Source of the DNA: Bacteriovorax sp.
GTDB lineage: Bacteria; Bdellovibrionota; Bacteriovoracia; Bacteriovoracales; Bacteriovoracaceae
DNA: 43,916 bases
Reading direction: 5' to 3'
NCBI GenBank assembly: GCA_014377485.1
Contig: JACMPM010000044.1
Span: 1 to 43,916 of the forward strand
The first letter of the stretch is position 1. Each line of letters starts with the position of its first letter. Below, in pieces: positions 1 to 43,916 of the stretch. The position numbers were made by a program, and so were the translations under genes. Below the pieces are notes generated by a model. The model was not told the origin of the DNA and did no database searches. It was given only the letters and a program-made list of their open reading frames with translations.

Positions 1-1005
1 GGAAAATATTTTAACGTAAGCTTCAACGGCCGTCTCAACGGATTTTTGATTGGGTGCAAAGCTCGGAGGATCCGTAATAACCAAATCCCATTTTGATTTA
101 TCCTTAATTCTTTCATCGATAAATAAAAATGCATCTTGAGCAATAGCTTCATGCTTTGTTTTGAGTCCATTTACTTCAAAATTTCTTCCGGCCGCAAGTG
201 TAGCTGCTTTGGCAATATCAACACTGGTTATTTCACGAGCTCCACCTTTAGCAGCAAAAACTGAAAAACCAGCAGTGTAACTAAAAAGATTAAGTACACT
301 TTTTGAATGAGATAATTGTCCAATTAATTTGCGATTGTCTCTTTGATCTAAAAAAAATCCAGTCTTAGCGGCATCGCGAATATTAGTAGCAAAAAGGCTT
401 CCATTCTCTTTGAAAATGACTTCTTCTTTTAAGCGTCCGTAAATTTCGATACCTTTTACTTCATCGTCATTTCTTCTTTTATAATAAACCGTTCTAAGAT
501 TGGGAAAATCTTGAATAAGCCTGGCCGCAATCCCTTGATGATTCCAAAATTTTTCGACAGCTTCGTGGTCGTGTTTAATTACAGCAGTGTCATCATATAT
601 ATCAATAATGAGACCAGGCATACCATCGCCTTCGCCATTGATAAGACGAAAACTATTAGTAAGTTCGTTACTAAAATATTTTCTTATTTCTATTGCTTTT
701 TTCCATTGCAGCTCACTCCAAAGATTCATGGTATAAAAAAGATTATTGTTTCTAACAAAAGGTTCTTCGGCCAAGCATAAAACTCTAAAGCGTAATTGAG
801 TGTCTGGTTGAACAATTCCAAAACCCAAAATTTCATTTCTAGATTTTAATATTGAAAGTCCTTCATAATGGCGTTCTTTTTGATCAAAGCAATCAGCAAA
901 AATCCAACGATGTCCACGTTTAAGATGTTTGCTAACATCGCGAATAAGATTAATTTCAGGAATTTTCCCTTCAAGGAAATGTATTAAGGAAGTTGGCTCG
1001 CTCAT
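1..1005 (-). CDS. RlmI-like class I rRNA (cytosine-C5) methyltransferase, 3' end cut by window
   Basis: Reading leftward from the ATG at 1003-1005 gives 335 open codons running off the window. The translation has an N-terminal part of PUA/RlmI type, the stretch NGEGDGMPGLIID, then GFFLDQRDNR, the SAM-binding motif VLNLFSYTAGFSVFAA and the catalytic-loop motif DPPSFAP. This order is that of the RlmI/YccW family, which methylates C5 of a 23S rRNA cytosine using S-adenosylmethionine. The family is usually near 395 residues, so only about 60 C-terminal residues are missing. The start lies three bases after the stop of the upstream histidine kinase with no good ribosome site of its own, so translational coupling is likely. 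The family is clear; the exact target base is inferred. Confidence 0.88.
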   Translation of the reverse strand, partial: MSEPTSLIHFLEGKIPEINLIRDVSKHLKRGHRWIFADCFDQKERHYEGLSILKSRNEILGFGIVQPDTQLRFRVLCLAEEPFVRNNNLFYTMNLWSELQWKKAIEIRKYFSNELTNSFRLINGEGDGMPGLIIDIYDDTAVIKHDHEAVEKFWNHQGIAARLIQDFPNLRTVYYKRRNDDEVKGIEIYGRLKEEVIFKENGSLFATNIRDAAKTGFFLDQRDNRKLIGQLSHSKSVLNLFSYTAGFSVFAAKGGAREITSVDIAKAATLAAGRNFEVNGLKTKHEAIAQDAFLFIDERIKDKSKWDLVITDPPSFAPNQKSVETAVEAYVKIFS

Positions 1006-1008
1006 TTT

Positions 1009-2298
1009 TTATGCTGCTTGTTTTAATGAAGGCAATTGTTCTATTGGCAACTCTATAACAAATCGTGTGTGATAGCATGATTTATCGTACCACATTTTGC
1101 CAGAATGTTCCTGGATAAGAGCTTGGGAAACTGAAAGGCCAAGGCCTGCGGCGCGGGAGAGAACTTTGGTCGTAAATAAAGGAATCATTATCTTTTCGAC
1201 TATCGGCATCGGGATTCCAACACCACTATCTGTAATTTCAAATCTAATTTTTTGATCATTGTGAAAAACATGAATCTGAATCCAAGGATTTTCTGATTTA
1301 GAAATGGCGTCATACGAGTTATTTAGCATATTGACCAAAACTTGAAAAATTTGAGTGGAACGGCATTCAAAAGGAGTTTTCAGATCCCCGCTTAGTATAA
1401 GTTTAATATTGCTGCTTATAAATCGTTCCTGACAAACTGAAAGCGCATCATCAATAACAGTTTTGGCATCAATTTTTATAAATGGATCATTGGATGCTTC
1501 TCTCGCAATTGAGTTCAGGCCATTTACGATTTTCTCAATTCGTTCAACTGATCGAATGAGTCTTTCCGTATACATTTTTAACTTTTCTGAATTATTTCCT
1601 TCGCTATCGATAATTCGATTCATCTGATGAACACTGCCAACAATGACTGCAAGTGGATTATTTACTTCGTGTGAAACGCTTTTGGCCATCTCGCCGAATG
1701 AGGCGTATTTGAGAGAATTAATAGCATTTGTTTTATGGATTTCAATTTCTTCTTCATTTTGCTTTTTAAGTGCGGCCGATCGGTCTCTCTCAATTGCGAG
1801 ACAAACAATATCTACCAATTCTTTAATTAGGATTGTTTCTTTCTGAGATGGTTTATGCGTCCTTTTGTAATAAAGAGCAAAAGTTCCGAGCAGCTCTCCC
1901 TTCATATTAAGTATGGGCATCGACCAGCAAGCTCGTAGGTTGTATGCTTTTGCTAAAATAAGATGAGATGCCCAAAGTGGATCACACAGAGTGTCCCGAA
2001 CAACAGTAATTGATTTGAAAAAAGAGGCAGACCCGAGCTGTGTTTCGTGAATTTTTTGGCAAAAATTTTCCGGTAAACTTGGGGCAGCTCCTGCAAGCAG
2101 GCAATTATTTTTTTCATCATAAAGAAATATTGAAGCACGGGCCTGTGGAAGTTTTCTTTCTATATGATTAATTATGACATCAAGAATATAGCTTAACTCA
2201 TCACCAAAGAGAATCTGGCCGATAATATTTTTTATCTCTTCATATGATGTGAGAGCTTTTTTGCTAGTCGAATGTTTTTTAACCTTAAATTGAGTCAT
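1009..2298 (-). CDS. GAF-domain sensor histidine kinase (orphan)
   Basis: A soluble 429-residue kinase. A GAF-type sensor occupies about residues 25-170, with no membrane segment. The dimerisation/phosphoacceptor helix carries the H-box SHEVNNPLAVI with His210. The ATPase domain shows the N-box NMLNNSYDA (about 324-332), the G1 box DSGVGIP (about 357) and the G2 box AAGLGLSVS (about 383). The HEVNNPL H-box and the segment order resemble the second kinase in this window (6475-8085), so the two may be paralogues. No response regulator is encoded beside it, so its partner is unknown. The methyltransferase gene follows by three bases. Confidence 0.9.
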   Translation of the reverse strand: MTQFKVKKHSTSKKALTSYEEIKNIIGQILFGDELSYILDVIINHIERKLPQARASIFLYDEKNNCLLAGAAPSLPENFCQKIHETQLGSASFFKSITVVRDTLCDPLWASHLILAKAYNLRACWSMPILNMKGELLGTFALYYKRTHKPSQKETILIKELVDIVCLAIERDRSAALKKQNEEEIEIHKTNAINSLKYASFGEMAKSVSHEVNNPLAVIVGSVHQMNRIIDSEGNNSEKLKMYTERLIRSVERIEKIVNGLNSIAREASNDPFIKIDAKTVIDDALSVCQERFISSNIKLILSGDLKTPFECRSTQIFQVLVNMLNNSYDAISKSENPWIQIHVFHNDQKIRFEITDSGVGIPMPIVEKIMIPLFTTKVLSRAAGLGLSVSQALIQEHSGKMWYDKSCYHTRFVIELPIEQLPSLKQAA

Positions 2299-2343
2299 TA
2301 AATCTCCATAAATAATTTCGGGTTAAAATAAATTTACTTGAGA

Positions 2344-3186
2344 TTATTTAAGGCTAAATATGGCGGCAAAAATGATCACTAAAGCTCCACTCAATTGCAA
2401 TCGAGTGAAACTCTCACCTAATAAGAAATGAGAGAGAAGAATAGTTAGCGGTGCAATTGTGTAATAAGCCAGGCCTGAATTTGAAGCTGAAGCTTTTGAA
2501 GTAACCCTCGCCCATAAGCTATGAGCAATTAATGTTCCAAAAACTCCTAAAAATATCAGGGCCCACCAGTCGGTAACTTTCAATTCCCAATTTGTCTTTC
2601 CTATAAATAGAACGAAACCTACCAGTGCTCCAAAAAACTGCGCAAAGATTCTTGTTTCAAGAGAAAATTTTTGAGATTTCTGATGAACGATTGGCAAAAG
2701 TGCAAAACAAGTAGCACTGATTAAGGAAAGTATTAGGCCGTGGGTGCTGCTATTTTTAAAATTCCATGATGGAATAATCATCAAAATACCGATCATTGAA
2801 AGTACCAGACAAAAAACTTCTTTTTTTGTCACTCGATGTCCCAGGAAAATGACTCCTGCAATTACTAATTGCATGCCATAAGTACTTAACCCTAGAACAC
2901 CAACCGAAGGCCCGCCTAGTTTTACGCCATAAGCATAAGTTACCCAGTGGAAAAAAAAAATTGTTCCAAGCAGCCACAACTTCCAGCCATCGTTTTGAAT
3001 ATAATAAAAACTATTAAATTGGATTTTTTTTCGCCAAATAAGACCCAGCACTATAACAGCTATCGATAAGCGAAATAAGCAAATAGTCATTGGCGTAGCA
3101 GCTGTAAACTTGATCGCCAATGGAACAAATGCAAAGATAATAATGGCCAGAAATCCTTCAAAAAACATAATCTTATTAGAAAGCAT
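2344..3186 (-). CDS. EamA/DMT-superfamily transporter
   Basis: A 280-residue, highly hydrophobic protein with about ten predicted membrane helices arranged as two EamA repeats, the size and layout of the drug/metabolite transporter superfamily. The first repeat starts near residue 5 and the second near residue 148. Family members export or import small metabolites in the inner membrane; the substrate cannot be read from sequence. It starts back to back with the decayed DUF1003 gene on the other strand (start codons 18 bases apart). The kinase gene lies 45 bases downstream and may share the transcript. Confidence 0.85.
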   Translation of the reverse strand: MLSNKIMFFEGFLAIIIFAFVPLAIKFTAATPMTICLFRLSIAVIVLGLIWRKKIQFNSFYYIQNDGWKLWLLGTIFFFHWVTYAYGVKLGGPSVGVLGLSTYGMQLVIAGVIFLGHRVTKKEVFCLVLSMIGILMIIPSWNFKNSSTHGLILSLISATCFALLPIVHQKSQKFSLETRIFAQFFGALVGFVLFIGKTNWELKVTDWWALIFLGVFGTLIAHSLWARVTSKASASNSGLAYYTIAPLTILLSHFLLGESFTRLQLSGALVIIFAAIFSLK

Positions 3187-3204
3187 TTTTCTTTGGAGAT
3201 CAAT

Positions 3205-3722
3205 ATGCCGGACAACTTAAAGGAAAAAAAGCAGAATCAATGCAGTGTTTGCAAAAACAAATACTCTCCTAAGCAAACAGTTCCATTAGCAACTATTCGC
3301 GACTCACTTTTAAAATATGTTTTTAAAAGTACTCCTGATGCAGATATTGAAAATGGATACATTTGCCTCAATGATTTAAATAAGGCATGATTTTTGGAAT
3401 GGCGATTACTATTTGGGTGGTCTGGAATTCGGCCAATCAAGTACGCTTTGCCCCCTACCCTTACATTCTACTAAATCTTTTTCTTTCTTGCCTGGCTTCA
3501 TTACAAGCACCAATTATTATGATGAGCCAGAATCGACTTCAGGTTCATGATCGCCTAAGTCAGGAGCAGGTCTTCAAGGTCAATTTAAAATCAGAAGTTG
3601 AGATTCGAGTTCTCAACGAAAAAATCGACATACTCATTTCTCATCAATGGCAACGACTCCTAGAGATCCAGGAAATGCAAATGGACTTCATGGAACAGTT
3701 GACTAATAACAAACATAAATAG
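3205..3722 (+). pseudogene. DUF1003 membrane protein with internal deletion and frame change
   Basis: Two overlapping reading frames match the two ends of one DUF1003 protein. The first (3205-3390, 61 residues, GGAG at 3195-3198 ahead of the ATG) has the N-terminal zinc-ribbon start CSVCKNKY and ends at GYICLNDLNKA. The second (3387-3722, 111 residues) begins inside the first membrane helix (WVVWNSANQV) and continues through APYPYILLNLFLSCLASLQAP, IIMMSQNR and the C-terminal helix HQWQRLLEIQEMQM. From memory of the family, intact members have about 70-80 residues between these segments, including the charged linker and the start of helix 1. The simplest reading is a deletion of roughly 200-240 bases that also shifted frame. 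The pieces overlap as ATGA, so translational coupling remains possible. Confidence 0.75.
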
Positions 3723-3881
3723 ATTTATCGGTCGTTGTAAGCCAAAACATGCTGACTCCAGTAGGCTGTAAAAAATTCAGAACGACTAGAATAGAATTTC
3801 TATTACCGCTGTACCTACTTCATGGAAACACTAGATACTTCGACAACATACCAATCCTCCCCTAAACGATAATCAGTACTA

Positions 3882-4477
3882 ATGAAAAGCCCGTGATCTT
3901 CGATTATGTAGATTATAGGGCCTTCCTGTTTGACTCACTTAATTTTATCCAGACAAAGAATTCTAAATACTCTGCAATTCCAGAATCAATTAAATTGAAA
4001 ATTAAAGATCTTAAAGTAACGATTAATTTTAGCGATAAATCTGGTCGAGATAAACTCTTCATATCTGGTCTGGAAGATCACCAACACAAAATCGTTGTTC
4101 AATTGATTCAGATAAATACAAATGGAATAAAAGCACTGTTTGCTCACGAATTTTTTCATGCTGTCCATTTTGAAATTAACCCGGATGAAGCAACTTGGGT
4201 GCGTGAAGGAATGACACAGTTGTTTGAATATTTCACAACGGATGAATTAAATAGATCCAATCTTAGGGCTGCCATTGATAATCCACTCACTCCACTAATT
4301 GGAAAATACGATATTGATAATGCCAATCTTGCATTTGAAAGACTTTTCGTTAATTTCGCAAGCGAACAAGTAAACATGGTTTTAAAAACTATGACTACAA
4401 CTGCAATGGCAAGCGATATCACTCGCTATTTAGATGGCCATTCAACTTATGTTGAGTTGTCCCAGCTTCTAATCTAA
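3882..4477 (+). pseudogene. Chimeric remnant: TIGR02147-like start joined to gluzincin zinc-peptidase fragment
   Basis: The frame open from 3866 has only a GTG (3893) near the front. Its first residues IFDYVDYRAFL...NSKYS resemble the conserved N-terminus of the TIGR02147 family typical of Bdellovibrio relatives. The natural start would be the ATG at 3882 (MKSP), one base out of frame, implying a single-base loss. After about residue 25 the sequence changes to a metallopeptidase piece: LFAHEFFHAVHFE carries HExxH and WVREGMTQLFEY supplies the downstream Glu, as in gluzincins. The frame then ends at 4477 without a recognisable C-terminal domain. I read this as a deletion-made fusion of two genes. 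Whether any product is made is unknown. Confidence 0.5.
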
Positions 4478-4635
4478 TTGACGATCTTAAAACGTCAATT
4501 GTTAAAGGAACTGTTTATGTTCCAGGAAGAGATCCAAGCTACTTCGTAACAATTGAAGACAGTGCTGATTCAATCGAACTAGTTTCTCGTGGTGGAACAG
4601 CAATTATTTCTAGAATCTTAGTTGTTGCTGAATAA
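4456..4635 (+). pseudogene. Start-less 3' gene remnant ahead of a terminator
   Basis: A frame different from the peptidase fragment is open from 4456 to the TAA at 4633-4635 and has no plausible start codon. It reads as an ordered polypeptide (SNLIDDLKTSIVKG, then VYVPGRDPSYFVTIEDS, then AIISRILVVAE) and is followed at once by a strong terminator, as a true gene end would be. It may be the C-terminus of the peptidase gene after a frameshift near 4456-4477, or the tail of a third gene. I do not recognise the domain. Confidence 0.4.
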
Positions 4636-4657
4636 TTTTCTCATTTTGAATTAAAAT

Positions 4658-4692
4658 AAAAAATGCCTCAATTAATTTGAGGCATTTTTTTT
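4658..4692 (+). terminator. Rho-independent terminator
   Basis: A 13-bp stem with arms AAAAATGCCTCAA and TTGAGGCATTTTT around a five-base loop, ending in a run of eight T. It lies 22 bases after the stop of the start-less remnant, so it marks the original end of the decayed gene and insulates the ABC exporter downstream. Confidence 0.9.
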
Positions 4693-4734
4693 GCCGAACA
4701 AGCAAAAAAGTGCCAAGATTAATGAGAGGCACTG

Positions 4735-6462
4735 ATGAATAAACAAACCTGGAAAAGACTCTATACACTTATCAAAACTGAAAAGGTTTTCCTTTCATGG
4801 GGATTGCTTTTTCTCATTTTATCGAGCGGAAGTACTTTAATTTTCCCGCAACTTACTAGATGGTTAATAGATTACGTCCTCACTCCAAAAAAATACGATT
4901 TGCTACTACCCGCCGTAGTAGGAATGTTTTGTGCATTTGTCGTTATGGGGTTTGCTGGAAGTTTGCGGTATTATTTTTTTACATTAAGCGGAGAGCGGAT
5001 GGTACTTCATCTACGCCGCCAGCTTTATAAAAAAATACTCGCTCAGGATATAGCTTTTTTCGATGCCAACCGCACAGGCGATCTAATGAGTCGCTTGTCA
5101 AGTGACTGTACTACATTGCAAAATACTGTAAGCGTGAATGTATCTATGGCCTTAAGAAATCTTGCTCAAGTATTAGGTGGATTCGGTTTTATGTTTTATA
5201 CTTCGTGGAAGTTATCAGCATTGATGCTTTTAATGATTCCCCCCATTGCCCTTTCGACAGTTTTTTTTGGAAAAAAAATTCGCAAACTCTCACACGATTT
5301 CCAAGCTTCCTTAGCCGAAGCCAGCATTGTTGCAGACGAAACTATTTCTGGCATCCGCACAGTGAAATCATTTGTGCAGGAAGAGGCTGAAGTAAATCGC
5401 TACGACTCCCGTTTGGAAACAGCTTTAGACAGAGCTAAAAAAAGAGTTAAAACAATCGCCATCTTTATGACAGTAGCAATGGTTGTAGGATTTGGAGCTA
5501 TTTCATTTGTCCTTTGGTATGGAGGCCATCAGGTAGTCACTGGAGCGTTATCAATAGGAGACCTAACCCAATTCCTTTTATACCTAATGATCGTTGCTAT
5601 TGGCGTAGGAAGCCTGGGGGGACTTTGGGGTGATATCATGGCAGGAATTGGAGCAAGCAAAAGAGTTTTTGATATCATAGAGCTTGAACCTTTCTTAAAC
5701 GATTCTGGAAAAAATATTACTGAACTGGCCGGAACAATAGAATTTAAGAACGTAAGTTTCAGTTACCCGATGAGGGCAAATGTAGAAGTTTTAAAAAGTA
5801 TTAATTTGAAAATTAATACTGGAGAAATGGTTGCTTTAGTTGGTCCATCTGGCAGTGGAAAAACTACAATCGGAAGCTTGATCCCACGTTTCTACGAACT
5901 GGAATCAGGTGAAATTTTAATCGATGGAGAAGACTATAGAAATTTCAATCCATTTTCATTGCGTGAAAATATTGGAATTGTCTCGCAGGAACCTATTCTT
6001 ATTTCTTCGACAATTAGAGATAATATTCGTTATTCCAGACCCGATGCTAGTGATGAAGAAGTAAGGATTGCGGCCCTTGCTGCCAATGCCCTAGATTTTA
6101 TCGAATCATTTCCTGAAGGATTTAATACTTTAGTCGGTGAAAAAGGAATTCAGCTCTCTGGTGGACAGAAACAACGGGTGGCAATAGCCAGAGCTCTTTT
6201 AAAATCACCAAAAATACTTATTTTAGACGAAGCTACCAGCAATCTCGATACGGCTAGCGAGAGTCTTGTTCAAGAAGCCCTAAATCGTCTGATGACGGGA
6301 AGAACAACGTTAGTCATTGCACACCGATTATCTACAATTAAAGAAGCAAATAAAATTTTTGTTCTGGATAAAGGTGAAATTATTCAAACAGGCACGCATG
6401 AAGAGTTAAGCCGAGATAAAAACAATCTTTACTATCATTTATTGCAGCGACAATTTAGTTAA
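4735..6462 (+). CDS. MsbA-like ABC exporter, fused membrane and ATPase domains
   Basis: A 575-residue half-transporter. Residues 1-310 form a six-helix exporter membrane domain (helices start near 18, 57, 138, 160, 242 and 275). The nucleotide-binding domain has Walker A GPSGSGKT (370-377), Q-loop Q418, signature LSGGQKQR (474-481), Walker B ILILDEATSNLD (494-505) and H-loop His530; all catalytic residues are present. It would act as a homodimer exporting lipid, peptide or drug across the inner membrane, and the closest common relatives are MsbA/BmrA types. The start follows GAGAGG by six bases. It converges on the kinase at 6475 with a 12-base gap. Confidence 0.92.
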   Translation: MNKQTWKRLYTLIKTEKVFLSWGLLFLILSSGSTLIFPQLTRWLIDYVLTPKKYDLLLPAVVGMFCAFVVMGFAGSLRYYFFTLSGERMVLHLRRQLYKKILAQDIAFFDANRTGDLMSRLSSDCTTLQNTVSVNVSMALRNLAQVLGGFGFMFYTSWKLSALMLLMIPPIALSTVFFGKKIRKLSHDFQASLAEASIVADETISGIRTVKSFVQEEAEVNRYDSRLETALDRAKKRVKTIAIFMTVAMVVGFGAISFVLWYGGHQVVTGALSIGDLTQFLLYLMIVAIGVGSLGGLWGDIMAGIGASKRVFDIIELEPFLNDSGKNITELAGTIEFKNVSFSYPMRANVEVLKSINLKINTGEMVALVGPSGSGKTTIGSLIPRFYELESGEILIDGEDYRNFNPFSLRENIGIVSQEPILISSTIRDNIRYSRPDASDEEVRIAALAANALDFIESFPEGFNTLVGEKGIQLSGGQKQRVAIARALLKSPKILILDEATSNLDTASESLVQEALNRLMTGRTTLVIAHRLSTIKEANKIFVLDKGEIIQTGTHEELSRDKNNLYYHLLQRQFS

Positions 6463-6474
6463 AAAAATATAAGC

Positions 6475-8085
6475 TCATCCAGTTTTCTTTAAGAACTCAG
6501 GCTGATTAATTGGCAATATGAGAATGAAGCAGGTATTAGGTGAATTTGATTCATACTTAAGTGATCCGTGATGCTTTTGGACAATTCCATGTGAGATGCT
6601 TAAACCTAATCCGGTTCCTTTTCCAACATCTTTTGTAGTGAAAAATGGTTGCATAAGTTTATCAGCAATGTTTTTTGGAATACCTTTCCCACTATCAGTA
6701 ACAATTATTTTAACATGGTCAGGATGTCCTTCAATCTTTAACTCAACCCATTTTTCAGAAAGATTTTCGACAGCATCATAAGCATTGCATAATAAATTCA
6801 TAATCACTTGGGATATTTGAGTTGAACAACATTCGATACTTTGATTTACTTGAATATCGACCCTCAATTTAATCAACTTGTCTTCAAATCGCTCTTTGCA
6901 TAAAATTAACGTATCGTTAACAATTCCTTCTATCCCAATATGATCCATTAAATCTTTGTCAGCATCTCTTGAAAAAGTCTTCATCCCCTTTACAATTTGT
7001 CCTATCCTGTCTGCAGTTAAATCAATCCTCTCTAAACATTCATAAACTTTTGTGATATCGACTGGATTAAGGCTAAGCAATCTTTTTACTTGAATACATT
7101 TACCTTTTACGATCATTAAAGGATTGTTGATTTCATGTGCCACCCCTGCAGCAACTTCTCCGAGGGAAGCCATTTTTGCAGAGTTAACAAGTAGAGTTCG
7201 TTGTTGTTGGTTCAAGAGTTCAGCAGTAACTCGTGCAGTATTATCAATTACTGAAGCAAAAACTCCCAACACTTCCCCATCAGAATTTATATCAGGTCTA
7301 TAATCCACGAGGACGTTTCTAGCTCCTCCGGTCCAATAAGGGACCATACATTCAAATTCTTGAGACTCACCAGTAAATGCCAAGTCTAAAAATGGTTTTA
7401 TGTTTTGAAATATTGTCTCACCCAACACTTCATTTATCAGTTTTCCTGCAACGCTCTGAACTTCAATACCAAACCATTTTTTGTAAGCATTATTGGCATA
7501 GCGGTAACTATAATCTTTATTAAAATAAGCAATCAATATAGGCAAAGACCCCAAAGTTGAATCAAGAAATCGTTCTCGATCTAGTGCAATTTTTGAAATT
7601 TTCTTTAATTCCATAAGGGTTATTATTTGCTTCGATAGAATTTCCAGTGCCTTAATTTGCTTTGTCGTAAGCTTCTTTGGTTCAATATCAATAACGCAGA
7701 TAGTACCAATATTAAAACCATCTGGTGTTCTAAGAGGGACTCCTGCATAAAAGCGAACTTTAGGCCCACTTGTTACAAAAGGATTGTCTTTGAATCGTTC
7801 ATCAAGAAGTGAGTCTTCAACGATAAAGGCTTCTGACTCTAAAATAGTATACCCACAAAAAGCCAGATCCCTAGGCGATTCAACTGCATCCATACCGTGT
7901 TGAGACTTAAACCATTGCCTTTTATCATCAATAAGGCTGATAAGAGCAATTGGAGTTCCACATATCTCTGAAGCCAGATGAGTGATTTCGTCATATCCCT
8001 GCTCAGACATGGTATCCAAGATGTTGTACTCTATAAGGGCTTGAAGTCTTTCTTTTTCGTTGAGTGGCAATGGTGCTTTTTTCAA
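6475..8085 (-). CDS. GAF-PAS sensor histidine kinase (orphan)
   Basis: A 536-residue soluble kinase. The N-terminal GAF domain (about 10-160) has the layout of the GAF found in many diguanylate cyclases and kinases ([27 protein letters not shown]). A PAS domain follows (about 172-285). The H-box is [11 protein letters not shown] with His317, the N-box [10 protein letters not shown] (429-438), the G1 box DSGKGIP (464) and the G2 box [11 protein letters not shown]. The N-terminal GAF may sense a small cytoplasmic ligand or redox state, but the signal is unknown. There is no adjacent response regulator. The promoter must lie in the 137-base gap before the ybbP-like gene's stop. Confidence 0.92.
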
Positions 8086-8222
8086 ATGCCATTCTCCTGT
8101 TTAAATTCATTCGACAAGCCTATTTCGCCACCATCTCAATTAAGCTTTAATAAATTCACAGAAAATTGGAAGTTCATTGTAAATGAAAACATATTTTTTC
8201 GCTGATTAAACAACAGTAATTG

Positions 8223-10766
8223 TTAAAAAAGACTTTTTCGTTTAACCAAATACCGAACTCGAGCACTGACAATGATATAAAGAAATAAGCCAAGTGCCAC
8301 CATAACTGATGCGACAAAGGAGAAAATTAATTTTGCATCTGAATCAAAAATAAACCTCATCAGTATCATTGTTAAGGCCGATCCAAAAACTAAAGATAAA
8401 ATAATACATAACAAAATTAAAAAACTAAATTCTCTAGTGTAAATTTTTTTTATGTGAATTAATTTTAATCCCAGCATATGGTACAAAGTCATCTCCCTCG
8501 ATCGTAAATCGAGATGATTAAAACTTACTGCTACCAATACAACCAATGCTACAAATAATGACAGGAGGGATATAAATTTAATTGCTAAGGCCATTAGGTC
8601 AAAAACGGTAGTAATTTTTTTTATGACTTCAGAAACATCAAGTATAGACACATTTGGAAATTGCTCGGCAATTTTAGCAAAAATTTCTCTTTTTTCTCCA
8701 AGCGTCTTTACCTTAAATGAAGATAGAAAAGTTTTAGGAGCTTCTTCAAGAACTCCTGGTTGAAAAAGGATAAAGAAATTTGGTTCAAAACTAATCCATT
8801 TAACTTTTCTAAGACTAGTTACAATACCTACCACTTCAATCCCACTTACATCAAAAAATAATAGATCTCCTAACTTTACTCCTAATCTTTTAGCATATGA
8901 TTGTTCAAGTGAAATTCCACAGGGATTTACTCCAACGTGACATCTTTCTCCATTATAACTCCCTTCGACAACGCTTTCAGACCATGAAAGTTTGGTACGA
9001 TAGCTTAAGTTTACGCCTCTATTTCTCATTCGTTCAGAACTCTGATCCTCGCGAGTTGAAAATTCTCCTTCGCCGGGTTCCACTCTTTTTTGAGTTAACT
9101 CTTGGTTGATTTTGATTAATCGTCCTCTGATCATGGGGGCAAATAAAGTTTGATGCCATTTTTCGTTTTTAACTAACTTGTCGTATTTTTCGCTTTGAGA
9201 GTCCTGAAGATCAAACATAAAAAGATCTGGTCGCCTGTCACCGTAAGTTTGAGTGAACTCATTTCGAAGAGAGCTGTCTAATTGAAAAATAAAGGTGGTA
9301 AGGGTCATGCCAATTAATAAGCAAATGAAAATAGTGAATGAGGATGTAAAATACCGGCTCATTGTTTTGGCAGCATGGCGATTTACAAAGCTTAAGTGTT
9401 CCGCAAGTTTTTCTAAAGCAAGGGTAAAAAATTTAAAACAAAGTCCTGCCAAAATAATAATAACCGTTAAAGAACCAAGAAAATAACCACCCACTTTAAA
9501 TGAATTTGACAGAAAAATAGTCAATATTATTATATATATTAAAAGCGGCATAAAATAATAGAATCTAATTCGCTTAAGTTCAGCTGGTAGGTCTTGAAAA
9601 ATAGTTGCCACTGGTGTTTGAAGTGCTCCCCAGAATAATGGTCCGAGAGCAAGCATGCTTCCACCTAGAGAGAGTAGAAGGATTCGTATTAAAGACAAAC
9701 TTCCTAGTCTAAATAAGAGAACATCTCCGATCAAATTTGTGAAAAATGATTCCAGTAACGGCAACGTAAGAACGACTGCCGAAGTTGAAATTATAACAGC
9801 TGTAATTGTAAGAACAATTAAATGAACAAAACTTACCTTAAAAAGAAATGTCGTTTTAAGTCCCAACGACTTATAGATGGAAAACGTTTTTAATTTTTTA
9901 GAGAGAAAATGTTGTGTAAAATAATAAAGACCAACTAAACTTAATAAATAAGTCATTAAAGTTATCAAGGCCAGGTAATCACTAAGAATATTTAACGAGC
10001 GTGCGATTTGCTGACTTGATTCCTCTGGTCCCACAATTTTGATACTTTTATCTGGGAGTAAGGTACGTAATTCTGCCTGAATTTTTTTCAAGTTATCATC
10101 AGGTTTTAGTTTGATAGCGTAAGCGTATGTCGCTGTTGATCCAAATTTTATGAGATCAGTTTTCGTTAAATAATTATAAGAAAGAAAGATTTTCGGGGCT
10201 AAACTAAATCCGCGAAAAGAAGAAAATTTATCTTCCGTAATCACTCCGTCGATCGTAAATTCCATTTCTCCAATTTTTAGTTTGTCTCCAAGCTTTACTC
10301 CCAATTCCCAGGATAAATCGCGGCTAATCCAGGCGTGAGGTGCAGTATGTAATCCGATCCACTTCCCTGCTCCCCTAAATCCACTATTCTCGAGAACAAC
10401 TCCTCCAAAATAAGGAAACTCTTCAGAGACAAAGTTTAAATCTGCCAGTTTTGAAAGAGGTTCTAATCCGCCAGCTCTCGAGACTAAGGAATATGTTTCT
10501 ATCCATCTTGCAAAACTTAGTTTATTTTTTGCCAGGTAATCTTCAATGGCCTGAATTTCTTTTGGGTCCAAGCTTCGCCGACTAGAAATAGAGAGATCAG
10601 ATGCTATGAAGTTCTTGGCATTTTTGGACACTTTATCTTCGATTCCGCCTTTAAAGGATTCCACCATTAAAAGACCGACAATTCCCAATGAAGCACAAAG
10701 AATATAGAACCAATTAAACGCCCTATCAGATTTAAAATCGCGCCAAAAAAAATTTATGAATGACAT
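8223..10766 (-). CDS. FtsX/MacB-type ABC transporter permease (YbbP-like)
   Basis: An 847-residue membrane protein: one helix near residue 17, a large periplasmic MacB-type domain (about 35-255), a bundle of helices in the middle (about 260-460), a second periplasmic domain, and three C-terminal helices (about 725-840) of FtsX type. This double-FtsX layout is that of YbbP permeases, which pair with a YbbA/LolD ATPase. It overlaps the ATPase gene by 13 bases and lies downstream of a TesA-like gene, the same three partners clustered in E. coli. The likely role is envelope lipid or lipoprotein handling, inferred from partners; the substrate is not shown by the sequence. Confidence 0.85.
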   Translation of the reverse strand: MSFINFFWRDFKSDRAFNWFYILCASLGIVGLLMVESFKGGIEDKVSKNAKNFIASDLSISSRRSLDPKEIQAIEDYLAKNKLSFARWIETYSLVSRAGGLEPLSKLADLNFVSEEFPYFGGVVLENSGFRGAGKWIGLHTAPHAWISRDLSWELGVKLGDKLKIGEMEFTIDGVITEDKFSSFRGFSLAPKIFLSYNYLTKTDLIKFGSTATYAYAIKLKPDDNLKKIQAELRTLLPDKSIKIVGPEESSQQIARSLNILSDYLALITLMTYLLSLVGLYYFTQHFLSKKLKTFSIYKSLGLKTTFLFKVSFVHLIVLTITAVIISTSAVVLTLPLLESFFTNLIGDVLLFRLGSLSLIRILLLSLGGSMLALGPLFWGALQTPVATIFQDLPAELKRIRFYYFMPLLIYIIILTIFLSNSFKVGGYFLGSLTVIIILAGLCFKFFTLALEKLAEHLSFVNRHAAKTMSRYFTSSFTIFICLLIGMTLTTFIFQLDSSLRNEFTQTYGDRRPDLFMFDLQDSQSEKYDKLVKNEKWHQTLFAPMIRGRLIKINQELTQKRVEPGEGEFSTREDQSSERMRNRGVNLSYRTKLSWSESVVEGSYNGERCHVGVNPCGISLEQSYAKRLGVKLGDLLFFDVSGIEVVGIVTSLRKVKWISFEPNFFILFQPGVLEEAPKTFLSSFKVKTLGEKREIFAKIAEQFPNVSILDVSEVIKKITTVFDLMALAIKFISLLSLFVALVVLVAVSFNHLDLRSREMTLYHMLGLKLIHIKKIYTREFSFLILLCIILSLVFGSALTMILMRFIFDSDAKLIFSFVASVMVALGLFLYIIVSARVRYLVKRKSLF

Positions 10767-11413
10767 TTTCCACCTGTGAGTCGAACTATGCGATCGGCCT
10801 TCAAGGCCAACTCTTCATCATGGGTAACTATGACCATTGTCGTTTTCTTTTCACGAACGATATTAAAAAGAGTCTCTATTACCTTTTTTCCAGTTTCACT
10901 ATCGAGATTTCCTGTAGGTTCATCTGCCAATAACATCGGAGGACCAAAAACCAAGGCTCTGGCTATGGCAACTCTCTGCTGTTCTCCCCCTGAAAGCATT
11001 GAGGGAAAGTGATCCACTCTATCTTCTAGACCAACTAATGTAAGCCAATCGAGAGCTTTTTTCTTATCATCGAGCCCATTAATCTCCAACGGCAACAAAA
11101 CATTTTCAAGTGCAGTTAGGTGAGGAATCAAGTTAAATTGTTGAAAAACTATTCCCAAATTTTTAGCTCTCCAATCACAAAGTGCCTCTTCAGAAAGTTT
11201 TGTTAAATCGTTTTGATCAAAAAGTATTGAACCAAAATCCGGCTTTTCAAGGCCAGCTAGAAGGGAGAGCAATGTAGATTTTCCACTCCCCGACTTTCCC
11301 AATAATGCAATAATTTCACCACTGTTAATATCTAATGAAACATCATCCAAAACCTTAATGATATTTTTTCCCTGAATAAAATTTTTTTTAAGATTTCGAA
11401 CGTTCACTTTCAT
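10754..11413 (-). CDS. LolD/YbbA-type ABC transporter ATPase
   Basis: A 219-residue single ATPase domain of the MacB/LolD family. Walker A GKSGSGKS (39-46), Q-loop QQFNLIPHLTALENVLLPL (about 91), signature LSGGEQQR (140-147), Walker B MLLADEPTGNLD (160-171) and switch His HDEE (about 198). The spacing and the ADEPTGNLD form are diagnostic of this clade, whose members power mechanotransmission by FtsX-type permeases rather than bulk import. It overlaps the TesA-like gene by four bases (ATGA) and the permease gene by 13, so the three are translationally coupled. Confidence 0.92.
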   Translation of the reverse strand: MKVNVRNLKKNFIQGKNIIKVLDDVSLDINSGEIIALLGKSGSGKSTLLSLLAGLEKPDFGSILFDQNDLTKLSEEALCDWRAKNLGIVFQQFNLIPHLTALENVLLPLEINGLDDKKKALDWLTLVGLEDRVDHFPSMLSGGEQQRVAIARALVFGPPMLLADEPTGNLDSETGKKVIETLFNIVREKKTTMVIVTHDEELALKADRIVRLTGGKCHS

Positions 11414-12009
11414 AAATTTTTCTCCACAAAATCAGTTAATCCAAGTGCTACGATCTCGTGCCCCCGAGCATTGGGATGAATTCCATCGGCCTGGTTGTAT
11501 TGAGCAATCCCAGCAACATCTTTTAAAATAAACGGCATAAATGGGATTTTTTCAACTTTACTAATATGTTTATACATCACTTCAAAGTCATCAGTGTACT
11601 TCTTTCCATAATTGGGCGGCATCAATAAACCTAATAACAAAACTTTTATTTTCTTATCCTTGGCGAGTCTGATAATTGATCTCAAGTTTTTTTCTGTTTC
11701 AGAAATTTTTAAGCCACGTAGTCCATCATTGGCCCCAAGTTCTAGGACAACAATATCGGTTTTCTTTTTTAAGTGCCATTTCAAACGATTTTCTCCGCTG
11801 GCAGAAGTTGATCCGCTGACACCTCCATTTGTAACTGTGACATCGTATTTTTTAGCCCGTAAATTTTTCTCAACTAATCTAGGAAACGATTGCTCTTCAT
11901 CAACTCCCTGGCCTTCAGATAGCGAATCACCTAAAAAAAGAATATTGGTTGTAGCGTTCACCGAAGAAAGTAGAAGGAAATTAAGAGTGATGAGCAAAAT
12001 ATATTTCAT
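11410..12009 (-). CDS. tesA: TesA-like SGNH hydrolase (arylesterase/lysophospholipase), secreted
   Basis: A 199-residue protein with a signal peptide (about 1-19, ending SVNA) and a complete SGNH set: GDSLS with nucleophile Ser29, the oxyanion Gly in GGVSGSTS (about 63), Asn94 in LGANDGLRG and the pair Asp175/His178 in ADGIHPN. This matches periplasmic TesA (thioesterase I/lysophospholipase L1/arylesterase). Overlap with the YbbA-like gene suggests it works on a lipid handled by the transporter. In E. coli tesA is divergent from ybbAP; here all three run in one direction. Confidence 0.9.
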   Translation of the reverse strand: MKYILLITLNFLLLSSVNATTNILFLGDSLSEGQGVDEEQSFPRLVEKNLRAKKYDVTVTNGGVSGSTSASGENRLKWHLKKKTDIVVLELGANDGLRGLKISETEKNLRSIIRLAKDKKIKVLLLGLLMPPNYGKKYTDDFEVMYKHISKVEKIPFMPFILKDVAGIAQYNQADGIHPNARGHEIVALGLTDFVEKNL

Positions 12010-12381
12010 AATAAATTCCTAGGAAATTAAATTAGCTAATTATTCTCTTTTAGAAACTAGTTGAAAATCAAAACTATTTAATTTTTGATAAATAAGCCTA
12101 TCTTTGACTATAGTGGGTTGTTTAATGCACCGATCTCCTGCTAAAGCAGCCGTCTTTCGCACCCTCAAAATAAAAGGTAAAGTGTGGGACAAATTTAATC
12201 TGACAGAATTAGTAGCCGAAGTGATTGCACGCATTACCTCAAAATAGATGAGACCTAGCACGTCTACCTCAAAGAGTAACTTCCACTTTAGGAATCATAA
12301 ATATTAGTGCAACATTTGGCCGAGTAGCTTACTATTCAAAGATAGATATTTTTCTGCAACTTTTGCAATGTTTTTGTAATA
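12010..12381. other. 372-base divergent intergenic region with a doubtful 40-codon frame
   Basis: This separates the tesA operon (minus) from the outer-membrane barrel gene (plus), so both promoters should lie here. A plus-strand frame 12125-12247 begins at ATG and would encode 40 basic residues (start MHRSPAKAAVFRTLKIKGK, end ARITSK); its ribosome site is poor and I do not recognise it. A minus-strand frame over the same bases looks like its shadow. I see no repeat or clear riboswitch. Confidence 0.3.
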
Positions 12382-13443
12382 ATGAGGGTTTTTTTGAAAA
12401 TTGTTTATTCACTCTTATTGGTACTCCCTCTCATCGCAATGGCAGATGAACAAAAACTAATGTCAGGTCATATTGAAACTCCCAAGGGAAATTATGCTTT
12501 TGGTCCATACGTAAATTATGATTCAACTTATTCGTGGACTTTTGGGGCTGCGTTTATAAAGGAATCAGAAGATAAAGCAGTTGATACATTTCACTTGGAC
12601 TTAGAAGGTTCAAGCAAGGGCTATTTAGAAGTTGATACTAATTACAGAAAAAAAATTTCATCGAATTGGAATGGCGCTTTAGAGTTTGATTACAATACAT
12701 TTTTTGATCCTTTTTATGGCAGAGGTATTTCAACTCATGTTGAGGATAAAAAATTAGTAGATCAACGTGAAGTCGCAACAAAAGCAAATTCTTTTTACGA
12801 ATATTCACCTGAACTTTCATTCGGTCCTTTTATAGAATTTCATTCCCGCCGCGAGCGTCCTGAAAAGCAAGTGGATAAACAACGGTTTAATCTAAATGAA
12901 CAATCTGCTTCTCTTGGTGCAGATTTAATATATGACACTCGAGACTCTAAATTAGACCCCAATCATGGATATAATTTAGAGTTTACTGCCAATATTATGC
13001 CTGCTGATTTAACCAATCTCGATAATCAAAATACTTTTACTCAATTGAAAATGGATCTAAGAAAATATTTTCCCGTTTATAAAACAGTCTTCGCTAGCCG
13101 AGTTGCAGCCGCAAAAACGCTTGGCACTCCAAGCTATCTTTACACTTATCGCTTAGGCGGAGCAAACTATATGCGAGGTTATGAGGCAAATCGCTTTATA
13201 GGAAATCAATTTGCAGTCGTTCAACTTGAAGATCGTTTCAAAATTTATAAAGAATATCTATCAGGAACAATTTCTTACGAAGTTGGTTCAGTCACTTCAA
13301 AACTTTACGACAAACGAAGGTCTTGTAAAGGCGTTGGATTAAGAGTGGCCATGCCACCAGACTGGCGAGATAAGCTAAGTGTAAACTTTAGTTACGGTGA
13401 CGATCAAAGCAATGTAGAAATGGAATTTAATGAAAACTTTTAA
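12382..13443 (+). CDS. Omp85/BamA-type outer-membrane beta-barrel without POTRA domains
   Basis: A 353-residue exported protein: signal peptide about 1-21 (cut after IAMA), then alternating beta strands to a terminal Phe (NENF), the usual outer-membrane end. Omp85-family marks are DTRDSKLDPNHGY (185-197) and LGGANYMRGYEANRF (258-272), equivalent to the conserved barrel and L6-loop RGY motif of bacterial surface antigens (PF01103). The barrel starts directly after the signal, so POTRA repeats are absent and the protein is much shorter than BamA or TamA. Role unknown; small POTRA-less members exist in the family. There is no clear Shine-Dalgarno before the ATG. The DUF1003 gene follows 13 bases downstream. 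Confidence 0.82.
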   Translation: MRVFLKIVYSLLLVLPLIAMADEQKLMSGHIETPKGNYAFGPYVNYDSTYSWTFGAAFIKESEDKAVDTFHLDLEGSSKGYLEVDTNYRKKISSNWNGALEFDYNTFFDPFYGRGISTHVEDKKLVDQREVATKANSFYEYSPELSFGPFIEFHSRRERPEKQVDKQRFNLNEQSASLGADLIYDTRDSKLDPNHGYNLEFTANIMPADLTNLDNQNTFTQLKMDLRKYFPVYKTVFASRVAAAKTLGTPSYLYTYRLGGANYMRGYEANRFIGNQFAVVQLEDRFKIYKEYLSGTISYEVGSVTSKLYDKRRSCKGVGLRVAMPPDWRDKLSVNFSYGDDQSNVEMEFNENF

Positions 13444-13456
13444 TCAGGAGTAAAAC

Positions 13457-13993
13457 TTGGAAAATAAAACATTACCGCTAAATAAACTAGAAATTGTTGA
13501 TGAAGAAGAAAATTTCTTTCGATTTCACTTACCGCACCTACACCTTAATTCAGTTTTTGGTGATGATTGGTTTGCATTAAAGGCTGAAGCCTTTGCACGT
13601 TTTTTTGGAACACCAGTCTTCTTAATAGCCCAAACTGTATTGGTAGCCGTTTGGATTTTGATCAATGTTTTGGGCTTCGCAAAATTTGATATTTATCCAT
13701 TTATTCTTCTTAACTTGGCATTTAGTTTACAAGCTGCTTATGCTGCTCCACTCATTTTACTGGCCCAAACAAGACAGGCCGATCGAGATAAAGTTCACGC
13801 AGAATCTGATGCCCAACATAGAGAAGCTATAGCCGATGCTAGTGAAGAGCGCGAAAAGCTTGCGGCGATACAAACCGCACAGTTAGTTGAGCTACTTGCA
13901 CAAAATACAAAATTAACTGAAATGACCCAGCAACTAACTAAAAGAATCGAGACCCTCACAGTTGAGTTACATGAAAAGCTATTGAAATGTTAA
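13457..13993 (+). CDS. DUF1003 family membrane protein with C-terminal coiled coil
   Basis: 178 residues. Two membrane helices (about 52-73 and 80-104) hold the family's IYPFILLNLAFSLQAAYAAPLILLAQ block, followed by a long charged, probably coiled-coil tail (about 105-175). The TTG at 13457 is the best start: GGAG sits six bases upstream and no Met codon occurs early in the frame. It lies 13 bases after the barrel gene and is probably co-transcribed. Compared with the broken DUF1003 at 3205-3722 it lacks the N-terminal zinc ribbon. Function of the family is not established. Confidence 0.82.
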   Translation: MENKTLPLNKLEIVDEEENFFRFHLPHLHLNSVFGDDWFALKAEAFARFFGTPVFLIAQTVLVAVWILINVLGFAKFDIYPFILLNLAFSLQAAYAAPLILLAQTRQADRDKVHAESDAQHREAIADASEEREKLAAIQTAQLVELLAQNTKLTEMTQQLTKRIETLTVELHEKLLKC

Positions 13994-14043
13994 TGCTAAA
14001 AAAATGATTTTTTCATATTAAGTTCTAGTCTATATTTTTTCTC

Positions 14044-14084
14044 GAACGTAAACTGCTCATAAAGTCAATGAGCAGCTCACGTTC
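14044..14084. repeat. Imperfect 17-bp inverted repeat (hairpin)
   Basis: Arms GAACGTAAACTGCTCAT and ATGAGCAGCTCACGTTC pair at 15 of 17 positions around a seven-base loop. There is no T-run on either side, so it is not a typical intrinsic terminator. It sits 50 bases after the DUF1003 stop and could be a transcript 3' end, an operator for something now lost, or a small structured RNA. Confidence 0.6.
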
Positions 14085-14163
14085 CTAGGAGACATTTTAA
14101 ATTCCAAAGCTCTTGATTTTAAAAAAAGTGTTTCTAGTATTTTTTTGAATACCCTTTACCATT

Positions 14164-14331
14164 ATGTTTGCTTACGACAATGAAACACATAGTGAATTTA
14201 AATCGATATCAAAATTTTTAGTAGAAATTCTTATAGATTCATGGCAATCCATCTCTCCACCTCTTCTGCTGCTCTATGATCTTCCTTATCATTTCTCATA
14301 TTTGCCAATCTGTTACTTCAAAATTGGATAA
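14164..14331 (+). pseudogene. Possible gene remnant, 55-codon frame
   Basis: Starts MFAYDNETHSEFKSISKFL and ends ICYFKIG. No ribosome site stands ahead of its ATG. The preceding frame (about 14091-14189, ILNSKALDFKKSVSSIFLNT, ending at TGA) would join to it with a frameshift near 14165 to give a product of about 85 residues. I do not recognise the sequence; a chance open frame is equally possible. Confidence 0.25.
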
Positions 14332-14495
14332 TAATTTTGAGATAAAACGTGGAAGTTTTTTGATGAGCCTTTCCTGTTAAAGTTAGTACTTTTTGTAGTA
14401 AAAAAATCCTAACAATTTAAACAAGGAAGGCCTATCTTTTTTATTCAAACCACACTAATATGATAAAGAATCCAGCATCAGCAGATGAATTTGGA

Positions 14496-15362
14496 TTAAC
14501 AGCCAGTAACTAATTTATGAATATTAGAGATATTAAAGGCGCCTTTATGCCAATCCATATTGTACCACTTGAGGTTTTTCTGAAGACCTGTCATAAATGG
14601 TATTTTTTCTTCGTTCAATATCGTTGGAATCAATCCTTTTGAAGCGTAGGCAAAAGTCCAGAATACTCCAGGGTAAATCAACATTGGTCCAGTGAAAGAC
14701 TTAACGACCGGATAAACATTTCTCAAATTATCGTAAAAAGTTTTAATTCCAAACTCATCATAAAATGGATTTTCAGTCTGCGCCATCATGATTCCATGAT
14801 CAGTGAGAGCATCGCTCACATGTTTATAAAACTCTTGAGTGAATAATCCAGCAGCGAAATCCTCAGGGTCAGTTGAGTCGATTATAATAACATCAAAAAA
14901 GTTTTTATGTGTTTTGATATATTCGACACCATCTTCAGTGAGCACGTTTACTCTTTTATCAGATAAACCTGATGTACAGTCTGGAAAGTATTTTTTTGAT
15001 ACTTCAATAACTCGTTCATCGATTTCGACCAGGTCAATACGCTCAATCTCCGGGTGTTTTACGAATTCGCGAACAATACCGCCATCGCCGCCACCGATTA
15101 TTAGAACATTTTTAATTTTTGGGTGAATCATTGCAGGAACGTGACCCATAACCTCATGATATACAAATTCGTCCTTATCCGAGACCATTGTTTTTCCGTC
15201 TAGCAAAAGGAGTCGCCCCACACCGTAAGTATCCAGTACATCAATCTTTTGGTACTTAGACTGCTCCGAATGCAAAATGGATTTTATTTTAAAAGAAGTC
15301 GCTACATTCTTGTGGAAATAACGTTCTGAATACCACTCGTCACCTAAAATATTTTCTGTCAT
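14496..15362 (-). CDS. speE: Spermidine synthase
   Basis: A 288-residue aminopropyltransferase that moves the aminopropyl group from decarboxylated S-adenosylmethionine to putrescine. The N-terminal strand domain has LLLLDGKTMVSDKDEFVYHE. The SAM-binding GGGDGG is at 90-95 with acidic VEIDE at 113-117, and the gate motif IIDSTDPEDFA carries Asp162 and Asp165, equivalent to the catalytic aspartates of E. coli SpeE. Length matches the family. GGAG lies five bases before the ATG. It is divergent from speD, whose product makes its co-substrate. Confidence 0.95.
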   Translation of the reverse strand: MTENILGDEWYSERYFHKNVATSFKIKSILHSEQSKYQKIDVLDTYGVGRLLLLDGKTMVSDKDEFVYHEVMGHVPAMIHPKIKNVLIIGGGDGGIVREFVKHPEIERIDLVEIDERVIEVSKKYFPDCTSGLSDKRVNVLTEDGVEYIKTHKNFFDVIIIDSTDPEDFAAGLFTQEFYKHVSDALTDHGIMMAQTENPFYDEFGIKTFYDNLRNVYPVVKSFTGPMLIYPGVFWTFAYASKGLIPTILNEEKIPFMTGLQKNLKWYNMDWHKGAFNISNIHKLVTGC

Positions 15363-15377
15363 AACTCTCCAATTTTT

Positions 15378-15402
15378 ACAAATTGACCAATAAACAATTT
15401 GT
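15378..15402. promoter_or_regulatory. Perfect 8-bp inverted repeat between speE and speD
   Basis: ACAAATTG (15378-15385) and CAATTTGT (15395-15402) flank a nine-base spacer in the 135-base divergent promoter region. It sits 16 bases from the speE start and could be an operator co-controlling both genes, or a hairpin in the speE leader. The right arm is part of a 14-base string found again at 19577-19590. Confidence 0.45.
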
Positions 15403-15497
15403 CACTTTACTCGTTTTATGACACATAGATAGAACTTGAGATTTAAATACGCAACCATCTTTTTAAGTTTTCTTGTTTGATTAAGGAAAAGCCATAT

Positions 15498-16277
15498 ATG
15501 TTCGAATCAAAACTCAGCCCAAATCAAAAAATTAAAATCTCAGGATTTAACAACCTTACAAAGGTTTTAAGCTTTAATATGTATGACTTTTGCATCACTC
15601 TTAATGAAGAGCAGAAAGGTCAGTACGTTAATTTTATTAATGATAAGTACAATGCGACTCGTATAGTAGATATCTCAAAAAAAATCGTCGAAATCATCGA
15701 AGCCAATATTCTTGCCGTTTCTGCTCAAGACTACGATCCAGTTGGAGCCTCTACAATGGTTCTTATGAGCGATCTTAAAGGAGGCGGTGAACCAATTCCT
15801 TCAGTTCAAGTGAATGCTCATCTAGATAAATCACATATCACTGCCCACACTTATCCGGATGCTTCAGATCCTGATGGAATTTGCTCTTTCAGAGTCGATT
15901 TTGATATTGCAACTTGTGGAGAGATCATTCCATTAAACGCCATTAACTATTTATTTGAGGCTTTTGAATGCGACGTGGTTTATGTCGACTACGTTGTTCG
16001 CGGTTATACTCGTCTTGAAAATGGAAAAAAAATCTACAACGATCACCATTTCAATTCGATACAGGATTTCATTAAACCCGATATTAAAAGTAAATTTTTA
16101 TATATGGCCGACATCAATATGCCTCAAGATAATATCTGGCAGTCAAAAATGATGGTAAAAGAAATGGGACCTGAGAATTATCTTCTTAATCCAAATGATG
16201 TAAATCATCCTGATGTTCCAATGAAAATGGAACTTCTGAAAAAAGAGATGAAAGAAGTCTACAACATGATCCATTAA
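15498..16277 (+). CDS. speD: S-adenosylmethionine decarboxylase proenzyme (E. coli class)
   Basis: A pyruvoyl enzyme that supplies the aminopropyl donor for SpeE. I choose the ATG at 15498, with AAGGAAAA about eight bases upstream, over an in-frame TTG at 15477. This gives 259 residues and places the self-cleavage pair HLDKSHITAHTYPD at Lys111-Ser112, with Ser112 at the same position as in E. coli SpeD. Other family marks are LMSDLKGGGEP, FRVDFDIATCGEI and the C-terminal NIWQSKMMVKEM. It belongs to the longer class 1B form, not the short Thermotoga/Bacillus SpeH form. Its TAA shares one base with the start of srkA (TAATG). Confidence 0.95.
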   Translation: MFESKLSPNQKIKISGFNNLTKVLSFNMYDFCITLNEEQKGQYVNFINDKYNATRIVDISKKIVEIIEANILAVSAQDYDPVGASTMVLMSDLKGGGEPIPSVQVNAHLDKSHITAHTYPDASDPDGICSFRVDFDIATCGEIIPLNAINYLFEAFECDVVYVDYVVRGYTRLENGKKIYNDHHFNSIQDFIKPDIKSKFLYMADINMPQDNIWQSKMMVKEMGPENYLLNPNDVNHPDVPMKMELLKKEMKEVYNMIH

Positions 16278-17290
16278 TGAGCTCAAACCTTTGGGGCTCT
16301 ACTAAAACTCAATTTTTCTACGAACTCAATCCCGATTTAGTTCTCGAAACCTTAGACCATTTAGGCTTTAAAACAACTGGCCGGGTGATGACGATGAACT
16401 CTATGGAAAATAGAGTTTACGAAGTCGAAATTGAATCTGACTTAGATAATCCAAGTGATCACTTTAAAATAATTAAATTCTATCGCCCCGGCAGATGGAC
16501 CAAAATTCAAATTCAAGAAGAACACGATTTTTTAGCTGACCTGGTTGAATTCGAAGTTCCGGTGATTGCCCCGATTGCTTTTGAAAAACAGGGCGGGCAG
16601 ACACTTTTCACTTTGAACGATCCTGAGCTTTACTACACAGTGTTCAACAAACAAGGAGGGCGTGCTCCCGACGAATTCACCAATGAAGAAATTGAACAGG
16701 TAGGAAGACTTCTTGCCCGACTGCATAATGTCGGCGATATGAAGACAGCCCCTCATCGCCTGAAGCTCACACCAGACGTATATTTAAAATCTAATTTAGA
16801 CTTCCTGCTTGATCAAAAGATCATTCCAGGACACCTTGAAGCGAGTTTTAAGGGTGTTTTAGAAGGGATTTATGATCTGACTAAGAATAGTTTTAACAAT
16901 ATTCATTTTCAGAGAATTCACGGCGACTGTCATCTGGGAAATATTTTAAAACGCGGGGATGTTTTTCATCTTATCGACTTCGATGACATGGTTATGGGGC
17001 CAGCTGTTCAAGACATGTGGCTGATGCTTCCAGGGCGAGACGAATACGTTGATAATTTACGAAACCATATGATTGACGCTTATTCGACCATGAGAGACTT
17101 TAATTACGAAGAAGTTCGTTTAACAGAAGTTTTAAGAACGCTACGTATGATTAACTACTCTGCGTGGATAGCTAAGAGATTTGAAGATCCGGCCTTTAAA
17201 AATGCTTTTCCCTTTTTTGAATCACCTAGTTACTGGGAAGGCCAGATTAACGACCTTCGCGACCAAACTTATTACTTACAAGAGCTTTAA
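16277..17290 (+). CDS. srkA: SrkA/YihE-type stress-response Ser/Thr kinase
   Basis: 337 residues of the APH/choline-kinase fold, aligning with E. coli SrkA over its whole length. The catalytic loop IHGDCHLGNIL has Asp217 and Asn222; the metal loop LIDFDDMVMGPAVQDMW has Asp234/Asp236. SrkA phosphorylates proteins and counters envelope-stress-linked death in E. coli; that role here is inferred. Its start overlaps the speD stop by one base, so it is translated with the polyamine gene, a link I do not know from E. coli, where the two are apart. Confidence 0.88.
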   Translation: MSSNLWGSTKTQFFYELNPDLVLETLDHLGFKTTGRVMTMNSMENRVYEVEIESDLDNPSDHFKIIKFYRPGRWTKIQIQEEHDFLADLVEFEVPVIAPIAFEKQGGQTLFTLNDPELYYTVFNKQGGRAPDEFTNEEIEQVGRLLARLHNVGDMKTAPHRLKLTPDVYLKSNLDFLLDQKIIPGHLEASFKGVLEGIYDLTKNSFNNIHFQRIHGDCHLGNILKRGDVFHLIDFDDMVMGPAVQDMWLMLPGRDEYVDNLRNHMIDAYSTMRDFNYEEVRLTEVLRTLRMINYSAWIAKRFEDPAFKNAFPFFESPSYWEGQINDLRDQTYYLQEL

Positions 17291-17384
17291 AAAATCGTGT
17301 CTGTAATTCTTCCATACTCAATACCCAATTCCATATTGATCAAGATATATGCTTCCATAGTGTAATTATTTATAGGAGAAATAT

Positions 17385-17771
17385 ATGAAAACAGTTATCG
17401 CAAGCATGCTTTTAGTTATGTCAGTAAGCTCATTTGCCAGTGTTGAATTAAGCAATATTGTAGAAAAAAAAGAATTCGATCAGTACATGGTTCAGTCAAG
17501 CAATGGCGGTAAAGTTACTGTAAAAGTAGACAACGAAATTAGAAGAGTTGATTGTCATGGCCTGGATGAAAAATATACTCTAGATGTTTTATCAACAGGT
17601 GAAACTCTGATCAGCAAACATTTTCTTGCTCACACAATGCAAATGTGTGCTCCTGGAACTGATTATGTAGCAACAAATGGAATCAGTTTTGTCGTTTCGT
17701 TTAAAGAATCATATGGTGGATCTAAAATCATAATGGTTCCTACAAATGCTAAAGTTACTCTCGAAAAATAA
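17385..17771 (+). CDS. Small secreted protein, function unknown
   Basis: 128 residues with a signal peptide (about 1-19, MKTVIASML...SSFAS). The mature part is mostly beta with two cysteines (CHGLDEK and MQMCAPG) that could form a disulfide. AGGAG stands seven bases before the ATG. A terminator follows, so it is a single-gene unit. I do not recognise a family. Confidence 0.7.
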   Translation: MKTVIASMLLVMSVSSFASVELSNIVEKKEFDQYMVQSSNGGKVTVKVDNEIRRVDCHGLDEKYTLDVLSTGETLISKHFLAHTMQMCAPGTDYVATNGISFVVSFKESYGGSKIIMVPTNAKVTLEK

Positions 17772-17781
17772 AAAATATCTT

Positions 17782-17807
17782 AAAAAGCCCTCTTCTAAGA
17801 GCTTTTT
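17782..17807 (+). terminator. Probable intrinsic terminator
   Basis: AAAAAG and CTC pair with GAG and CTTTTT across a six-base loop with a two-base bulge, ten bases after the stop of the secreted-protein gene. The T-run is part of the right arm. Confidence 0.6.
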
Positions 17808-17863
17808 ATGTCTTTTGATCAAATATTAGACACCCCCCCTGTAAATAAGTAAAAAGAATCTTT

Positions 17864-17880
17864 CCTAACTTCAAGTTAGG
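17864..17880. promoter_or_regulatory. Perfect 8-bp palindrome upstream of a secreted-protein gene
   Basis: CCTAACTT, one centre base, AAGTTAGG. It is followed directly by the tandem 10-mers at 17881-17910 and lies about 46 bases before the ATG at 17927. It is a candidate operator or leader hairpin. Confidence 0.45.
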
Positions 17881-17910
17881 TTAAACTTTATAAAACTTTA
17901 TAAAACTTTA
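17881..17910. repeat. Three tandem 10-bp repeats
   Basis: Unit TAAAACTTTA, two exact copies and a first copy with one change (TTAAACTTTA). The 10-base period places each copy on the same DNA face. It sits between the palindrome and the GGAG of the next gene, inside the expected 5' leader or promoter. Confidence 0.85.
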
Positions 17911-17926
17911 TACATTGGAGATTGTT

Positions 17927-18337
17927 ATGAAAAAAATGACTGCGGCTCTATTACTTTTATTATCAGTAAATGCATTCAGTGCTCAAATTCAAAATTGTAA
18001 ATTTGAACAAGGAACGAATATAAGAAATGTAGTTATTTTAAATGATAAAGGTAATTCCAGTATTCAAAAGATACTTTCTTCTTCTAAGTCTACTGATGAG
18101 AAGAAAGATCAAATTAAAAGAATTCTTTTTATCGAATCTGTTTCAATTGGAGATGGCAACAGTGTCTGTGAACTAGCCTCTAAACAATACAAAGTAACAG
18201 AAGAAAAATGCCAAAAAGTGATGAAGTCTAGTGATTTGTTATCACTTACATTAGAAGAAACTGATGAGTCTGATAATATAAGTCTTGAGTGTAAAATAGG
18301 TGTGAATGCAAAATTGCTTATGCAATTTAATATGTAA
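17927..18337 (+). CDS. Small secreted cysteine-containing protein, function unknown
   Basis: 136 residues from the ATG at 17927 (GGAG at 17917-17920; an in-frame TTG at 17915 lies before the ribosome site and is rejected). Signal peptide about 1-18, cut after AFSA. The mature chain has four cysteines (QNCKFEQ, SVCELAS, EEKCQKV, LECKIG), enough for two disulfides. No family recognised. The leader carries a palindrome and tandem repeats. Confidence 0.7.
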   Translation: MKKMTAALLLLLSVNAFSAQIQNCKFEQGTNIRNVVILNDKGNSSIQKILSSSKSTDEKKDQIKRILFIESVSIGDGNSVCELASKQYKVTEEKCQKVMKSSDLLSLTLEETDESDNISLECKIGVNAKLLMQFNM

Positions 18338-18346
18338 TCAAAATAA

Positions 18347-18372
18347 AGAGCTTGAAATAAAATTCAAGCTCT
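18347..18372. terminator. Bidirectional terminator between converging genes
   Basis: AGAGCTTGAA and TTCAAGCTCT form a perfect 10-bp stem with a six-base loop. On the plus strand it is followed by CTAATTTTTTC; on the minus strand by TTTATTTTG. It serves the secreted-protein gene and the SDR gene that ends at 18373. Confidence 0.85.
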
Positions 18373-19119
18373 CTAATTTTTTCTTGAAGTTGCAAAGGCT
18401 CCAAAAGCTTGTTGAGTTGGCATCAGTGAAATGACATTGATATTAACATGTGACGGTCTTGAAATAACCCAGTCAATTGTCTCTGCAATATCGTCGGCCG
18501 TGAGTGCTTGCATTCCACTATAAACTGCATCAGCTTTTTCTTTATCGCCTCTAAATCGTACTTCGGAAAATTCAGTGTGGCACATTCCAGGCTCTATGCT
18601 TGTCACTCGAATACTTGTACCTAAAAGATCCGCTTTTAAATTGAGAGTAAACTGGTGAGCAAAAGCTTTAGTGGCCCCGTAAACATTTCCGCCCGGATAG
18701 GGAAATTCTCCGGCAACTGAACCAAGATTCACAATATGTCCGTTATTTCGCTCGACCATTGTTGGTAAAATATAATGAGTGCAGTTTAAAATTCCATTGA
18801 TATTTGTGTCGACCATGACTTCCCAATCATCTAACGATGCTTTTTGAGCAGCATCAATCCCTAAAGCCATGCCGGCGTTGTTGATTAATACATCAATCTT
18901 TTTAAACTCTTCCGGAAGATTAACAATTGCTGATTTGACTTCTTCGCGATTTCTAATATCGAGTTTAATAGTATGAATATTTTTGGGAAATTTAAATTTT
19001 AATTCATCTAAGCGCTCTATTCTTCTGCCTGTAGCGATTACGTAATTACCATTATTTAAAAAACGGGTGGCCATTGCCAATCCAAAACCAGAAGTGGCCC
19101 CAGAGATAAAGAAAATCAT
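18373..19119 (-). CDS. Short-chain dehydrogenase/reductase, YdfG-like
   Basis: 248 residues, classical SDR. The cofactor motif SGATSGFG lies near 6-13, with Arg31-Arg32 after the second strand indicating NADP(H). NNAG is at about 80-83. The catalytic set is Ser134, Tyr147 and Lys151 in VYGATKAF. Closest well-known relatives are YdfG-type 3-hydroxy acid/serine dehydrogenases. Substrate unknown. The small secreted-protein gene ends eight bases upstream. Confidence 0.9.
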   Translation of the reverse strand: MIFFISGATSGFGLAMATRFLNNGNYVIATGRRIERLDELKFKFPKNIHTIKLDIRNREEVKSAIVNLPEEFKKIDVLINNAGMALGIDAAQKASLDDWEVMVDTNINGILNCTHYILPTMVERNNGHIVNLGSVAGEFPYPGGNVYGATKAFAHQFTLNLKADLLGTSIRVTSIEPGMCHTEFSEVRFRGDKEKADAVYSGMQALTADDIAETIDWVISRPSHVNINVISLMPTQQAFGAFATSRKN

Positions 19120-19127
19120 CCTAGCTC

Positions 19128-19517
19128 CTATTTGCAGATTAAGTTACTTACAAATTTACTTGCATAATATAAAACCATATCCGCTTCTGCATCATATTCA
19201 GGGCGGCCATACATCATGGAGCTGAATATTTCCTCAACGGATAGCGGACTTTTCATAAACACTGAAAGCTCTAAGGATTCAATGAAGATAACGGATATTT
19301 CTTTGCCGGAGACCTTGAACTTTTCTTTATTAATTTCAATATCTCTATGTTTACCAAGATTGATATCTTCTAGAGTTATCTGGATGTCTTTATCAATTTG
19401 CTGAAGTTGGACATTGTGATCATTTATTGAAGCAGTACAAGATTTTAACACAGGATCGCTGGCCCAAGTGATTGTTGAAGCTGAAAATAAAACTATCGCA
19501 AATAAAATAGATTTCAT
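19128..19517 (-). CDS. Small secreted protein, function unknown
   Basis: 129 residues with a signal peptide (about 1-19, ending ITWAS). Two cysteines near the ends of the mature chain (LKSCTAS and NLICK) could be bridged. No family recognised. It lies eight bases before the SDR gene in the same direction; upstream is a 77-base gap after folE containing the string ACAATTTGTCACTT shared with the speE promoter region. Confidence 0.65.
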   Translation of the reverse strand: MKSILFAIVLFSASTITWASDPVLKSCTASINDHNVQLQQIDKDIQITLEDINLGKHRDIEINKEKFKVSGKEISVIFIESLELSVFMKSPLSVEEIFSSMMYGRPEYDAEADMVLYYASKFVSNLICK

Positions 19518-19594
19518 AACTTAATCTTCTTGTTTTTTGTTAAGCTGGTTTCGTCCAATGATTTAGTTTAACAATTACAATTTGTCACTTATAT

Positions 19595-20260
19595 CTAAAT
19601 ATAAATTTCATTAGTCCGAGGAATAGAAGTCAAAAACTCTTGGCGAAACATTGAATCTTGAAAGAAAATCCCGCTTAATTTTGAAGTTCGAGTCATTGAA
19701 GTCGCATCTTTTATCCCGCGAGTTTTCACGCAAGAATGATTTCCATCAATCACAACTGCCACATCTTCAGTATGCAAGATATAACAAAGCGCCTCATGAA
19801 TTTGTATAGTCAGGCGTTCTTGAACTTGAGGTCTTCTGGCGAAATAATCGACAATGCGGTTAAGTTTCGAGAGGCCAATAACTTTAACGCCTGGTTTATA
19901 GGCAATATGAGTTCTTCCGAGAATAGGAACAAAATGATGTTCGCAACATGAGTTCGTCACAATATTAGTTTCAATTAACGGATGATCGTATTTAAATTTA
20001 TTTTCTACGACAGTCATCTTAGGAAATTTCTTTTCATCTAGGCCATAGAAAATTTCTTCGACGTACATCTTAGCAACGCGTTTTGGAGTGTCTTTTAGTG
20101 AATCATCATTGAGATCAAGTCCTAAAGTTTCCATTATTATTTTAAAATGTTCTTCAATGATGTGCTTTTTTTCAATATCCGTTAAATCATTTTGCACCAT
20201 TGGAGTTGGTGTAATTTTTAAGAACATATCTTTTAGAGGAACTATCGTAGGATCTTTCAT
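19595..20260 (-). CDS. folE: GTP cyclohydrolase I
   Basis: 221 residues. Converts GTP to 7,8-dihydroneopterin triphosphate, the first step toward folate and queuosine/preQ0. The zinc ligands fit as Cys106 and His109 (NSCCEHHFVPI) and Cys177 (NHSCVKTRGIKD). LGLDLNDDSLKDTPKRVAKM and GLSKLNRIVDYFARRPQVQE are the usual core motifs. The start overlaps the QueD-like gene's stop by four bases (ATGA), so these two consecutive pterin enzymes are made together. Confidence 0.96.
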   Translation of the reverse strand: MKDPTIVPLKDMFLKITPTPMVQNDLTDIEKKHIIEEHFKIIMETLGLDLNDDSLKDTPKRVAKMYVEEIFYGLDEKKFPKMTVVENKFKYDHPLIETNIVTNSCCEHHFVPILGRTHIAYKPGVKVIGLSKLNRIVDYFARRPQVQERLTIQIHEALCYILHTEDVAVVIDGNHSCVKTRGIKDATSMTRTSKLSGIFFQDSMFRQEFLTSIPRTNEIYI

Positions 20261-20709
20261 ACTGCTTTACCTTTACTGTCTTCTTCATAGATACCAGAGT
20301 TTTTTTCATTCTCTCTAGTCTCAACTCTGAAGCACCAAACACGACCATTTGTTTTTTGAGTTAAAAACTCATTCATTTTGGAGTGAAGAAACTGAGATGT
20401 TCCTTCCATGCCAACATTATCTAAAATTCTAAGTTTTATAATTCCTTTTTTATCCATATCGCGGAATAGGTCAAGCTCTGGATCATCTTTATTGATTAGA
20501 CAGCTGTGATCAAATGTATCTTCAAGGAACGACTTAAATTCCCTAAAGCCCCCAAAGTCCATAACCCAAGATTTTTCATCGAGAGCACTGGCCTTAAACC
20601 AAAAAGTAAACTCGCGAGAATAGCCGTGGATAAATTTACAATGACCGGCGTCGCGCCACTGTCGATGAGCACAAGGAAACCCAATAAATTTTTTGGTTGA
20701 GATAAACAT
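20257..20709 (-). CDS. QueD/PTPS-family 6-carboxytetrahydropterin synthase-like protein
   Basis: 150 residues of the 6-pyruvoyltetrahydropterin synthase fold. Aligned by eye to E. coli QueD, metal ligands His16 and His31 match His15 and His28, catalytic Cys27 matches Cys24, the catalytic His matches His68 (FDHSCLI) and Glu110 matches Glu130 (RVETREN). The third metal ligand is changed: HGH becomes HGY (Tyr30). I recall this variant in other QueD-like proteins, so it may mark a subgroup. It feeds from FolE's product and is coupled to folE; queC/queE are not in the window. Confidence 0.85.
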   Translation of the reverse strand: MFISTKKFIGFPCAHRQWRDAGHCKFIHGYSREFTFWFKASALDEKSWVMDFGGFREFKSFLEDTFDHSCLINKDDPELDLFRDMDKKGIIKLRILDNVGMEGTSQFLHSKMNEFLTQKTNGRVWCFRVETRENEKNSGIYEEDSKGKAV

Positions 20710-20753
20710 ATTAATCCCTAATTAATTTCCTGAGAAATTTTTACGTAATTAGA

Positions 20754-21731
20754 CTAAAACCTAAGCGCGCTTAAATTATCATCTAACTCTACGACATACA
20801 ATAGACCATGAATTTTAGATTCATTTTCGGGTGTTTTGAGGGTATTCAGGGCACTCATCAGGGTATCCAATAAAAGACGTTGATCGCGGGCTTTTTTAAG
20901 CCCAAAGAAGCCCGACTCATTGGTAGCCAGGCATCCTGAAGTGGGTACAAAGGGATAATAAGAGGTCAATGGATTGAGGTTGACTCTCCCAGTGCCATGA
21001 ATGCGAAGTAGACTTCGTCCTAACTCGCGCCCTACTACTGAAGGCTTCCACCAATTAAGCGACTGATGGCTTTTTGGGAGTAACTTCTTTATTTCAATTT
21101 CATCGGGGCTTTTGCTGATGAAATTTACAATCAATCTTTTAAATTCACCAAATTCAAAATTATTGTCGGCCAAGGGCATGACAGAATCTAGACTAAAGAC
21201 TCCAGTTGGAGTGCACCCGTTTGAGTGATTAAATGGCAGTCCTCTTTTTGATAAACCTAAAATAGGAATTGACCAAACATTGTGGGATTCATTGGTCATA
21301 AAATGGCCGTCAGGTGCTCGAACAACCAAGACACCTGCCTTTGTGCGATCAGCTTTTAACAGAGCAAACACAGTTAATTTTTGGTTTTTAAAATCCATTA
21401 ACTCTTGAAGCTCGCGTGCTTTGAGAGGATGTGAAATTGTCGATTGATAATAAAGAATCAAATCTTCAGTGAAAAAAGGCATTAACTCTTTTTTTAAATC
21501 GTGATTGAGATAATCAAGAAAATTAAAAAGATGAAAAATATCTTTTTTAGTTAATGTACTTAAATCGATTGAATGAACATACTGATTGATTGTATTTCGA
21601 AGAGTGTGAAACATTAAGACTTCTTCAAAACTTAGTGAGGACCAAGGAATAGGTTCAGGAAGAGGAGTATCTAAAGACTTTCCTTTTTTATTTCCAAATA
21701 AATAAGGCAGAAAAGTCTTTAGATAATTCAT
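20754..21731 (-). CDS. Divergent L,D-transpeptidase (YkuD)-like protein
   Basis: 325 residues. The C-terminal half has the marks of a YkuD catalytic domain: a TPTGVFSLDSV strand (174-184), HGTG at 245-248 and TSGCLATN with Cys267 in place of the usual S-H/R-G-C-I/V-R. The nucleophile context lacks the Arg and the His before Gly. The N-terminal 130 residues are helical and not recognised. I see no clear signal peptide (a short hydrophobic stretch, LKTFLPYLFG, precedes a basic segment), which is odd for a peptidoglycan enzyme. It may crosslink or edit peptidoglycan, or be an inactive relative. It lies 21 bases after slyD in a run of same-strand genes. Confidence 0.6.
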   Translation of the reverse strand: MNYLKTFLPYLFGNKKGKSLDTPLPEPIPWSSLSFEEVLMFHTLRNTINQYVHSIDLSTLTKKDIFHLFNFLDYLNHDLKKELMPFFTEDLILYYQSTISHPLKARELQELMDFKNQKLTVFALLKADRTKAGVLVVRAPDGHFMTNESHNVWSIPILGLSKRGLPFNHSNGCTPTGVFSLDSVMPLADNNFEFGEFKRLIVNFISKSPDEIEIKKLLPKSHQSLNWWKPSVVGRELGRSLLRIHGTGRVNLNPLTSYYPFVPTSGCLATNESGFFGLKKARDQRLLLDTLMSALNTLKTPENESKIHGLLYVVELDDNLSALRF

Positions 21732-21752
21732 CTTTTATAATCTAACTAATAT

Positions 21753-22235
21753 TTAGTGGTGGTGTCCGTGCTCGCCATGAACGTGACCATGAGCAAGTTC
21801 TTCTTTAGTTGCATCACGTACTTCTTTAACTGCTACATCAAAGTGAAGTTCCATTCCTGCCAATGGGTGGTTCCCATCTACAGTTACTGAGTCCCCTTCG
21901 ATTTTTGTAACTGAAACGACAAGTTCACCTTGCTCAGTTTCAACTTCAAATTGCATTCCAATTTCAAGAACTTCTGTAGATTCAAATTGAGCCTTTGGAA
22001 CAGTTTGGCAAAGAGCGTCGTTTCTTTCTCCATAACCATCAATTGCCGCAATTTTTACTTGAAGACTATCGCCAGCTTTTTTTCCTTCCAGAGCAGTTTC
22101 TAACCCAGGAATTAAACTTCCAGTGCCTTGGATATAGTACAGTAATCCATGATCTTTTGAAGAATCGATCAATTTTCCAGAGCCATCAGTTAGTTTATAG
22201 TCGATACCGACGACTTTGTTTTTTTCAACTTGCAT
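21753..22235 (-). CDS. slyD: SlyD-type FKBP peptidyl-prolyl isomerase
   Basis: About 160 residues. The FKBP half has LLYYIQGTGSLIPGLETAL near the front; the insert-in-flap chaperone domain follows (about 70-125, NHPLAGMELHFDV closes it). The tail HGHVHGEHGHHH is a metal-binding histidine cluster as in SlyD. Two ATGs are adjacent (22238, 22235); the second has the better spacing to GGAG. A cytoplasmic folding helper that can also carry nickel; whether this organism has a nickel enzyme needing it is not visible here. Confidence 0.93.
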   Translation of the reverse strand: MQVEKNKVVGIDYKLTDGSGKLIDSSKDHGLLYYIQGTGSLIPGLETALEGKKAGDSLQVKIAAIDGYGERNDALCQTVPKAQFESTEVLEIGMQFEVETEQGELVVSVTKIEGDSVTVDGNHPLAGMELHFDVAVKEVRDATKEELAHGHVHGEHGHHH

Positions 22236-22269
22236 CATTTACTCCATAACAATTTGAAACAAATTATTA

Positions 22270-22839
22270 TCATTTCTTTTTAGTGATGTCTAAAATTACT
22301 ACCGATTCCAAAGGGACATCTTCAAGAGGTCCGCGAGATCCAACTTTCACTGCTTTGATTTTATTAACAACTGGCATTCCAGAAGTAACTTTTCCAAAAA
22401 CGGCATACCCGAAACCAGCTTGAGTATTATCGCGGTGATCAAGAAATCCATTGTCGGCTACGTTGATAAAAAACTGAGCAGTTGCACTATCAACATCATT
22501 TGTGCGTGCCATTGCAAGAGTTCCATTATCATTTTTTAAGCCGTTTCCAGCTTCGTTCTTAATTGGTGCACCTGCACTCTTTTCTTTGAGGTCTTTATCA
22601 AAGCCACCACCTTGGATCATAAAATTATTAATCACTCGGTGAAAAATAGTTCCTTTGTATTGTCCTTTTTTAACATATTCCATAAAGTTTTTTACGCTTA
22701 TTGGTGCTTTGTCTTCAAATAATTCTGCCTCTATATCACCCATGCTCGTTTTAATAACGTTTTTTGGATTAGGGGCCAGAACGGTTCCGCTTACGACAAG
22801 CGAGAAGACGAGAACTGAAAGTTTTTTCGAAATTGTCAT
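22270..22839 (-). CDS. Cyclophilin-type peptidyl-prolyl isomerase, periplasmic
   Basis: 189 residues with a signal peptide (about 1-22, ending GTVLA). The cyclophilin core has FHRVINNFMIQGGGFD with the active-site Arg, NGTLAMARTN, SATAQFFINVADN and FGYAVFGKV. It resembles E. coli PpiA. It lies between the thioredoxin-fold protein gene (17-base gap) and slyD (31-base gap), giving one isomerase for the envelope and one for the cytoplasm from the same transcript. Confidence 0.94.
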   Translation of the reverse strand: MTISKKLSVLVFSLVVSGTVLAPNPKNVIKTSMGDIEAELFEDKAPISVKNFMEYVKKGQYKGTIFHRVINNFMIQGGGFDKDLKEKSAGAPIKNEAGNGLKNDNGTLAMARTNDVDSATAQFFINVADNGFLDHRDNTQAGFGYAVFGKVTSGMPVVNKIKAVKVGSRGPLEDVPLESVVILDITKKK

Positions 22840-22856
22840 TTTGATACCTCTTAATA

Positions 22857-23495
22857 TTAGAATTGGTGCTTGCTTAAAAAAAATTTATATTTGTCATGAT
22901 CAAGTGGATCGTTGCCCGCCAGATACATTTCTAAATACTTTATAGAATCATTTCCCCAAAACATTTCTTCGTCTACAAAAAATGTAGGAACTCCAAAAAC
23001 TTCTTTCTTTAAGGCGTCCTCAATATTGCTTTTTAATTGCACACGCGAAGCTTTTTCTTCCATTTTGAAGAAGAGGACATCGGCTGGAAGATTTTTATTT
23101 TCTAACACCTCTCTTAAAACATCATCGCTGCCAATATCTAATCCTTCTTCCCAGCCCGCACGAAATATGGCGTCAATCACTTCTTTTTGCAAATCACCAG
23201 CAACACTTTTAAGAGAAAGCCTTAATGCGTAGAGTGAATTAAATGGTAAATTCTTGGGTGTGGTAAAAGGGATTTGATTCAAGCTTGTATGGCGAAGTAG
23301 ATCTTTGAAGAGATAATTTCTTTTCGGTTTAATTTGAGCAGGGCCCTTGGTCTCATAATGGGAAACTATGCTTGGAATACTAATGGGAAGGTACTCAAAA
23401 TCATAAGGCTGCGACCTAACCCATGTCCATGCAACATAAGAGTAAGGCGAGAGAAAATCAAAATAGAAGTCCATTTTCTTATTCATTGGATTCAC
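22857..23495 (-). CDS. DsbA-fold 2-hydroxychromene-2-carboxylate isomerase-like protein
   Basis: 212 residues of the thioredoxin/kappa-GST fold. The N-terminus DFYFDFLSPYSYVAW has the Ser that binds glutathione in HCCA isomerases in place of a CxxC. The C-terminus FGVPTFFVDEEMFWGND has the cis-Pro and the typical WG(N)D. There is no signal peptide, so it is cytoplasmic. The annotation name reflects the fold; a role in aromatic breakdown is unlikely without other pathway genes nearby. It follows the ABC-F gene by four bases. Confidence 0.85.
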   Translation of the reverse strand: MNPMNKKMDFYFDFLSPYSYVAWTWVRSQPYDFEYLPISIPSIVSHYETKGPAQIKPKRNYLFKDLLRHTSLNQIPFTTPKNLPFNSLYALRLSLKSVAGDLQKEVIDAIFRAGWEEGLDIGSDDVLREVLENKNLPADVLFFKMEEKASRVQLKSNIEDALKKEVFGVPTFFVDEEMFWGNDSIKYLEMYLAGNDPLDHDKYKFFLSKHQF

Positions 23496-23499
23496 AATC

Positions 23500-25128
23500 C
23501 TAAACTTCGGTTTTCTTTTTTTCTACATAATATTGAAAATTAGACTCGAACACTCTTATTCCGCCTTTATCTACTTCAAATACGCGGTTGGATAACCCGT
23601 GCAAAAAGTGTCTATCATGGGATACGTACATAACTGTACCTTCGAATTCTTTAAGAGCATTAAGTAAAACATCTCTAGATTTTAAATCAAGATGGTTGGT
23701 AGGCTCATCTAATATCAAAAGATTGTTGTTGTTTGACATTAAAGTCGCAAGTACTACTCTGCTTTTTTCTCCACCGGATAATATTTTTATTTTCTTATCG
23801 ACGTCATCACCGCGAAATAAAAACGCGGCAAGTAGATTTCTGATATAACCATTTGAAGCCAGAGGAAGCCGCTGTGTGATTTCTTCCAACACTGTATTTT
23901 CAGGATTTAATAAATCGAGAGAAAATTGAGAGAAGTATCCTGCCTTAATACTTGGTCCTAAACTCGACTCTCCGGAAGTTGCTTCAGTTAAACCGCAAAT
24001 AACTTTTAAAAGTGTGGATTTACCTGCACCGTTGACTCCAACTACTGCAATTTTATCCAGGCGATTAACTGTTGCCGTTAATCCATCGAAGACTTTATGT
24101 ATCGTTTTATCATCTCGACTCCAGCTTTTCCCCAAGTCTTTCATGATAACAATATCGTTGCTACCGCGAGGAGGAATTGGAAAGCTAAAATCCATTACAA
24201 TATCTTCAGGCGGCATTTCCACCCGATCAATCTTATCTAATTTCTTAACTCGCGATTGCACTTGAGCAGCATGGCTGGCACGGGCAGCGAACTTTGCAAT
24301 AAATTCTTCTTCCTTAGCAAGCATATCTTGCTGGCGTTCGAATTGAGCTTGTTGCTGATCTTTTCTAATTTCTTTTTCTTTTTCGTAATAGTCGTAATCA
24401 CCGGTGTAAGTGGTAATTGTTTTGTTATTGACTTCGATAATACGATTGACGATTCCGTTCATAAAATCGCGATCATGGCTGGTCATTAAAACCGCGCCTT
24501 TAAAACTTTTGAGCCATTCTTCTAGCCAAACAATACTTTCGAGATCGAGATAGTTGGTAGGTTCATCCAGTAAGATAACATCGGGGACTTGAATCAAAAT
24601 TTTTGCCAGAGCAATTCTCATTCTCCATCCACCAGAGAACATGCTTACATCGCGGTCGTGATCGTAAGGCATAACTCCGAGGCCGGTGATGATTTCTTTA
24701 GCTCGAGTATCGAGGTCATATCCGCCAAGTTTTTCAAAATCAGTCTGATAGTCTCCTAACTTATATAGAACTTTTTCCATCTCATCGTCTGATAAAGGAA
24801 TTTCTCCATCCAACATTTTTTCAATCTTTCTTATTTCTAAGGCGAGCTCAGAAGCTTTTGCACTTCCGCTCATAACTTCTTCGATTACAGTGCGTCCTTT
24901 CATCTCACCAATATTTTGTGAAAAATAGGCAACACGGATTTTTTCGGGAACGGTGATTGAGCCTCCATCGAAGCCTTCCTCTTTCATTAGGACTCGAAAG
25001 ACGGTAGTTTTCCCTGCACCATTAGGACCAACGAGGCCTGCCTTATCACCAGGGCGCAAAATAAATGAGGAATTCTCATAAATAATTTGTCCGCCGTAAT
25101 GTTTAGAAACGTTATTAAAACTGATCAT
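23500..25128 (-). CDS. ABC-F family ribosome-associated ATPase, both ATP sites intact
   Basis: 542 residues with two ATPase domains and no membrane segment. Domain 1: Walker A GPNGAGKT (about 34), signature FSGGWRMR (about 164), Walker B VILLDEPTNYLD. Domain 2: Walker A GVNGAGKS, signature LSGGEKSR, Walker B LLILDEPTNHLD. The linker between (about 245-300) is charged and contains the usual KEEEFIAKFAARASHAAQ. ABC-F proteins act at the ribosomal E site in translation or antibiotic protection. It heads a co-directional run of seven genes. The second ABC-F in the window (29655) differs by a degenerate ATP site. Confidence 0.93.
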   Translation of the reverse strand: MISFNNVSKHYGGQIIYENSSFILRPGDKAGLVGPNGAGKTTVFRVLMKEEGFDGGSITVPEKIRVAYFSQNIGEMKGRTVIEEVMSGSAKASELALEIRKIEKMLDGEIPLSDDEMEKVLYKLGDYQTDFEKLGGYDLDTRAKEIITGLGVMPYDHDRDVSMFSGGWRMRIALAKILIQVPDVILLDEPTNYLDLESIVWLEEWLKSFKGAVLMTSHDRDFMNGIVNRIIEVNNKTITTYTGDYDYYEKEKEIRKDQQQAQFERQQDMLAKEEEFIAKFAARASHAAQVQSRVKKLDKIDRVEMPPEDIVMDFSFPIPPRGSNDIVIMKDLGKSWSRDDKTIHKVFDGLTATVNRLDKIAVVGVNGAGKSTLLKVICGLTEATSGESSLGPSIKAGYFSQFSLDLLNPENTVLEEITQRLPLASNGYIRNLLAAFLFRGDDVDKKIKILSGGEKSRVVLATLMSNNNNLLILDEPTNHLDLKSRDVLLNALKEFEGTVMYVSHDRHFLHGLSNRVFEVDKGGIRVFESNFQYYVEKKKTEV

Positions 25129-25305
25129 ATTTATGCCTTGAATATGCGTTTGAAGCTTATTTTTTTTAAGCCTTCACGATACCAAGAATAAGGAGACTTT
25201 GGCACCAAGAATAATCTATTCTGGGCGATGTGCTAAAAAACGAAAGGGTTAACTCAGGAACCTATTCTAACTAGATTACTCTGTTAATCTTTTTAAAAAT
25301 GCAAA

Positions 25306-25333
25306 TTGAATTATTCTGTAATTAACCTATTAT
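25306..25333 (+). promoter_or_regulatory. Candidate sigma-70 promoter for the HD-domain gene
   Basis: TTGAAT (25306-25311) and TATTAT (25328-25333) with a 16-base spacer, about 30 bases before the start codon at 25363. A six-base inverted repeat CCTATT/AATAGG (25326-25342) overlaps the -10 box and could be an operator. AGAAGGA (25351-25357) is the ribosome site. Called by eye only. Confidence 0.4.
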
Positions 25334-25362
25334 CTAAATAGGCTCTCACTAGAAGGATATCC

Positions 25363-26304
25363 ATGGATTATACTCCATTACGCATTTCGACTGTCAAACC
25401 TCTCAAAATTTTAACTTTTGATCTCTATATTTTTTTTAAAGATCAGTTCCTCTGCTATGTTAAAAAAGGGGAACAACTAACAGAAGATAAATACACAAAA
25501 CTAAAGGTTCAAAAAGTAGCAAAATTTTTTATTACTGAATCAGACGAAGTGAATTACCAAAATTTTCTAGATTCTCTACTTTCTGAAACGATGACTAATC
25601 CCAAGATAACTATTGACGATAAAGTTCTCATGGTTGAAGGTGTTGCCAGTTCTGCTGTAGAGAGGATGCAGCAAAATCCTGGAAATGAAAGTGCTTACCA
25701 TATGACTGAAACGGCGGCTAAAAGCTTACGTCAGGTTATTAAAAATAATCCTGATGCTTTGAAAAAAATCTTCGGTAAAAAGGTTGAAAAGAACGAAGAG
25801 CTTATTAAGCACTCTCTCAATGTTTGTGCACTTTCAGTAAAACTGGCCGAGATACTCCGCTGTACAGATCAAGAGCTCGATGACCTGGGAACTGCTGCTC
25901 TCATCCATGATATTGCGATCCCTCAGATGAATAAAAATGATATTCTTCTCTTTAATAAACCAAGAAAACTTTTAACAAATGACGACAAGCGTGTTTATTA
26001 TTTACACACTAAAGACGCCAAAATTCTTCTGCAAGAAAAACCATATGTGAATAAGACTATCTTGGAATTAGTGGCCAATCATGAAGAAGTTTTAAGCGGA
26101 CAAGGTCCTAATAAAAAGAAAAAACTTACTAAGTTGGAAGAAATTTTATCTATGGTTAATAACTACGATAAAAGAACGATCACTAATAAAACCTCACCAA
26201 TACAAACTCTAAAAGATATGATGATCGATGAAATGGGGAATTACAGTCTTGAACTTTTAAACGAGTTCAAGAAAGTCCTCCACTCCGAAGGACTTCTTGA
26301 TTAA
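25363..26304 (+). CDS. HD-GYP-like protein with degenerate GYP motif
   Basis: 313 residues. The N-terminal part (about 5-60) has the beta-rich look of the domain that precedes many HD-GYP phosphodiesterases. The C-terminal HD domain keeps His150, His182-Asp183 (ALIHDIAIP), His205, His240 (ANHEEVLSG) and Asp269 (NNYDK). The family's HDIGK reads HDIAI and the GYP signature HHEx-DGxGYP reads HEEVLSGQGPN, so the Tyr is missing. It may be a non-canonical cyclic-di-GMP phosphodiesterase, a sensor, or act on another nucleotide. It ends five bases from the converging rapA. Confidence 0.75.
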   Translation: MDYTPLRISTVKPLKILTFDLYIFFKDQFLCYVKKGEQLTEDKYTKLKVQKVAKFFITESDEVNYQNFLDSLLSETMTNPKITIDDKVLMVEGVASSAVERMQQNPGNESAYHMTETAAKSLRQVIKNNPDALKKIFGKKVEKNEELIKHSLNVCALSVKLAEILRCTDQELDDLGTAALIHDIAIPQMNKNDILLFNKPRKLLTNDDKRVYYLHTKDAKILLQEKPYVNKTILELVANHEEVLSGQGPNKKKKLTKLEEILSMVNNYDKRTITNKTSPIQTLKDMMIDEMGNYSLELLNEFKKVLHSEGLLD

Positions 26305-26309
26305 TATTT

Positions 26310-29012
26310 TTAAAAAATAACTCGAATAGAATCTAAAATAACATCGGCATTATTATAACTTTTGTTAAGCATCAGCATTTGAATAGTGAGTGCATCGATC
26401 TCTTCTGAGCGAACAATTGGATTAACTTCTTTAAGTTTTAATAATCTTTCTTTTTCCGACATCAGTTTATCCATCATCGCTTTTTTATAAATGGTCTTTA
26501 ACTCTTCCGCTTTTATCAATGCGTGCTGATGAGCTTGTTTTAAGACTTTCTGAACCGAAGCTTTAGGAAGTGCGCGGGCTCTTTTCACTGTATCAACATC
26601 GGCCATTACAGCGCGATCGTCGATATCGTCCTTACTCCATTTATCTGAAAAATCTGATCCCTCGCTATCAACTAATATTCTGATAGGCGTAGGGGGAAAA
26701 TATCTCTCTGGTGATAAATTCTTTGGAGCGACAGCATAAAGTTTAAAATAAGCTTCAATAAATGTTTTAGTCTGGCCTGCTTTTTTTCTCATCATCACAG
26801 TGACATTTCCAAAAGTATTACTGACGATTAAGTCCATCACACTTACAACCATCGGGTGATCCCAAGTGAGAAACTCAACGTCTTCTCTTCTTCTGGCTGT
26901 TTTGCGGTCATAAGTAATTCTTACTCCCTCGCTATCGAGTCCCGGAAAATGCGGAACGTACATATTGTCGCTTGGCTTGATATAATAAATATTGTCTTCA
27001 AGGTCTTCGATATCAACACCTAATTCTTGAAACACTTCACTCATATAATTGGGAAGATTAGATTCTTCATCAAATTTTCTAATCTCACTCAGCAGAACTT
27101 CAGCTTTCTCTTCATTAAAAGAATTGAGTTCAATTAGTATATCTCTGCCCTCTTCCAGCTTTTTCACAACATCAGCATATTCTTTTTTAGTTGTAGTTAA
27201 AAACTGTTGAATGATTTCTGGTTTACCAATGCAAATCTCGGGTTTTTTTAGGTATTCTTCCAAAAGGCTTTGCAGTTGTTGATGAACGATACTAGCTCCT
27301 TTTGCTGAATGCTCGAAAGCATTCAGACCTTCGTGATACCAACTGAAAAGAATTTCTTCGTAAGAACTTAAAACGTAAGGCATGTGAATATTAATATCGC
27401 TGGTCTGACCTATACGATCTAGACGACCAATACGTTGTTCTAACAAATCGGGGTAAAGAGGTAGATCGAATAGAACCATGTGATGAGCAAATTCGAAATT
27501 GCGTCCCTCACTTCCAATCTCAGTGCACAAAAGAATTTGTGCCCCTTCAGGATCGGAAAAGTAAGCCGCCTGGCGGTCACGGGCCACAAACGAAAGTCCC
27601 GAATGAAAAACACCAATATTTAAACTCGCGATGCGGTCTTTTAAGAGTTTCTCTAGCGCTAAAACTTTTGTTTTTGATTTTGTGATTAAAAGAATTTTTT
27701 CAGTTCTATTCTTGGTTAAAAAATCACTAAGCCAATCTAGTTTTAAATCAAAACTAGGTCCGATTGCTTCTTCATCTTCTAAACTCAAATTTTTTGTTTT
27801 TTTACTTTCTAGTGGATAGGCATGCAAAACTCTCTTGGGAAAAAAAGAAAAATGCTGCCCCATGCGCGATCTGGTGTTTCTAAAAAAGATTCGACCGGTT
27901 CCGTGTAAGTCTTGTAATTTTTGAATTTCCAAATCAGCTTCAGGAGTTTTTTTAGCTACCAATTCACGAGCTTTTTTTGCCACGGTATCATAGTGGCTCA
28001 TCTCTCCTAAAAATTCATGGTAATCAAAGAATCTATCAGGATCCAGCAATTTTAACCTTGCAAAATGCCCTTCCAATCCCAATTGTTCAGGTGTCGCTGT
28101 TAAAAGTAACAATCCTTTTGCTTTTTTAGCTATGCGTTCGACAATTTGATACTCAATAGAAACTTTTTCCTGAGACCATTTCAACTGGTGGGCTTCATCC
28201 ACAATCATCAAGTCCCAAGTTGCCAGATTCATCATCTCACGGGCCATAGGTGCCCCTTTTAACAAACCAATATTCACTATGACAAAATCATTATCTAAAA
28301 AGGGATTTGTACCAGGCTCAAGATGAGTTTCTTGATTGAGAGTGGTGAAAGACAAATTAAATTTTCTGAACATTTCAACAAACCACTGATAAACCAATGA
28401 ATCTGGAACCAAAATAAGAGCGCGTTTTACACGTTCGCTTAAAATTAAATGGTGAAGTGCCAGACCTGCTTCAATTGTTTTTCCCAGACCTACTTCATCA
28501 GCTAAAAGTACTCTTGGAATTGCTCTGTCTGCAATCTGGTTGGCCACATAAAACTGATGAGGCAGAAGTGCCATTCTTCCGCCGACAAAGCCGCGAACTG
28601 GACTTTGCGTGAGTCGATTGCGATTCATTTGGGTTTTAAATCGCAAATCAAAAAGAGTAGCAGTATCTATATTGCCATTAAATAAACGCTCTTCCGGTTT
28701 ATTAAAACTGATAGCGTCTGAGAGCTGATCTTCCTCGTACATTGTCGTCTCATTGATTACATAGGTCACAAGACCATCCTTATCAATGATTGAATCCACT
28801 GTGAATTTATCTCCTGAACGCAGAGAGATTTCATCTCCTGCTAAAAAGATTACTCTTTTTATAGGTGCGCCTTTTGAGCCGTATGTCCGTTCTGTTTTAC
28901 TAGCTGGAAAAGCGATCTTAACGGTTTTAGATTCAACCAATATAATTTTACCTAGACCAAGTTCAGGCTCAGTTTCGCTCATGTAGCGCTGGCCAACTTT
29001 CATTAAACTCAC
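26310..29012 (-). CDS. rapA: RapA-type RNA polymerase recycling SWI2/SNF2 ATPase
   Basis: 900 residues (E. coli RapA 968). An N-terminal Tudor-like part (about 1-115) is followed by RecA1 with Walker A DEVGLGKT (172-179), DEAH (272-275) and TATP (305-308). RecA2 has IGSEGRNFEFAHHMVLFDLP (499-518) and QRIGRLDRIGQ (527-537). The C-terminal region (about 600-900) resembles the RapA spacer and C-domain. RapA releases stalled RNA polymerase for reuse. I take the GTG at 29012 (AAGGA seven bases ahead); the ATG three codons later is the alternative. Two small genes precede it in the same direction. Confidence 0.93.
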   Translation of the reverse strand: MSLMKVGQRYMSETEPELGLGKIILVESKTVKIAFPASKTERTYGSKGAPIKRVIFLAGDEISLRSGDKFTVDSIIDKDGLVTYVINETTMYEEDQLSDAISFNKPEERLFNGNIDTATLFDLRFKTQMNRNRLTQSPVRGFVGGRMALLPHQFYVANQIADRAIPRVLLADEVGLGKTIEAGLALHHLILSERVKRALILVPDSLVYQWFVEMFRKFNLSFTTLNQETHLEPGTNPFLDNDFVIVNIGLLKGAPMAREMMNLATWDLMIVDEAHQLKWSQEKVSIEYQIVERIAKKAKGLLLLTATPEQLGLEGHFARLKLLDPDRFFDYHEFLGEMSHYDTVAKKARELVAKKTPEADLEIQKLQDLHGTGRIFFRNTRSRMGQHFSFFPKRVLHAYPLESKKTKNLSLEDEEAIGPSFDLKLDWLSDFLTKNRTEKILLITKSKTKVLALEKLLKDRIASLNIGVFHSGLSFVARDRQAAYFSDPEGAQILLCTEIGSEGRNFEFAHHMVLFDLPLYPDLLEQRIGRLDRIGQTSDINIHMPYVLSSYEEILFSWYHEGLNAFEHSAKGASIVHQQLQSLLEEYLKKPEICIGKPEIIQQFLTTTKKEYADVVKKLEEGRDILIELNSFNEEKAEVLLSEIRKFDEESNLPNYMSEVFQELGVDIEDLEDNIYYIKPSDNMYVPHFPGLDSEGVRITYDRKTARRREDVEFLTWDHPMVVSVMDLIVSNTFGNVTVMMRKKAGQTKTFIEAYFKLYAVAPKNLSPERYFPPTPIRILVDSEGSDFSDKWSKDDIDDRAVMADVDTVKRARALPKASVQKVLKQAHQHALIKAEELKTIYKKAMMDKLMSEKERLLKLKEVNPIVRSEEIDALTIQMLMLNKSYNNADVILDSIRVIF

Positions 29013-29044
29013 TTAAATGTCCTTCGTGAAAATGTTTTCTTTTA

Positions 29045-29182
29045 TTATTGCATACGATAGAGACCAATGGCGATTCCTATCACGATCATGCCTAGTAGAA
29101 TATAGACATGTGTTTTACCCATCTTTTTTTCTTCGATCGTAAGATGACTTTTAAGTTTTTTATTGCTTTTTAATTTAGACAC
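29045..29182 (-). CDS. 45-residue single-pass membrane peptide
   Basis: A small gene starting at GTG (29180-29182) with AGGAG nine bases upstream. The product has a lysine-rich cytoplasmic start (MSKLKSNKKLKSHLTIEEKK) and one membrane helix (VYILLGMIVIGIAIGLYRM), ending at MQ. By the positive-inside rule the N-terminus is inside. It lies 32 bases ahead of rapA and 23 after the 85-residue gene, so the three look like one operon. Function unknown. Confidence 0.7.
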   Translation of the reverse strand: MSKLKSNKKLKSHLTIEEKKMGKTHVYILLGMIVIGIAIGLYRMQ

Positions 29183-29205
29183 AAAAATGCTCCTAATAAG
29201 TCCTT

Positions 29206-29463
29206 TTAATAGACTCCGAAAATATCTTTAAAAAAATCACTAAATCCGTTACTTGATTTTATTTTATAAAGATCGAAAGCATAAGAGTCTTCGTAAGAAA
29301 AATTTGAGGCTTCGCTAAAAGTATCCACCTCTTCTGCTTGGATATTAGAATCTTCTTTGAGTTTAATGATCATTTCGTTATTTTCTTTTACAATTCTTCG
29401 TGCTTTTTCTACTGCAAGCCTTGCTGTATCGTTTTTTGGAACAAAATCCATCTCATTTCTCAT
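29206..29463 (-). CDS. Small acidic protein, function unknown
   Basis: 85 residues, helical N-terminal half rich in charged residues (ARLAVEKARRIVKENNEM) and an aromatic, acidic C-terminal half (NFSYEDSYAFDLYK, ending FKDIFGVY). GGGAG stands about eight bases before the ATG at 29463; an ATG four codons on is possible. No signal or membrane segment. First gene of the small-protein/rapA run. No family recognised. Confidence 0.6.
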   Translation of the reverse strand: MRNEMDFVPKNDTARLAVEKARRIVKENNEMIIKLKEDSNIQAEEVDTFSEASNFSYEDSYAFDLYKIKSSNGFSDFFKDIFGVY

Positions 29464-29654
29464 AGGTGTTACTCCCTGAGTCGTAAATAATAAAGTGTTA
29501 TATATGATTTAACCTTCTGGAAAGCTATACGTCCATCCCAGAATTTCACCCAACGCGTAAACTCCCTGTAAATCCGCTCGAAAAAGCCCTGACATTTTCT
29601 TTCATTCACGCTAAAAAGAAGGAATAAGAAAACTGCGAACTTTAAAGGATGATT

Positions 29655-31238
29655 ATGATTATTTGCCAAAATGTGGGCCTTCGATATGGAGCACGTAAAC
29701 TTTTTGAAGATGTGGACATTAAATTCACACCGGGTAACTGTTATGGACTCATCGGTGCAAACGGCGCGGGTAAATCAACTTTCATAAAAATTCTTGCCGG
29801 TGAGATTCCCTCATCAACTGGAACTGTTTTTATCACTCCAGGACAGAGACTTTCAGTTCTTAAACAGGATCACTTTTTATTCGATGATATTGAAGTGCTA
29901 AAAGTTGTGATCATGGGTAACAAAAGACTTTTAGAAATTATGGAAGAAAAAGACGCTTTATATGCCAAAGAAGATTTCTCCGATGAAGACGGTCTTCGCG
30001 CTGCTGATTTAGAAGCGACCTTCGCTGAAATGAATGGATGGGAAGCTGAATCAGAAGCTGCCACACTTCTTTCTGGTCTTGGAATAAAAGAAGAACTTCT
30101 CTCTAGACAAATGAATGAACTAAACGGCGGAGACAAAGTAAAAGTTCTTCTCGCTCAGGCCCTTTTTGGAAAACCCGATATTCTGCTGCTGGATGAACCC
30201 ACCAACCATTTAGATATTAAAGCTATTCATTGGCTGGAAAACTTCCTGGCCAATTTTCTCAATACTGTTATCGTTGTGTCCCATGATAGACATTTTTTAA
30301 ATAAAGTATGTACTCATATGGCCGATATCGACTTCGGAAAAATTCAAGTTTTTGCTGGTAATTACGATTTCTGGTATCAGTCTTCACAACTTGCAATGAC
30401 TTTAAAATCAAATCAAAATAAAAAGACTGAAGAAAAAATGAAGGACTTAAAGGACTTCATCGCAAGATTCAGTGCCAATGCTTCAAAATCTAAACAAGCA
30501 ACATCAAGACAGAAAACTCTTGATAAAATTACGCTTGAAGATATCAAGCCTTCTACTAGAAAATATCCTTTTATTCTTTTCAAGCCAAAAAAAGAAATTG
30601 GAAAAGATGTTTGTAACGTCGAAAAACTAACGAAGACTGTTGATGGAAAAGTTCTTTTCAAAAACATTTCTTTTCAGCTTAGAAAATCAGATAAAATTGT
30701 TCTGCTTGGAGACGATCTCGCTAAAGGTGTCTTGATGGATATCTTAGCTGGAGTCACAAAACCAGATTCAGGTGCGGTCAACTGGGGTGTAACTGCTCAA
30801 CGTTCATATTTCCCATCGGACAATTCTCAATATTTTGTTGAAGGAAAATACAATCTTGTCGATTGGCTAAGAGATTTTTCTGAAGACAAAGACGAATCAT
30901 TCGTCAGAGGTTTTCTAGGACGCATGCTTTTCTCAGGGGAAGAAGCTCTCAAAAAAACCAATGTCCTCTCTGGAGGAGAAAAGGTTCGTATGATGCTTTC
31001 TAAAATGATGTTAGAAGCACCAAACGTTCTTATCATGGATGGACCTACTAACCATTTAGATCTTGAAAGCATTACTTCAGTGAACGAAGGCTTAAAAAAG
31101 TACGATTCGGCCTTAATTTTCTCATGTCACGATCATGAGTTTGTCCAAACTGTTGCCAATAGAATTATTGACATTCAACCCAATGGATCGATTATTGATG
31201 TAGAAAAAACTTTCGATGAATACTTAGAGTTGAATTAA
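29655..31238 (+). CDS. YkpA/YbiT-type ABC-F ATPase with degenerate second ATP site
   Basis: 527 residues from the ATG at 29655 (AAAGG six bases upstream; the ATG at 29649 is too close). Domain 1 is intact for ATP: Walker A GANGAGKS (34-41), Walker B ILLLDEPTNHLD with Glu181, switch His in SHDRHFLN. Its signature is altered: ELNGGDK for LSGGE. Domain 2 has lost Walker A (GDDLAKGV where GxxGxGKS is expected) and its catalytic Glu (LIMDGPTNHLD, Gly463), but keeps the signature LSGGEKVR (438-445). Since each ATP site pairs Walker motifs of one domain with the signature of the other, site 1 is whole and site 2 is lost on both faces. Similar decay is, from memory, seen in relatives of this subfamily. 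Confidence 0.92.
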   Translation: MIICQNVGLRYGARKLFEDVDIKFTPGNCYGLIGANGAGKSTFIKILAGEIPSSTGTVFITPGQRLSVLKQDHFLFDDIEVLKVVIMGNKRLLEIMEEKDALYAKEDFSDEDGLRAADLEATFAEMNGWEAESEAATLLSGLGIKEELLSRQMNELNGGDKVKVLLAQALFGKPDILLLDEPTNHLDIKAIHWLENFLANFLNTVIVVSHDRHFLNKVCTHMADIDFGKIQVFAGNYDFWYQSSQLAMTLKSNQNKKTEEKMKDLKDFIARFSANASKSKQATSRQKTLDKITLEDIKPSTRKYPFILFKPKKEIGKDVCNVEKLTKTVDGKVLFKNISFQLRKSDKIVLLGDDLAKGVLMDILAGVTKPDSGAVNWGVTAQRSYFPSDNSQYFVEGKYNLVDWLRDFSEDKDESFVRGFLGRMLFSGEEALKKTNVLSGGEKVRMMLSKMMLEAPNVLIMDGPTNHLDLESITSVNEGLKKYDSALIFSCHDHEFVQTVANRIIDIQPNGSIIDVEKTFDEYLELN

Positions 31239-31245
31239 AAAATTA

Positions 31246-32100
31246 ATGAAGAAGCAAGAATCTACTTTTAAAATTATAAAATTAAATGCGCCCGGTGGAA
31301 TTCACCGGGATCTTTACCACAATCTTTTAAAGGTTAGTTGGCTGAAACTTTTTTTGTTCTATGTCCTGGTCTTTCTCCTTATCAATTTAATATTTGCAAC
31401 TCTCTATTTGATAGCTCCCGGTAGCATCTCTGCTTCTGCCCATGACTTTAAAAGTGCCTTCTTTTTTAGTGTACAAACATTCTCTACTGTCGGTTACGGA
31501 ATAATTACTCCCATTAGTTTATATGGAAATATTATTGTTGTTTTAGAAATTATGACGGGTGTTGTATCAATGGCGGTGACAACAGGTTTAGTTTTTGCCA
31601 AATTCTCCAGACCATCAGCTAAAATTATCTATTCTAAAAATTTGTTGCATACTAAATTTGATGGCAATAATGTTTTAATGTTCAGAATGGCCAATGCTAG
31701 ATCCAATAATATTATTTCTGCCAATGTAGAATTACATTATCTTTATAATACTGTTAGTCCAGAAGGTGTGAGTATCGTTCGCTTTCGAGCGCTGAAACTT
31801 CTAAGAAGTTACTCTCCTATATTCTCCCTAAGCTGGAGCGTATTTCACTCTATAGATAAAGAAAGTCCTTTCTTTGAAAAAACTCCTGAAGAAATCAATG
31901 TCATGAAACTTGAATTTATTGTTATATTAAATGGAACCGACGGCACTTTATCACAAACTATTTATGATACGTTTAGATACACTATTGAGGATATTCTTTT
32001 TAACCACCACTTTGTAGATATTTTAGAGCGTCAAGAAGATGGGACTCGCATAATCGACTATCATAAATTTCATCAGACTACCTCACATGGACACAAGTAA
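31246..32100 (+). CDS. KirBac-type inward-rectifier potassium channel
   Basis: 284 residues. A slide-helix start, TM1 (about 34-58), pore helix and selectivity filter QTFSTVGYGIITP (TVGYG 81-85), TM2 (about 93-118), then a cytoplasmic immunoglobulin-like Kir domain (about 125-270; KIIYSKNLLHTKFDGN, MFRMANARSNNI, FHSIDKESPFF). This is the full bacterial Kir architecture and should form a tetramer in the inner membrane. It starts seven bases after the ABC-F stop and its 3' end overlaps the acetyltransferase gene by 14 bases. Confidence 0.93.
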   Translation: MKKQESTFKIIKLNAPGGIHRDLYHNLLKVSWLKLFLFYVLVFLLINLIFATLYLIAPGSISASAHDFKSAFFFSVQTFSTVGYGIITPISLYGNIIVVLEIMTGVVSMAVTTGLVFAKFSRPSAKIIYSKNLLHTKFDGNNVLMFRMANARSNNIISANVELHYLYNTVSPEGVSIVRFRALKLLRSYSPIFSLSWSVFHSIDKESPFFEKTPEEINVMKLEFIVILNGTDGTLSQTIYDTFRYTIEDILFNHHFVDILERQEDGTRIIDYHKFHQTTSHGHK

Positions 32101-32590
32101 ATTTATTATCAGGGAAATCCAACCTGGTGACAAAGAGTCATTGCAAGAAGGCCTGGCTCAAATGACGAATGAGTCTCGAAGACTCAGATTTTTTTATTCA
32201 AGAAAAAATTTTACGGAAAAAGAATTAAAGTTTTTGACTGAAGTTGATCAGCACAATCATATCGCATTCGTTTGCATTTCAAACGAAAACTCTCCTGCCG
32301 GTTCAATTCGCTGTGTGCGTAATTTTGATCGCCCAGAGTTTGCCGAGCTCGCCGTAACTATTGTCGACAAATATCAAGGCCAAGGCCTGGGATATCGCTT
32401 GTTAGATACTTTGGCAGATGCCGCCATTAAAGAAAATATAACTCACCTGTATGGCGATTTTCACACCAGTAATACCAATATGCTAAAGCTTCTTGAGAAA
32501 TATTGCCTTCGACATAACATCACGATGGATTCTCTGAGCTTAAATCATACAAGTGACGGTTTTCTTTATTTCGAAATGCCACTGCGCTAA
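32087..32590 (+). CDS. GNAT-family N-acetyltransferase
   Basis: 167 residues of GNAT fold. FIIREIQPGDKESL opens the domain, RLRFFYSRKNFTEKEL resembles the segment of Pka/PatZ-linked GNATs, and acetyl-CoA motif A is VDKYQGQGLGYRLLDTL (about 93-110). Substrate unknown. It overlaps the KirBac gene by 14 bases, so production is coupled to the channel. Confidence 0.88.
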   Translation: MDTSKFIIREIQPGDKESLQEGLAQMTNESRRLRFFYSRKNFTEKELKFLTEVDQHNHIAFVCISNENSPAGSIRCVRNFDRPEFAELAVTIVDKYQGQGLGYRLLDTLADAAIKENITHLYGDFHTSNTNMLKLLEKYCLRHNITMDSLSLNHTSDGFLYFEMPLR

Positions 32591-32663
32591 CTAGTCATAT
32601 TCAGTAAAAAGTGCTAAATTTCATAAACTCATAAAATAGTGAATCAAATAAAAAGGACGATGT

Positions 32664-33395
32664 ATGGGACGCAAGTGGAATAATATTAAAGAAAAAAAAG
32701 GCGATCAAGATAAAATTCGCTCTTTGATGTACACAAAATGTCTTCGAGAAGTTACGAAAGCAGTAAAGAATGGTGGCGATGTAGTGGAAAGTAACTTTCT
32801 TCTAAGAATCGCACTAGAAAAAAGTCGCAAATATAATGTGCCAAAAGACAATCTTGATCGAGCAATAAAAAAAGGTTTAGGGAACGAAGACGAAGGATAT
32901 AACGATATCGCATACGAAGGTTACGGTCCAAATGGTGTCGCAATTTTCGTAGAAGCTTCAACTAATAATGGAACAAGAACTGTCGCTAATGTCAGAAACT
33001 TTTTTAACAAGTGTGGCGGGTCGCTTGGTACAACTGGTTGTTTGCAATTCGTATTCGAGCGAAAAGCCGTTTTTGAAATTCCTCACGGAAAACTAGTTGA
33101 AGACGACTTCACTCTCGATATGATCGACGTTGGAGCTGACGATGTTGTCCTGGAAGACGGATACTTCACGGTAACGGCACCTATGGAAGCTTTTGGGGCT
33201 ATCCAAAGCAAACTCGACCAATTAAAAATTACTGCTGAAGAAGCAGGTCTTGAACGTCTCCCTCTTACATATAAAGAAATCGACAAAGAGACATTTAAAA
33301 CTGTCATGAAATTAGTCGATCTGCTTGAAAGTGACGATGATGTGACAAAAGTTTATCACAACATCAAATACGACGATTCATTCGCAGAGGCTTAG
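32664..33395 (+). CDS. YebC/PmpR/TACO1 family protein
   Basis: 243 residues, full length for the family. It has the conserved MGRKWNNIKEKKG start, GGDVVESNFLLRIALEKSRK, NVPKDNLDRAIKKG, IAYEGYGPNGVAIFVEA and NKCGGSLGTTGCLQFVF. Members act as transcription regulators or, as TACO1/YebC, help translation of proline-rich stretches. AAGGACG lies eight bases before the ATG. A 73-base gap separates it from the acetyltransferase gene, and a hairpin follows its stop. Confidence 0.94.
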   Translation: MGRKWNNIKEKKGDQDKIRSLMYTKCLREVTKAVKNGGDVVESNFLLRIALEKSRKYNVPKDNLDRAIKKGLGNEDEGYNDIAYEGYGPNGVAIFVEASTNNGTRTVANVRNFFNKCGGSLGTTGCLQFVFERKAVFEIPHGKLVEDDFTLDMIDVGADDVVLEDGYFTVTAPMEAFGAIQSKLDQLKITAEEAGLERLPLTYKEIDKETFKTVMKLVDLLESDDDVTKVYHNIKYDDSFAEA

Positions 33396-33416
33396 GGCAC
33401 TTACTTACCCTAAGCC
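33389..33416 (+). terminator. Hairpin at yebC end
   Basis: GGCTTAGGG and CCCTAAGCC form a perfect 9-bp stem overlapping the stop codon, with a ten-base loop. TTTTT comes eleven bases later rather than directly, so termination strength is uncertain; it may also block transcripts from the thrS-like gene on the other strand. Confidence 0.55.
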
Positions 33417-33427
33417 AAAATAACTTT

Positions 33428-34615
33428 TTACCACAAATGTAAGGGAACTTTTTTTCCTTCGCGATCTTCAATTGAAAAATCGCCTGAGATAAGTTCTTTG
33501 TCGCCAATAACCATCGAACTAAAAGGACGAAGCATCCGGCCAAGACTAATTCTCTTAGAAAGACTACTGCCCATGCGAAGATCTACTTTGACCCGAATTT
33601 CTTTTTGCATAAATTCTTTTTCAATTTCTTGGGCCTTGATCAAAGCAATTTCAGATATTGGATAAATGAGCAGCTCGATGGGACATAAAAAACGAGGAAG
33701 TTTTCCATCAAAATACTCCAATAGCATTGCTATGAATCTTTCATGACTTCCCAACGGGGCCCGATGAATAATCCAAGGCTTGATCTTTGTTCCTCCACTA
33801 ACGACAAACTCTAAGTCAAATCTATCCGACATACTGGAGATAAAATCTAATTGGACTGATCCCATCGACTCTTCTCGAACACCAACTTCACTAAAAAATT
33901 TCATTTGCACATCAATTTTTGGTCCGTAAAAAGCGGCTTCACCTGAAGCTTCAAAAAACGGAAGTTCCAGTTCTTTTAAAGCAGATCTTAAAATTTCTTC
34001 ACAGTCTAACCACAATTTTTTATCTCCAATTAAATCCTTTGAATTTGGGTTGTGCTTAGAGAGTCTGTAGCGATATCCTTTTAGTCCTAGTTCCTGATAA
34101 CACTCTTCATGTAACCTAAGCACATTTAAAATTTCGTCCTTTGCTCCTTCGGGGTTCACATAAATATGAGCATCGTTTTGGCAAAGTCCCCTCACTCTGG
34201 AAATCCCCCTAAGTGCTCCACTGGCTTCGTTGCGATAAACTTGTCCGTACTCGGCCAATCTCAAAGGGAGTTCGCGAAAACTTCTTGGTCTGGAAGAAAA
34301 TATTTTATGATGATGAGGGCAATTCATTGGCCTTAAAAAATACTCAATATTTTCCATTTTTATTGGCGGGAACATATCATCTTTATAAAAATGCAAGTGA
34401 CCACTCTTGTCGTATAATTCTGATTTCGCCAGGTGAGGACTTGCTACTCTTTCGTAGCCTGCAATAAATTCTTTTTTCTTAATATATTTTTCTAGCTGAT
34501 CTCTAATTACGCATCCATTAGGAAGCCACATTGGAAACCCCGCTCCCACAGACTCTTCAAAAAAATATAGCTCCATCTCCACCGCTAATTTGCGGTGGTC
34601 AAATAAATAAGACAT
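33428..34615 (-). CDS. Threonyl-tRNA synthetase lacking TGS and editing domains
   Basis: 395 residues from the ATG at 34615 (GGAG five bases upstream; an in-frame ATG at 34642 has no ribosome site). The class II core is complete: RPMNCPHHHKIF with zinc ligand Cys99, motif 2 YRNEASGALRGISRVRG, His150 in QNDAHIY, and motif 3 IIHRAPLGSHERFI with His284 and Arg293. The anticodon-binding domain follows from about 305 but ends some 20 residues early at KKVPLHLW. E. coli ThrRS is about 640 residues; the roughly 240 N-terminal residues holding TGS and the N2 editing site are absent. It may be a second, stress-related or resistant copy, or the only ThrRS; the window cannot tell. Confidence 0.88.
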   Translation of the reverse strand: MSYLFDHRKLAVEMELYFFEESVGAGFPMWLPNGCVIRDQLEKYIKKKEFIAGYERVASPHLAKSELYDKSGHLHFYKDDMFPPIKMENIEYFLRPMNCPHHHKIFSSRPRSFRELPLRLAEYGQVYRNEASGALRGISRVRGLCQNDAHIYVNPEGAKDEILNVLRLHEECYQELGLKGYRYRLSKHNPNSKDLIGDKKLWLDCEEILRSALKELELPFFEASGEAAFYGPKIDVQMKFFSEVGVREESMGSVQLDFISSMSDRFDLEFVVSGGTKIKPWIIHRAPLGSHERFIAMLLEYFDGKLPRFLCPIELLIYPISEIALIKAQEIEKEFMQKEIRVKVDLRMGSSLSKRISLGRMLRPFSSMVIGDKELISGDFSIEDREGKKVPLHLW

Positions 34616-34682
34616 AAAAACTCCAAGGGCGTTAAACGCCATTTTAAAAAATGAACTAATTTAATATCAATGTGAATTTGTT

Positions 34683-34698
34683 CCCGCGATCAAGCGGG
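34683..34698 (-). promoter_or_regulatory. Leader hairpin upstream of ThrRS gene
   Basis: On the minus strand CCCGC and GCGGG pair around the six-base loop TTGATC. It is the only GC-rich patch in an AT-rich leader. No T-run follows, so it is not a plain terminator; it lies 20 bases after the candidate leader peptide. Confidence 0.4.
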
Positions 34699-34717
34699 CA
34701 ATAAAAATGAATGTACC

Positions 34718-34771
34718 CTAATGGGTGATGATGGTAGATGAGAGGAATGGAATAAGAAATATTACGTTCAT
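34718..34771 (-). other. Possible Thr-containing leader peptide
   Basis: A 17-codon minus-strand frame encodes MNVIFLIPFLSSTIITH, with two Thr codons (ACC) four apart, ending 20 bases before the hairpin at 34683-34698 and 103 bases before the synthetase start. Position and content fit translation-sensing attenuation, but it has no convincing ribosome site and only two Thr codons. Confidence 0.2.
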
Positions 34772-34955
34772 AAAAAAATTTTAACATACAAAAAATTAAA
34801 TTTCAATATACGGCATTCATAAATACTCATTTCGTTGGCGGTAATACACTAGGTTCAATAATAACTACCTCTGCTATCAAGAGCTTAGATCACCTTTTTA
34901 GTTAATTTTCATTTTGATATATACTCTCGATATAGTTCGCTAACGGAGTATCCTC

Positions 34956-35300
34956 ATGATTTTTTTAAAAAAAATTTCGCTATCATGCCTACTCTTGGCA
35001 TTTTCTTCCACTCTTTTAAACGCAGAAGAAATTGAAAAAGATCCACTAGTGGGAATAAGTGTTTCTAAAGCAGAAATTGCAAAGCAATTGGAAGATTTTA
35101 AAAAACAAGGAAAAATATCTGATGCAGAATATTTAGAAACCCAAAAATTATTAAATGCAATGAACGAATCTCAAATTTCGGACATTAATCAAAAAGCGAT
35201 CGGGATGGTGAGAAAGGATCCAGATAAAGCAGTGGCCTTGGCCAATATGAAAAAAATAGATAATCAAACTCAAAAAGATGCTGATCAACTTTTGCCTTAG
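34956..35300 (+). CDS. Small secreted helical protein, function unknown
   Basis: 114 residues. Signal peptide about 1-23 (ending LLNAEE). The mature part is charged and helical (ISVSKAEIAKQLEDFKKQGK, YLETQKLLNAMNES). No cysteines, no family recognised. ACGGAG lies about eight bases before the ATG. An 11-bp inverted repeat overlaps its stop codon. Confidence 0.65.
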   Translation: MIFLKKISLSCLLLAFSSTLLNAEEIEKDPLVGISVSKAEIAKQLEDFKKQGKISDAEYLETQKLLNAMNESQISDINQKAIGMVRKDPDKAVALANMKKIDNQTQKDADQLLP

Positions 35301-35317
35301 TGCTACCTAAGGCAAAA
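35290..35317. terminator. 11-bp inverted repeat at converging gene ends
   Basis: TTTTGCCTTAG and CTAAGGCAAAA pair perfectly around a six-base loop, overlapping the stop codon of the secreted-protein gene and lying 17 bases past the ribH stop. The hairpin probably protects or ends both transcripts; a separate T-run is missing on either strand. Confidence 0.6.
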
Positions 35318-35333
35318 AATTTATCTCCGGAAT

Positions 35334-35798
35334 CTATTTTGAAATTTTATTCAAAAGATTTACCATCTCAATAATTGCGACTGCAGACTCATAGCCTTTA
35401 TTTCCGGCCTTGCTTCCAGCGCGCTCAAATGCTTGCTCAAGATTTTCAGTAGTGATAACTCCGAAAGCACATGGTACTCCCGTCGTTAGTGAAACATGAG
35501 AAATTCCTTTGGCCACTTCGTTACAAACATAATCATAATGAGTTGTAGCTCCGCGAATAACAGCACCTACACAAACGATTCCATCGTACTTACCAGTCTT
35601 AGCTAGGGCCAATGCTGCTAATGGAATTTCAAATGCACCTGGAACATAAACAGTATCTAAGTCGTTAGCGTTGGCCCCATGACGAACCAATGCATCGTGA
35701 GCTCCAGCAGTTAATTTTTCAACGATTAAATCGTTAAAACGACTTGCAACGATTGCAAACTTTTTCCCTTCAGCGTTCAAGTTTCCTTCAATTTTCAT
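35334..35798 (-). CDS. ribH: 6,7-dimethyl-8-ribityllumazine synthase
   Basis: 154 residues, standard length. It condenses the butanone phosphate from RibB with the ribityl-uracil to give lumazine. Family motifs: [39 protein letters not shown] with the catalytic His, and [17 protein letters not shown]. Last gene of the rib block, 16 bases after ribBA. Confidence 0.96.
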
Positions 35799-35814
35799 AT
35801 AAGCTCCGTATTAT

Positions 35815-37044
35815 TTAAAATAAATGTCCCATTTTTTCTTTTTTTGTATTGTGGTAGCGAAGATTAAAACTATTTGGATCAATCACTAATGGACTTCTAA
35901 AAACTTTAAATCCAAGCTCATCCAATGCATATAGTTTTGTCGGATTATTTGTTAATAATTCCATTTCACTTATGCCTAAGAAATTTAAAATAAGGCCTGC
36001 GAATTCATAGCTTCTAGAGTCCGCCGAATGACCAAGTTCTAAATTTGCTTCAACAGTATCTAAACCTTTTTCTTGAAGTGCATAGGCACGAAGTTTTTCA
36101 GATAGACCAATTCCTCGACCTTCCTGTTTTAAATAAATTAAAACTCCATGGCCTCGGGCTGCAATTTTTTTCATCGCGTGTTCAAGTTGTTCACCGCAAT
36201 CGCATCGTAGTGAACCGAAAGTGTCTCCAGTGAAACATTCTGAATGGAGGCGCACTAATGTTTTTTTATGTTCGGATTCTAGCGTATTAAATTCTCCCAA
36301 GTGAATGGCAAGGTGCTCTTCATTAGGAAACTGGGTTGAACGAAATAATGAAAGTTTAAAATTTCCATACTTATTCGGAAAATCAACTCGAGAGACTTCA
36401 GTGATGGAATCAAATTTGGGAATTATCTTATCTTGACCATTTTCTAGGTAAAGGGCCAAGTCTTGGATTGTTCCAATTTTTAAATTAAACCGACTCGCTA
36501 TTTCAAAAAGTTCAGGGCCTCTTGCCTGCTCTCCATCTTCTCTAAGGATTTCACAAATCACACCTGCAGATTTAAAGCCAGCAAGTTCGGCCAGATCAAT
36601 GGCCGCTTCTGTATGTCCTCTGCGCTTTTTGACACCACCATCTTTAGCGATTAATGGAAAAATATGTCCAGGTCTGGAAAAATCTTCTGCTACAGAATTC
36701 TCATCCATCATAAGTTTTATAGTATAAGCACGATCACTTGCAGAAATCCCAGTTGAAATTCCAACTTTTGCATCAATTGATACGGTAAAAGCAGTTTCGT
36801 GAGTTGCCGTATTTGATAAAACCATAGGATGTAAATTTAACTTCTCAGCTATCTCTTGACTTATTGGAGTGCAAATTAATCCGCGTCCTTGCATTGCCAT
36901 AAAGTTGACGGCTTCCGGAGTGACGGCTTCAGCGGCCATGACAAAATCACCTTCATTTTCGCGGTCGTAATCATCAAGCATGATCACCATTTTTCCAAGT
37001 CGAATATCTTCCAATATTTCAGCAATCGTATTAAAATTTTCCAT
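35815..37044 (-). CDS. ribBA: Bifunctional DHBP synthase / GTP cyclohydrolase II
   Basis: 409 residues. The N-terminal domain (about 1-200) makes 3,4-dihydroxy-2-butanone 4-phosphate: [16 protein letters not shown] and [14 protein letters not shown] hold the acidic metal-binding residues and His. The C-terminal domain (about 210-400) opens GTP: zinc cysteines in [18 protein letters not shown], then [11 protein letters not shown] and [12 protein letters not shown]. Both halves look catalytically complete. Its ATG shares one base with the ribE stop (TAATG). Confidence 0.96.
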
Positions 37045-37661
37045 TATAGTCCTTTGTCTTTCATATAATTGGCAAACAGCACATCGAGATAATTCGCCAT
37101 CATGACGGCGTTAGAATCAACTTCAATATTTACTTTTGTACCAATTACTAAATTATGAATTTGAGTTTCATTCCAAGTGTGGGGAATAATCGTAACCATT
37201 ACTTGGTTTGCTTTTATATCTGCAACTGTCAGGCTTATTCCGTCAATTGCAATTGATCCCTCTTTTACAATAAACTTCATTAGCTCTTGGGGAATTTCAT
37301 ACCAAATATTATAATTCTCTCCAACGTTGGAGATCTCCAAGGCTCTGGCCACTGCATTGACGTGCCCTTGAACCAAATGTCCTCCTAATCGATCAGAGTA
37401 CTTTAAGGCCAGTTCCAAATTAACAGAAGAGTCCATCTGTAAAAAACCGAGATTGGTTTTTTCCAAAGTGATGTGCACTGCCTGCATCCGAAGTCTATTA
37501 TCAATCACTGCAGTTGTTGTCAGACAAACCCCATTGACTGCAACTGAGTCATCAATTGCAATTTGAGGAGTAAGAATAGTTTCAATCTCAAAAATTTTCC
37601 CTTCAAGATTATCTTCTATTAAAACAATCTTTCCGATATCTTTAATCAGGCCGGTGAACAT
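37044..37661 (-). CDS. ribE: Riboflavin synthase, alpha subunit
   Basis: 205 residues made of two lumazine-binding barrels. MFTGLIKDIGKI opens the first, DSVAVNGVCLTTT and VQGHVNAVA are the substrate motifs, and IAIDGISLTVADI closes the second. It dismutates two lumazines to riboflavin. It overlaps ribD by 16 bases. Confidence 0.96.
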   Translation of the reverse strand: MFTGLIKDIGKIVLIEDNLEGKIFEIETILTPQIAIDDSVAVNGVCLTTTAVIDNRLRMQAVHITLEKTNLGFLQMDSSVNLELALKYSDRLGGHLVQGHVNAVARALEISNVGENYNIWYEIPQELMKFIVKEGSIAIDGISLTVADIKANQVMVTIIPHTWNETQIHNLVIGTKVNIEVDSNAVMMANYLDVLFANYMKDKGL

Positions 37662-38770
37662 AAATATCCTTCTACTAAAATATCATTACCTAAAACTTCC
37701 GTTTTACTTCCGTGCAGCTCAAGCTTTTGCAATAAATTATTAACTCCTAAATCTTCAATGGAATTTCTTCCCTCACCAATGATGACAGGGGCTACAAAAA
37801 AACTAACTTTATCCACCAACGATTCTTTTAAAAATTCCGTCGCAAGCATAGGCCCTCCTTCTACTAAAATAGAAGTGAGTTTTAAGCTGGCCAGGCTCTT
37901 GAGCATTGATTTCAAATCAACCAGTCCTTCTTCATTTTTCTTCACTGCCAAAAGAGCGACTCCTTGCAATTCTAAAAAGCGCACAACCTCTGGATTATTT
38001 TTTACATCATCATCAGTGGCAACAATCATCGTATTTCTCTTGAATTCATCTTGAAGAATTTTCCAATCGTGATTTAGACCTTGAAGTTTACCAACCACAA
38101 TTCTAAGAGGATGAGAAAGAGTTTCAAATTTATCTGTTCTAGTAGTCAGGCTTGGGTTATCGAACTCAATAGTTTTTCTACCCACCATAATACAATCGTA
38201 TTTTTGTCTTAATGTATGAACACGCGCTAGGGATTCTTTGCCAGTAATATATTTAGATTCACCGCTTTTAGTGGCCACTCGTCCATCAAGAGACTGGGCC
38301 AGTTTTAAATGAACGAAAGGAGTATTGGAGGAAATAAATTTAAAAAAGACTTCGTTTAACTGCAGTCCTTCATTCTCCAGCACGCCAGTGATAACTTCGA
38401 CTCCATGATCACGAAGAAGATTTACACCGGCACCAGAAACTTTTGGATTAGGATCAATATTAGAAATGACGACACAAGAAATTTTTTCAAGGACAATCAT
38501 CGGAGCACATGGAGGAGTATTTTTTTGAGTGTGCGAACAAGGTTCTAGATTGCAAAAAAGTGTAGCACCCGCAATCTCATGACCTTTTGCTTTGGCATCT
38601 AAAATGGCATTGACTTCAGCGTGAGCACTTCCGTATTTTTGGTGAAAACCAACTCCAAGCACAATACCTTTGCGAACTAAGACAGCACCAACCAGTGGAT
38701 TTGGGCTGGTATGCCCCAATCCCTTTAGTGCTAAATTAAAGGCCTGTTTCATATAGATTTCATGATTCAT
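37646..38770 (-). CDS. ribD: Bifunctional riboflavin deaminase/reductase
   Basis: 374 residues. The deaminase half (about 1-145) has zinc motifs HAEVNAI and EPCSHTQKNTPPC. The NADPH reductase half (about 150-370) has LKLAQSLDGRVAT, KYITG, VGRKTIEFDNPSL and VEGGPMLATEFL. It performs the second and third steps after GTP cyclohydrolase II. It follows the PmbA-like gene by 37 bases with no room for an FMN riboswitch, so control must come from upstream or be absent. Confidence 0.96.
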   Translation of the reverse strand: MNHEIYMKQAFNLALKGLGHTSPNPLVGAVLVRKGIVLGVGFHQKYGSAHAEVNAILDAKAKGHEIAGATLFCNLEPCSHTQKNTPPCAPMIVLEKISCVVISNIDPNPKVSGAGVNLLRDHGVEVITGVLENEGLQLNEVFFKFISSNTPFVHLKLAQSLDGRVATKSGESKYITGKESLARVHTLRQKYDCIMVGRKTIEFDNPSLTTRTDKFETLSHPLRIVVGKLQGLNHDWKILQDEFKRNTMIVATDDDVKNNPEVVRFLELQGVALLAVKKNEEGLVDLKSMLKSLASLKLTSILVEGGPMLATEFLKESLVDKVSFFVAPVIIGEGRNSIEDLGVNNLLQKLELHGSKTEVLGNDILVEGYLCSPA

Positions 38771-38807
38771 GGCCAGAAATTTAACACTAAAGATGGTGCT
38801 TTAAAAG

Positions 38808-40043
38808 CTAGTTTACGTAGACATCCATTTCACTAAATAGAGAAGGCTGTAGGTTACTTTTTTGGAACCCGTTAGAAGCTATTTCTAGCAATCTTGAACC
38901 AAACATATCTTGAGTTGTCGATTTCACGGTAAGTTGAGGTAACCTCCCAACGATTTCTCCCTTTTTAACCAGGTAAGAAAGCTGAAGTGGTGTCGAAAAG
39001 TCACCTTTATCGGTGAAGTCGCCTCCATGCCCCATAAAAACTACGACGCACTCATCAAGACTATTTAGGATGTCCTGAGTACTTCTTTTTCCTGCTCCGA
39101 TCACTAAACTGTTAAATCCGGTCGATACAGCAGAATCAGATCCTCTTTGACCATTACCTGTTGCTTCGACTCCGTATTTTTTAGCAGTTCTTAAATCGGC
39201 AATGATATTCTTCATCATGCCTTTTTCAATTAATGGCAAATGAGACAATTCTCTTATTGTCCCTTCTCCATCGAACTTTTTATAGAGACCGTGGGCCGGA
39301 GAATAGTTCACATCATACAAAGAAAACTGCGGACTAAAAATTTGAGTATTTAATTTTCCGCTGAATAAGGCAGAACCTTCACAATATTTTTCAGCCACTA
39401 AAGATTCAGCAAGCTTTCCAAATAACTGTCCACCTTCAATGAAGAGCACAGGATACTTTCCATCTTTAAAAGTGAGTTCCGTTTTATAAGCTTCAAGATA
39501 GGGAAGATTTTTATCAAACACATCTTTGATGTCGAGTGTTTTTCCGCTCTCTTCAAAATAGCCATCCATTAAATTTGGAGAGCCAACTCGCTTAAAAAGA
39601 TAATGCCATTCATTGTAGGCAAATTTTCTTTCCAATAACATTCCATCTGCACTAGTCATGGTCCGAGTGTGGATTGAGCGTTCAAATTTTCCGTTGAAAA
39701 CAAAGTCATTTGAATATTTTGCAAGTCGCTCTTGAGATAATTCAATGGCCTCATTGATAGCAGTTAAAGGAGCTTTCATACTCTCTTCATCAAAAGTTTT
39801 TAATTGAGGGTTCGTTGCCAGCGTATAATCAAAAGGAATTCCTACACTTTTAGATGCAGCTGCTTTTTTAAGTAATTCAGCATCAGTTATTTGGCCCACA
39901 AAAGAAGTCGAATAAATTTTATTATTTTCAAAAAGACGAATTCCTTTTTTAGTAATATTTTTATTTCTATAAGAATTAATTTTTCCCGCGATCACTTCTA
40001 TTGAGAGAGATTCTTCATTTAAAGTTAGTATATCGTGTTTCAT
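38808..40043 (-). CDS. TldE/PmbA-type partner of TldD
   Basis: 411 residues of the TldD/PmbA family but without the HExxxH motif, as expected for the non-catalytic TldE subunit. Family features include SVGIPFDYTLATNPQ-like N-terminal segments, GGQLFGKLAESLVAEK in the position of the catalytic helix, and ATGNGQRGSDS and VVVFMGHGG in the C-terminal domain. TldD-TldE forms a heterodimeric protease for unfolded peptides, CcdA and microcin-type peptides. Gap to tldD is 14 bases. Confidence 0.88.
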   Translation of the reverse strand: MKHDILTLNEESLSIEVIAGKINSYRNKNITKKGIRLFENNKIYSTSFVGQITDAELLKKAAASKSVGIPFDYTLATNPQLKTFDEESMKAPLTAINEAIELSQERLAKYSNDFVFNGKFERSIHTRTMTSADGMLLERKFAYNEWHYLFKRVGSPNLMDGYFEESGKTLDIKDVFDKNLPYLEAYKTELTFKDGKYPVLFIEGGQLFGKLAESLVAEKYCEGSALFSGKLNTQIFSPQFSLYDVNYSPAHGLYKKFDGEGTIRELSHLPLIEKGMMKNIIADLRTAKKYGVEATGNGQRGSDSAVSTGFNSLVIGAGKRSTQDILNSLDECVVVFMGHGGDFTDKGDFSTPLQLSYLVKKGEIVGRLPQLTVKSTTQDMFGSRLLEIASNGFQKSNLQPSLFSEMDVYVN

Positions 40044-40057
40044 AATATCCCCTTTTA

Positions 40058-41422
40058 TTAGCTTATTTGCATTTCAGAAACGAGAATTGAAGGTCCACCA
40101 TCGGCAACCGGAAGCGGAGACTGCTCCATTTTTCCACATCCGCCAAAAGCTGAACTCTCCAGGTGAAAATCATCTCCGCAAGCTTCAATTTTCTTCAACG
40201 TTTCAAAAACTGATCCTGACATGACTGAAACGCGAACTGGTTCTGCTAATTTTCCATCTTTTATTCTATAAGCTCTTACGGGCGCAATAGTGAAAGTACT
40301 TCCACCAGATCCATGTTTGAAATTATAAAAATAAATTCCCCCCTCTGCCATTTTCAATAATTCATTGAAAGGAGTTTTTCCTCCTTCAATATAAGTCGAA
40401 GTCATGCGTACAATTGGCTCGTATTCAAAATTAATAGCCCGGGCGTTTCCTGTTGGTTTTTCTTCCAATACATTTGCAGTATGATTTGAATGAAGTCTTC
40501 CTGTCAGGATGCCGTCCTTAATAAGATAATTTTTTTGAGCCAGTGTTCCTTCATCATCAATTGGGCAATAACCAGAAGTACCGTCAAAAGCACCGTAATC
40601 TACAATAGATAAACAAGTTGAACCGATTAAACTTCCCATTTTCCATTCTTTTGTGGCCTCAGGGTCTCCCATCATAAAATCAGCTTCTGATTTATGCCCA
40701 AAAGATTCGTGGGTAAATACTCCTGTGATCTCAGGAGACATAACAACTTTATATTTTCCAGGAGTGATTGTTTCTGCCGTAAGAAATTTTTGAGCTTCAT
40801 CAAAATAATCTAAAATCTGTTTTTCTAAATTTTTAAGTTCTGAAAATTTAGTGACATAATTTCTAAAGCCATCGCTGAAGAGCTCTTCACCGCTTTTTAA
40901 TGTGCAATGAAAACGAATTCCTGCTTGGTTAAAGTCGTATGAGAATTCTGTTCCAACCGAAGACTTGTAAAACTTTTCTTTATAAAGGTCGGTGTACATT
41001 AGTCTTGAGTCTTGAACGTTTCTAATTTTTTTGAAAAGTGGCAGGTAAGAGTCCCCTAGTTTCACTTTTTCACTCAATGCAATTTTTGAAAAAGCATCTT
41101 CAGCTTTATTGATTAAATGATGAATGCCATTATTAGACGGTACTGTATAAGAATTGGCCTTGGGTTTATTACTATTGGCCTGAATAAGAAGTTTTTTAAT
41201 TTCTGTTTCTAGTTCTGTCACCGCAGTCGTTGAAGAATAAAACCAAGAACCATTTTGATAAAGACGGACGAATGCTCCTAAAACCGGCTTTTCACCAGTA
41301 GAAGTCAGCTCTCCGTTTTGATACATAAAATGACTTGATTGAGTTCGCTCAATTCGAACATCAACAAAATGACAGTCAAACTTTTTTAAATCTAATTGAT
41401 CTAAAATATTTTTAATATCCAT
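40058..41422 (-). CDS. tldD: TldD metalloprotease subunit
   Basis: 454 residues. The metal motif is FTHESFGHKSEADFM with His238-Glu239 and His243, and the third ligand is the late Cys in GGCGKMEQSPLPVADGGPS. TSGYCPIDDEGTLAQKNYLI is the usual substrate-channel segment. With the adjacent TldE-like protein it forms the TldDE peptidase. It is followed by tldE and then the riboflavin genes. Confidence 0.93.
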   Translation of the reverse strand: MDIKNILDQLDLKKFDCHFVDVRIERTQSSHFMYQNGELTSTGEKPVLGAFVRLYQNGSWFYSSTTAVTELETEIKKLLIQANSNKPKANSYTVPSNNGIHHLINKAEDAFSKIALSEKVKLGDSYLPLFKKIRNVQDSRLMYTDLYKEKFYKSSVGTEFSYDFNQAGIRFHCTLKSGEELFSDGFRNYVTKFSELKNLEKQILDYFDEAQKFLTAETITPGKYKVVMSPEITGVFTHESFGHKSEADFMMGDPEATKEWKMGSLIGSTCLSIVDYGAFDGTSGYCPIDDEGTLAQKNYLIKDGILTGRLHSNHTANVLEEKPTGNARAINFEYEPIVRMTSTYIEGGKTPFNELLKMAEGGIYFYNFKHGSGGSTFTIAPVRAYRIKDGKLAEPVRVSVMSGSVFETLKKIEACGDDFHLESSAFGGCGKMEQSPLPVADGGPSILVSEMQIS

Positions 41423-41448
41423 GCTCAGTCTCCTGGGGTTGTGACTAC

Positions 41449-42078
41449 TTAATTAATAAGTGATAGTGAGAAAATCTGATCTTGATGATACCAAATTTCT
41501 GCGAAATTTTCGATTAAAAGGACTCTACTGCCTCCTCTTAATGCTAAAAATAAAGGGTCAGTAAATAACTCAACTTTTGTTTCTTCCGATAAATAACTTT
41601 TAAAGTCTTTAAAGATTATTTTTACACTTAAATCAATGGTTGATCTTTTAAGTTCGCCTCGGACAAAAGGATTTCGCTCGGCAGGGTCTTGAAGGTTGAT
41701 GGAGAAATCAATTTGATTATTATAACGGTATTTTCTGGTGGCCTTTAATTCCCGAAGAACAATGTCTCGTTCAAGGAAATTAAATAGCACTTTTTCTTTT
41801 GAATAATACTGACCTTTCATTTTTTTAAACGTCAGATCGATACAGGCAGCAGGATCTAGCAGGTGAAACAAGGCCTTGGTCACCAGCTCGATTGTGACTA
41901 AGAAAGATGGATTAACAGTACGAGGCTTAAGAGCAGCACCCAGCAAATAAAATTCACTGATTGATTCAAAGCTTAAATTTGCTAGGCTTTTTTTCAAAGC
42001 GATAGATAATTTATTATCCATCGCTTCGTCACCTGTTCCCCATTCTTCTTTTGTAGGAAAAAGACTTAGGTCCAACAT
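41449..42078 (-). CDS. Unknown 209-residue cytoplasmic protein
   Basis: No signal peptide or membrane helix. Sequence looks like an ordered mixed fold (SESISEFYLL-type helical front, LRELKATRKYRYNNQIDFSI strand-rich middle, LFLALRGGSRVLLIENFAEI near the end). No family recognised. Its ATG shares one base with the upstream gene's stop (TAATG) and tldD starts 26 bases on, so it is translated with both. A TldDE-related role can only be guessed from position. Confidence 0.6.
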   Translation of the reverse strand: MLDLSLFPTKEEWGTGDEAMDNKLSIALKKSLANLSFESISEFYLLGAALKPRTVNPSFLVTIELVTKALFHLLDPAACIDLTFKKMKGQYYSKEKVLFNFLERDIVLRELKATRKYRYNNQIDFSINLQDPAERNPFVRGELKRSTIDLSVKIIFKDFKSYLSEETKVELFTDPLFLALRGGSRVLLIENFAEIWYHQDQIFSLSLIN

Positions 42079-42503
42079 TATTTTAAAAGAGTTTTTAATT
42101 CGATATTAAGATTTTTATTTCCCACATCCGTAGAAGGAAATTTTTTATCAAATCCTTCGATCGCCCCTTTTTTATCGAGTGCATCACCACTTGGTGAATA
42201 ACGAGCAATAATATGAAGTGGTCCCTTTAATGAAGATCCGGCCATCATAATATTTTTATCGGTAATCACGAAAGCTTGTGGAAATTTTGGATTTTCAATT
42301 TTAATGACTGCGATCGGAGGTGAGCGATCCCCTGGATTAGAGTCTGGCCCTGCCTGTTTCGCTATAACAAATAATACTCCATGGGGAGTTAAGTTTTTCT
42401 CAAGACCTTTTAAAAGAGTAACTGTTCCGCCGACTTTTGGGTCGATAAAAGCAAAAACATTAAGTGACGCAAAAACTGTTAACAATAAAACCATTTTTTT
42501 CAT
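42078..42503 (-). CDS. Secreted stand-alone CcmI/CycH C-terminal-like domain
   Basis: 141 residues from the ATG at 42503 (GGGAG five bases upstream; the in-frame TTG at 42515 precedes it). Signal peptide about 1-18 (ending NVFAF). The mature domain follows the pattern of the periplasmic C-terminal domain of CcmI/CycH cytochrome c maturation proteins: GGTVTLLKGL, GVLFVIAKQAG, PPIAVIKIENPKFPQAFVI, MMAGSSLKGPLHIIARYSPS, GDALDKKGAIEGF. In CcmI this domain binds apocytochrome c; here it is alone, without the TPR part. No other Ccm gene is in the window. Moderate confidence, from motif memory. Confidence 0.65.
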   Translation of the reverse strand: MKKMVLLLTVFASLNVFAFIDPKVGGTVTLLKGLEKNLTPHGVLFVIAKQAGPDSNPGDRSPPIAVIKIENPKFPQAFVITDKNIMMAGSSLKGPLHIIARYSPSGDALDKKGAIEGFDKKFPSTDVGNKNLNIELKTLLK

Positions 42504-42557
42504 GAATACTCCCAAACTCTGTAGTCTATCTTATTGCACTTTTATACCAATTGATTG

Positions 42558-43346
42558 ATGCTTAAGTCTAATATGGACGTAAAAAAATTAAAAATTACGG
42601 TAATTGGTTGTGGGTGGTTGGGACTTCCCCTTTGTGAACGCTTAATTGCAGATGGTCACAAGGTGGTTACAACGACTACTACACCAGAAAAAAAAGAACA
42701 ACTTAGTAAAAAATTAGATATTCATTTGTTTGACGTGATCTCACAAGTGCCCGATCAAAACCTCCTTGCCTGCGACGTCATCATTTATACCATTCCACCT
42801 TTAGGTCTTGGTGAAATTGAGCGTTTTTTTCATGCGGTTGATCCTGACTCTAAAATCATTTTCATAAGTTCAACTTCAGTTTATGGAAAATCTTCTGGTG
42901 CTATCAATGAAGATTCAGAACTTACTCCTCAAACAAAAAATGGAAAATACCTTAAAGCTTCTGAGAGTTATTTGCGCTCGCATTTTAAAAACTTAACGAT
43001 AGTTCGTCCCGGTGGGCTATATGGTGAAAGCCGTCATCCTGTTTATTTTCTTCAAGGGAAAACTGATTTAACGACTGGACAAGAACTCCTTCATCTGGTT
43101 CATCTTGATGATTGTATTGAGGCCATTGATAAGATTATTGAAAATCAAAGTTGGTCTGAGGATTTTAACTTGGTAAATGACCTGAGGATTTCTAAAGAAG
43201 ATTATTATACTGATGAAGCTCGGAAATTGGGCTTAACTCCTCCCTCTTATATTCATACGCCTCAAGAGAATCCGACGAATATTAGTAATGAGAAATCTAA
43301 AAAGTTATTGTCGATGCAATATAAAAATCAGCAAAAATTGAATTAA
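42558..43346 (+). CDS. NAD(P)-dependent epimerase/dehydrogenase, YeeZ-like
   Basis: About 262 residues. Rossmann start VIGCGWLGLPLCERL, then FISSTSVYGKSSG with a Ser and a Tyr of the extended SDR type, and VRPGGLYGESRHP. The GCGWLG form with this length fits YeeZ-type proteins. Start could be the ATG at 42558 or at 42576; neither has a strong ribosome site. It is divergent from the CcmI-like gene with only 54 bases between. Confidence 0.85.
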   Translation: MLKSNMDVKKLKITVIGCGWLGLPLCERLIADGHKVVTTTTTPEKKEQLSKKLDIHLFDVISQVPDQNLLACDVIIYTIPPLGLGEIERFFHAVDPDSKIIFISSTSVYGKSSGAINEDSELTPQTKNGKYLKASESYLRSHFKNLTIVRPGGLYGESRHPVYFLQGKTDLTTGQELLHLVHLDDCIEAIDKIIENQSWSEDFNLVNDLRISKEDYYTDEARKLGLTPPSYIHTPQENPTNISNEKSKKLLSMQYKNQQKLN

Positions 43347-43369
43347 GAACAAAATTTTTGATCGTTTAA

Positions 43370-43384
43370 TGTTAAATTTTAACA
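43370..43384. promoter_or_regulatory. 15-bp palindrome upstream of DUF4160 gene
   Basis: TGTTAAA, one centre T, TTTAACA: seven paired bases each side, 94 bases before the DUF4160 start and 24 after the YeeZ-like stop. Candidate operator for the pair; it has no T-run and is not a terminator. Confidence 0.4.
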
Positions 43385-43446
43385 ATTCCCCGATTCAACT
43401 CTACATCTATTAATAATTTAGAAACATTATTTTCAATAAATGATTC

Positions 43447-43481
43447 GCATAGACATAGATCAATCCAAGGAATGTCTATGC
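43447..43481 (+). promoter_or_regulatory. Perfect 10-bp inverted repeat burying the DUF4160 start codon
   Basis: GCATAGACAT (43447-43456) and ATGTCTATGC (43472-43481) pair fully around a 15-base loop. The loop holds the Shine-Dalgarno AAGGA; the right arm holds both candidate start codons (43472 and 43478). In RNA the start would be closed inside the stem; in DNA it is a symmetric operator. Confidence 0.65.
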
Positions 43482-43738
43482 CTACAATTTCTCAGTTTTA
43501 TGGAATTTATATTCTCTTATACCCAAGAGAGCATAATCCACCTCATTTCCACGTTAGATATAGCGGGTTTAAGGCCTCTGTTAATATTCGCAATGGGGAA
43601 ATTTTAGCAGGAAAATTACCTATCAAGGCCAGGTCTTTAACAGAAGAATGGAGACTTATTCATCAAAAAGAACTTCTTCAAGCATGGGATATGATGCTAA
43701 AATTCGAAAAGGTAAAAAAGATTCCAGGATTAGAATAA
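43478..43738 (+). CDS. DUF4160 protein (candidate toxin of a TA pair)
   Basis: 86 residues. MPTISQFYGIYILLY, HNPPHFHVRYSG and the C-terminal WRLIHQKELLQAWDMM are the DUF4160 hallmarks. The start at 43478 is preferred over 43472 because AAGGAA lies five bases upstream and the family begins MPTI. Its TAA shares one base with the DUF2442 start. DUF4160 and DUF2442 genes recur together and are predicted as a toxin-antitoxin module; activity is not proven by sequence. Confidence 0.88.
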   Translation: MPTISQFYGIYILLYPREHNPPHFHVRYSGFKASVNIRNGEILAGKLPIKARSLTEEWRLIHQKELLQAWDMMLKFEKVKKIPGLE

Positions 43739-43916
43739 TGGACCTTCAAGAAGTTGTTGAAGCACTGGCCCTCCCAGAAAAAATTCTCTATTTAAGATTC
43801 TCCAATGGAAAAGATGGAATGTTTTGTTTCGAAGACTATTTTCCATACGAAGGTATTTTTAAAAAATTAAAGAACAAATCTTTGTTTAATAAAGTTTCTG
43901 TAAATCAGTTTGGAAC
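43738..43916 (+). CDS. DUF2442 protein, cut by window end (candidate antitoxin)
   Basis: The frame opens at the ATG 43738-43740 inside TAATG and runs to the window edge (59 complete codons). It begins MDLQEVVEALALPEKILYLR and continues FSNGKDGMFCFEDYFPYEGI, matching the DUF2442 pattern of a short strand-rich domain that tracks the local phrase 'F.dG..g..d'. About 20-30 residues are probably missing. Confidence 0.75.
   Translation, partial: MDLQEVVEALALPEKILYLRFSNGKDGMFCFEDYFPYEGIFKKLKNKSLFNKVSVNQFG

Follow-up and report, generated by a model that had tools for sequence, protein, structure and literature searches.

The locus described here raises the question of what use a bacterium can have for a threonyl-tRNA synthetase (ThrRS) that lacks an editing domain. 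The gene is located on the minus strand at 33428..34615 of the window, by which we mean the whole stretch of 43,916 nucleotides of Bacteriovorax sp. DNA that was analysed, and encodes a short ThrRS of 395 amino acids consisting of a class II catalytic core and an anticodon-binding domain. The first-pass annotation had described a ThrRS without TGS and editing domains and had proposed either a second copy, resistant to stress or to inhibitors, or a lineage tolerating or otherwise correcting mischarging with serine.

The longest open reading frame at the locus is 33428-34642 (-), but the start at position 34615 given by the first-pass annotation was preferred, because it follows the sequence TTGGAG and agrees with the conserved start of the relatives (ribosome-binding site and ATG at 34613..34626, minus strand). 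The profile TIGR00418 (thrS) matched the protein with 392.5 bits, for a cut-off of 383.65, over profile positions 172-548 of 565, and an archaeal-type ThrRS (NF003068) was ruled out, with 123.2 bits for a cut-off of 484. The Pfam search showed the class II core and the anticodon-binding domain (PF03129, 24.4 bits, cut-off 21) and nothing else; the tRNA_SAD editing domain (PF07973) was not found by this search. Alignment to E. coli ThrRS, whose numbering is used throughout, showed that R363, R375 and R520, which we take to be functional core residues, are retained, that H73, H77, D180, C182 and H186, presumably the editing residues, have no counterpart, and that the C-terminus stops about 25 residues early. 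The zinc residues C334, H385 and H511 and the threonine residues Q381, D383, Y462 and Q484, with roles as given in PMC9880928 (excerpt), are also retained. The alignment thus confirmed that the catalytic and zinc residues are all there, that the N-terminal part including the serine-editing site is missing and that the C-terminus is short, as had been claimed. The AlphaFold2 model of the protein has a mean pLDDT of 90.4, and its best Foldseek matches are the ThrRS cores of E. coli, Salmonella and S. aureus, with TM scores of about 0.86-0.90 to the E. coli and Salmonella structures and query-normalised scores of 0.86-0.89 over the first six to seven matches. A lost N-terminus upstream of the gene was ruled out, since neither an in-frame nor a frameshifted part is present there and the region is a leader.

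A search of the genome to which the window belongs (3.95 Mb, 147 contigs, 98.85% complete) showed that a full-length thrS is present on another contig (G000:C11:29065-30738; 582 amino acids, 691 bits). This housekeeping ThrRS is that of locus L001 1474-3222, and the copies of the relatives are similar in length. The short and full-length enzymes of this genome share 36% identity, and the editing residues of the full-length one are in place in the alignment to E. coli ThrRS. The proposal of a second copy was therefore borne out; its inducible or inhibitor-related part is suggested, more conditionally, by the Thr-codon leader and by residue 489, both described below. A lineage tolerating or otherwise correcting mischarging with serine is not needed as an explanation, since the full-length copy retains the editing residues. 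The description of the short form must also be narrowed: its editing domain is indeed missing, but a TGS domain was not recognisable by Pfam in the housekeeping ThrRS either, where only PF07973 was seen, so that the editing domain is the real difference between the two copies. PF07973 was found twice in the genome, in the full-length thrS and in a frame of 886 amino acids that is probably AlaRS, judging by its size and family, and a free-standing editing protein of the PF07973 family was searched for in the genome and not found. The relatives that carry the short form have a full-length copy rather than a separate editing protein. Ten genomes of the order (L012-L021: G071, G110, G069, G111, G019, G043, G078, G040, G039 and G041) contain a different full-length ThrRS, 44-48% identical to the short form, which is the sole ThrRS match in several of them, among the matches listed, and which has apparently taken the place of the usual housekeeping gene.

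Comparison of the 129 genomes of the order showed that close short relatives (60-73% identity) exist in the same genus, intact in G009, G012 and G006 and as a broken copy in G013, and that a second set of short forms, of about 377-419 amino acids and 33-38% identical to that of the window, exists in ten genomes of other genera. We refer to the type of the window as group A and to the second set as group B. Another 24 genomes of the phylum, chosen for two ThrRS matches or a leader match among the matches listed, contained 22 short group A-type genes, 21 of them with upstream DNA (the exception is G236, locus L224); these short-gene counts are lower bounds. At least 36 short genes with readable upstream DNA are thus available, in 36 genomes of the phylum, 15 of which are from the order. 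The occurrence of the short gene is patchy, with 5 of 14 genomes in the genus of the window as searched, and several copies are broken or split (at two places in G139, by an internal TGA in G164, into two pieces in G013 and perhaps in G142), which indicates that the function is dispensable. The pieces in G139 are near 2736257 and 2343623 of contig 1, about 393 kb apart, as if cut by a large rearrangement. The dN/dS values of intact pairs were 0.045, 0.049, 0.045 and 0.083 for four of six pairs, the other two being saturated at synonymous sites, and these values indicate that the short thrS is under strong purifying selection. A scan of named genomes, from which the best 80 full-length relatives were kept, showed no short form among the matches listed apart from 5'-cut records. 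Carriage as phage cargo was rejected (26 phage records matched, all below 60% identity), as was carriage on viral contigs, where there was no match.

In a tree of 68 cores, which took in 33 of the 80 named loci, group A is located beside a full-length type present in some Bacteriovoracaceae and Gammaproteobacteria, among others. Group B falls towards the housekeeping and E. coli enzymes, and the support is good for both groups. A common origin of groups A and B was rejected (AU test, p 0.00074). A tree of 38 sequences, which took in 12 group A and five of the ten group B proteins, separated group A, group B and the short enzymes of a Streptomyces type, described below, into three groups, and a single clade of group A and the Streptomyces-type enzymes was likewise rejected (AU p 0.0043).

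The region upstream of the short ThrRS of the window, 34613-34806 (-), contains a promoter-like site, a leader open reading frame of 17 codons, three hairpins (P1, P2 and P3) and the ribosome-binding site. The promoter-like site (34778..34806, minus strand), TTGAAA-17-TAAAAT with a TG before the second hexamer, is located 6 bases before the leader start codon and has 10 of 12 matches; three such sites are present in the region for 2.4 expected in shuffles, so that the site is weak when taken alone. The leader open reading frame (34718..34771, minus strand) encodes MNVIFLIPFLSSTIITH followed by the stop, with the Thr/Ile codons ACC ATC ATC ACC near its end, and its last Thr codon runs into hairpin P1 (34715..34726, minus strand), ACCC-ATTA-GGGT. 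The stem of P1 is short, with four pairs in the window, and the leader stop TAG is in its loop and 3' arm, a position common to the relatives. Hairpin P2 (34683..34698, minus strand), CCCGC..GCGGG, has a stem that is kept in most relatives with an almost wholly different stem sequence, and hairpin P3 (34628..34640, minus strand), GGCG-TTTAA-CGCC, is immediately 5' of the ribosome-binding site. An intrinsic terminator was not found in 34600-34960. A T-box or any other Rfam family was rejected for the leader regions, with no match in them at 10 loci, where only a TPP riboswitch and tRNA were found elsewhere, and none at three more loci. The TPP riboswitch is at L046 710-815 (-), with 65.4 bits, near a group B locus. 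An operon partner of the short thrS was also rejected, since no neighbour is conserved among the loci compared. Two ABC-F proteins are encoded near the short thrS, at 23500-25128 (-) and 29649-31238 (+), the first of which exceeds the NCBIfam cut-off for ribosomal-protection-like ABC-F (439 vs 380 bits).

Comparison of the upstream regions showed that the leader, with its Thr codons, precedes each of the 36 short genes with readable upstream DNA; a script recognised 35 of these leaders, and that of G210 (MLIERIKNIFVIVFRANTRTGTPSGY followed by the stop) was found by eye and translated. In all 36, a Thr codon is located at the foot of P1. Immediately before it comes ACC in 32, ACG in one and ATC in two of the 35 scripted leaders and GGC in G210; the leader of the window is among the weaker ones, because its codon at this point is ATC (Ile). 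Threonine accounts for 104 of 599 leader codons (17.4%), compared with 21 of 599 and 15 of 599 in the remaining frames, with a minimum of two and a median of three Thr codons per leader. All four synonyms occur among the Thr codons that precede the hairpin (53 ACC, 7 ACT, 5 ACG and 4 ACA).

The stability of the hairpins was compared with that of dinucleotide shuffles. P2 had a mean z of -1.99 (27 of 35 leaders beyond -1) and P1 a mean z of -1.32 (23 of 35), while P3, tested in the 20 of 35 leaders whose start codon was found by pattern, was weakly stable (mean z -0.9, 12 of 20) and the leader coding part was hardly more stable than its shuffles (mean z -0.6, 9 of 35). The pairing of P2 is kept with a changed sequence, for instance as GCTGC/GCAGC in G138 and GGCCGCC/GGCGGCC in G132, and four leaders (B_G037, B_G036, B_G125 and A_G217) are without a stable P2. 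Pairing of the 3' arm of P1 with the 5' arm of P2 was visible by eye in some leaders (B_G117, B_G118 and B_G040) but not in all.

The specificity of the leader was examined with a covariance model, R1, built from 15 leaders. In the genome of the window, R1 gave one strong match, at the window (47.1 bits, the next being 19.2 bits), and in the 129 genomes of the order strong matches were found in 15 genomes, all training members; six weak matches in the order (E 7.9e-4 to 9.2e-3), which fall within coding DNA or next to it and have no short ThrRS, were taken as chance. Over 368 genomes of the phylum, the matches listed at E<=1e-3 were 23, namely the 15 training members, seven new ones and one of the six attributed to chance, and all seven new ones among these are directly before short ThrRS genes. 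No such leader precedes the full-length thrS genes whose upstream DNA was read directly, four of them housekeeping copies and five others. The leaders of groups A and B are alike in sequence around the stop codon, and the simplest account of this agreement is that one leader came to precede two unrelated cores, although the likeness could also come from strong constraint acting on a short motif.

A protein search of plasmids showed that short thrS genes are also carried by plasmids of Streptomyces, Kitasatospora, Streptantibioticus and Embleya. Among the plasmid records matching the short ThrRS, 569 of 699 are of Klebsiella, and in most records the match extends over less than 80% of the query. 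Eleven plasmid regions were opened, of which eight contain a short and three a full-length thrS; a Thr leader of the kind MKRAA..TTTP..VPAR (MKRAAMTTTPESVPAR and similar) was found before all eight short genes and, by the same scan, before none of the three full-length ones. In both of the plasmid leaders that were folded, a long GC-rich hairpin follows. The plasmid leaders are clearly of the kind of thrL of S. lividans TK24, MKRVRPFLETTPGFVPAR, which is upstream of a thrS and is transcribed from the leader ATG (PMC8079986, excerpt), so that the principle of a Thr leader before thrS is known in Streptomyces.

These results are best accounted for by ribosome-mediated control by Thr-tRNA, because tandem Thr codons are at the foot of a hairpin, the leader open reading frame adjoins the promoter and the leader keeps exclusive company with an enzyme that makes Thr-tRNA. 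We consider that the short ThrRS is probably a backup enzyme whose synthesis is induced by a shortage of Thr-tRNA. The promoter just upstream would give an RNA starting almost at the leader ATG. When there is enough Thr-tRNA(Thr), the ribosome would pass the Thr codons, reach the stop in P1 and leave, the RNA would fold, and most transcripts would stop short of the synthetase gene, probably through Rho, given the lack of a visible intrinsic terminator. Under a shortage of Thr-tRNA(Thr), the ribosome would stall at the Thr codon or codons at the foot of P1, the formation of P1 would be disturbed and the short ThrRS would be expressed. Transcription attenuation is thus the likely form of control, with Rho or a translational step as alternatives for the switch. 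The short ThrRS would charge tRNA(Thr) with its own core, and the editing of Ser-tRNA(Thr) would be left to the full-length ThrRS, in trans. The loss of editing would be tolerable if, as we propose, the short enzyme is made only at need and the full-length enzyme still edits in trans even when it is blocked at its charging site.

A second catalyst would be of little help if threonine itself were missing, so that the most likely trigger, of which we are less sure than of control by Thr-tRNA, is inhibition of the main enzyme, for instance by a compound of the borrelidin or obafluorin kind. Changes of H309 and L489 of E. coli ThrRS increase the Ki of borrelidin 300- to 1000-fold, and position 489 is a Thr in the ThrRS of the borrelidin producer (PMC4389257, excerpt). 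In our alignment, position 489 is a Leu in 10 of 10 housekeeping copies, a Ser in 20 and a Gln in one of 21 group A proteins and a Gln in both Streptomyces-type proteins, while group B has a Leu (10 of 10) and the other full-length type a Val (10 of 10). Two residues related to obafluorin, the resistance site Gly463 (PMC11252418, excerpt) and Tyr462, are unchanged in all groups, so that obafluorin resistance is without sequence support. The rim of the active site of group B is unusual: His337 is replaced by Ala and Ala460 by Lys in 10 of 10, and Lys465 by Ser (nine) or Ala (one).

The change of position 489 in group A and the Streptomyces-type enzymes also bears on the possibility that the short ThrRS is a starvation enzyme, with a lower Km for threonine or a lower cost, induced by amino-acid starvation between prey or hosts and not by an inhibitor. 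In favour of this explanation, a shortage of Thr-tRNA of any origin would register in the leader, and the neighbourhood of the short thrS showed no inhibitor gene cluster; however, an extra synthetase is no cure for a missing substrate unless its Km is much lower, and the change of position 489 also speaks against it. We regard starvation as a possible trigger, but not as a probable one.

It is less plausible that Thr-Thr-Pro-stop is an arrest peptide sensing something other than Thr-tRNA, in the way that the arrest peptide TnaC senses tryptophan. The leader peptide ends in TTP in 25 of 35 leaders, a Pro before the stop is a slow-termination context, and TTP is also present in the unrelated leaders of Streptomyces. 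In the remaining leaders, however, Leu, His or Arg takes the place of the Pro, or the stop is beyond the hairpin, whereas the Thr codon of the hairpin is kept in every one of the 36.

A low-zinc backup edited in trans by the full-length enzyme would have a precedent in T2 of Anabaena, a second, editing-impaired ThrRS corrected in trans by T1 (PMC4787780, excerpt), yet we consider it quite unlikely here. The three zinc ligands are all retained in 21 of 21 group A proteins (as are Q381, D383, Y462 and Q484 in those 21), in 10 of 10 group B and in two of two Streptomyces-type proteins, and the leader points to Thr-tRNA and not to zinc. Slightly less probable still is that the protein is no longer a tRNA enzyme and has become, like other truncated synthetases, a ThrRS-derived ligase or regulator that uses Thr-AMP with another acceptor: N575, R583 and R609, which we take to be anticodon contacts of ThrRS, are poorly retained in group A, and the N-terminal domain that helps to hold the tRNA is gone, but the anticodon-binding domain is still recognised above its cut-off, E600 is invariant, the loci compared have no conserved neighbour gene that could supply the acceptor, and a leader sensing Thr-tRNA suits an enzyme that makes it. 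Finally, an assembly error or a decaying thrS fragment, which the broken copies of G139, G164 and G013 might recall, can be dismissed, as 395 codons are open, the length and start are common to many genomes, dN/dS is far below 1, the gene has its own leader and the trees do not derive it from the housekeeping gene of the genome.

Leader peptides with codons of the regulated amino acid are those of thrL (thr operon) and pheM (pheST) in E. coli, the latter regulating a synthetase; they differ in using intrinsic terminators, and the leader regions studied here gave no Rfam match. Leader attenuation of TrpRS1 of Streptomyces has reportedly been described by Vecchione and Sello. TrpRS1 is an auxiliary, indolmycin-resistant enzyme (review PMC9437257, excerpt), and attenuation by a trpS2/trpS leader is treated in PMC1262725 (excerpt). 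Like the short ThrRS, it is a second synthetase beside a housekeeping gene, preceded by a leader peptide with cognate codons, and its resistance is inducible, as resistance may be for the short ThrRS; it differs in concerning Trp and not Thr and in showing no loss of an editing domain. T2 of Anabaena is also a second, inducible ThrRS with poor editing, for which apo-T1, the full-length enzyme, edits in trans (induction and help in trans being our reading for the present enzyme), but T2 keeps a degenerate editing domain and is under Zur/zinc control (PMC4787780, excerpt), whereas here the domain is gone and the leader has Thr codons. ObaO, which occurs in obafluorin producers as a second ThrRS, gives resistance to an inhibitor of ThrRS and is changed at position 489; it differs in that its catalytic part is residues 241-637, so that N-terminal domains are present, in having a Ser at the Gly463 position, where Gly is kept in all the enzymes studied here, and in being encoded in a biosynthetic cluster (PMC11252418, excerpt). 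MST1 of yeast mitochondria consists, like the short ThrRS, of a core and an anticodon-binding domain without an editing domain, and is active in charging but also forms Ser-tRNA(Thr) (PMC4267643, excerpt; PDB 4yye); it is, however, the only ThrRS of its compartment, is without leader control and is 30-31% identical to the short ThrRS in the fold match. The thrL of S. lividans resembles the present leaders in being a short leader open reading frame with Thr-Thr-Pro before thrS (PMC8079986, excerpt), and differs from them in its leader sequence, which is without the ACCCC-NTAR-GGGG hairpin over the stop that characterises the Bdellovibrionota-type leader, and in preceding a ThrRS of a different lineage, as judged by the AU test above. 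The short ThrRS and its leader are therefore best filed as an auxiliary synthetase under leader control, partly like TrpRS1 and T2 of Anabaena and differing from each in a defining feature. In the literature searched, we found in print neither the Bdellovibrionota-type leader nor its link to the loss of an editing domain, nor any amino-acid attenuator for this phylum of predatory bacteria.

The inducible backup ThrRS may be part of a broader arrangement, which we put forward tentatively: a portable leader sensing Thr-tRNA would have been joined at least twice in the phylum to unrelated ThrRS cores without editing, with a similar arrangement again in the relatives of Streptomyces, and would produce an inducible two-part synthetase in which the short enzyme charges and the inhibitor-blocked full-length enzyme edits in trans. 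What appeared as a missing domain becomes a testable system, a synthetase probably made on demand and without proofreading of its own in a phylum of predatory bacteria. If the two-part reading is true, charging and editing would be naturally split in these bacteria, and genes annotated simply as 'threonine--tRNA ligase' would hide an inducible tolerance to ThrRS inhibitors. That the loss of editing is repeatedly found together with a Thr leader points to a rule, namely that proofreading is dispensable in a synthetase made only in an emergency.
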